48,438 nt of DNA, from the NCBI GenBank assembly GCA_009379915.1, contig WHSV01000017.1, forward strand, positions 1 through 48,438. Reading direction: 5' to 3'. This DNA is from Actinomycetota bacterium (lineage in GTDB: Bacteria; Actinomycetota; CADDZG01; WHSQ01). The notes below the pieces were generated by a model, which saw nothing but the letters and a program-made list of their open reading frames with translations, did not search any database and was not told the DNA's origin. The position numbers and the translations under genes were made by a program. Positions 1 to 48,438 of the stretch are shown piece by piece (the first letter of the stretch is position 1; each line of letters opens with the position of its first letter).

Positions 1-909
1 GGTCACCTCGCTGGCATGGAACTGGTTCTCGCGGAAGCGAAGCTCGTTCAAAGCCTCGGGCGAGAAAGCTCGAAAGCCGCTGGCGGGGTCCGTGATCCGG
101 CTGCGCGCGAGCACCGAGGTGATCCAGGCGAACAGCTTCACGCCCAGCTGACGTCCCCTGATCGGGCTCTCGTAATCACCGAGGATGCGGGATCCATGCA
201 CCACGTCGGCCTCTCCGTCGAGGATCGGCTTGACTAGCTGGGTCAGCTCGAGTGGGTCGTTCTGCCCGTCGGCGTCAAGAGTGGCCACCACCGACGCTCC
301 GCGCAGCAAGGCGATGCGGTAACCGAGGGCCACGGCGGCGCCCTGCCCGCGCCGGAGATCCCGTCGAACGATGAGCGCCCCGTGCTTGCGGGCAACATCC
401 TCGGTCTCGTCGGTCGAGCCGTCGGACACCACGATGCACTCGACCTCGAGACCATGAACCCGGTGGGGAACCAGGGGGAGCACGTCCGGCAGGCTCGTGG
501 CCTCATTGAGCGCGGGGATCACGACCGCGAGCTTGCCCGTGCCCTTGGGGTTGACGTCGGGGCCGAATTCCTCGCCGAACTTCCGGGCGGCCACGCGGTC
601 GGTGAAGTCCCCGAAGCGCCGCTCTAGCTTGTCTGTATTCGCAAAGGCCCTAAGCAGCAGAACGAACACCAGAATGTTGGACAGAACGAGCACACCGATG
701 ACCCGGCGAGCGTCTCCCGGCGGAAAACCCAGCTCTCTCAGGAGGGGGTCGACCGCACTCGGGGCAACCGAGACGAACCCCAGGGCCACCCCGACGCCCG
801 TCATGATCAGGGCGTCCGGCAGGCGCAGGGAGCGCCGGCGGAAACCGCGCGCCGCTAAGATGACCAAGGTCAGGGCGACGGCGAAGCCGAGAAATCGTAG
901 AACGATCAT
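1..909 (-). CDS. DUF2304 / family 2 glycosyltransferase fusion (3' end cut by window edge)
   Basis: The reading frame is open from the ATG at 909 to the window edge, 303 codons without a stop. Residues 1-105 form a DUF2304-like part with two or three hydrophobic segments and a short charged helix. From about residue 120 there is a GT-A fold of the dolichyl-phosphate mannosyltransferase type: VVIPALNEA at the start, VVSDGSTDET for nucleotide binding, and DADGQNDP as the DxD-like metal site. DPM-like enzymes move a sugar from a nucleotide onto a polyprenyl phosphate at the membrane. DUF2304 usually sits in a separate small gene beside such an enzyme, so the single-chain form is notable. It faces away from the epimerase gene at 982; the 72-bp gap must carry both start regions. 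Acceptor and sugar are unknown. Confidence 0.85.
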   Translation of the reverse strand, partial: MIVLRFLGFAVALTLVILAARGFRRRSLRLPDALIMTGVGVALGFVSVAPSAVDPLLRELGFPPGDARRVIGVLVLSNILVFVLLLRAFANTDKLERRFGDFTDRVAARKFGEEFGPDVNPKGTGKLAVVIPALNEATSLPDVLPLVPHRVHGLEVECIVVSDGSTDETEDVARKHGALIVRRDLRRGQGAAVALGYRIALLRGASVVATLDADGQNDPLELTQLVKPILDGEADVVHGSRILGDYESPIRGRQLGVKLFAWITSVLARSRITDPASGFRAFSPEALNELRFRENQFHASEVT

Positions 910-981
910 GCGTCCTCCAGGACTGGATCAATGTGGGCGGATCTGTACCTTTTCGAGATTGATGCTAGGAGACGAATCTAT

Positions 982-1917
982 ATGAGCGACGTCCAACGTG
1001 TACTGATTACCGGAGGCTGCGGCTTCATAGGCGCCAACCTGGTAAGGCTACTTCGGGATCGGACCGACTGGTCCCTGCGGGTCGTGGACGACATGCGGAC
1101 CGGGAGGCCCGAGATGGTCGAGGGCCTGGCCGACGTTGTCGAGGGCGACGTGGGCCATCCGGCCGTTCTGGATCGGGTGCTCGAGGGGGTCGACGCCGTG
1201 GTGCACCTGGCGAGCGAGACGGGCGTGGGCCCCTCGGTCGAGAATCCGGTGCGCGATTTCGAGGGCAACGCGATGACCACCTTCAGGGTTCTCGAGGGCT
1301 GCCGCACAAAGGGCGTGAGGCGCTTCGTCTTTGCCTCGTCGGGGGCGGCGGTCGGGGATGTGACCCCTCCGATCCACGAGAACATCGTGGCTCGTCCGCT
1401 CTCGCCTTACGGCGCAGGGAAGCTGGTGGGGGAGGCGTACTGCCAGGCGTATGCCGGCTCGTTCGGCCTCGACACGATCGCGCTGCGATTCTCGAACGTC
1501 TACGGACCCCTGTCGGCCCACAAGATGAAGAACGCAGTGCCGTCCTTCATCTCTCTGGCGCTCAGGGGCGAGGATCTGCACATCTACGGCGACGGGACTC
1601 AGACGCGCGATTTCATCTACGTCGACGACCTCTGCGACGGAATCTTTCGCAGCGTGACCGCGGACGCCGTCGCCGGAGAGGTGTTCCAGTTGGGGACCAG
1701 CGTCGAGACCTCGATCCTGGAGATAGCCGAGATCGTCCGGGACGCCGTGGCAACCGATGTCGCCATCAACTTCGAGCCGCGCCGAGCCGGAGAGGTCTAC
1801 AAGAGCCGCGTCGATATCTCCAAGGCGACGCGACTCCTGAACTTCAACCCGACTATCGCCGTCAAGGAGGGCCTCGCCCGTACCGCCGAGTGGTACCGGG
1901 GGAAGGCAGCGACCTAG
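982..1917 (+). CDS. NAD-dependent sugar epimerase/dehydratase (extended SDR)
   Basis: A 311-residue extended short-chain dehydrogenase of the UDP-glucose 4-epimerase/dTDP-glucose dehydratase group. The Rossmann motif TGGCGFIG lies at residues 10-17, the active-site serines at 119-120, and the YxxxK pair at Y143/K147. The ATG at 982 is chosen because the Rossmann strand begins within five residues and AGGAGA lies just upstream; an in-frame upstream start at 931 would add an unconserved tail. Length is normal for the family. It probably supplies a nucleotide sugar to the neighbouring glycosyltransferases. The last 4 bases overlap the convergent gene ending at 1914. The substrate cannot be read from sequence. 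Confidence 0.9.
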   Translation: MSDVQRVLITGGCGFIGANLVRLLRDRTDWSLRVVDDMRTGRPEMVEGLADVVEGDVGHPAVLDRVLEGVDAVVHLASETGVGPSVENPVRDFEGNAMTTFRVLEGCRTKGVRRFVFASSGAAVGDVTPPIHENIVARPLSPYGAGKLVGEAYCQAYAGSFGLDTIALRFSNVYGPLSAHKMKNAVPSFISLALRGEDLHIYGDGTQTRDFIYVDDLCDGIFRSVTADAVAGEVFQLGTSVETSILEIAEIVRDAVATDVAINFEPRRAGEVYKSRVDISKATRLLNFNPTIAVKEGLARTAEWYRGKAAT

Positions 1918-3878
1918 GTTCCACAGTCGGTGAGGCGGAACACGGCGAGTGGAACGTCGACCGGATAGTCGGGCTCCAGCCCGGCGAAACCAGGCGAGCC
2001 GAGGGCGGAGTAGCGCGCGACCACGACGTCGACTCCGTACTCGTCGGCGATCGCGCGCCACCTTTCTGAGTCGAACAGACCCCTGGTCAAGATGGCGTTG
2101 TCTCTCCTGCGCTTCCTGATTGGAGTGGTGGCCCTATACATTCGGTCCCACCGGAGTCGCCCGGGGTTGCCCGGCCGAGCATTCGAGGTCGTGAGGAATA
2201 CATTGCGATAGCCCGTATAGGACCACGTCAGGCCATCGATGTTGGAACCTGTGGGCCCCGCGATGACGCACCGGCCTCCCGGCCGAGGCGCGATGAGGTT
2301 CAGAAAGCTGTCCTTTCCTTGCAGCGCGACCTTGAGGAGTCCTTTTCCGGAGCGAGCCTCCGACAGTGCAAGGCTGGCCACTATTGGAGAGGGAAGAGCA
2401 AGGGCCACGGTAAGCGCGGACGCGGCGAGCGCGACTCCTCGACGATTCGCCAGGGCGTCGAGCAGTTCCGTCGCCCCGAGGGCTGCGAACAGCGCAAGTC
2501 CAAGGCTCACCAAGGGCCAGTAACGATGCGATCTGCCTATGGCTTCGAAGGACTCGCCGAGTAATGCGGGTAGTGCGGAGGAGGCGAGCACGGCTCCGCA
2601 CGAGACCACGGTCCACGCGAGCACGACAAGAGCTCCTGTATCCGAAAGAGCGCGGGACCTCCAGCGGACGGCACCCCAGAGCGCAAACGGCGTCGTCACG
2701 CCCAGCGACATCACTATGGCGGTTGGTGGATAATTCACGGGCGTCACGACGGTTAGGTTCTGATAGCTGAGACGGAGCATCGTCGCGACCTGGGGGCCGA
2801 ACCACAGGGCAGCCACAGCAAGCGCCGGAACCACGACGGTCACGGCTCTTTTCCAGCGTGCCATCTCGTTCGGGACGAGGCAGACAAAAACCGCAACTCC
2901 CAGACCGACGTAGAAGCTCTCGGCTCCAGTTAGTCCGGCCATCCCGAGCGTCACCCCCGACGCGGCGAGCAGCGGTTTGCTCTTCGTTCGAAGACCCACC
3001 ATCACGAGCAGCAGGAACGCGACTGTAAGAGTGAGTGCGATATCACGGGGGAAGGCGGGTGTCATCTGACCGAAGGCGGCGTTGTAGCTGCGATGGTGAA
3101 AGAGGTCTCCGAAATAGCGGAAGGCGTCTTCCGCGCGCGGGTTCAGCACGACGTCGAGCTTCCTCAGAGCGAAGAAACCAAAGCCACCCGTCAGCCCGCC
3201 GAACAACGAGGCGGCGACCCCGGTGGAGAGCCTTCGAGTCAGAGCTCGGCCGAGGGCGAACAATGCGAGAACGATGCCGGCCACCTGGAGCAATTGCAAC
3301 GGCGCCATCGCGTGGTAGGTGCGACCCTCCGGCAGGATGCGAGCCAGCATGGCCATGATCGAGTGGCTCAGCCACGGGTAGAAATTGGGGATCTCCCCGG
3401 TGATGGTGGCAGAAGGCGTCGTTTCACCGTTGAGTAACTGGCTCGACCAGCCCGCGTGTAACGCAACGTCGCCGCCTACGTCGAGGGGCATAGAGCGCAT
3501 GACGGGGCTGCACCACACGAACCACGCGACGATCACCAGGACGAGGGCCACCCAACCGTCGGTCCTCGGTCGCCATCTCCGTCCAGCGGACCGCAGGGAC
3601 AACAGTTTGCGGGTACTCAGGAGAAGAAAGAGTGCGGCCGTAGCAACTCGTGTGGGCCAGACCTGCCCGAACACGCTGCCGCTCGTGGCGATGTGGGCCA
3701 GGATCAGGACGAGTGCGAACAGGCCGACACCGGCGAAGGCGAGGCCCCAGTGGGTGACGGCGTCGACGCGTCGACCCAACAGGGCGTCGGAGATCAGATA
3801 TCCGAGTGTCAGGAACAGTGCGGCGACCACCACCGCTTGAAGGCCGGCTATCGCGGCGGAAGCCGGTACCTCGAACAT
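1914..3878 (-). CDS. Polytopic membrane protein, GT-C-like glycosyltransferase candidate
   Basis: A 654-residue integral membrane protein with roughly twelve or more hydrophobic segments. After the third or fourth segment a loop carries DVGGDVALHAGWSSQLL and then GEIPNFYPWLSHS. An acidic first extracytoplasmic loop followed by aromatic and His residues is typical of GT-C enzymes, which use polyprenyl-phosphate sugars outside the membrane. The last 130 residues are soluble and non-hydrophobic, with ending motifs such as GVDVVVARYSALG. The start is the ATG at 3878, 28 bases after the sqdB stop, so the two are probably cotranscribed. Together with the DPM-like enzyme at 1-909 (lipid-linked sugar donor) it suggests a glycan polymerising or decorating step. 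Assignment to GT-C is inference from topology and context. Confidence 0.7.
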   Translation of the reverse strand: MFEVPASAAIAGLQAVVVAALFLTLGYLISDALLGRRVDAVTHWGLAFAGVGLFALVLILAHIATSGSVFGQVWPTRVATAALFLLLSTRKLLSLRSAGRRWRPRTDGWVALVLVIVAWFVWCSPVMRSMPLDVGGDVALHAGWSSQLLNGETTPSATITGEIPNFYPWLSHSIMAMLARILPEGRTYHAMAPLQLLQVAGIVLALFALGRALTRRLSTGVAASLFGGLTGGFGFFALRKLDVVLNPRAEDAFRYFGDLFHHRSYNAAFGQMTPAFPRDIALTLTVAFLLLVMVGLRTKSKPLLAASGVTLGMAGLTGAESFYVGLGVAVFVCLVPNEMARWKRAVTVVVPALAVAALWFGPQVATMLRLSYQNLTVVTPVNYPPTAIVMSLGVTTPFALWGAVRWRSRALSDTGALVVLAWTVVSCGAVLASSALPALLGESFEAIGRSHRYWPLVSLGLALFAALGATELLDALANRRGVALAASALTVALALPSPIVASLALSEARSGKGLLKVALQGKDSFLNLIAPRPGGRCVIAGPTGSNIDGLTWSYTGYRNVFLTTSNARPGNPGRLRWDRMYRATTPIRKRRRDNAILTRGLFDSERWRAIADEYGVDVVVARYSALGSPGFAGLEPDYPVDVPLAVFRLTDCGT

Positions 3879-3906
3879 TCCGGGCTCTCGAGCGGTTCGA
3901 GAGGCC

Positions 3907-5145
<1,239 letters not shown>

Positions 5146-5197
5146 CTACGCATTTGGGCCAATCTCAGGCGGCGCGACGGTGGGGCAAAGCCCTAGA

Positions 5198-5350
5198 GAC
5201 TTGACCGCCCGGAGGGCGGGTACCGAGCCTTTGACTCGGCGAGGCGCAGCGAAGAACTTGCCCTGCCCGGAGGGCGGGTACCGAGCTTCGTGCTCGGCGA
5301 GGCTCCGCCGAAGCCCAGAGCTCCGCCGAAGCCCAGAGCTCCGCCGAAGG
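5198..5350. repeat. Two REP-like double-hairpin units plus an 18-bp tandem repeat
   Basis: Two units (5198-5253 and 5254-5313) share the order GA(A)CTTG, a GCCC/GGGC hairpin (CCGCCCGGAGGGCGG in the first), TACCGAGC, a short spacer, then CTCGGCGAGGC. Each unit therefore holds two stem-loops: CCGCCC/GGGCGG and CCGAG/CTCGG. The second unit runs into an 18-bp direct repeat (CTCCGCCGAAGCCCAGAG) at 5303, 5321 and partly 5339. The block lies between pilT and sqdB, both on the minus strand. A third clear copy lies at 19231-19305. Such elements could act as terminators or mRNA-stability hairpins, or be scattered by a mobile system. Confidence 0.75.
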
Positions 5351-6427
5351 CTAGATCTCTTGGAGCCCCGCGGCCCTGAGGGCGATTTGGAAGTCGTGGG
5401 CGCTGGTGGCCGCGTTCTTGGCGTCGTCCAGAGTGACGAGACCGTCGCGGTAGAGGCCTAGGAGGGCCTGGTCGAAGGTCTGCATCCCGTAGAAACCGGA
5501 CTCCGCAATGATCTCGTGCATCATGTGCGTCTTGTCGGAGTTGAGGATCAGATCCCGGATACGGCCGTTCATCACCATAATCTCGATTGCGGCGACCCGG
5601 CCCCCGTCCTTGCGCGTCAGCAGTCGCTGCGAGATGACTCCGCAGATCGTGCTTGCGAGCGCAACTCGCGCCTGGTTCTGCTGGTGGGGCGGGAAGAAGT
5701 CGATGACTCGGTTAACCGTTTCCGAGACGTCTGTCGTGTGCATCGTCGCCACGACGAAGTGACCCGTCTCGGCGGCCTGTAGGGCGGCCCGGACGGTCTC
5801 CGTGTCGCGGATCTCGCCGACGAAGATGACGTCGGGATCCTGCCGCATGGCCGCTCGCAGGGCGGTTGCGAAGTCTCCGGTGTCCATGCCGATCTCTCTC
5901 TGCGTAACGACCGACATCTGATCGTTGTGGAGGATCTCGATCGGGTCCTCGATCGTAAGGATGTGCGCGGGGCGCGTGGCGTTGATATGGCTGATGATGG
6001 CGCCCGTCGTAGTCGTTTTTCCAGATGAGGTGGGTCCGGTAACGAGCAAGAGACCGCGGTGCTCTCCGGCAAGTTGTTCGACCGCCGGTGGGAGTCCGAG
6101 AGAGTGGAAAGACGGCACCGATGCCAGAACCAGTCGAGCTGCGATTGCAATGCTTCCTCGTTGCCTGTGGACGTTGACGCGGAAGCGTCCGACGCCCGGC
6201 TCGGAGTAGGCGAAGTCGACCTCGCCCTTGGCCTTCAGCTCGGCGATGTGGTCCTCGTTCATCATCGCCATGGCGGCCTGCTCGGTGTCTGCGCCGCTCA
6301 TCCGCGGGAACTCGGTCCGACCGAGCTTGCCCGAGGCACGCACGCTTGGCGGCGATCCGGCTTTTATATGTAGGTCGGAGGCGTTGTTCTCGACGACGAA
6401 TTTCAAGAAATCATGGATGTCTGGCAC
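5351..6427 (-). CDS. pilT: Type IV pilus twitching ATPase PilT
   Basis: A hexameric AAA+-like secretion ATPase that powers pilus retraction at the cytoplasmic face. Family marks: N-terminal ASDLHIKAGSPP, Walker A GPTSSGKTTTT, the Asp box around TIEDPIE, Walker B DPDVIFVGEIRD, the His box (TGHFVVATMHTTD), and the PilT-type C-terminal region GRIRDLILNSDKTHMM. The GTG at 6427 gives 358 residues beginning PDIHDFLKFVVEN, as normal for PilT. An in-frame ATG at 6511 would add 28 unlike residues and overlap the divergent gene, so it is less likely. Other pilus genes are not adjacent; pilD is 31 kb away at 37073. It may be read together with sqdB downstream. Confidence 0.93.
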   Translation of the reverse strand: MPDIHDFLKFVVENNASDLHIKAGSPPSVRASGKLGRTEFPRMSGADTEQAAMAMMNEDHIAELKAKGEVDFAYSEPGVGRFRVNVHRQRGSIAIAARLVLASVPSFHSLGLPPAVEQLAGEHRGLLLVTGPTSSGKTTTTGAIISHINATRPAHILTIEDPIEILHNDQMSVVTQREIGMDTGDFATALRAAMRQDPDVIFVGEIRDTETVRAALQAAETGHFVVATMHTTDVSETVNRVIDFFPPHQQNQARVALASTICGVISQRLLTRKDGGRVAAIEIMVMNGRIRDLILNSDKTHMMHEIIAESGFYGMQTFDQALLGLYRDGLVTLDDAKNAATSAHDFQIALRAAGLQEI

Positions 6428-6519
6428 ATGGTGAGCATCGGCACCCCTCTGGGGGTGATTGAGGCGGAATGCCTCGGTAATCCAAGCAGCTTCGCCGCGG
6501 TGGTGCGACATTGTGGTCG

Positions 6520-6999
6520 ATGAACAAAGAAGCGGATCAACAGTTCATGGCCCTCGCGATAGATATGGCCGCAAAGGCTCTCGACGACGACGTCGGAGGG
6601 CCCTTCGGCGCGGTGATCGTGCGAGAAGGGCAGGTCATAGGGAGGGGGCGGAACAGGGTGCTGGCGGACGGGGACCCGACGGCTCATGCGGAAGTGCTGG
6701 CGATCAGGGAGGCGTGTCGCTCGATTGGAGACCACCGGCTGGCCGGATGCGCGGTCTACACCAGCAGTGAACCCTGTCCGATGTGCCTGGCCGCGCTGTA
6801 CTGGGCGCGCGTCGATCGGGTGCTCTACGCAAATGTACGTAGTGAAGCGGCCGCGATCGGCTTCGACGACGAGTGGCTCTATCTGGAGCTGGCGGCCGAC
6901 ATCACCGATCGCTCGTTGAGCATGTCCCGCCTGGCGAGCGACGAGGCCCGGTCGGTGTTCGACAGGTGGTTCGCGCGCGAGGACCGCATCCCGTACTGA
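6520..6999 (+). CDS. guaD: Guanine deaminase-like cytidine/deoxycytidylate-deaminase fold protein
   Basis: A 159-residue zinc deaminase. The zinc and catalytic residues are H56-A-E58 (PTAHAEVLAIR) and C86/C89 (EPCPMCL). The segments LYWARVDRVLYAN and GFDDEWLYLEL match the B. subtilis GuaD group better than TadA, which acts on tRNA. The predicted reaction is guanine to xanthine. The ATG at 6520 is chosen over an in-frame TTG at 6511; the ribosome site is weak either way. The gene faces away from pilT with a 92-bp gap. Substrate choice within this fold (guanine, tRNA adenosine, other bases) is inference. Confidence 0.8.
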   Translation: MNKEADQQFMALAIDMAAKALDDDVGGPFGAVIVREGQVIGRGRNRVLADGDPTAHAEVLAIREACRSIGDHRLAGCAVYTSSEPCPMCLAALYWARVDRVLYANVRSEAAAIGFDDEWLYLELAADITDRSLSMSRLASDEARSVFDRWFAREDRIPY

Positions 7000-7046
7000 G
7001 CCACTCAAATCGGGGAGGGAGAGGGGTTCTGGAGTGTGCGTCTCTA

Positions 7047-7068
7047 GGGCAGTTTTGCCCCTTATCCT
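7047..7068 (+). promoter_or_regulatory. Putative leaderless promoter with inverted repeat before the cysteine desulfurase
   Basis: GGGCAGTTTTGCCC (7047-7060) is an inverted repeat with 5-bp arms. It is followed at once by TATCCT (7063-7068), a good -10 box seven bases before the ATG at 7076. This arrangement suggests a leaderless or nearly leaderless transcript, with the inverted repeat in the promoter spacer where a repressor could bind. No clear -35 box is seen. A similar TTATCCT box lies just before the ATG at 48330. Confidence 0.35.
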
Positions 7069-7075
7069 GAGAGCC

Positions 7076-8221
7076 ATGCGCTATCTCGACTATGCGGCAA
7101 CCACGCCGGTCCTCCCCGAGGTGACGGACGCCATGGTTGCCGTTCTCACGGGAGATTTCGGCAATCCCTCGTCCGTGCACGCCTACGGGCGGGCCGCGCG
7201 CGAGATCGTTGAAGACGCCCGGGACCGGGTGGCCTCGGCAGTCGGAGCCAGCCCCGCCGAGATCGTGTTCACGGCTGGCGGTACCGAGGCCGACAACCTC
7301 GCCATCAAGGGAGCCACCCGCAAGCTGCGGGGCAACGGCAACCACGTCATCACCACAGCTTTCGAGCACCACGCGGTCCTCGACACGGTCGAGTGGCTGG
7401 GGCACGACGAATTCGAGACGACCGTCCTTCCGGTGGGGCCCGACGGGCTCGTCGATCCGGCCGCCGTGGCGGCGGCCGTCCGGCCCTCGACCATCCTCGT
7501 GTCGATCATGGCGGTCAACAACGAGATCGGAACGGCGCAGCCTCTCGCCGAGATCGCGCGTGCGGTCAAAGGGGCGAACCCCTCGACCCTCGTCCACACC
7601 GACGCGGTGCAGATGCTCGGGAACCTACCGGTCAACGTGCACGAGTTGGGGCTCGACTTCGCCGCGTTCTCGGCGCACAAGTTCGGTGGTCCCAAGGGAG
7701 TCGGCTTTCTCTTCGCCCGCAGTCACGCGCCGGTCGAGGCGTTGCTGCACGGAGGTGGGCACGAGGGTGGTTTGCGCTCCGGCACCCTGAACGTTCCCGG
7801 TCTCGCGGGACTCGGCGTGGCGGCCGAGATCGCCGCCAAGGAGGTCGACCACAAGATCGAGCGCGTCGGGGGCCTGAGAACTAGGTTGTGGCAGGGGATC
7901 GAGGACTCGATCGAGCGCGTGCGGCTCAACGGTCATCCCACCGAGCGCGTTCCCGGAACGCTCAACGTGAGCTTCGAGGGCGCCGACGGGGAAACTCTTC
8001 TTCTGCTGTTCGATGCTGCGGGCATCGCGTGCTCGGCCGGTTCCGCCTGTCAGTCCGGCGCCATCGACCCGTCTCACGTTCTGCTCGCCATCGGAGTTCC
8101 GCGCGAGATCGCCAAGGGGAGCGTGCGGTTCTCGCTGGGGCGTGAATCGACGGACGAGGACGTCGACGCGGTTCTCGAGGTCCTGCCCGGCATCGTGGAG
8201 AGCGCGCGACGGGTCGGATAG
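7076..8221 (+). CDS. iscS: Cysteine desulfurase (IscS/NifS type)
   Basis: A 381-residue PLP enzyme of aminotransferase class V that takes sulfur from cysteine as a protein persulfide. The PLP lysine is K202 in FSAHKFGGPKG, and the persulfide cysteine is C325 in the loop SAGSACQSG. Residues 1-10 (MRYLDYAATT) are the usual start. The stop overlaps the GTG of mnmA by one base, so it very probably supplies sulfur for tRNA thiolation, as in other actinobacterial desulfurase-mnmA pairs. It may also serve Fe-S assembly, but no scaffold gene is present here. Confidence 0.93.
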   Translation: MRYLDYAATTPVLPEVTDAMVAVLTGDFGNPSSVHAYGRAAREIVEDARDRVASAVGASPAEIVFTAGGTEADNLAIKGATRKLRGNGNHVITTAFEHHAVLDTVEWLGHDEFETTVLPVGPDGLVDPAAVAAAVRPSTILVSIMAVNNEIGTAQPLAEIARAVKGANPSTLVHTDAVQMLGNLPVNVHELGLDFAAFSAHKFGGPKGVGFLFARSHAPVEALLHGGGHEGGLRSGTLNVPGLAGLGVAAEIAAKEVDHKIERVGGLRTRLWQGIEDSIERVRLNGHPTERVPGTLNVSFEGADGETLLLLFDAAGIACSAGSACQSGAIDPSHVLLAIGVPREIAKGSVRFSLGRESTDEDVDAVLEVLPGIVESARRVG

Positions 8222-9375
8222 TGGTGAAGCGCAAGGCCGTGGTGGCCGCGGGGTCCGGGGCGGCAGGCCCGAGGGGCGGAGAGAAGTGCAGGGCCGTGGT
8301 GGCGATGTCCGGAGGGGTCGACTCGTCGGTCGCGGCCGCCCTGCTCGTCGAGCAGGGCTACGACGTGACCGGCATCATGTTGAAGCTGTGGCGAGGCGAG
8401 GCGGCCAACCTGGACTCCGGCTGTTGCAATGTCGGTGCCGCCTCGGACGCGCGCCGAGTCGCCGACAGGCTCGGCATCCCCTTCTACGTGCTGAACTTCG
8501 CCGAGCGTTTCGAGCAGACCGTGATCGAGAACTTCCATGCCGACTACGCCAGCGGGCGTACTCCGAATCCGTGCGTGCGCTGCAACCAGTGGATCAAGTT
8601 CGATGCCCTGCTCGAGCGAGCGCTGGCGTTGGGCGCCGACGTCCTCGCGACGGGTCACTACGCACGCGTTCGGTCGGATGGCGGCCGTTACCGTTTGCTT
8701 CGCGGCGTGGACCACAACAAGGACCAGAGCTACGTGCTGTGGATGCTCGACCAGGCGAAGCTGGCGCGCACGTTTTTCCCTGTCGGCGACATGGCCAAGT
8801 CCGAGACCCGCCGTCTAGCCGCAGAGCTAGGGTTGCGCACCGCGAACAAACCCGACTCGCAAGAGATCTGCTTCGTCCGCAACGGTGACCTTCCTGCGTA
8901 CGTCGACGAGCACCTCCCGGCGGCCAACCGGCCCGGCCCCATGGTGACCACGAAGGGCGAGGAGGTTGGCGAGCACCGTGGCATCGCTCGCTACACCGTC
9001 GGCCAGCGCAAGGGCCTGGGCATCTCGCTGGGGATGCCGGTGTTCGTCCGCTCGATCGACGCCGAGACCAACACGATCGTCGTGGGCGAGCGCGACGAGC
9101 TCGCATGCGGCGGCATTGTGGCGTGTGAGATCAATTGGGTCGACGAACCACTGCAGGCTGGTCGAGAGGTGCTCGTTCAGTACCGCTCTCACGGTGACGT
9201 CCACTCGGGGCGAATCGAAGCCTCCGTACCGGGCCGGGTCGAGGTCGCCTTCGATCGGCCGGTCGAGGCCGTGGCGCGCGGCCAGTCGGCCGCGTTCTAC
9301 GACGCGGGTCGTCCCGAGCGACTGCTGGGTGGGGGCGTCATCTCGTCCACGGTGGCAGCAGCGGCTTGTGTCTGA
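8221..9375 (+). CDS. mnmA: tRNA-specific 2-thiouridylase MnmA
   Basis: A 384-residue ATP-pyrophosphatase enzyme that thiolates U34 of Lys, Glu and Gln tRNAs. The P-loop SGGVDSS is at residues 30-36, the catalytic cysteines are C118 (TPNPCVRC) and C217 (SQEICF), and GHYARV and HNKDQSYVLW are family motifs. The GTG start overlaps the desulfurase stop by one base. The first 24 residues, before CRAVVAMSGG, are an unconserved extension; no better internal start was seen. The C-terminal domain is of full length. Confidence 0.95.
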   Translation: MVKRKAVVAAGSGAAGPRGGEKCRAVVAMSGGVDSSVAAALLVEQGYDVTGIMLKLWRGEAANLDSGCCNVGAASDARRVADRLGIPFYVLNFAERFEQTVIENFHADYASGRTPNPCVRCNQWIKFDALLERALALGADVLATGHYARVRSDGGRYRLLRGVDHNKDQSYVLWMLDQAKLARTFFPVGDMAKSETRRLAAELGLRTANKPDSQEICFVRNGDLPAYVDEHLPAANRPGPMVTTKGEEVGEHRGIARYTVGQRKGLGISLGMPVFVRSIDAETNTIVVGERDELACGGIVACEINWVDEPLQAGREVLVQYRSHGDVHSGRIEASVPGRVEVAFDRPVEAVARGQSAAFYDAGRPERLLGGGVISSTVAAAACV

Positions 9376-10117
9376 CCGGTCGCACACAGAGATCCTGAGG
9401 TCCGAGTTCGAGCGCGCCGCGGAGAACTTTTCCAATCGCACCAAGGGACGTTTCGACAAACTCGGCGTGGTTGATTTCTCGAGAGTCGACGACGGAGCCA
9501 AGGTGCTGGAGGTCGGAGCGGGCACCGGCAACTTCCTGCAGTTGTTCGCCGGAGTGGCGGGGCAACTCGTGGGCGTGGACCTCACACCTGCGATGTTGAA
9601 CAAAGCTCGTATGGCGTTCCCGGAGATGGACCTGATGGTCGGTGACGGAGCGCGCCTTCCGCTTGGTTCGGGGTCGATGGATCTCGCGACCACCGCGCAG
9701 ACTCTCCATCATGTTTGGGAGCCGCTTCCGGTCCTTAAAGAGATGCGTCGAGTGACGGCGGAGAAGGGCAGGGTTCTCATCGTCGACCAGGTGGGGACCG
9801 AGCGCTACGAGGAAGTGCTCGCGATGAACGAACTCGATGTGATGAGAGACCCGAGCCACGCTTCGTCGCGTCCCCCTAGCGCACTCCGCACCCTGCTGCG
9901 CGTCGCGGGACTGAGGATCGCCGCCGAACGAATCGTCGACGAAGAACACAGATTGTCGGACTGGATGCCCGAGGTCGAGTTTCCGGAGGACCGCATCGAG
10001 AAGGTGAAGGGATTCATCGACGCGCACGGAGACGCCACAGGCATGAACTTTGCCCGGGTCGGGGATGACTACATCTTCAACCGGAGGCGGATGATGATCC
10101 TTGCCGAGCGGGCCTGA
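9368..10117 (+). CDS. SAM-dependent class I methyltransferase
   Basis: A 249-residue methyltransferase of the UbiE/COQ5-like (Methyltransf_11) type. Motif I is VLEVGAGTGNF, followed by VGVDLTPAMLNKAR and VGDGARLPLGSGSMDLA. The GTG at 9368 overlaps the mnmA end by eight bases and gives a sensible start (SDRSHTEILRSEFERAAENF). A TTG at 9365 is also possible. Tight coupling to mnmA suggests shared expression, but the substrate cannot be told; it could be a small molecule or a quinone. Confidence 0.87.
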   Translation: MSDRSHTEILRSEFERAAENFSNRTKGRFDKLGVVDFSRVDDGAKVLEVGAGTGNFLQLFAGVAGQLVGVDLTPAMLNKARMAFPEMDLMVGDGARLPLGSGSMDLATTAQTLHHVWEPLPVLKEMRRVTAEKGRVLIVDQVGTERYEEVLAMNELDVMRDPSHASSRPPSALRTLLRVAGLRIAAERIVDEEHRLSDWMPEVEFPEDRIEKVKGFIDAHGDATGMNFARVGDDYIFNRRRMMILAERA

Positions 10118-10146
10118 CGGTAGGGCGATAGCTTGAAAGGTGACGA

Positions 10147-10581
10147 TTGAATATCTTCGATTCCCTCAACGACGAGAACGACCGGCAGGAACGTTCGGGA
10201 CTGACGACCCGTCTTGTCGCTGCTGCTGCGGAGGCCTCGGGCTCGAGCGATCCCGAAGCCTGGGAGCCGGTCATCGACATGCTCTACCGCGCGACGATCA
10301 TCTTGCCCTTCACCGATGGCGATGAGGACGCGTCGGGCTCGGAGGAGAGCGTCCCGGTCGTGGCCAACGAGGAGGGCGAGCACCTGCTTCCTGTCTTCAC
10401 CGACGAGACCGAGCTGGACTCCTGGCGCCCTCACGGCGGCCGTTACACCCATCTCGAGACGGCCGAGGTCCTGAAGGTGGCCGTTCAGCAGGGTTTCACC
10501 GGATTGGTAATCAACCCATCGGGCGAGACACCCATCGAACTGGGGGCCGAGAACATCCAAAACGAGGAGCCCGGCGACTAG
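10147..10581 (+). CDS. SseB-like protein
   Basis: A 144-residue acidic protein. The order (helical N terminus, LYRATIILPF, VPVVANEEGEHLLPVFTDETEL, VLKVAVQQGFTGLVINPSGE) fits the SseB N-terminal fold, a soluble domain common in Actinomycetota with no firmly known role. The start is the TTG at 10147, placed by the good ribosome site GAAAGGTGA just upstream. Between residues 60 and 70 is a low-complexity acidic insert (DGDEDASGSEES). Function unknown. Confidence 0.75.
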   Translation: MNIFDSLNDENDRQERSGLTTRLVAAAAEASGSSDPEAWEPVIDMLYRATIILPFTDGDEDASGSEESVPVVANEEGEHLLPVFTDETELDSWRPHGGRYTHLETAEVLKVAVQQGFTGLVINPSGETPIELGAENIQNEEPGD

Positions 10582-10615
10582 AGGAGGGCCCCTCCCGTCA
10601 ACTTGGCGCGACGGT

Positions 10616-10660
10616 TTCGACCCTGAACGACGCCTGGAGTCGTTTTTCGTCGAAGCTGTG
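10616..10660 (+). repeat. 45-bp palindromic element, copy A (upstream of AbiEi-DUF559 gene)
   Basis: A 45-bp element from TTCGACC to GCTGTG. It has an outer TTCGAC/GTCGAA pair and an inner AACGAC/GTCGTT stem with a 7-base loop followed by TTTTT, so it could end transcription of the SseB-like gene. A second copy with 37 of 45 identical bases lies at 11644-11688, just after the stop of the gene between them. Confidence 0.7.
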
Positions 10661-10706
10661 ACCTGAGTCACATTCAGCGGACGGAAAGCGTGATGTCGTT
10701 GCCCTC

Positions 10707-11639
10707 ATGGCTCCCAACCACCCGGCGAAGCGTTGTCAGGAACGAGCTCTACGCCACCATGGAGTGATCTCACGCGCTGAGGCAAGGGCTGATGGGATGA
10801 GCAGCCGAGCGATCGACAGGAGATTGCAGTCGGGGGACTGGTCCCGGCTTCTGCCGGGTGTCTACGCGCTCAGAGGTTCACCGGTGACTTTCATGCGCAG
10901 GGTGGTTGCCGCCTACAAGTGGGCTGGCGAGGGTGCACTGATGTCTCACTCGACCTCCGCCCGGTTGTTTGGGCTCGATGGCATTGATGCTTGCAACATA
11001 GAGCTGTCGACGCCCCGGCGTCTGCGATCGAACAGAGTGGTCGTGCATCAGAGGGAGACGCTCGATTTGCCCTCGCGACGAATCGATGTTGTGCGCGTAA
11101 CGGCGGTCGAGCAAACTCTCCTTGACATTGCCCTCTCGGTGACCAGGGACAGCCTCGAACTTGCGCTCGATTCTGCATTGCGCTTGGGTCTAACGCGCTT
11201 TGACCGCGTCAAGCGCTTCTTCGAAACCTTCGCCGGCGAGGGAGTATCCGGTACCGTCGCTTTACGCGAAATGCTTCACCTGAGAGAGCCCTGTCCGCGC
11301 CCGCATCACAGCGTGCTCGAGGTGGAGTTCCGGCAGTTATCTCGCAATGAAGACCTTCCGACCGCGGTCTCGCAGTTTCCCGTAGAGCTCCGGCCCGGAT
11401 TGACGGTGCATCTTGATTTCGCCTATCCGAATGAAATGCTCGCCATTGAGATCGACAGCGTCAGGTGGCACTCGGGAGTGCGCGCCATCAGGTGGGATAA
11501 CGAGCGCCAGAACCTTCTCGTGGCTTTGGGCTGGCGAGTGCTGCGGTTCGAATGGAACGATGTCATCCACAGGCCGGCGTTAGTCGCGGCTCAGATTCTC
11601 GAAGCGTTGATTTTGCGGCAGGAAAGTCTGCGTTTCTGA
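10707..11639 (+). CDS. AbiEi-type antitoxin-like N domain fused to DUF559 (Vsr-like) nuclease domain
   Basis: A 310-residue protein. Residues 1-60 are a winged-helix of the AbiEi_4 type (GVISRAEARADGMSSRAIDRRL, then WSRLLPGVYALRG). A middle AbiEi-like part follows, and residues 205-300 form a DUF559 / Vsr-like endonuclease fold with DFAYPNEMLAIEID and LGWRVLRFEW. D and ExD in that strand match a PD-(D/E)XK-type active site. These proteins are widespread and multicopy in Actinomycetota, usually without an AbiEii toxin, and none is seen here. Function is unproven. The gene stands alone between two copies of a 45-bp element and has somewhat lower third-position G+C than its neighbours, which fits transfer. 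Confidence 0.8.
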   Translation: MAPNHPAKRCQERALRHHGVISRAEARADGMSSRAIDRRLQSGDWSRLLPGVYALRGSPVTFMRRVVAAYKWAGEGALMSHSTSARLFGLDGIDACNIELSTPRRLRSNRVVVHQRETLDLPSRRIDVVRVTAVEQTLLDIALSVTRDSLELALDSALRLGLTRFDRVKRFFETFAGEGVSGTVALREMLHLREPCPRPHHSVLEVEFRQLSRNEDLPTAVSQFPVELRPGLTVHLDFAYPNEMLAIEIDSVRWHSGVRAIRWDNERQNLLVALGWRVLRFEWNDVIHRPALVAAQILEALILRQESLRF

Positions 11640-11643
11640 CAGG

Positions 11644-11688
11644 TTCGACCGTTAACGACGTTCAGAGTGGTTTTTGGTCGAAGCTGTG
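11644..11688 (+). repeat. 45-bp palindromic element, copy B (after AbiEi-DUF559 gene)
   Basis: Second copy of the element at 10616-10660, starting five bases after the stop codon. The outer arms TTCGACC/GGTCGAA are perfect. The inner AACGAC/GTGGTT stem carries one mismatch, and a T run follows. It lies in the short convergent gap before the regulator gene ending at 11716. Confidence 0.7.
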
Positions 11689-11715
11689 GATCGTGGGCGA
11701 AACCGGCAGGGGCTC

Positions 11716-14616
11716 CTACCACTCGACTAGCTTCCATATCTCCGGTTGCATCGTCGATTCGCGCGAGCCGATCTCGGCGAAGATCGCCACGGCGCGCTTG
11801 AGGTGCTCCATCGATCGCTCCCTGTTGCCCTCACGGTGCCAGAGGTCGGCGAGGTTGTTGTGAAGTGCGGCTTCGCGATGGCGATCCCGTTGCGCCGTGC
11901 AGAGCTTCACCGCCTCCTCGAGCACCGCAATCGCTGTTGCTCTGTCTCCCGTCTCGCCTTGAGCGAGGGCCAGATTGTTGAGGGCAGCGATGCGCGCCGT
12001 CGGGTCGCTGAGCTCGGCGGCCAGGTCGGCGCTCCGCTGCAGATGGTCCAGGGCTCCCGGAAAGTCCGAGCGGCTCTTGGCCAGAATTCCAAGGATGTTG
12101 TGAACCTGGGCAAGGGCGTCGAGCTCCTCGGTCTTTTCGGCTAGCTCGAGAGCCTCCCCCGCGAGCCGCTCCGCGGTGCCCGAGTCCCCAGATCGGTGAG
12201 CGGTCAGGCTCAGATCGGCCAGGACGCGGGCGCGACGAGCATGCTCGCCCTCGTCCAACAGGTCGAACGCCACCTCGAGATGACTCTGAGCGGCATTCAG
12301 GTCACCCCTGCGATGGTGGACGGACCCGATCTTGTGCTCGATGCCGACCAGGTCGTGCTGGTCGCTCAACGCCGCAGCGGTCTCGTAACTCGTCAGGGCC
12401 GACGAGTAGTCCCCGGTGAGGACCGACACGTCCGCAATGGCCTCGTGGATCCGGAAGGGCTCCGGATGATCGAGGCCGAGGGCGGCGCGGTAGTGGGCCA
12501 GAGCCTCCGCATGCGCCAACAAAGAGCGCGCCTTGTCCCCTGCGACCTCGTAGTAGTGCGCGGCGGCGGGCGCGTCGCCGGCGGCCTCGTAGTGCTGCGC
12601 GACCGCTCCCGGATCGGCCGCCGCTCGTCTGCGCGAACGTGCCACCGACTCCCCGACGCGCCGGTGCAGCAGTCTTCGACGCGCTGTGCTCGTGTCGTCG
12701 AGCACGATCCTGCGGATGCCCTCGTGACTGAAGTCGAAGGTCGGCGACGAGAGCCCGAGCTCGGACTTCCCAATCCCATCGCCTGATGTCGCCCCGATCT
12801 CTTTGACGAGTCCTCCGGATGCGAGCTCGTCGAGCGCCATCACCGTCTCGTCCTCGGAACGTCCGCCGGCCTCCCGGACGGTGTCGAAGTCGAAGCTGCG
12901 CCCGATGATCGCGGCCGCGGTGAGGACCTGCAGAGTCATCTCGCTCAGCCGTTCGAGGCGAGACGAAACGAGCTCGCGCACTCCCGTCGGTGGCGACCAC
13001 TCCGGTGAGTCCGGGTCCGCACCACCCTCGAGCGCCACGAGGTACTCGACGAGGAAGAACGGCAGGCCCTCGGTCTCCTCGTAAAGGCGATCGCTCAGTG
13101 ACGCATCCTGACTTCTGACTGCCGTGACGAGTTCCGCCACGTCCGTGCGCGTCAGACGATCGAGAACGATATGAGAGCTCGTCCCCGAGCGATCGGCGCT
13201 CAGCAGGTGACGCGCTCGGGGTCCTCCGAGTGGCTCCTCGCTCCTCACCGTGGTCAGCAAGAGGAGCCGCCGGCCCTTGAGCCGGGTCGCGAGATAGAGC
13301 AGGGCATCCATGGACGACTCGTCTGCGCAATGGATGTCGTCGATCAACAGGACTCCGGCCGGCGACGAATCGGATGCGGCCGCGAGAAAGCTCGCAATGC
13401 CCTCGAAGAATCGCGCCTGCGCTCCGGGATCGTCGAGAGGTGTGGGGGCCGGCACGTCGAGCTCGAACGTCAGGAGCTCGGGGAGCAAGCGAGAGCACTC
13501 CGTCAACCAGTGACGAGGAACGTCGTCGAGCCAAGCCGGGTCTCGGCCCTCGAGAGTGCTGCGCATCAGCTCGGTTAGGGCGCCGAAGGCGAGCCGCATC
13601 TCCTCCGAGTTGCAGCGCGCGGTCGCGGTGACCGCGCCCAAACTTCGTGCTCTTTCCACGAACTCCTCGGCAAGCCGGCTCTTACCGATTCCGGCTTCGC
13701 CTTCGATGAGCGCAACTCGGCCCCCACCCGCGATGGTCTCGTGGATCCGAATCAGCGCTTGGAGTTGGTCGTCGCGACCGACGAGCGGGACGGGAGATGG
13801 CGAGATGACCGAGTCGAGCGCTATCGGCGGCCGGGCGGGCACGGCCGGCTGCTCCGGAAGCACAACCTCGTTGTCGGTTATCTGGCGGTATAGCTCGGTC
13901 GTTTCTTCAAGCGGGATAACACCGAGCTCACGATCGAGCAGTGCCACGCACTCTCGGTACTGCTTGAGAGCACCGGCGCGCTGATCGTTCCACGCGTACA
14001 ACAGCATGAGCTTGCGATGTGCGGGTTCGTGCAAGGGGTCGAGGGACAGCCACCGATGCGCGCGTTCGATGGCTTCCGAGAATCGACGGTTAATCGAAAG
14101 GCACTCGACGGTGCGCTCGAGTGCGGTGGCCATCAAGCGCTTGTAGAACTCAGCCTGGTAGTACTGCCAGTCTTCGAAGGTGACGGAGTCCCTGAGCGAG
14201 AAACCAGCCAGGAAGTCACCCCTGTACAGATCCACGGCCTGCTCGAGCAACTCGAGTGAGGTGACGCAGTCGCCGGCTCCGAACGACGGTTCGCTCTGCT
14301 CGACGAGTGATCGAAAGGTGACCGCGTCGGTCGAGACAGAATCGGGGGCCAGGCCGACGGTCGCTCGGTCGGCAACGAGGCCCTCGCCTCCCATGGCTTT
14401 CTTGAGGGTCGACAGCGTCCTGCGCAGCGCGCCGCGCGCTTGGTTGGAGTCGTGCTCGGGCCACAGGAGCCCGGCAAGCGAATCGCGCCGGAATGCCTGG
14501 CCCTCGATCGCGAGGTAGGACACGAGGGCGACGGCCTTCCGGGTGTCCACCTCGACGGGTGAACCCCCTCGCTCGATGCGCGGAGCGCCGAACAGAAATA
14601 GCTGTATATCGGACAA
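11716..14616 (-). CDS. SARP-like transcriptional regulator with BTAD, AAA ATPase and TPR domains
   Basis: A large regulator of about 966 residues. Domains in order: winged-helix DNA-binding domain (about 1-90, VEVDTRKAVALVSYLAIEG and RGALRRTLSTLKKA), BTAD (about 95-245, ending YAWNDQRAGALKQYRECVALL), ATPase with Walker A GEAGIGKSR and Walker B VLLIDDIHCAD (about 285-470), then a long helical part ending in TPR repeats (about 700-960). This is the AfsR/large-ATPase layout; known members activate secondary metabolism or stress genes. The TTG at 14616 is preferred because SARP proteins begin close to the xxIxLFG strand and GGGGGT lies just upstream; an in-frame GTG at 14649 is the alternative. 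It is divergent from the sensor-like genes at 14921, a possible target. Confidence 0.88.
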   Translation of the reverse strand: MSDIQLFLFGAPRIERGGSPVEVDTRKAVALVSYLAIEGQAFRRDSLAGLLWPEHDSNQARGALRRTLSTLKKAMGGEGLVADRATVGLAPDSVSTDAVTFRSLVEQSEPSFGAGDCVTSLELLEQAVDLYRGDFLAGFSLRDSVTFEDWQYYQAEFYKRLMATALERTVECLSINRRFSEAIERAHRWLSLDPLHEPAHRKLMLLYAWNDQRAGALKQYRECVALLDRELGVIPLEETTELYRQITDNEVVLPEQPAVPARPPIALDSVISPSPVPLVGRDDQLQALIRIHETIAGGGRVALIEGEAGIGKSRLAEEFVERARSLGAVTATARCNSEEMRLAFGALTELMRSTLEGRDPAWLDDVPRHWLTECSRLLPELLTFELDVPAPTPLDDPGAQARFFEGIASFLAAASDSSPAGVLLIDDIHCADESSMDALLYLATRLKGRRLLLLTTVRSEEPLGGPRARHLLSADRSGTSSHIVLDRLTRTDVAELVTAVRSQDASLSDRLYEETEGLPFFLVEYLVALEGGADPDSPEWSPPTGVRELVSSRLERLSEMTLQVLTAAAIIGRSFDFDTVREAGGRSEDETVMALDELASGGLVKEIGATSGDGIGKSELGLSSPTFDFSHEGIRRIVLDDTSTARRRLLHRRVGESVARSRRRAAADPGAVAQHYEAAGDAPAAAHYYEVAGDKARSLLAHAEALAHYRAALGLDHPEPFRIHEAIADVSVLTGDYSSALTSYETAAALSDQHDLVGIEHKIGSVHHRRGDLNAAQSHLEVAFDLLDEGEHARRARVLADLSLTAHRSGDSGTAERLAGEALELAEKTEELDALAQVHNILGILAKSRSDFPGALDHLQRSADLAAELSDPTARIAALNNLALAQGETGDRATAIAVLEEAVKLCTAQRDRHREAALHNNLADLWHREGNRERSMEHLKRAVAIFAEIGSRESTMQPEIWKLVEW

Positions 14617-14649
14617 GAATGACCCCCATAGTCGCAGGAACTTCGGCAC

Positions 14650-14920
14650 ATATTGGACACGCGTGAACGAAAGTTGCGCAAGGCCCTTTCTCGTAACGAT
14701 TGCAGGACGTTATCTAGCCATGCTGGTTGGAAGGAAGCGGAAGCCATCACGGGGGCAAGCGTGATCGAGACAGTTTTGGGCGGGGGCGCCGGTGGGTCGT
14801 GCCTTTGGCATGGTCGACGCTGCCAGCCTTCGTCGCGCTCATGTCCCTGGGCCGAGTAACTCGAGCGGGTGACGCAGCCCACTGCTATTTCGCTGTGGCT
14901 CAGAGACGGGGAAACGAACC
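14650..14920. other. Divergent intergenic region without a convincing gene
   Basis: This region lies between the SARP-like regulator and the membrane gene at 14921. Short frames exist on both strands but lack ribosome sites and family features. It must hold two divergent promoters. CGTAACGATT at 14692-14701 recurs at 16839-16848 before the phosphatase gene at 16879, a possible shared regulatory site. No stable long hairpin or tRNA was seen. Confidence 0.4.
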
Positions 14921-15511
14921 TTGAGCAAGTGGATCCGCGTGTGGCTGCTCTGGACGCTGCTCGGAACGGCCTGTGCCATGTGTTTGTTCTCGCTTGAGCT
15001 GTCCCGGCGCAACGGACAGGATCTGTCCGATGCTTCCCTGATTTCAGTTCAGCTCTTGTTCGTTGCTCTGGGGGCCCTGGTTGCCTCTCGTAAATCAGGG
15101 AATGCCGTCGGGTGGATCTTTATGGCGATCGGTGTCCTCGGCATCGGGGGTCCGCTCGCAGAGGAATACGGTGTGCTCACGCTCATGCTTGCGGGCGGCT
15201 ACTGGGTCTCGGTCCTGGTACTCCAGTCCCTTCTCCCCGTAGCCGGCCGCTCGCCCCTGGTGGTCGCCGCCTCGACCCTTGCGATCGTTGCGTTGTTCCA
15301 TCCCATGAGAACGCGGGTGCAGTCGTTCATCGACCGGCGCTTCTACAGAACGCGCTACGACGCAGAACGAACGGTTGCGGACTTCGGTGCACGTCTGCGG
15401 CAAGAGATCGATCTCGACGAACTGGGCGCGGACCTGGTCGGCGTCGTTCAGCGCACGATGCAGCCCTCCAACGTGTCGCTGTGGCTCAAGACAAGTGAGA
15501 GCGCCAAATGA
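14921..15511 (+). CDS. Short membrane sensor-like protein, internally shortened paralogue of the next gene
   Basis: A 196-residue protein from a TTG start with GACGGGGAAACG upstream. Residues 1-70 hold two to three membrane segments with ALGALVASRKSGNAVGWIF. From about residue 88 it matches the C terminus of the next protein: LQSLLP, VVAASTLAIVA, RTRVQSFIDRRFYRTRYDAE, and VVQRTMQPSNVSLWL. The middle 200 residues of the neighbour are missing, so it looks like a tandem duplicate with an internal deletion. In full-size relatives this linker leads into GAF and kinase or phosphatase domains. It ends inside the next gene by 17 bases. It may be a working short subunit or a decaying copy. Confidence 0.7.
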   Translation: MSKWIRVWLLWTLLGTACAMCLFSLELSRRNGQDLSDASLISVQLLFVALGALVASRKSGNAVGWIFMAIGVLGIGGPLAEEYGVLTLMLAGGYWVSVLVLQSLLPVAGRSPLVVAASTLAIVALFHPMRTRVQSFIDRRFYRTRYDAERTVADFGARLRQEIDLDELGADLVGVVQRTMQPSNVSLWLKTSESAK

Positions 15512-16691
15512 GGTTGCGCGCGCCTTTGCTTGGTTGCTGTGCGCTCTGAACCTCGGAGGATTGCTAACGGCGTCGTATATCGCCAATTTCGTCGAAGAGC
15601 CTTCCGACGTGCTCAACATCATCACCTTTGCGTTCTTCGTCCTCGCTTGTGCAGTGCTGGGAGCGCTTGTCGCGGCCAAGAGGCCCACCAATCCGATCGG
15701 TTGGATTCTGTCGTTGGTTGCATCGTTTGGGGCCGTCGCTGGTCTGGTGAGTACCTTTATCGAGGCCCATCCCACATCACTGGGCGAACCCGGAAGCCTT
15801 GCCGATTGGGTGGGGGGCTTCATCTGGACTCTCACCTTTGTTCCCATGATCTTCGTAGTTCAGTTGTTTCCTACGGGACGGCCTCCGAGCCGCCGATGGA
15901 TACCCGCGCTGTGGCTGACGGGGGCGGGGATGACGTGCGCTGTGGTGGCATATGCATTCGCTCCGGGGCCAATGGAGAACTCCATCGATCCCGCGCTCAA
16001 CCCGTTTGGCATCGAGAGGCTTCGAGGACAACTTCGTGCCCTCTCGGTTGTGGGGGGCGCGCTGATCGTTGCCTCGGTTGTGCTCGCGGTCTTGTCGCTG
16101 GTCCTCCGGTTTCGACGGTCCGTGAATGTCGAGCGCCAGCAGATCAAGTGGTTCGCGTACGCCGGACTGGTGGTGCTGGGAGCGCTCGCCGTCCAGATGG
16201 TCGTTTTCTCGATCGTGCCCGAGACCGACATCCTCGTCGACGTATCCAACGCTCTGTTCTCGCTGACCATTACGCTGATTCCCATCACAATCGGCTTCGC
16301 CGTCCTTCGCTATCGGCTGTACGACATCGACCGCCTAATCAGCCGAACGCTGGCATACGGGCTGGTATCAACGATTCTGATCGGCGCCTATCTGCTCGCA
16401 GTGCTGGCGCTGCAATCCCTGCTTCCGTTGAACGACGATTCGCCGGTGATCGTGGCAGCATCGACGCTCGCCGTCGTTGCGGCCTTCGGCCCGCTGAGGA
16501 CTCGCATCAGGATGCTCGTCGACAAGCGCTTCAATCGGAGCCGCTACGACGCCGAAAAGACGATCGCAGAGTTCGGCGTTCGATTGAGAACCGAGGTCGA
16601 GATCGGGTCGCTGTCCGACGACCTCGTTGGCGTCATCGGGCGAACCATGCAGCCCGCCCACGTATCGCTGTGGCTTCGCCCCGGGGACTGA
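15495..16691 (+). CDS. Polytopic membrane sensor domain protein (histidine-kinase/SpoIIE input type, no output domain)
   Basis: A 398-residue protein with about eight to nine membrane segments. It carries marks of actinobacterial sensor proteins: ALVAAKRPTNPIGWI, VVQLFPTGRPPSRRW, QQIKWFAYA, and LRYRLYDIDRLISRTLAYGL before the last segments. The soluble tail (DKRFNRSRYDAEKTI ... IGRTMQPAHVSLWLR) is the linker that normally enters a GAF domain, but the chain stops there. The next gene, 187 bp downstream, begins within a GAF-like domain and carries the phosphatase. The system thus appears split. The GTG at 15495 is the only sensible start; the ATG at 15508 is out of frame. Confidence 0.75.
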   Translation: MRAPNEVARAFAWLLCALNLGGLLTASYIANFVEEPSDVLNIITFAFFVLACAVLGALVAAKRPTNPIGWILSLVASFGAVAGLVSTFIEAHPTSLGEPGSLADWVGGFIWTLTFVPMIFVVQLFPTGRPPSRRWIPALWLTGAGMTCAVVAYAFAPGPMENSIDPALNPFGIERLRGQLRALSVVGGALIVASVVLAVLSLVLRFRRSVNVERQQIKWFAYAGLVVLGALAVQMVVFSIVPETDILVDVSNALFSLTITLIPITIGFAVLRYRLYDIDRLISRTLAYGLVSTILIGAYLLAVLALQSLLPLNDDSPVIVAASTLAVVAAFGPLRTRIRMLVDKRFNRSRYDAEKTIAEFGVRLRTEVEIGSLSDDLVGVIGRTMQPAHVSLWLRPGD

Positions 16692-16878
16692 GGTATGGAA
16701 CGCGCTGGAATTCACTTGGGAGTGTGCGCGCCTCAGGCTCCCGAGAGGGCCAGGGTGAGTGCCGTGAGGGTGATGAGGGCGGAAAAGGACTGCCACATTG
16801 AATGTAGTGAAGCGATTTTCTGACGGTGTGCTGCTTTCGTAACGATTCGCGAACGGAATAGGCGTAAAAAGGGATGAG

Positions 16879-18492
16879 ATGAGTGCCAGAGCGGGAGCGC
16901 TGAGACGATTCATAGGCCGCAGGCGGACCCAGGTCCGCTCAGAGGGTGCTGTGACGCCTTTACAGCGCGAGATGGAAGTGGCCCCCGTCGATATCGCCCC
17001 GAATGACCCCATACTGGCCTATTTCCAGACGGCGTCCGGCGCAGTGGAGCTCGAGTCGCTGCACCTCGAATCGCCCGCCAGGGACGCGCTTCTCGAGGCG
17101 GGCGTGCGCATCGTGGTGCCCCTCATCACGCAGGGCGAGCTGGTCGGGCTCCTCAACCTCGGCCCCCGGCTGAGCGAGCAGGAGTACTCCGCCGACGACC
17201 GCAAGCTACTCGACGCCCTGGCCGGCCAGGCCGCCCCCGCGGTGAGAGTCGCCCAGCTCGTCCGTCAGCCGGAGAGCCAGGCCAGGGAACGAGAGCGTGT
17301 GGAGCAGGAGCTCCGAGTCGCGCAGCTGATCCAGCAGCAGTTCCTGCCGCGCGAGCTCCCCGATCTTCACGGGTGGCACGTCGCGGCGTACTACCGGCCG
17401 GCCCGAGAGGTCGGCGGCGACTTCTACGATTTCATCGAGCTTCCCGGCGGCAGGATCGGAATCGTGGTGGGGGACGTAACCGACAAGGGGGTGCCCGCAG
17501 CGCTTGTGATGGCGACGACACACAGCCTGCTGCGTGCGGAGGCACCCAGGCTCGTCGAGCCCTCGAAGGTGCTCGAGCGCGTCAACGACCTCCTCGTCAA
17601 CGACATGCCCCCGAAGATGTTCGTGACCTGTCTCTACGTGGTGCTCGACCCGGCCGCAGGGACGCTGCGCTTCGCCAACGCGGGACACAACCTTCCCTAC
17701 GTTGGGGCCGAGGGCGAGACGCTCGAACTTATGGCGAGGGGCATGCCACTCGGCCTGCTCCCCGACATGACCTACGAGGAGAAGGCGGCGACGCTGGCTC
17801 CCGGAACGAGCCTGCTTCTGCACTCGGATGGACTCGCAGAGGCTCACAACCCGGAGGGCGACATGTTCGGGTTCCCGCGCCTCATGGGAATCGTGGGAAG
17901 CGGCGGAGCCGGAGAGGCACTCATCGACAACTGCTTGAAGTCGCTCGATTCGTTCGTCGGCGCCTCCTGGGACCAGGAGGACGACATCACGCTCGTCACC
18001 GTGCAGCGCTACGGCAGCGGGGTGAATCGACCCCCCGCCGCCGAGACCGACGGAAGCCGGGTGCTCACCCAGTTCGAGCTACCGAGCGAACCGGGTAACG
18101 AGCGACGAGCTTTCGCTCTGGTGACGGAATCGGTGCAGGAGCTTGGCCTCCCGGATGACCAACTCGAGAAACTCAAGACCGCGGTTGCCGAGGCTACGAT
18201 GAACGCGATCGAGCACGGCAACCACAACGATCCTCGTATTCCAGTGGGCATCACGGCCTCGGTCGAGAATCAGGACCTCGTCGTTCGCATCACGGACGAG
18301 GGCGGCTCGGACATTCTGTCTCATCGAGAATCCCCGGATCTCGAAGCCAAGCTCGAGGGCCGCCAGAATCCGCGCGGCTGGGGGCTTTTTCTCATCGAGA
18401 GCATGGTCGACGAAATGGATGTCACAAGCGACGGAACGACGCGGACCGTCGAGCTCATCTTCCACTTGAAAGGGGACGGCCATGGACGCTAA
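16879..18492 (+). CDS. GAF - SpoIIE/PP2C phosphatase - HATPase (RsbU/RsbW-like) fusion
   Basis: A 537-residue soluble protein. Residues 30-125 are a GAF-like domain lacking its usual N-terminal part (VVPLITQGELVGLLNLG). Residues 130-155 form a coiled linker. A SpoIIE-type PP2C domain follows at about 160-365, with metal-site motifs EVGGDFYDF (177-185) and GDVTDKG (198-204), then NAGHNLPY and DDITLVTV. Residues 395-530 are a HATPase_c_2 domain (EATMNAIEHGN, RITDEGGSD, RGWGLFLIESMVDE), the anti-sigma kinase fold. One chain thus carries both the phosphatase and the kinase types that act oppositely on STAS proteins. The ATG at 16879 follows AAGGG. The next gene, a STAS protein, overlaps its end, which makes it the likely substrate. 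Confidence 0.92.
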   Translation: MSARAGALRRFIGRRRTQVRSEGAVTPLQREMEVAPVDIAPNDPILAYFQTASGAVELESLHLESPARDALLEAGVRIVVPLITQGELVGLLNLGPRLSEQEYSADDRKLLDALAGQAAPAVRVAQLVRQPESQARERERVEQELRVAQLIQQQFLPRELPDLHGWHVAAYYRPAREVGGDFYDFIELPGGRIGIVVGDVTDKGVPAALVMATTHSLLRAEAPRLVEPSKVLERVNDLLVNDMPPKMFVTCLYVVLDPAAGTLRFANAGHNLPYVGAEGETLELMARGMPLGLLPDMTYEEKAATLAPGTSLLLHSDGLAEAHNPEGDMFGFPRLMGIVGSGGAGEALIDNCLKSLDSFVGASWDQEDDITLVTVQRYGSGVNRPPAAETDGSRVLTQFELPSEPGNERRAFALVTESVQELGLPDDQLEKLKTAVAEATMNAIEHGNHNDPRIPVGITASVENQDLVVRITDEGGSDILSHRESPDLEAKLEGRQNPRGWGLFLIESMVDEMDVTSDGTTRTVELIFHLKGDGHGR

Positions 18493-18835
18493 CGCCCTGG
18501 TGGCCAGCGTTCGCCACAGCGGAGAGGTCGCAATCGTTGACCTCGCAGGCCAGCTAGACGGTTCGGCCGAGAGAACGCTGAACGCAGCATGGGAGGCGGC
18601 AGGAGACGCGCCGATCGTCGCCCTCAACTTCACGAAGGCCACGTACATCAACTCCACCGGCATCGCTCTGATCGTCGGGCTTCTCGGCAAGGCGCGCGTC
18701 GAGAACAAGAAGGTCCGAGCTTTCGGGCTGATGGATCACTACAAGGAGATATTCAGCATCACCCGCTTGTCGGACTTCATCGAAGTCCACGGAGACGAGG
18801 CGGGAGCAATCGGCGGCCTGGCGGCGAACGCCTGA
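18482..18835 (+). CDS. STAS-domain anti-sigma factor antagonist 1
   Basis: A 117-residue single STAS domain of the SpoIIAA/RsbV type. The phosphoacceptor serine is S58 in YINSTGIAL. ALNFTKATYINSTG and LSDFIEVHGDE fit the family. It starts inside the phosphatase-kinase gene with an 11-base overlap, so translation is coupled. It is predicted to be phosphorylated by a HATPase domain and dephosphorylated by SpoIIE, freeing or binding an anti-sigma partner. No sigma factor gene lies in the window. Confidence 0.9.
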   Translation: MDANALVASVRHSGEVAIVDLAGQLDGSAERTLNAAWEAAGDAPIVALNFTKATYINSTGIALIVGLLGKARVENKKVRAFGLMDHYKEIFSITRLSDFIEVHGDEAGAIGGLAANA

Positions 18836-18876
18836 GTGGCACGGACTGGGGAAGCAGCCCCTGAGAGGAGGACGGT

Positions 18877-19230
18877 ATGACGAACGAAGTCTTGAGCGTT
18901 CGGGACGGAGGACCAGGCGCCGCAATCATCGACATCAAGGGTGAGGTGACGGCCCGCAGTGAGGATGCGTTGATGGCTGCGTTCTCCGAGGCCAACGAGA
19001 GCAAGCCGCACGCCATCCTGCTGAACTTCAGCGATCTCGAGTACATGAACTCTTCCGGGATCGGACTGCTCGTCACTTTGCTGGTCAGGGCCAACCGGCA
19101 ACGGCAAGAGCTGTTCGCCTTTGGACTGACCGATCACTACCGGCAGATCTTCGAGCTCACTCGTCTCGACGAGGCGGTGGGAATCCACGACACCGAGGGT
19201 GATGCACTGGCCGCCGCCGGCGCGTCCTAG
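18877..19230 (+). CDS. STAS-domain anti-sigma factor antagonist 2
   Basis: A second 117-residue STAS protein, clearly homologous to its neighbour over the whole length: LNFSDLEYMNSSGIGLLV here and LNFTKATYINSTGIALIV there, then FGLTDHY and FGLMDHY, and ITRL/LTRLDEAVGIHD. The acceptor is S59. The ribosome site GAGAGGAGGA is strong. Two antagonists beside one phosphatase-kinase suggest either two sigma-factor branches or a relay in which one tunes the other. Confidence 0.9.
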   Translation: MTNEVLSVRDGGPGAAIIDIKGEVTARSEDALMAAFSEANESKPHAILLNFSDLEYMNSSGIGLLVTLLVRANRQRQELFAFGLTDHYRQIFELTRLDEAVGIHDTEGDALAAAGAS

Positions 19231-19305
19231 AGAACTTGCCCGCCCCAAGGGCGGGTTCCGAGCTTTTTGCTCGGCGAGGCGCAGCGCAGCTTCGCCGATG
19301 CCTAG
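19231..19305. repeat. REP-like double-hairpin unit, third copy
   Basis: It begins at the STAS2 stop (CTAGAGAACTTGCC). The first hairpin is CCGCCC/GGGCGG, the second CCGAGC/GCTCGG with loop TTTTT, followed by CGAGGCGCAGCG and a tail resembling the 5' block. It is the same element as at 5198-5313, here on the plus strand, and it ends at the ribosome site of the next gene. Confidence 0.75.
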
Positions 19306-19319
19306 AGGAGGTGAGTGCA

Positions 19320-20117
19320 GTGACAACCGACGATGAAACTCGGACCACTCCCGAGGTGGAGGTAGTTGCGGCCGAGGCGACGCCCGAGGTCGTGGAAGAG
19401 ATCAAGAGCGCGCGCGACGCCAACTGGGCCAAGCTCACCGGTGCTCTGACGGTCGGCGAGGTTCCCCCGGAGGCGCGCAACATCAACGTCACGGGCCGGC
19501 GGCAGACGAGCCCGATGCAGGGCTTCGGCAAGATGTGGCAGAAGACCTACAGGGTCTCGCTCGGAACCGAGGTCACTCCGCAGGAGGTCATTTCGGAGTG
19601 GAAGGCAAAGTTTCCGACCTTTTGGCCCGAGGGCAACCGCTTCTACGGACCGCTTACCGGGATCGCGCCGGGCGACGTTGCGCTGCTCAATCTCACGATG
19701 CCGGGCCGTCTGAAGTTGTCGACCGGAGTGCTGGTGCTCTACGCCGATGAAGAGTCGTTCACGTTCATGACGCCGGAAGGGCACATGTTCGCAGCCTTCA
19801 TCACGTTCTCCGCCTACGAGGACAAGAACGGTGGAACCTCCGCCCAGGCCCAGGTCTTGCTGCGAGCCAACGACCCGTTGTTCGAGATCGGCCTGGCCGT
19901 CGGTGGTCACCGCAAGGAAGACAAGTTCTGGGTGCACACCCTCGCGGCGCTTGCCGCGAACTTCGGAGTGACCACCGAGGTCGAAACTCAAGTCGTCTGC
20001 GTGGACAAGAAGCGTCAGTGGCGTAACGCCAGAAACCTTCGCTACAACTCGGCGATTCGCTCGGGCATCTACATGATGACGACGCCCTACAGAGCCATGA
20101 AGCGTTCGGGCCGATAA
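19320..20117 (+). CDS. Conserved-looking protein of unknown function
   Basis: A 265-residue soluble protein from the GTG at 19320, with AGGAGGTGAG just upstream. The first 35 residues are acidic and probably disordered. The rest is a mixed alpha/beta domain rich in Phe and Trp: KMWQKTYRVSLG, WKAKFPTFWPEGNRFYGPLTG, GDVALLNLTMPGRLKLSTGV, FMTPEGHMFAAFITFSAY, and LLRANDPLFEIGLAVGG. The beta-strand pattern and the length recall lipid-binding DUF1990/SRPBCC-like folds, but I do not recognise the family with certainty. The GC-rich hairpin before it may insulate it from the STAS operon. The C terminus is basic (KKRQWRNARNLRYN). Confidence 0.75.
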   Translation: MTTDDETRTTPEVEVVAAEATPEVVEEIKSARDANWAKLTGALTVGEVPPEARNINVTGRRQTSPMQGFGKMWQKTYRVSLGTEVTPQEVISEWKAKFPTFWPEGNRFYGPLTGIAPGDVALLNLTMPGRLKLSTGVLVLYADEESFTFMTPEGHMFAAFITFSAYEDKNGGTSAQAQVLLRANDPLFEIGLAVGGHRKEDKFWVHTLAALAANFGVTTEVETQVVCVDKKRQWRNARNLRYNSAIRSGIYMMTTPYRAMKRSGR

Positions 20118-20153
20118 ACCGCCTAGGGCGCCATTCGATGCCACACTGACGGT

Positions 20154-21581
20154 ATGAACGAGGAGCGCAGCTATGACGCCGTCGTCGTGGGCGCGGGACC
20201 GAACGGGCTGGCCGCGGCGATCGAGCTCGCCCGAAAGGGTAAGTCTGTCGTCGTCTACGAGGCAGCGGGCACTCCGGGCGGAGGTTGCCGATCGGCCGAG
20301 CTGACGCTGCCGGGCTTCGTCCACGACGTCTGCTCGGCGATCCATCCTCTGGCCATGGCGTCACCGTTCTTCAAATCGATTCCTCTCGCGGACCTCGGCG
20401 TGCGGTTCCGCCAGCCGGAATCGCCCTTAGCTCACCCACTCGATGACGGTGACGCGGCGGTGCTGGAACGCTCGGTGACCGAGACCGCGGAAGGCCTTGG
20501 AGGAGACGCGAAGGCTTACACGCGACTGATGGGACCGTTGGCGCGCAACACCGACAAGTTGATAGAGGACATCCTCGGCCCCCTTCGTACCCCCCACCAC
20601 CCCGTTGTGCTTGCTCGCTTTGGGCTCTCGGCGGTTCGCTCCGCCTACGGACTCGCGCGCGCACGCTTCGATGAGCCCAGGGCGCGCGCCCTGTTGGCCG
20701 GGATAGCGGCTCACTCGATGATGTCCTTGCGGCGACCGCCGACGGCGGCTTATGGGCTCATGCTCGGGGTGATAGGTCACGCCTACGGCTGGCCGGCCAT
20801 CGAGGGAGGGGCACAAAAGCTGACGGACGCGCTCGTCACTTGTCTTACAGATCTCGGGGGCCGGATCCTGACCGACCGCCGAATCGAGACTCTGCGCGAG
20901 CTCCCTAGGGCCCGCGCCGTTCTCTTCGACCTCACGCCAAAGCAGGTCGTGGCGATCGCCGGTGACGACCTGCCTGTTCGTTACAGACGTCGCCTCGAGC
21001 GCTACCAGTACGGCCCGGGGGTGTTCAAGATCGATTTCGCCTTGAGCGAACCGATTCCCTGGAAGGCCGATGTCTGCCGGCGAGCGGGCACGGTTCATCT
21101 CGGGGGATCGCTGGAAGAGGTCACCGCGGCCGAGGACGCCGTCTGCCGGGGCCGCCACCCCGACCGCCCGTATGCACTGCTCGCTCAGCAGACCACCTTC
21201 GACGAAACGCGCGCCCCCGACGGAAAACACACCGCGTGGGCCTATTGTCATGTGCCGAGCGGTTCCGCCACGGACATGACCGAGCGAATCGTGGCGCAGA
21301 TCGAACGCTTCGCCCCCGGTTTCCGCGACACCGTCGTCGCTCAGTCCACGATGACGGCCCCCGAGGCCGAGGCGTACAACGCGAACTACGTCGGGGGTGA
21401 CATCTCCGGAGGTGTGCAGCACTTCGGACAGCTCTTTACCCGTCCGACCGTGCGCTTCGACCCCTACTCGACCCCGAACAAAAAGCTGTACTTCTGCTCG
21501 TCGTCGACGCCACCGGGCGGGGGAGTGCACGGAATGTGCGGCCATTACGCCGCCCGCTCGGCCCTGCGCCGGGTTTTCTGA
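20154..21581 (+). CDS. FAD-dependent NAD(P)/FAD oxidoreductase, CrtI/phytoene dehydrogenase family
   Basis: A 475-residue flavoprotein. The dinucleotide motif VVVGAGPNGLAAAIELARKG starts at residue 10, with VVYEAAGTPGGGCRSAE following. The C-terminal FAD contact is in the region SSSTPPGGGVHGMCGHYAA. The family (COG1233) includes carotenoid desaturases/isomerases and many actinobacterial oxidoreductases of unknown substrate. No other carotenoid gene is present, so a carotenoid role is not supported by context. It ends five bases before the convergent GNAT gene. Confidence 0.88.
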   Translation: MNEERSYDAVVVGAGPNGLAAAIELARKGKSVVVYEAAGTPGGGCRSAELTLPGFVHDVCSAIHPLAMASPFFKSIPLADLGVRFRQPESPLAHPLDDGDAAVLERSVTETAEGLGGDAKAYTRLMGPLARNTDKLIEDILGPLRTPHHPVVLARFGLSAVRSAYGLARARFDEPRARALLAGIAAHSMMSLRRPPTAAYGLMLGVIGHAYGWPAIEGGAQKLTDALVTCLTDLGGRILTDRRIETLRELPRARAVLFDLTPKQVVAIAGDDLPVRYRRRLERYQYGPGVFKIDFALSEPIPWKADVCRRAGTVHLGGSLEEVTAAEDAVCRGRHPDRPYALLAQQTTFDETRAPDGKHTAWAYCHVPSGSATDMTERIVAQIERFAPGFRDTVVAQSTMTAPEAEAYNANYVGGDISGGVQHFGQLFTRPTVRFDPYSTPNKKLYFCSSSTPPGGGVHGMCGHYAARSALRRVF

Positions 21582-21585
21582 GCTG

Positions 21586-22134
21586 TCAGATGAGCTCGTC
21601 GGGGAGTAGCGAAAAGAGCGTCAGGTCCACGCGCTCGCCTTTCATTAGGCGCGCGCTCCGCAACAAGCCCTCGCGCTGAAAGCCGCATCTTCGGGCCACA
21701 CCCTCGGATGCCTCGTTCCCGACGTGGGTCAGAAGCTCGAGCCTCATCACCTCGAGGTCGCCGAATGCCCAGCGCGCCATGAGGCGCACCGCTCGTGTGG
21801 CGATTCCACGTCTCCGGGCGTGGGCCGCGACCCAGTAGCCGACCTCCGCCGTGGAATGTGCGGGATGCAGCTTGAGTCCCACCCCGCCCAGGACATCGTC
21901 GTCGGCCGCGTCCACGATCGCCGAATCGGTTCCCACGCCCATCGCCTCCTGGCGCGCATTGGTCTTGAAGAAGAGCTTGGCCTCCCTGCGCGTGTAGGGA
22001 GCGGGGATGCCGGTCCAGCGCGCGATGGCCGGATCTTCGAGCAGATCCACGAGACGGAGGAGATCCGACTGCCGCCACGATCTGATGGCGATGACGCCGT
22101 CCTTCAGGGAGGCGGGGGGCGAGAGAGACGCCAT
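21586..22134 (-). CDS. GNAT N-acetyltransferase (RimJ/RimL type)
   Basis: A 182-residue protein of the Acetyltransf_3 group. It shows IAIRSWRQSDLLRLVDLLEDP at the N terminus, EVGYWVAAHARRRGIATRAV with the acetyl-CoA loop RRRGIA, and the usual LELLTHVGNEASEGVARRCGFQREGLL. RimJ/RimL relatives acetylate N termini of ribosomal proteins, but most members act on unknown small molecules or proteins. It is convergent with the oxidoreductase and divergent from ligA with a 61-bp gap. Confidence 0.88.
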   Translation of the reverse strand: MASLSPPASLKDGVIAIRSWRQSDLLRLVDLLEDPAIARWTGIPAPYTRREAKLFFKTNARQEAMGVGTDSAIVDAADDDVLGGVGLKLHPAHSTAEVGYWVAAHARRRGIATRAVRLMARWAFGDLEVMRLELLTHVGNEASEGVARRCGFQREGLLRSARLMKGERVDLTLFSLLPDELI

Positions 22135-22159
22135 CGCCTCACTCTAGTGGCCCGAGTGA

Positions 22160-24229
<2,070 letters not shown>

Positions 24230-24234
24230 TAAAG

Positions 24235-24262
24235 AAACCGGCCCCCGTGAGGGGGCCGGTTT
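24235..24262. terminator. Strong terminator-like hairpin, probably used from both strands
   Basis: AAACCGGCCCCC, loop GTGA, GGGGGCCGGTTT: a perfect 12-bp stem 5 bases after the ligA stop. The A and T ends of the stem give a T tract in either direction, so it can end ligA and also any minus-strand transcript arriving from 24500. Confidence 0.85.
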
Positions 24263-24500
24263 GGGTGGCTACTCATACGCCCGAACGCACTTCTCTATCG
24301 AGCCCGGTGGACCTGACCGGGGCGCAGGACGCCGGTGAACCGGTTGGGATTCCGCCAGTGGTCCAAACAACTAGCCGATCCCTGGTTACTGCGGGTGCCG
24401 AACCACTAGCCGCCGGCCACCTCACGAGGTCCGTAGGAACTATCACTCACTGTGTCTGGACCACCTCCTTTCTCGTGTACCGCCATACAAGCACAAGGCG
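24263..24500 (-). ncRNA. Candidate structured RNA with a short leader-peptide-like ORF
   Basis: This region of about 240 bp has no long reading frame. Read on the minus strand it holds a near-perfect ribosome site, AAAGGAGGTGGTC (about 24457-24470), then a GTG at 24450 opening a 14-codon ORF ending in TAG (24406-24408). GTGGTCCAGAC pairs with GTTTGGACCAC about 80 bases on, an 11-bp helix with one GU that covers part of the ribosome site. Inside or after it are TGGTT/AACCA, CCGG-TTCA-CCGG, GGCG/CGCC and CCCGGT/ACCGGG stems, and the transcript would end at the hairpin 24235-24262. This looks like a regulated leader or a stand-alone RNA. It is not RNase P, tmRNA, SRP RNA or tRNA as far as I can tell. 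Confidence 0.45.
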
Positions 24501-24613
24501 CGCGCTAGTGGGTCAATTTTCCGGCGGGATTTCGGGGAATTCGTCTGAACGAAACCCCCTCGTGGCGACGGGCCGCTTGTGGCGGCTTGCACTGGATATA
24601 CTGCTCGGAGAAA

Positions 24614-24631
24614 CTTGACCGAGTGGTCAAG
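24614..24631. promoter_or_regulatory. 18-bp perfect palindromic operator before the acyl-CoA dehydrogenase operon
   Basis: CTTGACCGAGTGGTCAAG has 7-bp perfect arms around GAGT. It lies 31 bases before the GTG at 24663 and about 14 bases after TATACT (24595-24600), a plausible -10 box, so a bound repressor would sit on the start of transcription. The form is typical of TetR-family operators controlling fatty-acid or steroid catabolism in Actinomycetota. No TetR gene lies in the window, so the regulator is encoded elsewhere. Confidence 0.7.
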
Positions 24632-24662
24632 TCGGTGAGGGTTCGAGGCGGAGAGGACGGAC

Positions 24663-25751
24663 GTGGGATTCGATCTACAGCCGACCGATGAACAGCAGGC
24701 CCTGAAGCAGACGCTCGCGGAATTCGCCGCCGCCGTCCTGCGGCCCGCCGCCCGTGACGCCGAGGCCGCCGGACGAACCCCCGAAGCCTTGGCCCGCCAG
24801 ATCCAGGAGATCGGAGTCGCCGCGCCCGTCGACGAGGCCTACGGCGGAGGCGGGACGTTCGACGCCGTGACCTACTGCATGGCGGCGGAGGAGCTTGCAT
24901 GGGGCGACCCCGCGATCGCCTATCAGGCGCTCGGCGGAGGACTGGCGGCGGTCGTGATCGGACGGGCCGGCACGGACGAGCAGAAGGCGAGCCACCTTCC
25001 CATCTTCACCGAGCCCGCTCCGGGCAGGTCGTTCGTCGCCGTCGCCGAGAAGGTCGCCGCGGGTGACCTCGAGAGCCTCGATACGACGATCGAAGGAAAC
25101 CTGGTGGCGGGGAGGAAGTACGGAGTGCTCGACGCAGAGGAGGCCCAGGTTGGGATAGTCGTGGGTCGCTCGCAGGACGGGGGCCTCGCCGCGGCGACCG
25201 TGAGGCCCGGCTGCTACGAGATCGTCAAGCCCGAGGACAAGCTGGGGTTGGAGGCGGCGCCGACCTGGGTCGTGGACTTCGACGGCTCGGGCGACGCCCT
25301 TCGGCCGGGCGCGGAGCTGCAACAGGCTCTGCTGCTCGCCAAGCTCATGACCGGTGCGGTCGCCCTCGGTTGTGCGCGCGCGAGCCTCGAGTACGCGGCC
25401 AACTACGCGACCGAGCGCGAGGCGTTCGGGAAGCCGATCGGCGCCTTTCAAGGGATCAGCTTCAAGATCGCCGACATGGCGATCGCCGTCGATGCCGCCC
25501 GCGCGGCTCTCTGGCGCACGGCGTGGCACATCGATCGTGGGACGGCGACGCTCGCCGATGCGGCTGAGGCGAACGGCCAGTGCGTCGCGGCTGCGGTTCT
25601 CTGCGGAGATGACGGCGTGCAGGTGCTCGGGGGACACGGGTTCGTGACGGACCACCCGAGCGAGATGTGGTTCAGGGATGCCGTCACGTTGTCGGTCCTG
25701 GATTCACCGGAGCTCGTGGGCGACGTGATGGTCGCCCGCAGCGTCTTTTAA
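24663..25751 (+). CDS. Acyl-CoA dehydrogenase subunit lacking the usual catalytic glutamate
   Basis: A 362-residue flavin-dependent acyl-CoA dehydrogenase fold: LQPTDEQQALKQTLAEFA, the middle beta domain, then the C-terminal helical domain with ASLEYAANYATEREAFGKPIGAFQGISFKIADM and VQVLGGHGFVTDHPSEMWFRDA. Where active members have YEGT with the catalytic Glu, this chain reads SVLDSPEL. The beta domain is also poor in the usual TEPxxGSD pattern. The next gene encodes a second, complete member, so the pair may form an alpha2beta2 enzyme like the ChsE/FadE heteromers of steroid side-chain oxidation. GTG start with GAGAGGAC upstream. Confidence 0.88.
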   Translation: MGFDLQPTDEQQALKQTLAEFAAAVLRPAARDAEAAGRTPEALARQIQEIGVAAPVDEAYGGGGTFDAVTYCMAAEELAWGDPAIAYQALGGGLAAVVIGRAGTDEQKASHLPIFTEPAPGRSFVAVAEKVAAGDLESLDTTIEGNLVAGRKYGVLDAEEAQVGIVVGRSQDGGLAAATVRPGCYEIVKPEDKLGLEAAPTWVVDFDGSGDALRPGAELQQALLLAKLMTGAVALGCARASLEYAANYATEREAFGKPIGAFQGISFKIADMAIAVDAARAALWRTAWHIDRGTATLADAAEANGQCVAAAVLCGDDGVQVLGGHGFVTDHPSEMWFRDAVTLSVLDSPELVGDVMVARSVF

Positions 25752-25777
25752 AGCCGAGCGTTAGGAGAGGTAAGGAA

Positions 25778-26986
25778 TTGGCCATCGATTTCGAGCTCGA
25801 CGATACGGTCGCGACCGTCCGCGACTTCGTTCATGCGTTCGCCGATCAGACGCTGCGCCCCTTGGCGCGCGAGGCTGATGAAAAGGGCAAGCTCCCCGCC
25901 GGCGTAATCAAGCAACTGGGACAGCTTGCGGGCAACCGGGCGACCATCATGGCGGAAGAGCGCGTTCAAACTAGCGAGGACAAGAAGCCGATCGGTGCGA
26001 TGGTCGGGGTGGTGGGCTCCGAGGAGCTGGCCTGGGGCGACCCCGCCGTGTTGCTGAACATTCCGGGGCCCGGACTCGCAGCGCCCTCGATAACCGCCGC
26101 CGGCACGCCGGAGCAAAAGAAGCGCTTCCTCGCCGACATATTCAACGTCGAATCCGAAGAGCCCCGCTTCGGGGCGCTCGCGGTGACCGAACCGCAGGCC
26201 GGCTCGGATGTCTCGAACGTCCAGACGACCGCAGTGCGAGATGGTGACGAGTGGGTTCTCAACGGAACGAAGGTCTACTGCACGAACGGTGCGCGCGCCG
26301 ACATCGTCGTGGTGAATGCGACGCTGGACAAGAGCCTTGGGCGCGCGGGTCAGAAGTTCTTCGTGATCGAGAAGGGAGCCCCCGGCTTCAAGATCGGGAA
26401 GATCGAGAAGAAGATGGGCATCCGGGCCAGTGAGACCGCCGAGTTCGCACTGGATGACTGCCGCGTGCCCCTCGACAACATCCTGGGCGGAGTCGACGCA
26501 CTCGAGGCCGCGCGCGAGGGCTCGGGCTTCAAAGGAACGATGAAGACGTTCGACTCCTCGCGTCCCTCCGTGGCGGCCATGGCCCTCGGCATCGGGCGAG
26601 CCGCGTACGAGTACGCGCGCGACTGGGCGGCGTCGGAGCTTCCGATGAGCTCCAACTTCACGCGCCGCAACGCGATCACCTCGAAGCTCGGCACCATGAA
26701 GCGCGAGCTCGACTCGGCGCGGGGACTCATCTGGAGGGCGGCTTGGATGGCCGACAACAAGATCCCGAACTCGAAAGAGGCCTCGATGTCGAAAGCGTAC
26801 GCTCCCCAGGCGGCGCTGCGATGTTGTATCGGGGCGATTCAGATCATGGGACCCGAGGGATATAGCAAGGAGCACCTCGTCGAGAAGTGGTTCCGCGACA
26901 TCAAGGTCTACGACATCTTCGAGGGCACGGGTCAGATTCAGAGGGTCATCATCAGCCGGGCGATCCTCGGCCGGCTGGACAAGTAG
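25778..26986 (+). CDS. Acyl-CoA dehydrogenase, catalytically complete subunit
   Basis: A 402-residue acyl-CoA dehydrogenase. FAD/substrate motifs FGALAVTEPQAGSDVSNVQTTA and WVLNGTKVYCTNGARAD are intact. The C terminus has YDIFEGTGQIQR with the catalytic Glu. The C-terminal fold carries IMGPEGYSKEHLVEKWFRDIKV. The TTG at 25778 follows AGGAGAGG and gives MAIDFELDDTVATVRDF; frames further upstream belong to the previous gene's end. A 26-bp gap and shared orientation support an operon and a two-subunit enzyme with the preceding protein. It introduces the alpha,beta double bond in an acyl-CoA of unknown structure. Confidence 0.92.
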   Translation: MAIDFELDDTVATVRDFVHAFADQTLRPLAREADEKGKLPAGVIKQLGQLAGNRATIMAEERVQTSEDKKPIGAMVGVVGSEELAWGDPAVLLNIPGPGLAAPSITAAGTPEQKKRFLADIFNVESEEPRFGALAVTEPQAGSDVSNVQTTAVRDGDEWVLNGTKVYCTNGARADIVVVNATLDKSLGRAGQKFFVIEKGAPGFKIGKIEKKMGIRASETAEFALDDCRVPLDNILGGVDALEAAREGSGFKGTMKTFDSSRPSVAAMALGIGRAAYEYARDWAASELPMSSNFTRRNAITSKLGTMKRELDSARGLIWRAAWMADNKIPNSKEASMSKAYAPQAALRCCIGAIQIMGPEGYSKEHLVEKWFRDIKVYDIFEGTGQIQRVIISRAILGRLDK

Positions 26987-27031
26987 GCATTTAGGATCAG
27001 CGACGTGAGACATCAGGAGGGGACGACCAGG

Positions 27032-27958
27032 ATGGGTTTGCTCGACGGCAAGGTTGCGATCGTTACGGGGGCCGGGCGCGGGATAGGCAGGGAGCATTCA
27101 CTCGCTCTCGCGCAGGAGGGTGCTGTGGTCCTGGTCAACGACCTCGGTGGTTCTGCGGCGGGTGAGGGCAGCGATCAGACCCCGGCGCAGCAGGTGGCAG
27201 ACGAGATCTCGTCCGCCGGCGGCGAGGCCGCGGCGAACTACGACAACGTCGCCGACTTCCAGGGCGCAGAGAACATGGTCAAGCAGGCCGTGGAGACGTT
27301 CGGCAAGCTCGACATCCTCGTCAACAACGCCGGCATCCTTCGAGACCGGATGCTCGTGAACCTCTCGGAGGACGAGTGGGATGCCGTCATCAACGTGCAT
27401 CTCAAGGGCCACTACGCCCCGACTCGTCACGCAGCCGCTTACTGGCGCGCTCAGTCCAAGGAGGGCAATCCGGTGGCGGGCCGCGTCATCAACACCGCCA
27501 GTCCCTCGGGGCTCTTCGGCAACCTGGGACAGGCGAACTACGGCGCGGCGAAGGCCGGCATCGCGGCGTTCACGATGATTGCCGCACAGGAGCTGTCCCG
27601 TTACGGGGTAACCGTCAACTGTTTGGCCCCCAACGCGCGCACCCGCATGACCTCAGACATCTTCGCCGGTCTCCCCGAGCCCGAGGAGGGAGGCTACGAC
27701 CCGTTGAGTCCCGACAACATCTCGCCGATCGTGGTCGCTCTTGCGAGCGACGGGGCGGCCAACATCACCGGTCAGGTGTTCTTCGTGTACGGTCCCGCCA
27801 TCAACGTGCTCAGACCGTGGGACTCGGGAACACTGATCAAGCAGGACTCGAAGTGGGACCCGTCGGAGCTCGCGGAGAGGCTCAAGGAGGAGTTCCCAAA
27901 CGGTAAGGCCCCCGAGGGCATGATGCCCATGGTCTTCAAGGCCGCGGGGCAGGGCTAA
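27032..27958 (+). CDS. SDR-type 3-hydroxyacyl-CoA dehydrogenase (MFE-2/Hsd4A-like)
   Basis: A 308-residue short-chain dehydrogenase. NAD motif TGAGRGIG at residues 12-19, VNDLGG after the second strand (typical of multifunctional-enzyme-type-2 and Hsd4A proteins), NNAGILRDRML, Ser at 157/159 and Y170/K174 (YGAAK). The ATG at 27032 with AGGAGGGG upstream is preferred over an in-frame GTG at 27005. Position between acyl-CoA dehydrogenases and MaoC hydratases implies oxidation of a (3R)-hydroxyacyl-CoA. The TAA is followed directly by the next ATG. Confidence 0.9.
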   Translation: MGLLDGKVAIVTGAGRGIGREHSLALAQEGAVVLVNDLGGSAAGEGSDQTPAQQVADEISSAGGEAAANYDNVADFQGAENMVKQAVETFGKLDILVNNAGILRDRMLVNLSEDEWDAVINVHLKGHYAPTRHAAAYWRAQSKEGNPVAGRVINTASPSGLFGNLGQANYGAAKAGIAAFTMIAAQELSRYGVTVNCLAPNARTRMTSDIFAGLPEPEEGGYDPLSPDNISPIVVALASDGAANITGQVFFVYGPAINVLRPWDSGTLIKQDSKWDPSELAERLKEEFPNGKAPEGMMPMVFKAAGQG

Positions 27959-28405
27959 ATGGGCGAGCGGGAACTGACCTTCGACCTGCCCGTCGAACTC
28001 GGCCACGTTCAAGACTTCGCACGCGCGGTGGGCGAGGACAACCCTGTGTTCTTCGAAGCGGAGGTCGCCGAGCAGCACGGGTTTCCAAACGTCGTTGCAC
28101 CGCCGACGTTCACGACGACCCAGATCTTCCACGTGCCCCGGGACCGACGCGAGAGGGAGCTTGGGGCAAACCTCGACTACGACCGTGTGCTCCACGGCGA
28201 GCAGGAGTTCGTCTATAAGCGACTGCCTGTTGCCGGCGAGACGCTGAGGGGGCGAATGCGCATCGCCAGGGACTTCACGAAAGAGGGGAAACGCGGCGGA
28301 TCGATGCGCTTCGTCACCTACGAATCGGTGTTCACCGACGAAGCGGGCGACGAGGTCTTGACGGCGCACTACACGCTCATCGAGACGGCCAAGGACGTCG
28401 GCTAG
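27959..28405 (+). CDS. MaoC-like N-terminal-type hot-dog dehydratase subunit
   Basis: A 148-residue single hot-dog protein of the MaoC_dehydrat_N (FAS1_DH region) type: LPVELGHVQDFARAVGEDNPVFF, VAPPTFTTTQIF, VLHGEQEFVYKRLPVAGETLRGRMRI. Such subunits lack the full hydratase-2 motif and usually pair with a second hot-dog chain that has it, as HadA with HadB. The next gene (28456) fits that role. The ATG touches the SDR stop, so translation is coupled. Confidence 0.87.
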   Translation: MGERELTFDLPVELGHVQDFARAVGEDNPVFFEAEVAEQHGFPNVVAPPTFTTTQIFHVPRDRRERELGANLDYDRVLHGEQEFVYKRLPVAGETLRGRMRIARDFTKEGKRGGSMRFVTYESVFTDEAGDEVLTAHYTLIETAKDVG

Positions 28406-28455
28406 CGAGAAGAAACAAGCGGGTCGTCGCGACGGCCGCGAAGGGAGAAACGAGT

Positions 28456-28908
28456 TTGAGCGAGGTTCAGAGAATCAGTTTGGATGCGATCACGCCGGGC
28501 ATGAGGCTCGGCGAGATGGTCTACGGACCCATGCAGCGGGAGGATTTCAAGGCCTACGCCGACGCCTCGGGCGACGACAATCCCATTCACCAGGACGAAG
28601 AGTACGCGCGCAACACGGGCGCGCCGACTGTGTTCGCCATGGGGATGCTTCCGGCCGGCTACCTGGCTCACGCGGTGTCCGACTGGTTCGGCGGTCCGCA
28701 GCACCTCCGTCGATTCAAAGTGAGGTTCACTACACGCAGCTGGCCCGACGACGAGGTCATCTGCAACGGCCGCGTAACCTCCATCGAGGGCAACGTGGTG
28801 CGCGTCGAACTCGAGGCGAGGCGGCGAGGCGACGGACCACCCGAGTTGGATCTCGAACGAGAGCAAGTGGCCTTGATAGGCGAAGCCGACATAGAGCTGC
28901 CCGAGTAG
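28456..28908 (+). CDS. MaoC-like (R)-enoyl-CoA hydratase subunit
   Basis: A 150-residue hot-dog protein with the hydratase-2 motif YADASGDDNPIHQDEEYA, where the Asp and His are the catalytic pair, followed by GAPTVFAMGMLPAGYLA. The TTG at 28456 follows GAAGGGAGAAACGAG. The expected reaction is addition of water to a trans-2-enoyl-CoA to give the (3R)-hydroxyacyl-CoA used by the SDR. It likely forms a heterodimer with the preceding subunit. The C-terminal 30 residues are charged. Confidence 0.88.
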   Translation: MSEVQRISLDAITPGMRLGEMVYGPMQREDFKAYADASGDDNPIHQDEEYARNTGAPTVFAMGMLPAGYLAHAVSDWFGGPQHLRRFKVRFTTRSWPDDEVICNGRVTSIEGNVVRVELEARRRGDGPPELDLEREQVALIGEADIELPE

Positions 28909-28921
28909 CCAAGGAGAAGAG

Positions 28922-28993
28922 ATGGGACTTAACAAGGTCCTCGCGGGGACTAGCGATCGTCTCGACGATCGCGCCTGGCCATGGAGATCGTAA
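28922..28993 (+). CDS. 23-residue mini-ORF imitating the start of the next gene (leader peptide or duplication scar)
   Basis: AAGGAGAAGAG precedes an ATG at 28922 opening 23 codons that end in TAA at 28991-28993. Its first nine residues (MGLNKVLAG) match the start of the hydratase at 29004 (MGLNKALAG) with one change, and the DNA match includes the region before the ATG. The rest (TSDRLDDRAWPWRS) differs and contains a perfect hairpin. It ends ten bases before the real gene. Either a translated leader peptide or the remnant of a tandem duplication. Confidence 0.5.
   Translation: MGLNKVLAGTSDRLDDRAWPWRS
28953..28972 (+). promoter_or_regulatory. Perfect hairpin inside the mini-ORF
   Basis: GCGATCGT, loop CTCG, ACGATCGC: an 8-bp perfect stem inside the 23-codon ORF and 31 bases before the hydratase ATG. 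A ribosome translating the mini-ORF would melt it, so it could set expression of the downstream gene. There is no T tract, so it is not a standard terminator. Confidence 0.5.
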
Positions 28994-29003
28994 GGGAGAC
29001 GGC

Positions 29004-29834
29004 ATGGGACTGAACAAGGCACTCGCGGGCAAGCGTTATCCGACCAAGACCTTCGAGGTCACCGCCGATCGCATCGAGGCCTTCGCGCGCGCGACCAACG
29101 ACGACAACAAGCGCTACTTCGCGGGCGATGACTCCGTCGGCAGTCCAGTGTTTCCGATCGTGAGCGCCTTCGACTCCTTCATGGAGGCGGCCATGGACCA
29201 AGAGCTCCAGGCCGACCTTCTGCGACTCGTACACGGCTCCGAGGAGCACGTGCTGCACAAGCCGGTTCGTCCCGGTGACAGGCTGACGGTCACCCCGGTG
29301 CTCGAGTCGATCGAATCCAAGGAGTCGGGCGAGACCTTTACCGTCGCCGCGGTGCAGACGGACGAGGCCGGCCAAGTCATCGCCGAAACCCGCGGCACCA
29401 TGTTCATCCGAGGCTCCGGCTCTCGTAAGGCCGCGGTCGCGGACGCGCGCGCGACGGAGGAAGAGCACGAGATCGTCTACGAGGAGACCACGGTGGTCGA
29501 TGAGGATCAACCCCGGCGTTACGCCGAGGCCTCGGGCGATCACAACCCCATCCACCTCGACGAGGCCACCGCGAAGATGGCCGGCCTCCCCGGCGTGATC
29601 CTGCACGGCATGTGTACGATGGCGATCGCGGCGAAGGCGGCGGTCGATGGACTCGCCGGTGGCGATCCCACCAGGGTGAAGCGGGTGGCGGTGCGTTTCT
29701 CCCGTCCCGTGCTGCCGGGCCAGGAGCTCACGACGAAGCTCTGGAGGACGGGCGACGCCACCTACGGCTTCGAGACCTACAACTCGAAGGGCTCGGCCGT
29801 CATCAAGGCCGGAGTCGTCGAGCTGTCCAGCTAG
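29004..29834 (+). CDS. Double hot-dog MaoC-family enoyl-CoA hydratase
   Basis: A 276-residue protein with two hot-dog domains. The N half (4-140) has RIEAFARATNDDNKRYF and PVFPIVSAFDSFMEAA. The C half (155-276) has the hydratase-2 motif YAEASGDHNPIHLDEATAKMAG and LHGMCTMAIAAKA. This is the layout of hydratase 2 and of fused HadAB-like proteins. With the separate two-subunit hydratase just upstream, the operon would hold two hydratases of different specificity. The ribosome site AAGGGAGA lies before the ATG. It is the last gene of the operon. Confidence 0.9.
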   Translation: MGLNKALAGKRYPTKTFEVTADRIEAFARATNDDNKRYFAGDDSVGSPVFPIVSAFDSFMEAAMDQELQADLLRLVHGSEEHVLHKPVRPGDRLTVTPVLESIESKESGETFTVAAVQTDEAGQVIAETRGTMFIRGSGSRKAAVADARATEEEHEIVYEETTVVDEDQPRRYAEASGDHNPIHLDEATAKMAGLPGVILHGMCTMAIAAKAAVDGLAGGDPTRVKRVAVRFSRPVLPGQELTTKLWRTGDATYGFETYNSKGSAVIKAGVVELSS

Positions 29835-29850
29835 AGACTTGCCTCGAGTT

Positions 29851-29900
29851 TTTGTGACCCCTGAAACGTGCAGCATGCGACATCTGGGGGACACGAAAGA
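29851..29900. repeat. Imperfect 13-bp inverted repeat, possible mobile-element remnant
   Basis: TTTTTGTGACCCC and GGGGGACACGAAA face each other across about 24 bp centred on GCATGC; 10 of 13 arm bases pair. It lies just after a fragment of the REP-like element's left end (CTAGAGACTTGCC at the hydratase stop, 29831-29843). The rest of the gap to 30048 shows only a small GACCC/GGGTC hairpin and no gene. Confidence 0.4.
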
Positions 29901-30048
29901 TCAGATCGGCTCGGAGAGGTGGGTTTGTGAACTCTCGGACCCAAAGGGGTCATGGGGCGATACCTCAGAGTCCGCGAGTGAAGATCCGGCATCAGCGACC
30001 GCCCGAAGTCGACAACCAACTCCATTCGACCCTCTGGTGCTTGCTCTT

Positions 30049-30948
30049 CTATAAGCCCAAAGAGAGGCTCTCGACGGCAGCGGTGCGCCACAGGATCATC
30101 GACACCCCCACGACCAGAACGGCGAGTATCGAGGCGCTCGCGATCAAGGGACTCGGTTTGGTCCGTTTGCGGTCCATAAGGCCGCCCAGGGCAAGTCCGC
30201 CGACCAGGCCCCCGATGTGGGCCCAGTTGTTGATCCCCTGCACCGTGAAACCGAACATGAGGTTGAGCCCGACGAAGAACAGCAGCCCCCGCAGGTAGTT
30301 GCCGAGCGCCGCCGACGCGCGCCTCTTGACGAGGTAGGCGATGAGTATGCCGACCACTCCGAACACCGCCCCCGATGCGCCCAGTGAAGGAACGCCGAAC
30401 GGGCCGAAGACGTAGGAGAAGGCGTTGCCCATCAGGCCCGCGGTCAGGTACATGGCCAGGAAGGTCGGGGTTCCGTAGAGCTGCTCGACCTCGGGTCCGT
30501 AGATGTACAGGATGTAGCAGTTCAACAGGATGTGGAAGAGGAAGAAGCTCCCTCCGTCCGCGTGCATGAACATCGAGGTGACGAGGCGCCACCACTCGCC
30601 GTCAGCCACCAGTGGAGGGAAGTCGATGAAGCGCTCGGTGAACCCGGGCACGAGCAGCTGGGTTAGCCACACGACCACGTTGATGCCGATGATCGCGTAG
30701 ACGCCCGGCGCGTTGGCTCTCAGAGCACTCCGGACCTTGGGCGCGGATTTACGCGCTTCGGCCACGCACTCGGGGCAGTGCTGTCCCACCGAGGCGGGTA
30801 TGGCGCAGCGCCCGCAGATCGGCCGCTCACAGCGCGAGCAGCGAAGCCGCGTGGGCGTCTTCGGGTGCCCGTAGCAGTAGAGCTGCTGGGACTCGTCTAC
30901 AACTTGACCCGGGTTCGGGTCCGGCGGTTGATGGCTCACACGATCCAT
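30049..30948 (-). CDS. Rhomboid-family intramembrane serine protease with N-terminal zinc-binding domain
   Basis: A 299-residue protein. Residues 20-65 contain paired cysteines (CYGHP, CSRCERPICGRCA, CPEC), a B-box/zinc-ribbon-like cytoplasmic module common on actinobacterial rhomboids. Then six or seven membrane segments follow, with the catalytic Ser in LGASGAVFG, the catalytic His in NNWAHIGGLVGG, and a WWRLVTSMFMH loop (usual L1 WR motif region). It cleaves membrane protein segments; substrates are unknown. The ATG at 30948 is chosen because the zinc module follows closely. The open frame runs on upstream but would cross the divergent gene at 31051. Confidence 0.92.
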   Translation of the reverse strand: MDRVSHQPPDPNPGQVVDESQQLYCYGHPKTPTRLRCSRCERPICGRCAIPASVGQHCPECVAEARKSAPKVRSALRANAPGVYAIIGINVVVWLTQLLVPGFTERFIDFPPLVADGEWWRLVTSMFMHADGGSFFLFHILLNCYILYIYGPEVEQLYGTPTFLAMYLTAGLMGNAFSYVFGPFGVPSLGASGAVFGVVGILIAYLVKRRASAALGNYLRGLLFFVGLNLMFGFTVQGINNWAHIGGLVGGLALGGLMDRKRTKPSPLIASASILAVLVVGVSMILWRTAAVESLSLGL

Positions 30949-31050
30949 CGTGCCACAAGGCGATTTCTTCTCTGGCCTTCGAGCCGCCCCGCCCCGGCTC
31001 TCTGGCCGGATATCCCGCAGTTTGGCCACCTCATCAATGACGATGTGCAT

Positions 31051-31764
31051 ATGGCCAATGAGCTCACGGTTGCGACCTACAACCTTCATCACTGCCAGGG
31101 ACTCGACGGGATAGTCGATATCGACCGCGCCGCGCGGGTGTTGTCCGGCGTGGGGGCCGAGGTCGTGGGGTTCCAGGAGATCGACGACGGGCTGACACGA
31201 AGCGGGGGCGCCAACCAGGCCGCGGAGCTGGGCGAGCGCCTCGGTCACGAGATCGCCTTCCATCCGACACTCGAGCGCGGGGGTGGACGGTACGGCCTCG
31301 GATTCGCGGCCGGGGGGAACGTCGAGACCCATTTCGAGCGGCTTCCACGGCGCGGAGACGAGGAGCAGCGCGGCGCCATAGTCGCCAGAGCAAACGGGGT
31401 CTGGTTCGTCGTCACGCATCTGTCGACCGACCGCATCAGCCGTGCCACTCAGACCCGGGCCCTCGCGTCCATCGCCTCGGGACTGGACGGCCCGGTGCTG
31501 GTAATGGGCGACCTCAACCAGTCGGGGGGCTCGCTGGGCCCTCTTGCCGAGGCGGGTCTCGTGTCGGATGGGCTCCGTCACGGCACGCTCCAGCACTCCC
31601 TGCCGGGTGGGTTGCTTCGGGTGCTCGGCGTGGTCGGGCTGCCGAGACCGAAACACCTGGACCACGTCCTCGCGGGAGGGGGCGCCCGGGTCGTGCGGTC
31701 GTGGACGGTCGCCTCAGACGCGTCGGATCACCTGCCGCTGGTCGCCGAGATTCGGGTTTCCTGA
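31051..31764 (+). CDS. Endonuclease/exonuclease/phosphatase (EEP) family protein
   Basis: A 237-residue metal-dependent phosphodiesterase fold. Motifs in order: VATYNLHHC, GFQEID (metal Glu), THLSTD (His), VMGDLNQSGG (Asp/Asn), LDHVLAG and the final SDHLPLVAEI. Family members cut DNA, lipids or phosphate esters. There is no signal peptide, so it is cytoplasmic if the ATG at 31051 is right; a GTG six bases upstream is possible. Substrate unknown. It is divergent from the rhomboid gene by about 100 bp. Confidence 0.88.
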   Translation: MANELTVATYNLHHCQGLDGIVDIDRAARVLSGVGAEVVGFQEIDDGLTRSGGANQAAELGERLGHEIAFHPTLERGGGRYGLGFAAGGNVETHFERLPRRGDEEQRGAIVARANGVWFVVTHLSTDRISRATQTRALASIASGLDGPVLVMGDLNQSGGSLGPLAEAGLVSDGLRHGTLQHSLPGGLLRVLGVVGLPRPKHLDHVLAGGGARVVRSWTVASDASDHLPLVAEIRVS

Positions 31765-31790
31765 GAACTACCGTTGAGGATGTTGTTATT

Positions 31791-31809
31791 GTTAAGCTCT
31801 GAGCTTAAC
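31791..31809. promoter_or_regulatory. 19-bp perfect palindrome before the lipoprotein-kinase operon
   Basis: GTTAAGCTCTGAGCTTAAC has 9-bp perfect arms around one T. It lies in an unusually A+T-rich stretch (31775-31830), 33 bases before the GTG at 31842, where a promoter is expected. The odd-length palindrome fits a dimeric HTH repressor or activator site. It could also fold as a weak hairpin, but there is no T tract. Confidence 0.55.
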
Positions 31810-31841
31810 GTAAACGATCAATCACCCGCCGGGAGGAAGAC

Positions 31842-32273
31842 GTGAGGATTCCGGGGAGCCGCCTCGCCGCGGTCGTCATCCTTGCCTCGATCACGCTGTC
31901 CGCCTGTGGCTCGGGCGAGGGCGACGAGGCCCTGGCCGCCGCCCGGCAGCGGGCCGAGGATGCGCTCCAGGGACTTCGGGAGCTCGAGCGGCGAACCGGC
32001 GAGCTCGAGGGAGAGCTGGGGGACCTTCGAGCCGAGGGCGACGACGTCACCTCCCGGCTGGATGCGCTCGCGGCGAAGCTCAAACGCAGGACCGAGAGGC
32101 TCGAAGCCTCGATCGCGGACGCAAAGAGCTCGGCGTCATCCGCGGCCGGCGAGGCCGGAGACGCGCTGAACACCGCCGGCGAAGCGCTGAACACCGCCGG
32201 CGAAGCGGCGCGCGAGATCTCGATCCTCACCAACCGGCTCAACTATCACCTTCGCAATCACGGAGGTGGATAG
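31842..32273 (+). CDS. Coiled-coil lipoprotein
   Basis: A 143-residue secreted lipoprotein. Signal peptide 1-21 (RIPGSRLAAVVILASITLSA) with lipobox LSAC, so C22 would be lipidated. Residues 27-100 are a strongly charged heptad-rich coiled coil (RELERRTGELEGELGDLRAEG). Residues 110-125 contain a doubled LNTAGEA repeat with an exact DNA repeat under it. GTG start with GGGAGGAAG upstream. It ends two bases before the kinase ATG, so it probably works with the kinase at the outer membrane face. Family not recognised. Confidence 0.83.
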   Translation: MRIPGSRLAAVVILASITLSACGSGEGDEALAAARQRAEDALQGLRELERRTGELEGELGDLRAEGDDVTSRLDALAAKLKRRTERLEASIADAKSSASSAAGEAGDALNTAGEALNTAGEAAREISILTNRLNYHLRNHGGG

Positions 32274-32275
32274 GT

Positions 32276-34129
32276 ATGAAGGTGATGCGGGATCTCGTCG
32301 GTGAGTGCCTCTCGGATCGTTACAGGCTCATCAAGCGACTCGCCGGTGGGGGCATGGGCGAGGTCTATCGGGGTCACGATCTGCTGCTCGACCGACCGGT
32401 GGCGGTGAAGGTCCTGCAGTCGCGACTCGCGGCCGATCACGAGCACCTCGAGCGCTTCAAGGCCGAGGCGCGCTCGGCCGCTCGATTCAGCCATCCCTGC
32501 GTCGTTGCGGTGTACGACTGGGGCAACGAGGGCGAGGACACCTATTACATGGTCATGGAGTACGTCTCCGGGAGCGACCTCAGGGACCTTCTCGTGCGGC
32601 GTGGGGAGATCGAGCACGGCGTCGTCCTCGAGATCATGGCCGAGGTCTGCGATGCTCTCGAGGCCGCCCACTCGGTGGGACTCGTGCATCGCGACATCAA
32701 GCCGGAGAACATCCTCATCGCGCGCGACGGAAAGGTTAAGGTCGCCGATTTCGGAATCGCGATCGTCGCGGACGCGGACAGGTCGAGCTCGGGGACGATC
32801 CTGGGAACACTCAGGTATCTGTCGCCCGAGCAGGCCCAGGGTCACGAAGCGACGAGGCTCTCCGACGTCTGGGCTGCCGGCGCGGTCCTGGCGGAGCTGC
32901 TCACCGGCCGCCCACCGGCGCATGGCTCGGGGGCCGAAGCCCTTCAGCTACGCGCGCGCCAGGAACCCACGAGACCCTCCGACCTCGACCCCACGATTCC
33001 CGAAGAGATCGATGCGATCGTTATGCGCGCCTGCGCTCTCGATCCCAAGCACCGGTACGCGAACGCAGCCGAGATGGGCGACGCAATCAGAGCTGCGAAT
33101 GCCGAGTCGTGGGGGCGCAAGGCGCCGGTGGTCGGTGACATGTTCGAAGACGTCACGAGTGAAGTACGACTCGTTGACATGGAACCCACGTCGTTCGATC
33201 CGAAGTCGAAGAAAGCTCGCGTCCGGCGGCTCGAGAGAGTGCGCGCCCGTCGCCGGACCGTTGTGCTCGGTGGATTCCTCGCAATCCTTCTGGCTTTCGG
33301 TGGAGCGCGGGCCATAGCGGCGTTCACCGCGCCCGATCGCGTGGACGTGCCATCGCTCGAGGGAATGTCACGAACGCGTGCGGCCGCGACGCTTGAAGGT
33401 CTCGGTCTGGAACTGACGGTCGAGCGACGCGAGCAGTCGCGCACGGTGGATGAGGGTGACGTGGTCGGCCAGCACCCGTCAAATGGAACCCTGCTGGAGG
33501 GCTCGAGCGTGAGCGTGGTGCTCTCTTCCGGGCCGCCCAAGGTGAACGTCCCCGACCTCACGGGAATGAACAAGTCGCAGCTTCGGGTGCGGCTGAAAGC
33601 GAGCGGACTGCAGTTGGGCGATACCTCGAACGAGTTCTCGCTCGAACCCGAGGGCACGGTGGTGTCGCAGAGACCGGTGGATCGAAAGGTCAGGTGGGGG
33701 AGCTCGGTGACGGTCGTCTTCAGCAAGGGGCCTCAATCGCTGGACGTTCCGCAGGTCACCGGCCTCAAGTACGCCCCCGCGGCCAAGGCGCTCAAGCAGT
33801 CCGGCTTCTTGCCCGTGCGCGTGGACTCCTACTCGGACGATGTCGCCGAGGGCCGCGTCGCGTCCGTCGAACCTGGCGAGGGCGTGTCGGTTCCGGAGGG
33901 GAGCGAGGTCGAGGTCTACGTCTCGATCGGTCCGGAATTCGCCAAGCTCACGATGCCCGACGTGCGCAACCTGCCGCTCGACGATGCAAGGACGAGACTC
34001 GAGAGCAAATCGCTGAGAGTCGATGTGGTGCAGTCGTGTGGCGGCAAGGGGACGATGGTCGTCGATACCGACCCGGTCGCCGGGGTGACGGTCCGCGAGA
34101 ACGACGTGGTGGCCCTGTTCGTTTGCTGA
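32276..34129 (+). CDS. pknB: PASTA-domain Ser/Thr protein kinase (PknB/StkP type)
   Basis: A 617-residue membrane kinase. Kinase domain 16-275: GGGMGEVYRG, K45 in VAVKVL, HRDIKPEN with D140, DFG at 158-160, GTLRYLSPEQ. A basic juxtamembrane part follows, one membrane segment (about 322-347, VVLGGFLAILLAFGGARAIAAF region), then four extracellular PASTA repeats (about 352-617) that bind peptidoglycan fragments, each with a VP or MPDV start. This kinase type controls cell growth and wall synthesis. It follows the lipoprotein by two bases. PknA, rodA or pbp genes, the usual partners, are absent. Confidence 0.95.
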   Translation: MKVMRDLVGECLSDRYRLIKRLAGGGMGEVYRGHDLLLDRPVAVKVLQSRLAADHEHLERFKAEARSAARFSHPCVVAVYDWGNEGEDTYYMVMEYVSGSDLRDLLVRRGEIEHGVVLEIMAEVCDALEAAHSVGLVHRDIKPENILIARDGKVKVADFGIAIVADADRSSSGTILGTLRYLSPEQAQGHEATRLSDVWAAGAVLAELLTGRPPAHGSGAEALQLRARQEPTRPSDLDPTIPEEIDAIVMRACALDPKHRYANAAEMGDAIRAANAESWGRKAPVVGDMFEDVTSEVRLVDMEPTSFDPKSKKARVRRLERVRARRRTVVLGGFLAILLAFGGARAIAAFTAPDRVDVPSLEGMSRTRAAATLEGLGLELTVERREQSRTVDEGDVVGQHPSNGTLLEGSSVSVVLSSGPPKVNVPDLTGMNKSQLRVRLKASGLQLGDTSNEFSLEPEGTVVSQRPVDRKVRWGSSVTVVFSKGPQSLDVPQVTGLKYAPAAKALKQSGFLPVRVDSYSDDVAEGRVASVEPGEGVSVPEGSEVEVYVSIGPEFAKLTMPDVRNLPLDDARTRLESKSLRVDVVQSCGGKGTMVVDTDPVAGVTVRENDVVALFVC

Positions 34130-34345
34130 CCGTCTGGTGGAAACCCGAAAACCGCACCGAAAAGGGGAGAGTGGGCGCTGGTCTGACCCTTGAGGCCCCC
34201 CTTCGGGTGGTCGAGGTGTTTTTCCCAACTGAGGGTTCTCTCCGGTCCCTGAGCGCGGAATAAGTCGAACTCGCCCTTGCCGGCTCCGCCAGGGAGAACT
34301 TCGTTCCTTCGCTACCGGTTTTGGGTTTTCAAAACGCTGGAGCGC

Positions 34346-34771
34346 TTACAGCACGCCCCAGGCCGTCAGTAGCTCCACGAAGCGCGGCGTGCAATCGAGC
34401 GAGGCGATGTCGTCCAGCGGGACCCACCGGGCCCGATCCACGTCGTCGCCCGGGCGTGGTTCCTCGGCCCCGGTGTAGGTCGCCAGGAAGTCCATGATGA
34501 CGTAGTGAGTTCCATCGCCGATGACCTCGAAGAAGCCGGCGAGCTCCCCGACATCGACCTCCAGGCCCGTCTCCTCTTGGACCTCGCGCCTCAGAGCGTC
34601 GGCGAGGTACTCCGATCGCTCGACCTTGCCACCCGGGATCGACCAGAGCCCGAGCGCCGGTTCCTGCGCGCGCCGAACCATCAATAGGTGACCGTCACGC
34701 ACGACGATGGCGCCAACTCCGAGAGTGGGTGTCGCGGCGGGGGCCCCTTGGTCGTTCGTCGTTTCGTCCAT
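34346..34771 (-). CDS. NUDIX hydrolase
   Basis: A 141-residue NUDIX protein. The box GGKVERSEYLADALRREVQEE plus TGL gives the full Gx5Ex7REUxEExGU pattern. The N-terminal VGAIVVRDGHLLMVRRAQEP and the C-terminal WVPLDDIASLDCTPRF are normal. It hydrolyses a nucleoside-diphosphate-linked compound; the substrate is not predictable. Start at ATG 34771 or GTG 34777, neither with a good ribosome site. It is divergent from the transporter at 34796. The 216-bp gap on its other side (34130-34345) carries only weak hairpins. Confidence 0.9.
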   Translation of the reverse strand: MDETTNDQGAPAATPTLGVGAIVVRDGHLLMVRRAQEPALGLWSIPGGKVERSEYLADALRREVQEETGLEVDVGELAGFFEVIGDGTHYVIMDFLATYTGAEEPRPGDDVDRARWVPLDDIASLDCTPRFVELLTAWGVL

Positions 34772-34795
34772 GTGCACACGTAGGCTACGTCGTCA

Positions 34796-35713
34796 ATGGA
34801 GACGTCGGTCGATAGAGGGACTGCTCGGCGCCCGGGCTGGGTCGTGTGGGTCATTCTCACGGTCGGGATTCTGGGCGTGTCCGTATCGGCAATCCTCATC
34901 CGCTACGCGAGCGTCGACAGCGACGGAGATGCACACCCCCTGTCCATCTCATTCTGGCGTTGCGCGCTCGGTGCTCTTGCGCTCGTTCCGTTCGCTCGGT
35001 GGGAGAGGAGAGGAACGAATCCGGTCACCGTCAAGTTCTCCGTCATTGCCGGCTTCTTCCTCGCGCTTCACTTCGCGTCGTGGATCACTTCGGTGGGACT
35101 GACGAGTGTGGCCTCCTCGGTGCTTCTCGTGTCGACGACGCCGGTGTTCACCGCGATCGTTGCCTGGTTTGCGTTCAAGGAGCGTCTGCAGACGCTGGGG
35201 TGGATCGGCATCGCGTTGACGCTCGTTGGAGTGGGGCTCATCGGCGGGGGAGACTTCGGTGGATCGTCGGCCCTGGGGAACCTGCTCGCCCTCATCGGAG
35301 GTGCGACCGCCGGAGGCTATCTGATCGTTGGAGCCAGGGCCCGCCGTACCCTGGGAATCGTCGAGTACGCGGTCATCACGTACACGACGGCGGGCCTGCT
35401 CCTGCTGGTCGTTTGCCTCTTGGGTGGCGTTTCACTGTGGGGCTACGGGGCGCAAACGTGGTGGGCGATTGTCGGAAGCGTGATCGGTCCTCAGTTGCTG
35501 GGACACACCTTGATCAACGCGACGCTGTCCGACATCGACACAACGACGGTGGCGGTGACGATCATGGCCGAGCCGATCATCGCGACGGCTCTCGCCTACT
35601 TCCTGTTCTCGGAGGCCCCCTCCCTGCTGATCTATCCGGGCGGAGCCTTGATCCTCCTGGGCATCTACTTTGTGACAACGGTGAGCAAAGAACCGGGAAT
35701 TCCGCTCGAGTGA
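34796..35713 (+). CDS. EamA-family (DMT) transporter
   Basis: A 305-residue permease with ten predicted membrane segments in two EamA repeats. The first repeat has ISFWRCALGALALVPFARW and LTSVASSVLLVSTTPVFTAIVAW. The second has GPQLLGHTLINATLSDIDTTTVAVTIMAEPI. Family members export metabolites such as amino acids or nucleosides; the cargo is unknown. The last four bases overlap the GTG of folP, suggesting cotranscription. Confidence 0.9.
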   Translation: METSVDRGTARRPGWVVWVILTVGILGVSVSAILIRYASVDSDGDAHPLSISFWRCALGALALVPFARWERRGTNPVTVKFSVIAGFFLALHFASWITSVGLTSVASSVLLVSTTPVFTAIVAWFAFKERLQTLGWIGIALTLVGVGLIGGGDFGGSSALGNLLALIGGATAGGYLIVGARARRTLGIVEYAVITYTTAGLLLLVVCLLGGVSLWGYGAQTWWAIVGSVIGPQLLGHTLINATLSDIDTTTVAVTIMAEPIIATALAYFLFSEAPSLLIYPGGALILLGIYFVTTVSKEPGIPLE

Positions 35714-36564
35714 TCAAGCATGCACGCGGCCATCTGTCCACCGAGCGCTGCCTCGTCATGGGCATCGTCAACCGGACCCCCGACTCGTTCTACGACGGTG
35801 GCCGGATGGATGTCGTCGAGGCCACGGAGCACGCGCTGGGGATGGCGGACGCGGGGGCGGACATCCTCGACGTGGGTGGGGTGAAGGCGGGACCGGGTGA
35901 ATTGGTGCCTGAGAGCGAGGAGCTCGCGCGGGTCCAACCCCTGATCGCCGAGCTCTCGGCGAGAACCGACGTGCCGATATCGATCGAGACCGCTCACCCG
36001 AGTGTCGCGGAGGCCTCGATCGAAGCGGGAGCGTCGATGATCAACGACGTCAGTGGGCTCGCGGATGAGGGCCTCGCGCGCGTTTGCGCTCGCACTCGAG
36101 CGTCGCTGGTCGTGATGCACAACGGGGGACAGATCCGCGGCCGCCCCCGACATCCGCGCTACGACGACGTCGTGATCGATGTCATCGAGGAGTTCGAGCG
36201 ATGTGCGGAGATTGCGACAGTCGCGGGAGTGGCCGATGACCAGTTGATCGTGGATCCCGGATTGGACTTCGGGAAGACCACCTACCACTCGCTCGAGATC
36301 ATGAGACGCCTCGATGAGCTGACGGCCCTCGACTGGCCCGTCCTCGTCGCGCCCTCGCGTAAGGACGTGGTCGGAGAAACGCTCGGTCTCGAACCGGGCC
36401 GGCGGCTCGAAGGAACGCTTGCGCTAGTGGGAATGAGCGTGATGGCTTCAGCTGCGATCGTGCGAGTGCACGACGTCGAGGCAAGTGTGCGAGTCGTCAG
36501 GATGACGGAAGCGGTGATGGGCCGTCGGGCCCCCGCGGATCCCGTTCGAGGATTGTGGGATTGA
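35710..36564 (+). CDS. folP: Dihydropteroate synthase
   Basis: A 284-residue TIM-barrel enzyme of folate synthesis that joins p-aminobenzoate to dihydropterin pyrophosphate. Motifs: MGIVNRTPDSFYDGG, DAGADILDVGGVKAGPG, ISIETAHPSVAEASIEAGASMINDVSG, IVDPGLDFGK. The usual DVGGES(T) is DVGGVK here, and SAKR/SRK is present as APSRKDVVG. That Ser/Thr-to-Val change and the rather short loops recall the second, non-canonical actinobacterial FolP group (FolP2), so folate synthesis is likely but not certain. The GTG start overlaps the transporter stop. The 3' end overlaps an antisense small gene. Confidence 0.85.
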   Translation: MIKHARGHLSTERCLVMGIVNRTPDSFYDGGRMDVVEATEHALGMADAGADILDVGGVKAGPGELVPESEELARVQPLIAELSARTDVPISIETAHPSVAEASIEAGASMINDVSGLADEGLARVCARTRASLVVMHNGGQIRGRPRHPRYDDVVIDVIEEFERCAEIATVAGVADDQLIVDPGLDFGKTTYHSLEIMRRLDELTALDWPVLVAPSRKDVVGETLGLEPGRRLEGTLALVGMSVMASAAIVRVHDVEASVRVVRMTEAVMGRRAPADPVRGLWD

Positions 36565-36652
36565 TCCATTCGATTACGGCTTCGGCGACGAGTTCCGCCG
36601 GGATCCGATATTCGCCCGATAGAATTTCCGTCCGCAGCTCTGAAATCTCCAT
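36497..36652 (-). CDS. Small FlgM-like protein
   Basis: A 51-residue protein. Its first 32 residues (EISELRTEILSGEYRIPAEL followed by VAEAVIEWI) match the C-terminal two-helix pattern of FlgM anti-sigma-28 factors: LRxxIxxGxYxIxxExVAEAxI. The acidic, proline-rich tail overlaps folP on the other strand by 68 bases. No flagellar genes are in the window, so it may be an orphan anti-sigma-like protein. The ribosome site is weak, and third-position G+C is lower than in neighbours, so the gene is likely but unproven. Confidence 0.5.
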   Translation of the reverse strand: MEISELRTEILSGEYRIPAELVAEAVIEWINPTILERDPRGPDGPSPLPSS

Positions 36653-36704
36653 TCTGCGTTGGTATCGGCAGATTCGCCGATCGAGTTGATAGGTTTTTGT
36701 AATT

Positions 36705-37076
36705 ATGTCAAAGCGCGTACTGGTCGTGGAAGATGAAGAGGCGGTCCGCGAGCTCGAGAGGTTCATTCTCGAGCAGCACGGTTACGAGGTCATGGAGGCC
36801 GGGGACGGACTCGAGGGGCTGACCAAGGCCGAGTTTCGCAGGCCCGATCTCATCCTGCTGGATCTGATGATGCCCGACGTATCCGGGGGCCGGATGTTCG
36901 ACGAGATGCGGCATCACCCCGCGACCAAGGACATCCCGATCGTCGTCGTAACCGGTAAGCCGGACGCGCACGAGATGTTCGACGATGCGATCGGCGAAGA
37001 CAACGTCATCATGAAGCCGTTCGAGGCCGATGCCCTCATCGAACGCATCCGCTCTCATATCGGCGATCCCGAGTGA
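36705..37076 (+). CDS. Single-domain response regulator (CheY-like)
   Basis: A 123-residue receiver domain only. The acidic pocket is E9-D10-E11, the phosphoacceptor D53 in LILLDLMMPD, the switch Thr in VVTGKP and the conserved K104 in IMKPFE. There is no output domain, so it acts by protein binding. Its stop overlaps the pilD start by four bases (GTGA), which ties it to type IV pilus assembly or motility. A hairpin (ATCGGC/GCCGAT, 36671-36688) precedes it. Confidence 0.93.
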   Translation: MSKRVLVVEDEEAVRELERFILEQHGYEVMEAGDGLEGLTKAEFRRPDLILLDLMMPDVSGGRMFDEMRHHPATKDIPIVVVTGKPDAHEMFDDAIGEDNVIMKPFEADALIERIRSHIGDPE

Positions 37077-37849
37077 CGCTCGGCGTCATTCTGGCCTTTC
37101 TGCTAGGTCTCATCTTCGGCAGCTTTGGAACGGTTGCCGCTCACCGCATCCCGCGCCGCGAAACCATCGTCACCGGTCGTTCCAAGTGTCCCAACTGCGG
37201 ACGTCAGATCAAGGCGCACGAGAACGTGCCCATCGTGAGCTACATCGTTCTCAGGGGGAGATGCCCCGGGTGCGGCACCAGGATCTCGCTCCGTTATCCG
37301 CTGACCGAACTCGCAACGGGCGTTCTGTTCGCGCTCGCCGTCGTCAAGTTCGAGGTCACGGTAACGGCCGTGGTCTATGCGGCCTTCTTCTGGGTCCTCG
37401 TGGTTCTGACGGTCATCGATCTCGAGCACAAGCTGCTGCCGAACCGAATCGTTTATCCGACTTTCGTCGCCGGCTGGGCGGGGATCGTAGTGGCGGACCT
37501 GGTTGACGGGGACGCCGGGAGACTGAGGAGCGCGGCTCTGGGAGCCGTGGTCTTCGGTGGGTTCTTCTTCGTGGTGGCGTTCATCTATCCGGCCGGCATG
37601 GGGGGAGGCGACGTCAAGCTCGCCTTCGTGCTCGGCACCTTCGTGGGCTACGCGGGTGGAGTGGGAGCCGTCCTGGCCGGGATGTTTGCTTCGTTCCTCC
37701 TGGGAGGAGTGATTGGAATCATCGCCATGAAGGTCTCGGGGAAAGGACGGAAGACGCAGATTCCCTTCGGTCCGTTTCTGGCACTCGGGAGTGTGATCGC
37801 GGTTTTCCTGGGCGAGAGGATCGCCGAGGGCTACGTCGATTTTCTCTGA
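37073..37849 (+). CDS. pilD: Type IV prepilin peptidase / N-methyltransferase PilD
   Basis: A 258-residue membrane aspartic protease. N-terminal methyltransferase-type domain with zinc cysteines C39/C42 and C64/C67 (CPNC, CPGC); catalytic aspartates D116 (VIDLEHKLLPNRI) and D180 (GMGGGDVKL). Seven to eight membrane segments. It removes the leader of type IV prepilins and methylates the new N terminus, consistent with the pilT gene at 5351. GTG start coupled to the response regulator. The 3' end overlaps the convergent gene by 19 bases. Confidence 0.95.
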   Translation: MTLGVILAFLLGLIFGSFGTVAAHRIPRRETIVTGRSKCPNCGRQIKAHENVPIVSYIVLRGRCPGCGTRISLRYPLTELATGVLFALAVVKFEVTVTAVVYAAFFWVLVVLTVIDLEHKLLPNRIVYPTFVAGWAGIVVADLVDGDAGRLRSAALGAVVFGGFFFVVAFIYPAGMGGGDVKLAFVLGTFVGYAGGVGAVLAGMFASFLLGGVIGIIAMKVSGKGRKTQIPFGPFLALGSVIAVFLGERIAEGYVDFL

Positions 37850-39135
37850 TCGCGTGACCCGTTGGGCTCCTCGTTCTTGACCGACGCCGGCCCCGGGGCC
37901 GCACCGTTTTCGTTGTTCCGCGAACCGGCGACGCGTTCCGACAGATCTCTGAAGTTCTCGCGCACGAAGTCGGCAAGCCTTACGTCCGGCGACACGTGAA
38001 GCTTGCGGCGGATGCGCGCTTTGTGGCTTCGGACCGTGCCGGGGCTGATTCCCAGAACGTCGGCGATCTCCTGCTCGGTGCGTCGTTGGGCGAGATGAGC
38101 GAGCACATCCCACTCCCTGAGGGTTAGCTCCTCGGCCAGCGACACGGTGTTGAGGCTGCGTTTGCGCGGGTCGTCGGAGCGCCAGCTCATGTCCCCGCCC
38201 GATTCCTTTGCTTTGAAGAGCGCGATCTCGGCCTTCGCCATGAGCTCGCCGAGGGACTTGGTGCGGCTGTACTCGGCAATACCGACCGACACGGTTGTCA
38301 ACACGGTGTTGGACTCGATCTCCTTGACCGCCGAGCGGATGCGCTCGGCCGCCACCCAGGCCGTGCCTGCATCGCTCTCCGGGAGCAGAGCGGAGAACTC
38401 GTCGCTCTCGTAGCGAAACAGAAGGTCGGAGGCGCGGAGGTTCGACTTGACCACCCGGGCCAGGCGGGCGAGAAGGCGGTCCGCCTGCTCGCGCCCGATG
38501 CTTTTGTTGATCGCATCCATCTGATCCACGTCGATTATCAGCACCGAGAAGGGGGCCGAGGTTCTCGTCGAGCGCGCGATCTCTTCATTCAGTCGCAGGT
38601 CGAATGCGCCTCGGGAGGGAAGCTGAGTGATCGGATCGGCCGCGCTGCGCTGGAGGGCCGCCGTCTCCTTCTCGCGCCTGCGGATGGCGGACCAGATGCG
38701 TGCCACGAGCTCGCGCTGGTCGGCCGGCTTGGTCATGTAGTCGATGGCTCCGCCGTATAGACCCTTGAGCTTGTCGTCGATGCGGCTCAAGGCCGACAGG
38801 CAGATCACGGGTATGTCGGCCGTGGACGAGTCCTCGTTGAGGACCTCCAGCACGGTCAGCCCGTCCATGCCCGGCATCATCATGTCGAGGACGATGACGT
38901 CGGGGGATTCGGTCTGAGCGATCTGTATGCACTCCGCGCCGCCGTCGGCGAGGATCAGCGAGAAATCAGCCCTGAGCTGGACCTCGGCCAGGCGCAGGAG
39001 GTCCGGATCGTCGTCGACGACCAAAACGACCGGCTTCTCGCCAGCCTGTGTGTTCTCTTCTGCATCCTGTGCGTTCTCTTCTGTCACCGCGATGAAGTGG
39101 TCCCCATAAGTATCCTGCTCTTCTCCTGCGCCCAC
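37831..39135 (-). CDS. Response regulator with degenerate GGDEF domain and LuxR-type HTH
   Basis: A 434-residue protein. Receiver domain about 35-150 with D84 (VIVLDMMMPGMDG) and K136 (YMTKPAD). A GGDEF fold spans about 165-315 (DPITQLPSRGAFDLRL, VLIIDVDQMDAINKSIG), but the signature is RYESDEF instead of RYGGDEF, so cyclase activity is doubtful while nucleotide binding could remain. A LuxR/GerE HTH sits at about 335-395 (LTLREWDVLAHLAQRRTEQEIADVLGISPGTVRSHK). The N-terminal 34 residues and the last 40 are acidic and disordered. GTG start at 39135, or possibly GTG at 39087. This domain order is rare; it suggests DNA binding under control of phosphorylation and perhaps a cyclic nucleotide. Confidence 0.9.
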   Translation of the reverse strand: MGAGEEQDTYGDHFIAVTEENAQDAEENTQAGEKPVVLVVDDDPDLLRLAEVQLRADFSLILADGGAECIQIAQTESPDVIVLDMMMPGMDGLTVLEVLNEDSSTADIPVICLSALSRIDDKLKGLYGGAIDYMTKPADQRELVARIWSAIRRREKETAALQRSAADPITQLPSRGAFDLRLNEEIARSTRTSAPFSVLIIDVDQMDAINKSIGREQADRLLARLARVVKSNLRASDLLFRYESDEFSALLPESDAGTAWVAAERIRSAVKEIESNTVLTTVSVGIAEYSRTKSLGELMAKAEIALFKAKESGGDMSWRSDDPRKRSLNTVSLAEELTLREWDVLAHLAQRRTEQEIADVLGISPGTVRSHKARIRRKLHVSPDVRLADFVRENFRDLSERVAGSRNNENGAAPGPASVKNEEPNGSRDQRKST

Positions 39136-39303
39136 GATTGCACGTCGAGGGTGAAGTTGTAAGAAACATCGGGAACTAAATTCCGTCTAGTCCTTGCCGC
39201 TGACAGGTTGTGGAATGCGTTTTGAGACCCTACATGAACGCCCCGGTGCGCCGGCGCCGAAGGCTGTCGTGACCTGCGGTTTCCAGGGCCTTACGATGTG
39301 CCG

Positions 39304-39795
39304 ATGAGCGACTATGTCGAGCCACCGGACGACGACGAGCCCGAGGAGCAGCCGCTGGACCCCGAGGAGCGAGCGGCCCTGCGCCAGGACCTCGTGGACG
39401 TCCAGGTGCTCAAGGAGGTGCTCGAGCCAAAAGGGATAAAAGGGGCGGTTTTCTACTGCCCGGACTGCGGCGAGGACCATTTCCTGGGATGGGACCTCCT
39501 CGCGGGGAATCTTCAGGAGCTGCTCGAGGCCGGGGAGTCACCCGTCCACGAACCCGCGTTCGAACCCAATCCGAACGACTACGTCTCGTGGGACTACGCA
39601 CGCGGGTTTCTCGACGGTTACGAATCCTTCGAGCAGGAGGAGCTCGGTGAGATCGGCTCCCGTCTGGTCGCGAAGCTGGTTAAATCCGGCATGCGCATCG
39701 AGGAGGTCAAGGGCGTTCTCGCGGCCGTCGGCCTGCGAACCCCCGACGGAGCAGACGAGCGCGATCCCAGGCGCCTCAACCGAAACGACCAATAA
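39304..39795 (+). CDS. DUF5319 protein
   Basis: A 163-residue protein with the DUF5319 pattern of actinobacteria such as M. tuberculosis Rv3412: LDPEERAALRQDLVDV, YCPDCGEDHFLGWDLLAGNL, and PNDYVSWDYARGFLDGY. The CxxC pair may bind zinc. Function unknown; the mycobacterial gene lies by sigD. Here there is a C-terminal extension of about 45 residues (LGEIGSRLVAKLVKSGMRIE and onward) not found in short members. ATG at 39304 preferred over GTG at 39298. Three bases separate it from parA. Confidence 0.85.
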   Translation: MSDYVEPPDDDEPEEQPLDPEERAALRQDLVDVQVLKEVLEPKGIKGAVFYCPDCGEDHFLGWDLLAGNLQELLEAGESPVHEPAFEPNPNDYVSWDYARGFLDGYESFEQEELGEIGSRLVAKLVKSGMRIEEVKGVLAAVGLRTPDGADERDPRRLNRNDQ

Positions 39796-39798
39796 CCG

Positions 39799-40572
39799 GT
39801 GGCCAGGCTCATCGCGTTCGCCAATCAAAAGGGGGGCGTGGCCAAGACCACCACGACGCTGTCGATCGCGGCGGCTCTTAGCCGGAGGGGTAGGCGAGTG
39901 CTCGGCGTCGATCTCGACCCACAGGGGGCGCTCACCTATTCGGTCGGGGCCGACCCCGATGCCATCGACGAGACGATCAACGACGTTCTCGTTCGCCGTC
40001 TGCCCATCGAGAAGGTGATAATCACTCGTCCCGAGGGCGATTCGTCGATCGACGTCGTGCCCGCCAACATCGACCTTGCGGGGGCCGAGGCGGTACTGCT
40101 CGCAAAGACCGGCAGGGAGTACGCGCTCGAGCGGGCGCTGAGAGAGGTCACCGGCAGATACGAATTCATCCTGATCGACTGCCCACCATCGCTGGGCATC
40201 CTGACGATCAACGGACTCACCGCGGCTCAGGAGGTCGTCATCCCTTTGCAGTGCGAGGCACTCTCCCACCGAGGCGTCGGACAGCTGCTCGAGACCCTGC
40301 GCGACATACGTCACTTCACCAACCCGCACCTGGAGATCACAGGGATGGTGGCAGCCATGTTCGATGGGCGCTCTCTCCACGCACGCCGGGTGCTCGCCGA
40401 TGTCGGCTCGCGCTACGGGCTGAGGGTGCTGCAACCACCGGTTAGGAAGTCCATTCGATTCGCGGAGGCGGCGCAGGCGGGGCAGTCGATTCTCTCCTAT
40501 GCCCCCTCTCATCCGGGTGCCGACGCTTACAGAGAGCTGGGACGCCAGATCGACGAGGGCGTGGACCCATGA
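39799..40572 (+). CDS. ParA/Soj-family ATPase
   Basis: A 257-residue deviant-Walker ATPase. KGGVAKTTTT at residues 11-20, VDLDPQGALTYSVG with the switch Asp, FILIDCPPSLGILTINGL, and VIPLQCEALSHRGVGQLLET. It is typical of chromosome or cargo-positioning ParA. No parB or parS-like repeats are adjacent, so it may position some other complex; the next gene, a zinc-ribbon protein, overlaps its stop by four bases and is the best partner candidate. GTG start. Confidence 0.92.
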   Translation: MARLIAFANQKGGVAKTTTTLSIAAALSRRGRRVLGVDLDPQGALTYSVGADPDAIDETINDVLVRRLPIEKVIITRPEGDSSIDVVPANIDLAGAEAVLLAKTGREYALERALREVTGRYEFILIDCPPSLGILTINGLTAAQEVVIPLQCEALSHRGVGQLLETLRDIRHFTNPHLEITGMVAAMFDGRSLHARRVLADVGSRYGLRVLQPPVRKSIRFAEAAQAGQSILSYAPSHPGADAYRELGRQIDEGVDP

Positions 40573-40811
40573 GCGGGCCCTCGGAGACGGGACGCCACGC
40601 CCTCTACAGTGCAGGCGAGCGGAAACCCTTCACGGCGACGGTCGAATGCTCGTCGTGCAGGGAGGAGACGCGCGTTTCGTACGTCGAGCTGGGCGCGCTA
40701 ATGTTTCCCTTGCATTTTCACCTTCCACCCATATGGCGTTACTACTGTTCGTGGTTTCGCTGTCCGGCCTGCGGTAACAGGACTTGGATGCGGATTCATC
40801 TCGATCGATAG
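40569..40811 (+). CDS. Small zinc-ribbon protein
   Basis: An 80-residue protein. C27xxC30 and C65xxC68 (SCREE and CPACGN) make a classic zinc ribbon, separated by an aromatic hydrophobic loop (LMFPLHFHLPPIWRYYCSWF) that could touch a membrane or protein. The ATG overlaps the parA stop (ATGA). I know no function; coupling to ParA suggests a shared process. Confidence 0.8.
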   Translation: MSGPSETGRHALYSAGERKPFTATVECSSCREETRVSYVELGALMFPLHFHLPPIWRYYCSWFRCPACGNRTWMRIHLDR

Positions 40812-40855
40812 GCACGAGCGTTTCTAGACAGACACTCGACGGAGGGAGTTGCACG

Positions 40856-41329
40856 ATGGCACGTAAGACCAAGGCGAAGAAGGATCTCGAGACCGCCACG
40901 AAGCAGCTCAAGGGCACTGCCAAGGCCCTCGGTGACGTCAGCCGGAAGGCGGCCGATGTCGCTTCGAAGACTGCAAAGGACATAAGCAAGACGCGCGACG
41001 CGAAACAGGCGAAGAAGGCAACCAAAGTCGCGCAGAGCGCCTTGGCGGCCGCGGGGGCCGCGGCCCTAGAGCTTGCCAAGACGGCCAAGAAGCAGAGTGA
41101 GAAGGGAGCAAAGAAAGTCTCGGGCTCGAAAGAGATGTCGAGTGCGCGGAAATCCGCCAAGAAGGCCGCGGAGGCCACCAAGAAGGCCGCCAAGACGACC
41201 GCCGCCCAGGGTCGCAAGCAGAGCGCCGAGGCCGTCAAACAGGCGCGCAAGCGGACTGAAACCGCAGCCAAATCCGTCCAGAAGAAGAGCGCAAAGGCCC
41301 GGAAAACCACCAAGAAGAAGGTCGGGTAG
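40856..41329 (+). CDS. Histone H1-like Lys/Ala-rich DNA-binding protein
   Basis: A 157-residue protein made almost only of Lys, Ala, Thr, Ser, Arg and Glu. Repeated AKKAAEATKKAAKTTAA-like segments resemble the C-terminal tails of actinobacterial HU (HupB) and eukaryotic H1, but there is no HU fold. One central hydrophobic helix (VAQSALAAAGAAALELAK) may dimerise. The ATG at 40856 follows CGGAGGGAG. Likely a nucleoid or nucleic-acid binding protein. The 3' end is followed at once by GC-rich tandem repeats. Confidence 0.8.
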   Translation: MARKTKAKKDLETATKQLKGTAKALGDVSRKAADVASKTAKDISKTRDAKQAKKATKVAQSALAAAGAAALELAKTAKKQSEKGAKKVSGSKEMSSARKSAKKAAEATKKAAKTTAAQGRKQSAEAVKQARKRTETAAKSVQKKSAKARKTTKKKVG

Positions 41330-41459
41330 GCCGAGCCCGCCTTTTCTGCGGTCTCGCCGAGCCGACCCCGCCCCCTTCTGCGGTCTCGCCGAGCCGACCC
41401 CGCCCCCTTCTGCGGTCTCGCCGAGCCGACCCCGCCCCCTTCTGCGGTCTCGCCGAGCC
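41330..41459. repeat. 32-bp tandem repeat array
   Basis: Three full exact copies of a 32-bp unit starting at 41346, 41378 and 41410, and a partial one at 41442; the unit begins CTGCGGTCTCGCCGAGCC and ends CCCCGCCCCCTT. It contains the reverse complement of the REP-like core GGCTCGGCGAG. It lies between the histone-like gene and gdhA and has no spacers, so it is not a CRISPR. Confidence 0.85.
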
Positions 41460-41517
41460 CGCGGCTCGATGAGTGCTGCTGGAGGCCACGACGAGCGCGG
41501 AGTAGGCTGCGGCGAGG

Positions 41518-42834
41518 GTGAAGACCGTCAAAGAGGCGTCGCCGGACAACAGCAGCACGACGGCCCTGGGAGAAAGCGCTCGGGTCCTGGCCCCCAGCGA
41601 CGGCATGACGCCTTTCGAGGCGGCGACTTTCTTCTTTCACCAAAGCGCAGACCGGCTCGGTTTGCGCGACGACATGCGCGAGGTCCTCTCGACGACCTAT
41701 CGAGAGTTGGCCGTGCAGGTCCCACTGCGGATGGACGACGGGAGGATGGTCGTGCTGCGCGGCTACCGAATCCAACACAACGGCGCGCGCGGCCCCTACA
41801 AAGGCGGAGTCCGGTACCACGAGTCGGCGGACCTCGACGAAGTGCGCGCTCTCGCCGCTCTCATGACGTGGAAGAACGCCCTCATCGACGTTCCGTTCGG
41901 CGGAGCGAAGGGCGGGGTTCAATGCGAGCCCGGCCTGCTCTCGAGAGGAGAGTTGGAACGCCTAACGCGGCGCTTCACCGACATGATCAGCTACATCATC
42001 GGTGTCACGCGCGACATCCCGGCCCCCGATATGGGGACGAACGCACAGGTGATGGCTTGGATGATGGACGCGTACGGCAAGAAGAACGGGTACTCGCCGG
42101 GCATCGTCACCGGCAAGCCGGTCGAGCTCGGCGGCTCCCCGGGGCGCGAGGAAGCGACAGGGCGGGGAGTTGTGATCTGCGCGCGAGAGGTCGCCAAGCG
42201 CAAAGCCGTCAACTTCGAGGGAGCGCGCGTCGTCATTCAGGGGTTCGGCAACGTCGGTTACTGGACGGCGAAGCTGGGGGCCGAGATGGGGGTCACCGTC
42301 GTCGGCGTCTCGGACGTCGGGGGCGGCGTCTATAACGACAAGGGCCTCGATCTGGTGGCGCTCGAAGGGCACCTCGAGGACTCACTCTCGCTGGCCGATT
42401 TCAGCGGCGCCGAATCGGTTACGAACGAGGAACTCCTCGAGCTCGAGTGCGACATCCTGATCCCCGCGGCGGTCCACGGCGTCATCAACACCGGCAATGC
42501 CGGCGATATCAAGGCCCCCATAATCGTCGAGGCGGCCAACGGGCCCACGACTCCAGCCGCCGACGAGATGCTCAACGAGCGGGGCGTGACGATCGTCCCG
42601 GACATCCTCGCCAACGCCGGAGGTGTGACGGTCTCGTACTTCGAGTGGGTGCAGAACATCCAGCACTTCACCTGGGACGTGGACCAGGTGAACCTCCAGC
42701 TCGAGAAGAGGATGACCCGGGCCACGGACGAGGTGTTCGCGGCGGCCGCCGGGGGCCAATCGCTGCGTCGGGCGGCCTTCGACATCTCGGTGAAGCGGGT
42801 GGCTCACGCCGCCGAGCTGCGAGGCTACGTCTAG
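41518..42834 (+). CDS. gdhA: Glutamate dehydrogenase (Glu/Leu/Phe/Val type)
   Basis: A 438-residue enzyme. Substrate domain: GYRIQHNGARGPYKGGVRYH, MTWKNALIDVPFGGAKGGV with the catalytic Lys, IPAPDMGTN. NAD domain: RGVVICAREVAK, VIQGFGNVGYW, EAANGPTT, DILANAGGVTVSYFEWVQN. It interconverts glutamate and 2-oxoglutarate plus ammonia; cofactor preference cannot be read safely. The hut genes further on also feed glutamate, but they are not in the same unit. GTG start; a 28-residue unconserved N-terminal tail. Confidence 0.95.
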   Translation: MKTVKEASPDNSSTTALGESARVLAPSDGMTPFEAATFFFHQSADRLGLRDDMREVLSTTYRELAVQVPLRMDDGRMVVLRGYRIQHNGARGPYKGGVRYHESADLDEVRALAALMTWKNALIDVPFGGAKGGVQCEPGLLSRGELERLTRRFTDMISYIIGVTRDIPAPDMGTNAQVMAWMMDAYGKKNGYSPGIVTGKPVELGGSPGREEATGRGVVICAREVAKRKAVNFEGARVVIQGFGNVGYWTAKLGAEMGVTVVGVSDVGGGVYNDKGLDLVALEGHLEDSLSLADFSGAESVTNEELLELECDILIPAAVHGVINTGNAGDIKAPIIVEAANGPTTPAADEMLNERGVTIVPDILANAGGVTVSYFEWVQNIQHFTWDVDQVNLQLEKRMTRATDEVFAAAAGGQSLRRAAFDISVKRVAHAAELRGYV

Positions 42835-43001
42835 AAACCCCCGGGAATTTTTCTTTGCGCAATTCGGGCAAATGGGTATCACCCTTTTCGTCGTGGCGCG
42901 CATGGCTTCGCTGGGGGTGGGAAAGGAAGCATGGCGACAGACGGAGAACATGTCTCACCACAACGTCGGCGGGCCCGGAAGTCCGGATGAAAGGCAGAGG
43001 G

Positions 43002-43205
43002 ATGGAAGACAAGAGGTCGTGTGTGTGGATGCAGGGTCCCCGGGACGCGGCGGTCCACGTGTCGGCCGCCAAGTGGTGGCTGGCGATCACCAGGGACGTC
43101 ATGGCGAACGAGTACCGCCGTATGGCGGCGAAGCACCGTCCCCCGGTCACCTGCGACATGACGCCCAAATTCGTCTCTCCGCTGGAGCACCAGAAGCATG
43201 GCTAG
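43002..43205 (+). CDS. Small orphan protein
   Basis: A 67-residue protein with very high third-position G+C, which supports coding. It is rich in Trp, Met, Arg and His (CVWMQGPRDAAVHVS, KWWLAITRDVMANEYRRMAAKH) and has two Cys. An in-frame ATG at 42987 is an alternative start. It follows a 167-bp leader with a promoter-like TTGCGC ... TATCAC and is followed 17 bases on by a terminator, so it looks like its own unit. Family not recognised. Confidence 0.6.
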   Translation: MEDKRSCVWMQGPRDAAVHVSAAKWWLAITRDVMANEYRRMAAKHRPPVTCDMTPKFVSPLEHQKHG

Positions 43206-43222
43206 ATCCTGCAACTAATATG

Positions 43223-43250
43223 ACCCCCTTGTTTCAGAGCAAGGGGGTTT
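43223..43250 (+). terminator. Terminator hairpin whose 3' arm is the dodecin ribosome site
   Basis: ACCCCCTTG, 8-base loop, CAAGGGGGT, then TT: a perfect 9-bp stem after the small orphan gene. The 3' arm AAGGGGG is also the only ribosome site before the GTG at 43254. The hairpin may thus both end upstream transcripts and hide the dodecin start. Confidence 0.75.
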
Positions 43251-43253
43251 CTC

Positions 43254-43463
43254 GTGTCTGTTGAGAAGTCGATCGATCTCACGGCGACAGGTCCCTCCGT
43301 CGAGGAGGCCGTGGCCGAGGCAGTTCACAGGGCCAGCCTTACGCTGCGCGGGGTCACCGGCTTCGAGGTCGAGCGGATCGATGGCATCGTGGACGGAGCC
43401 GAAATCACCTACAAGGTGCTCCTGAGACTTACGTTCACCATCAAAGAACAGGTACACGAGTAA
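43254..43463 (+). CDS. Dodecin (flavin-binding)
   Basis: A 69-residue dodecin: SIDLTATGPSVEEAVAEAVH, RASLTLRGVTGFEVERIDG, and EITYKVLLRLTFTIKE, the normal beta-alpha-beta-beta pattern and length. Dodecins form 12-mers that store flavin or, in actinobacteria, FMN/CoA-related ligands. The GTG is set by family length and by AAGGGGG upstream, which sits in a hairpin. The next gene starts seven bases after its stop. Confidence 0.92.
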   Translation: MSVEKSIDLTATGPSVEEAVAEAVHRASLTLRGVTGFEVERIDGIVDGAEITYKVLLRLTFTIKEQVHE

Positions 43464-43470
43464 GCGCGCG

Positions 43471-44496
43471 ATGCGACACCGCAGGCGCGAACCGGCGCCG
43501 GGCGTCTTTCGTCTCGTCCTTCCCCTTCCCTTTCCAGGGCTTGACCGTGTCAACGCCTATCTGCTCCACGACGACGAGGGCTCGTTGCTGGTCGACTGCG
43601 GGATGTGGGATCCGGCCGCCGAGGACGGCGGTTTCGCCGAGCTCAGAGCGGCCGTCGACGGCACCGGTCACTCCATCGAGGACATCGGTGCTCTGATAAT
43701 CACGCACGCCCACATCGACCACTTCGGAATGGCGGGCCGGGTCGTCGAGGAGGCGGGCTGCGAACTGTGGATGCACGAAGCCGCGCGCGACCAGCTCGAG
43801 ATGTACGGGGACCCGGGCACCCTCGCCGAGGAAATGAGGGCGATGCTGGCGGATCACGGAGTGGGCCCCGATGAGATCGGCGAGCTCACGGCGTTCGAGG
43901 ACTGGCGTCCATTCGTCCACTCTCTGACCGGAGCGACCCGCCGGCTCGAGGGGGGCGAGACCTTCGACGCGGGCGGCCGGACGTGGACCGTGATTCACAC
44001 TCCCGGCCACGACCTGGCACACATCTGTCTGTGGGCCTCCGATGACCGGATTCTGATCTCGGGCGACACGCTGCTCGGGTCCATCACCCCCCACATCGAT
44101 TTCAGGCGCGGCGACGACAACCCGCTCGGCGACTATCTCGCATCACTGGCGAAGATCGAGGCGCTCGAGCCGGCGCTGGTCCTCCCTGGGCACGGGCGCC
44201 CCTTCGAGGACGGCGCGGAGCGAGCTCGTGTGACCGCGCGTCATCACGATCGTAGGTTGGGTGCGATCGTGCAGGTTGTCCGGCGAGAGCCACACACTGC
44301 GAGCGAGATCACCAACGAGATCTTCGGCGACACGCTATTGAATTTCGAGCGGCGCCTCGCTATCGGCGAGGCACTGGCTCATCTCGCGTATCTCCGTCGC
44401 AACGGTGAGGTCGAGCGAATCGAGAGCGAGGACAAGAAGTTCCTCTACAAGAAGAAATCGCGTCGCGCCAGAGACATCGACGATGACGACCAATGA
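43471..44496 (+). CDS. Metallo-beta-lactamase-fold hydrolase
   Basis: A 341-residue protein. Metal motif HAHIDHFG, then HTPGHDLAHICLW, SGDTLLG, and LPGHG, the LACTB2/glyoxalase-II-like set. The C-terminal part (HHDRRLGAIVQVVRREPHTA ... ALAHLAYLRRNGEVER) is a winged-helix as in LACTB2-like nucleases or thioesterases. The lysine-rich C terminus (KKFLYKKKSRR) may bind nucleic acid. The reaction is not determined. Its stop overlaps the hutI start. Confidence 0.9.
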   Translation: MRHRRREPAPGVFRLVLPLPFPGLDRVNAYLLHDDEGSLLVDCGMWDPAAEDGGFAELRAAVDGTGHSIEDIGALIITHAHIDHFGMAGRVVEEAGCELWMHEAARDQLEMYGDPGTLAEEMRAMLADHGVGPDEIGELTAFEDWRPFVHSLTGATRRLEGGETFDAGGRTWTVIHTPGHDLAHICLWASDDRILISGDTLLGSITPHIDFRRGDDNPLGDYLASLAKIEALEPALVLPGHGRPFEDGAERARVTARHHDRRLGAIVQVVRREPHTASEITNEIFGDTLLNFERRLAIGEALAHLAYLRRNGEVERIESEDKKFLYKKKSRRARDIDDDDQ

Positions 44497-45746
44497 CCTC
44501 ACTCGTCATTAGCAACGCCGAGCAGATCGTCACCCTCGAGGGCACCGGGCCACTGCGCGGCGAGTCGCTTCGCTCCGTCACCCCGGACGCGCGCGCCTCT
44601 ATCGGGATCGAGGGCGATCTGTTCGAGTCGGTGGGCCACGCCTCGGGTGGCGATTCGGAGTTCGATGCGTCCGGATGCAGCGTCGTGCCGGGATTCGTGG
44701 ATTGTCACACGCACCTTCCCTTCTTCGGCTGGCGTGCGGACGAGGACACTGCGCGCCTCTCGGGTATCCGCTACGAGACCCTTCACCGCGAGGAGGGCGG
44801 GATCTTTCGCTCCGCCCGGCTCCTGTCGGAGGCCACCGACGAAGAGGCTCTCGCATTCTCGTTGCGCCTCGCGTCGGAGATGCTGAGATCCGGAACCACG
44901 AGCTTCGAGACGAAGTCCGGTTACGGGCTGAGCATCGAGGCCGAGCTGCGCCAGTTGCGACTCGCGCGTCGACTCGCGGAGATGGTTCCCCAGACCGTCG
45001 TGTCGACCTGCCTCGCGGCCCACGCGGTTCCGAAGGACGGGTCGGCCGGCCAGTGGGTGGGGCAGGCCGCCAACGAGTTGCTGCCCGCGGCCGCCTCCGA
45101 GGATCTGGCCACTTCGGTGGACGTCTACGTGGAATCGATCGCCTTCGCCCTCGAACACGCCGCCCGGCTCCACGAGGCGGCGAAGTCGCTCGGTTTGAGG
45201 ATGCGGATGCACGCGGACCAACTCGAGGATGGACAGGGTGGATCCTTCGCGGCGCGCTGGGGCTTTGTCTCGGCCGACCATCTCAACCACACGTCGCTTC
45301 CCGCGGCGGGGGACCTCGCGGCGAGCGACACGGCCGCGGTCCTGCTTCCGGGCGCCACCTTCACGCTGCGCCAGAGCAAGAAGCCGCCCGCGCGCAACTT
45401 CATCGAGGAGGGGGCCATAGTTGCGCTCGGCTCGGACCTCAACCCCGGAACCTCGCCGATCCGCTCGATGCCGTTCGTCATGGCCCTTGCCTGCAGGCTC
45501 TACGGACTCCGGCCGCTCGAGGCCCTGGCCGCCTCGACCGTCAACGCGGCCCACGTCTGCGGGCTGGGCGACACCCTGGGCCGGCTGGCCCCCGGCTACC
45601 GAGCGGACGCCGTCGTCCTCGACGTCCCGAACTTCGAGCAGATCTGCTACCGGCCCGACCACGATCCGGTGGTGGCCGTGGTCTGCGGGGGCGAGGTTCT
45701 GCACGTCGCCCCGGGAGCCGAGGGCCGCCTTCGCCGTGGGCCTTGA
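44493..45746 (+). CDS. hutI: Imidazolonepropionase
   Basis: A 417-residue amidohydrolase of histidine breakdown (imidazolonepropionate to N-formimino-glutamate). Motifs: VVPGFVDCHTHLPFFGWR with metal His residues, ETKSGYGLSIEAELR, CLAAHAVP, MRMHADQLEDGQGG, SADHLNHTS, and ALGSDLNPGTSP with the metal Asp. The ATG overlaps the upstream gene's stop (ATGA). hutH lies nearby on the other strand, but hutU is missing from the window. Confidence 0.94.
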   Translation: MTSLVISNAEQIVTLEGTGPLRGESLRSVTPDARASIGIEGDLFESVGHASGGDSEFDASGCSVVPGFVDCHTHLPFFGWRADEDTARLSGIRYETLHREEGGIFRSARLLSEATDEEALAFSLRLASEMLRSGTTSFETKSGYGLSIEAELRQLRLARRLAEMVPQTVVSTCLAAHAVPKDGSAGQWVGQAANELLPAAASEDLATSVDVYVESIAFALEHAARLHEAAKSLGLRMRMHADQLEDGQGGSFAARWGFVSADHLNHTSLPAAGDLAASDTAAVLLPGATFTLRQSKKPPARNFIEEGAIVALGSDLNPGTSPIRSMPFVMALACRLYGLRPLEALAASTVNAAHVCGLGDTLGRLAPGYRADAVVLDVPNFEQICYRPDHDPVVAVVCGGEVLHVAPGAEGRLRRGP

Positions 45747-45779
45747 TAGAGACAAATCAGAGAATACAATCCAGAGAGT

Positions 45780-46262
45780 ATGACTCAGATAAATGCGACC
45801 ATCGCGCGGCACCGGTTCGAACTCGAGGCAGAGGAGGTCGGCCGAGCCCTGGCCGGCATCCTTCCGGACCCGATTGCGGATCACTACGTCGTGGTGAGTG
45901 GGCGCCGGTTCCCGCCTAAACAGGTCATCGCCGTCGTTACGGGACTCGACCGAGCCGACTTCACCACCCATCAGGCTCGCCGCGTCCTCAGCCGTCTGGG
46001 TTTCACCGTGGGTCGACGAAGCACCGAGCCCCGGTCCTCGGATGACGCGCCTCGCGGCGACGGCCCACACGCCGGCAGAGAGGCGGAACTCCTACGGCCC
46101 TTCGCGGGACGGTGGGTCGCCCAACGGGGGCTCGAAGTCTTGGTTGCGGCCGAGACCCCCCAGGAGGTACTGGCGTGGCTGGAGCGTCACGACCAGCAGG
46201 CCGATGAGATGTTCCTGGTTCCGCGCGCCAGCTGGCAAACCGAGGGTGAGGCGCCCGGGTGA
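45780..46262 (+). CDS. ScoMcrA-like head domain / DUF5678-like protein
   Basis: A 160-residue two-part protein. Residues 10-75 (HYVVVSGRRFPPKQVIAVVT and QARRVLSRLGFTVG) resemble the N-terminal head domain of ScoMcrA-type restriction proteins. Residues 105-152 (FAGRWVAQRGLEVLVAAETP and LVPRAS) fit DUF5678. The two are joined by a disordered, Arg/Ser-rich linker. The nuclease part of McrA is absent. The stop overlaps the protease gene (GTGA), and DUF5678 is often paired with retropepsin-like proteins. Function unknown. Confidence 0.7.
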   Translation: MTQINATIARHRFELEAEEVGRALAGILPDPIADHYVVVSGRRFPPKQVIAVVTGLDRADFTTHQARRVLSRLGFTVGRRSTEPRSSDDAPRGDGPHAGREAELLRPFAGRWVAQRGLEVLVAAETPQEVLAWLERHDQQADEMFLVPRASWQTEGEAPG

Positions 46263-46657
46263 GGTTCTCGTTCAAGGAGCTCCCCGGCACGTTCGGGGAC
46301 TACGTACGTCCCGTGGTCCCCGTGACGGTCGAGGGGCTGCCGCGCGCCCCCCAACTTTGTCTTGTCGACACGGGGGCACTGCAGAACCGCTTCGGATCCT
46401 GGGTGGCGGAGGCGGCCGGAATCGAGCTGGTGGACAGGCCGACCGAGACGATCGGAGTCGGCGGATTCAGGACCGAGGCGCGCAGCGCGCGCGTTCGGCT
46501 TGGAGTCGGGGACCTCGCCTGGGAGGCGAATGTCTTCTTCTGCGATCCGTGGCCGCTTGCCTTTCACATCCTCGGTCAGGAGGGATTCTTTCGATGGTTC
46601 GAGGTGACGATCCGCGCCGCTCGTTACAGCATCGACCTCGAGCTCGAAGAGGAATGA
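46259..46657 (+). CDS. Retropepsin-like aspartic protease
   Basis: A 132-residue single-lobe protein with the catalytic DTG at 37-39 (CLVDTGALQNRFG), then IGVGGFRTEARSARVRLGVG and the second-half motif LAFHILGQEGFFRWF, where ILG precedes the flap partner region. Such proteins act as dimers. GTG start coupled to the DUF5678 gene. It is probably one two-gene module; substrate unknown. It converges on hutH with an 8-base gap. Confidence 0.8.
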   Translation: MRFSFKELPGTFGDYVRPVVPVTVEGLPRAPQLCLVDTGALQNRFGSWVAEAAGIELVDRPTETIGVGGFRTEARSARVRLGVGDLAWEANVFFCDPWPLAFHILGQEGFFRWFEVTIRAARYSIDLELEEE

Positions 46658-46665
46658 CTCCATCG

Positions 46666-48192
46666 TCAGCCGAGCGGGCCGGCCCTCTCCTCAGCAGCGC
46701 CCACCAGCTCGCCTTTGGCGATCATCGCTCGAACCTCTCGGATGTCGTCGGAGAGCGATCTGTCTTCGTCGACTGCCGGCGACACGGCGCGTAGATGCTC
46801 GATCACGTGGCCCGTTGCGGGGGACGGAGTCAGGGGAGCGCGCAGCTCGATGCCCTGCGCGGCGGCCAGCGCTTCGATCGCGATCACGTTCTCGGTGTTA
46901 GACGCGATCGCCATTGCCTTTCGCCCGGCGGTTGCCCCCATGCTGACGTGATCCTCTTGTCCTGCCGACGTGGGGATCGAGTCTGCAGAAGCAGGGAACA
47001 ACAGCGATCTGCTCTCGCTCACGACCGAGGCTGCCGTGTACTGCACGATCATGAACCCCGTTCGCACGCCGGGTTCGGCCGTCAGGAACGCGGGCAGACC
47101 GTTGTTCAGGTTCGGGTCGACAAGGCGCGCTACTCGCCGCTCCGCGATGGTTGCAAAACCTGCAACGCAGAGCGCGAGGTGATCGAGAGCCAGGGCGAGA
47201 GACTCGCCGTGAAAGTTTCCCCCCGAGCGCACTTCGCCGGTCGACGCGATCACATTCGGGTTGTCGATGGCCGATGCAAGCTCGCGCTCGAACGTCGTGC
47301 GGGCGTACGCGATGCCGTCGCGGTACGCGCCGTGAACCTGCGGGAGGCAGCGCAACGAATAGGCGTCCTGAACGAGGTGATCCGAGTGCCGGTGAGACAC
47401 CACGATCTTGCTCCCCGACAGCAGGCGACGAAGGTTGTCCGCGACCTGTAGCGCGCCGGGATGGGTTCTCAGTCCGACGACCTCTTCGTCGAACACCCTG
47501 TTCGTACCGAAGCAGGCCTCGACGCTCATGGCTCCCGTCACGTCCGCCGCGCGCGCGATGGTCTCGGCCCTGGCGCAGGTGAGGATTCCGAGCGCAAGCA
47601 TTCCCTCGGTCCCGTTAACGAGGGACAGCCCCTCCTTGTGCGACAACTCGAGGGGTTCCAGGCCCGCGGCGCGCAGCGCACCGACTGCGGGAACTATGTC
47701 GCCTTTGACCTCGACCGCGCCCTCGCCGATGAGCGGGAGTGCGAGGTGGGCGAGCAGTGCGAGGTCACCCGACGCTCCGAGTGACCCCTGTGCGGGCACG
47801 ACGGGGTGAATCGATTCGTTCAACATGCGCGCGAATCGCTCTACGAGAGCAAAGCGAACGCCCGAGACTCCCATGGCGAAGGTGCGCGCCTTCAGCAGCA
47901 TCATCGCCCGCACCACCTCGGTGGGCAGAGGAGCGCCGACCGCCGTCGCGTGCGATCGCAGGATGGCCTCCTGGAGGCTCTTCGCCTCGGCTGGGTCGAT
48001 GCGGACGCTGGCCAGGTCTCCCAGTCCGGTGGTGACCCCGTAGACCGCGGCGCCCGAATCGACGGCCTCCTCGACGACCCGGCGCGCGGGGGCCATATCG
48101 CCGGCCAGACCGGGCGCCAGCTCCACCGGTTCGCCGGCGGCCACGGCGACGACGCCGTCGATGTCGAGTGGTTCTCCGATGAGGACGCTCAC
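46666..48192 (-). CDS. hutH: Histidine ammonia-lyase
   Basis: A 508-residue lyase turning histidine into urocanate. The MIO cofactor forms from A140-S141-G142 in GSLGASGDLALLAH. Also seen are VYGVTTGLG with the catalytic Tyr, SGGNFHGE, and PTSAGQEDHVSMG. Full length. GTG start. Transcribed toward hutI, so the two are convergent and not one operon. Upstream are 18-bp repeats and the right-edge element. Confidence 0.95.
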   Translation of the reverse strand: MSVLIGEPLDIDGVVAVAAGEPVELAPGLAGDMAPARRVVEEAVDSGAAVYGVTTGLGDLASVRIDPAEAKSLQEAILRSHATAVGAPLPTEVVRAMMLLKARTFAMGVSGVRFALVERFARMLNESIHPVVPAQGSLGASGDLALLAHLALPLIGEGAVEVKGDIVPAVGALRAAGLEPLELSHKEGLSLVNGTEGMLALGILTCARAETIARAADVTGAMSVEACFGTNRVFDEEVVGLRTHPGALQVADNLRRLLSGSKIVVSHRHSDHLVQDAYSLRCLPQVHGAYRDGIAYARTTFERELASAIDNPNVIASTGEVRSGGNFHGESLALALDHLALCVAGFATIAERRVARLVDPNLNNGLPAFLTAEPGVRTGFMIVQYTAASVVSESRSLLFPASADSIPTSAGQEDHVSMGATAGRKAMAIASNTENVIAIEALAAAQGIELRAPLTPSPATGHVIEHLRAVSPAVDEDRSLSDDIREVRAMIAKGELVGAAEERAGPLG

Positions 48193-48229
48193 GGCGCCAC
48201 CCTAACCAGGCGTTGCCCCGCCCACCCGC

Positions 48230-48301
48230 GGTTCCCCGCCCGCCCCCGGTTCCCCGCCCGCCCCCGGTTCCCCGCCCGCCCCCGGTTCCCCGCCCGCCCT
48301 C
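48230..48301. repeat. 18-bp tandem repeat upstream of hutH
   Basis: Four copies with 18-bp period starting at 48230, 48248, 48266 and 48284; the unit reads GGTTCCCCGCCCGCCCCC. They occupy the promoter gap between hutH and the right-edge element. The minus strand would read GAGGEP repeats, but there is no ribosome site and this is not a credible gene. Confidence 0.85.
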
Positions 48302-48332
48302 CTCGGCCGCCCGTCGTTATCCTTCGCCCATG

Positions 48333-48438
48333 GTGCGTCCTGAAAGTCGTAACGAGCCAGCGGGTGCAAGTCCCGTCCGGGGAGGAGCCGAAGCCCCCGG
48401 TAGCAGGCCACCGTCCGACATCGAGAGGCGTCCGGGCG
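48333..48438 (+). mobile_element. Probable 5' end of a group II intron (cut by window edge)
   Basis: It begins GTGCGTCC, the GUGYG start of group II introns, and continues with GGGTGCAAGTCCCG, the small hairpin common in intron domain I, and a GC-rich series of short stems (CCGGGGAGGAG, GCCCCCGGTAGC). The putative intron begins directly after an ATG at 48330-48332 that is preceded by TTATCCT. The alternative is a coding start: the frame from that ATG stays open for 36 codons with a Pro/Arg-rich product. The rest lies outside the window. Confidence 0.55.

Follow-up and report, generated by a model that had tools for sequence, protein, structure and literature searches.

What kind of RNA couples an exceptionally strong ribosome site to an open reading frame of only 14 codons? 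Such an element lies at approximately 24485-24235 on the minus strand of the 48,438-nucleotide stretch analyzed here, contig WHSV01000017.1 of an Actinomycetota bacterium (hereafter the window). Its folding energy was ordinary (z = -0.41), and the evidence therefore had to come from conservation and comparison. On these grounds the structured minus-strand RNA proposed in the first-pass annotation proved real, with conserved homologues and covariation in three helices (P1-P3), and the homologue collection and covariance-model search recommended there revealed an element conserved across two phyla.

At the Rfam gathering threshold the window element gave no match, and it had been thought to fit no standard RNA family. 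A sub-threshold Rfam search led to a different assignment, since the element matched the full model of RF02471 (Ms_IGR-5) with 43.2 bits, below the 45-bit gathering cut-off, and relatives scored above it: L002, from the same family as the window, with 49.9 bits, L018 with 68.3 bits, and L017 with 175.9 bits. The Shine-Dalgarno sequence (SD), the ORF frame, the order of P1-P3, and the P2 partner were all shared with mycobacterial and streptomycete members (L017, L036, and others). The window element is a distant and previously unannotated homologue of Ms_IGR-5, homologous along the full model, with the SD, P1, a GAGGTG motif, the stop codon, and P2 in the same order. Rfam lists this family, first found in Mycobacterium smegmatis, as an "Actinobacteria sRNA" of the sRNA gene type. 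Two differences from the Rfam entry were observed: its structure line leaves the 3′ strand of P2 unpaired, whereas our comparison pairs it, and the Rfam material examined mentions no ORF, whereas the window copy has one and the mycobacterial and streptomycete members contain the same mini-ORF.

Transcription and ribosome footprints are supported by published data on relatives. Members of the family are reported to be expressed in Streptomyces lividans (PMC8079986), S. avermitilis (PMC8780764), and M. smegmatis (PMC10454040). For M. abscessus and M. smegmatis, ribosomal reads on the respective MS_IGR-5 homologues were significant (PMC4974804). The open-licence literature searched yielded such mentions of expression and footprints, and no paper in it named an ORF or gave a function.

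The ribosome site is an extended SD, AGAAAGGAGGTGGTCCAG (24473-24456, minus strand), complementary to the 3′ tail of 16S rRNA; it contains the nearly full-length anti-SD match AAAGGAGGTGGTC (24471-24459) that had been recognized from the letters alone. In this genome the 16S rRNA has the 3′ end GGCUGGAUCACCUCCUUUCU, and AGAAAGGAGGTGGTCC pairs with this tail at 16 contiguous positions, with a predicted energy of -29.9 kcal/mol compared to -10.3 kcal/mol for an ordinary SD. When the 16S tail of the window genome was used throughout, all 16 pairs were kept in 184 of 211 homologues. The SD-like 14-mer AAAGGAGGTGGTCC, allowing at most one mismatch, occurred once in 48 kb, against an expectation of 0.02.

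Downstream of this site lies the mini-ORF, located at 24450-24406 (minus strand) as previously described, which has a GTG start, 14 codons, and a TAG stop and encodes VSDSSYGPREVAGG. When homologues were read in the frame of the conserved GAG GTG, 145 of 146 non-redundant elements from two phyla showed an open ORF of 10-15 codons running to the conserved stop, with an NTG or ATH start codon 6-14 nt after GGAGG; the stop itself was found at offset 14 or 15 from GAGGTG in all 146 elements of this enlarged two-phylum set. The start codons of the 145 ORFs were TTG (69), ATG (41), GTG (14), CTG (8), and ATH (13), and their stop codons were TAG (124), TGA (14), and TAA (7). Among 82 non-redundant elements, an ATG, GTG, or TTG codon 6-12 nt after GGAGG stood in the ORF frame 70 times, in frame +1 once, and never in frame +2. 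Likewise, NTG starts were found in the ORF frame in 121/131 elements and in the other two frames in 3/131 and 10/131; these NTG-only figures were used as the fair test because admitting ATT, ATC, and ATA raised the other frames to 29-32/131.

In contrast to this constraint on start, length, and stop, the peptide is not conserved: the loop amino acids vary freely between lineages. In 15 elements the interval from GAGGTG to the stop is one base shorter, and the start codon has shifted to match the new frame, so that the peptide ends, for example, in SGGGSS instead of the REVAAR of the usual frame. (Loci of this frame-shifted group, with offset 14 rather than 15 and matched start and stop, are L246-L255, L257, L266-L269, and L062.) A stop displaced by a single nucleotide with a co-moving start frame is the best single argument for selection on the ORF, and since the frame follows the stop at the expense of the peptide, the pattern suggests that translation itself, rather than its product, is selected.

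Both a trans-acting RNA and a small-protein gene had been offered as options for this locus, and both survive as such. If the RNA were a messenger encoding a functional micropeptide, its structure only controlling translation, this would account for the conservation of the strong SD, start, stop, and frame, and for the similar C-terminus, xEV(A/T)(A/G)x, of the peptides from most elements. However, these C-terminal codons overlap P1 and P2, helices that are under constraint as RNA, the loop codons drift freely, and the 15 frame-shifted elements end in SGGGSS-like residues; we thus consider a functional micropeptide unlikely. Ribosome footprints may also arise from untranslated structured RNA. 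An RNA of this kind that bound 16S rRNA at its anti-SD tail, and so sequestered or marked 30S subunits, would agree with the retention of the 16-nt complement in the great majority of homologues and with the footprints on relatives (PMC4974804), but it would have no need of the start, stop, and frame that all but one of the 146 elements keep, and we give it a rather small probability. Each of these two explanations leaves one central fact unaccounted for, namely peptide drift in the first case and frame conservation in the second.

Beyond the TAG, the frame of the window ORF continues for about 36 codons, for which stop-codon readthrough into a longer protein had been proposed. The three post-stop frames of the homologues turned out to be similarly open (median 51, 38, and 43 codons), so the continuing frame is not distinguished from the other two, and the post-stop loops differ in length between lineages while the stop position is always kept. 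Readthrough is accordingly given almost no credence.

The structure obtained by comparison differs from the single-sequence fold. P1 is a hairpin (24477-24423, all positions on the minus strand) whose outer helix, CACGA (24477-24473) with TCGTG (24427-24423), covaries; the inner pairing, GGTCC (24462-24458) with GGACC (24432-24428), is nearly invariant and gave no covariation signal in the homologue set because it hardly varies. The SD is placed in the 5′ bulge of P1 and the start codon in its loop. P2 joins GGTGGCCGG (24421-24413) to CCGGTTCACC (24343-24334) and is of the GGTGRCTGC/GCAGTCACC type; it shows compensatory changes and closes a pseudoknot domain (24421-24334) formed by P3, which holds the stop codon, and P4, which crosses P3. 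P3 pairs GCTAGTGGT (24410-24402, including the stop codon) with ACCACTGGC (24362-24354), spans 24410-24354, comprises 13 pairs in the window, and also shows compensatory changes. P4 pairs GGGAT (24382-24378) with ATCCC (24350-24346), spanning 24382-24346. TAG, the prevailing stop codon of the ORFs, is located in P3, so structure may explain its prevalence; release factor 1 may also play a part.

Across 31 aligned sequences, P1, P2, and P3 together contained 61 double-changed cells, compared to 19 ± 4 in shuffles that ignore relatedness, and 86% of the cells were paired compared to 33-38% when the structure was slid, a contrast that is partly a product of how the structure was chosen. Mate permutation over 72 non-redundant elements, which ignores phylogeny, gave z values of 8.5 for outer P1, 7.0 for P2, 9.1 for P3, and 4.2 for P4, the support for P4 being weaker than that for P1-P3; eight sequences were left out of the helix statistics by hand. 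With P1, P2, and P3 enforced, the window sequence reached an energy of -102.4 compared to -109.8 for the unconstrained optimum, in a calculation that leaves out P4 and tertiary pairs.

Downstream, the hairpin P5, CCCGGTCAGGTCCACCGGG (24321-24303, minus strand), exposes a loop GGTCC (24313-24309) complementary to the GGACC of P1. A GTCC in a downstream hairpin loop was found in 58/72 homologues compared to 6/71 control regions. Where P1 carries GGAT in place of GGAC (L076, L084, L112, L115, L119, and L140), ATCC was found downstream in the hairpin loop or at its edge, and this matched change supports long-range pairing between P1 and the P5 loop, which would compete with inner P1. Homology, the constraint on start, stop, and frame, the lack of a conserved peptide, and helices P1-P3 are established by comparison, whereas P4 and the P5-loop pairing are established more weakly.

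The first-pass annotation had placed an 11-bp long-range helix, GTGGTCCAGAC with GTTTGGACCAC, over part of the ribosome site. This helix is present and prevails when the sequence is folded by itself (mean pair probability 0.61), but it is not the conserved structure. Among 72 non-redundant homologues it scored 6.03 compared to 5.98 ± 0.08 for permuted partners, and the helix was rejected as a conserved element because it did no better than permutation. Its 3′ strand is shared with P3; paired with the post-stop strand as in P3, the same strand scored 7.24 compared to 6.07 ± 0.15 in these homologues. Long versions of the helix (12-13 bp) were present in only 4 of 16 elements of the window's family (L001, L004, L005, and L006), and in the sub-lineage to which the window belongs it may serve as an alternative conformation.

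The RNA appears to be transcribed on its own. A probable promoter (24516-24485, minus strand) consists of an extended -10 element, TGTGCTTGTAT (24495-24485), and TTGACC (24516-24511) further upstream. A simple consensus promoter scan called no promoter at the window's element; TGTG(C/G)TTnnAT is kept at this position in the window's family, whereas other actinobacterial copies have TTGnnn-16..19-TAnnnT at a near-fixed distance upstream (97/135 actinobacterial copies compared to 0/675 upstream control windows). At the 3′ end, sequence inspection and a terminator scan agreed on a terminator (24262-24231, minus strand), a hairpin followed by TTTCTTT; the terminator described earlier for this end is the hairpin at approximately 24262-24235. 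It stands between the RNA and the convergent ligA, an NAD-dependent DNA ligase gene recognized by Pfam that lies outside the RNA (22196-24229, plus strand). This single GC-rich hairpin may terminate both transcripts.

A cis-acting leader or attenuator of a neighboring gene would explain why a short ORF is followed by alternative helices, as in leader-peptide attenuators, and a leader had been among the first interpretations. Against it, the terminator and convergent ligA lie downstream in the window and in the four tested members of its family, and in other lineages the neighbors (longest-ORF gene calls) are serA, a nitrobindin-type gene, PNPOx, an ABC transporter, Hsp70, or a nitroreductase. 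In many of the examined lineages the 3′-side gene points toward the element, and no conserved same-strand downstream gene was found in the window or among these variable neighborhoods. Varying and often convergent neighbors argue for an independent RNA, and a leader function is very improbable.

The element is conserved far more widely than the window by itself could reveal. A DNA search found it in 15/15 other searched genomes of the window's family, as well as in several members of the phylum that are less closely related. Model R1 was built from 31 diverse homologues with the window among them, so the window's R1 score of 103.7 bits is not independent; R1 detects the mycobacterial and streptomycete groups alike, but was built from both. 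At E ≤ 0.001, R1 was positive in 140/396 genomes of the window's phylum, with one copy per positive genome except for one genome with two, and RF02471 was positive in 47/246 genomes at the same threshold. The two samples overlap but differ, and with this restriction the counts suggest that the Rfam model misses many copies. A pattern scan of named genomes recovered the element in Mycobacterium, Nocardioides, Cellulomonas, Salinispora, Rhodococcus, and others, and in two records labelled Zixibacteria and GN15, which scored 55.9 and 57.4 bits, above the Rfam cut-off. In the phylum holding these two records, R1 was positive in 46/132 genomes with one copy each, and the RNA takes a compact form of its own there; given the many positive genomes and this distinct version, contamination seems an unlikely source. 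The single pattern match on a viral contig was not recovered by R1 and was judged to be due to chance. A family common to mycobacteria and streptomycetes is thereby extended to a second phylum.

Known RNAs offer partial parallels. tmRNA also has an ORF of about this length within a pseudoknotted fold, but the window RNA has neither a tRNA-like domain nor resume-codon logic and initiates through an SD and a start codon; ARAGORN found no tRNA or tmRNA in 23900-24800 of the window. Leader-peptide attenuators combine a short ORF with alternative folds, and dual-function sRNAs such as SgrS carry an ORF. In contrast to both, the window RNA shows no regulated downstream gene and no conserved peptide, and its ORF lies within the conserved fold. 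Ms1 and 6S-type RNAs resemble it in that they stand alone, are structured, measure 200-300 nt, and are conserved in Actinobacteria; the main text of one RNA polymerase RIP-seq paper does not name Ms_IGR-5.

We consider it probable that the element is a stand-alone, promoter-driven, ribosome-loading regulatory RNA, some 250 nt long and a homologue of Ms_IGR-5, whose mini-ORF is translated and whose state carries the function. Transcribed from its own promoter, the RNA would capture initiating ribosomes through its complement to the 16S rRNA 3′ tail, making initiation unusually strong. These ribosomes would translate the 10-15 codons and terminate at the stop inside the P3/P4 pseudoknot; since the ORF spans P1, P2, and P3, a translating ribosome must open all three. 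Without a ribosome the RNA could fold, and it would thus switch between a translated, open state and an untranslated, knotted one. We infer that this state rather than the peptide matters, and that it acts either in trans or by way of the RNA's stability or its occupancy by ribosomes. The broader proposal is more tentative, with somewhat less than an even chance of being correct: that of a new class of regulatory RNA, present in two phyla or more, where ribosome transit of a sequence-neutral mini-ORF in a pseudoknot signals the state of translation initiation or acts upon it. The RNA family RF02471 was already known, the window copy being an unannotated sub-threshold homologue; relative to the literature searched, three findings appear to be new: a conserved mini-ORF whose frame is kept independently of the peptide, a revision of the structure that makes it pseudoknotted, and the occurrence of the family in a second phylum. 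The question accordingly moves from which mRNA is targeted to why the RNA must be translated.

In the same genome, the 16S gene that supplies the anti-SD tail (L245, contig C46) is seemingly split by two group I introns (48-334 and 1153-1461), which match Rfam RF00028 at 51 and 71.7 bits; group I introns are rare in bacterial 16S genes.
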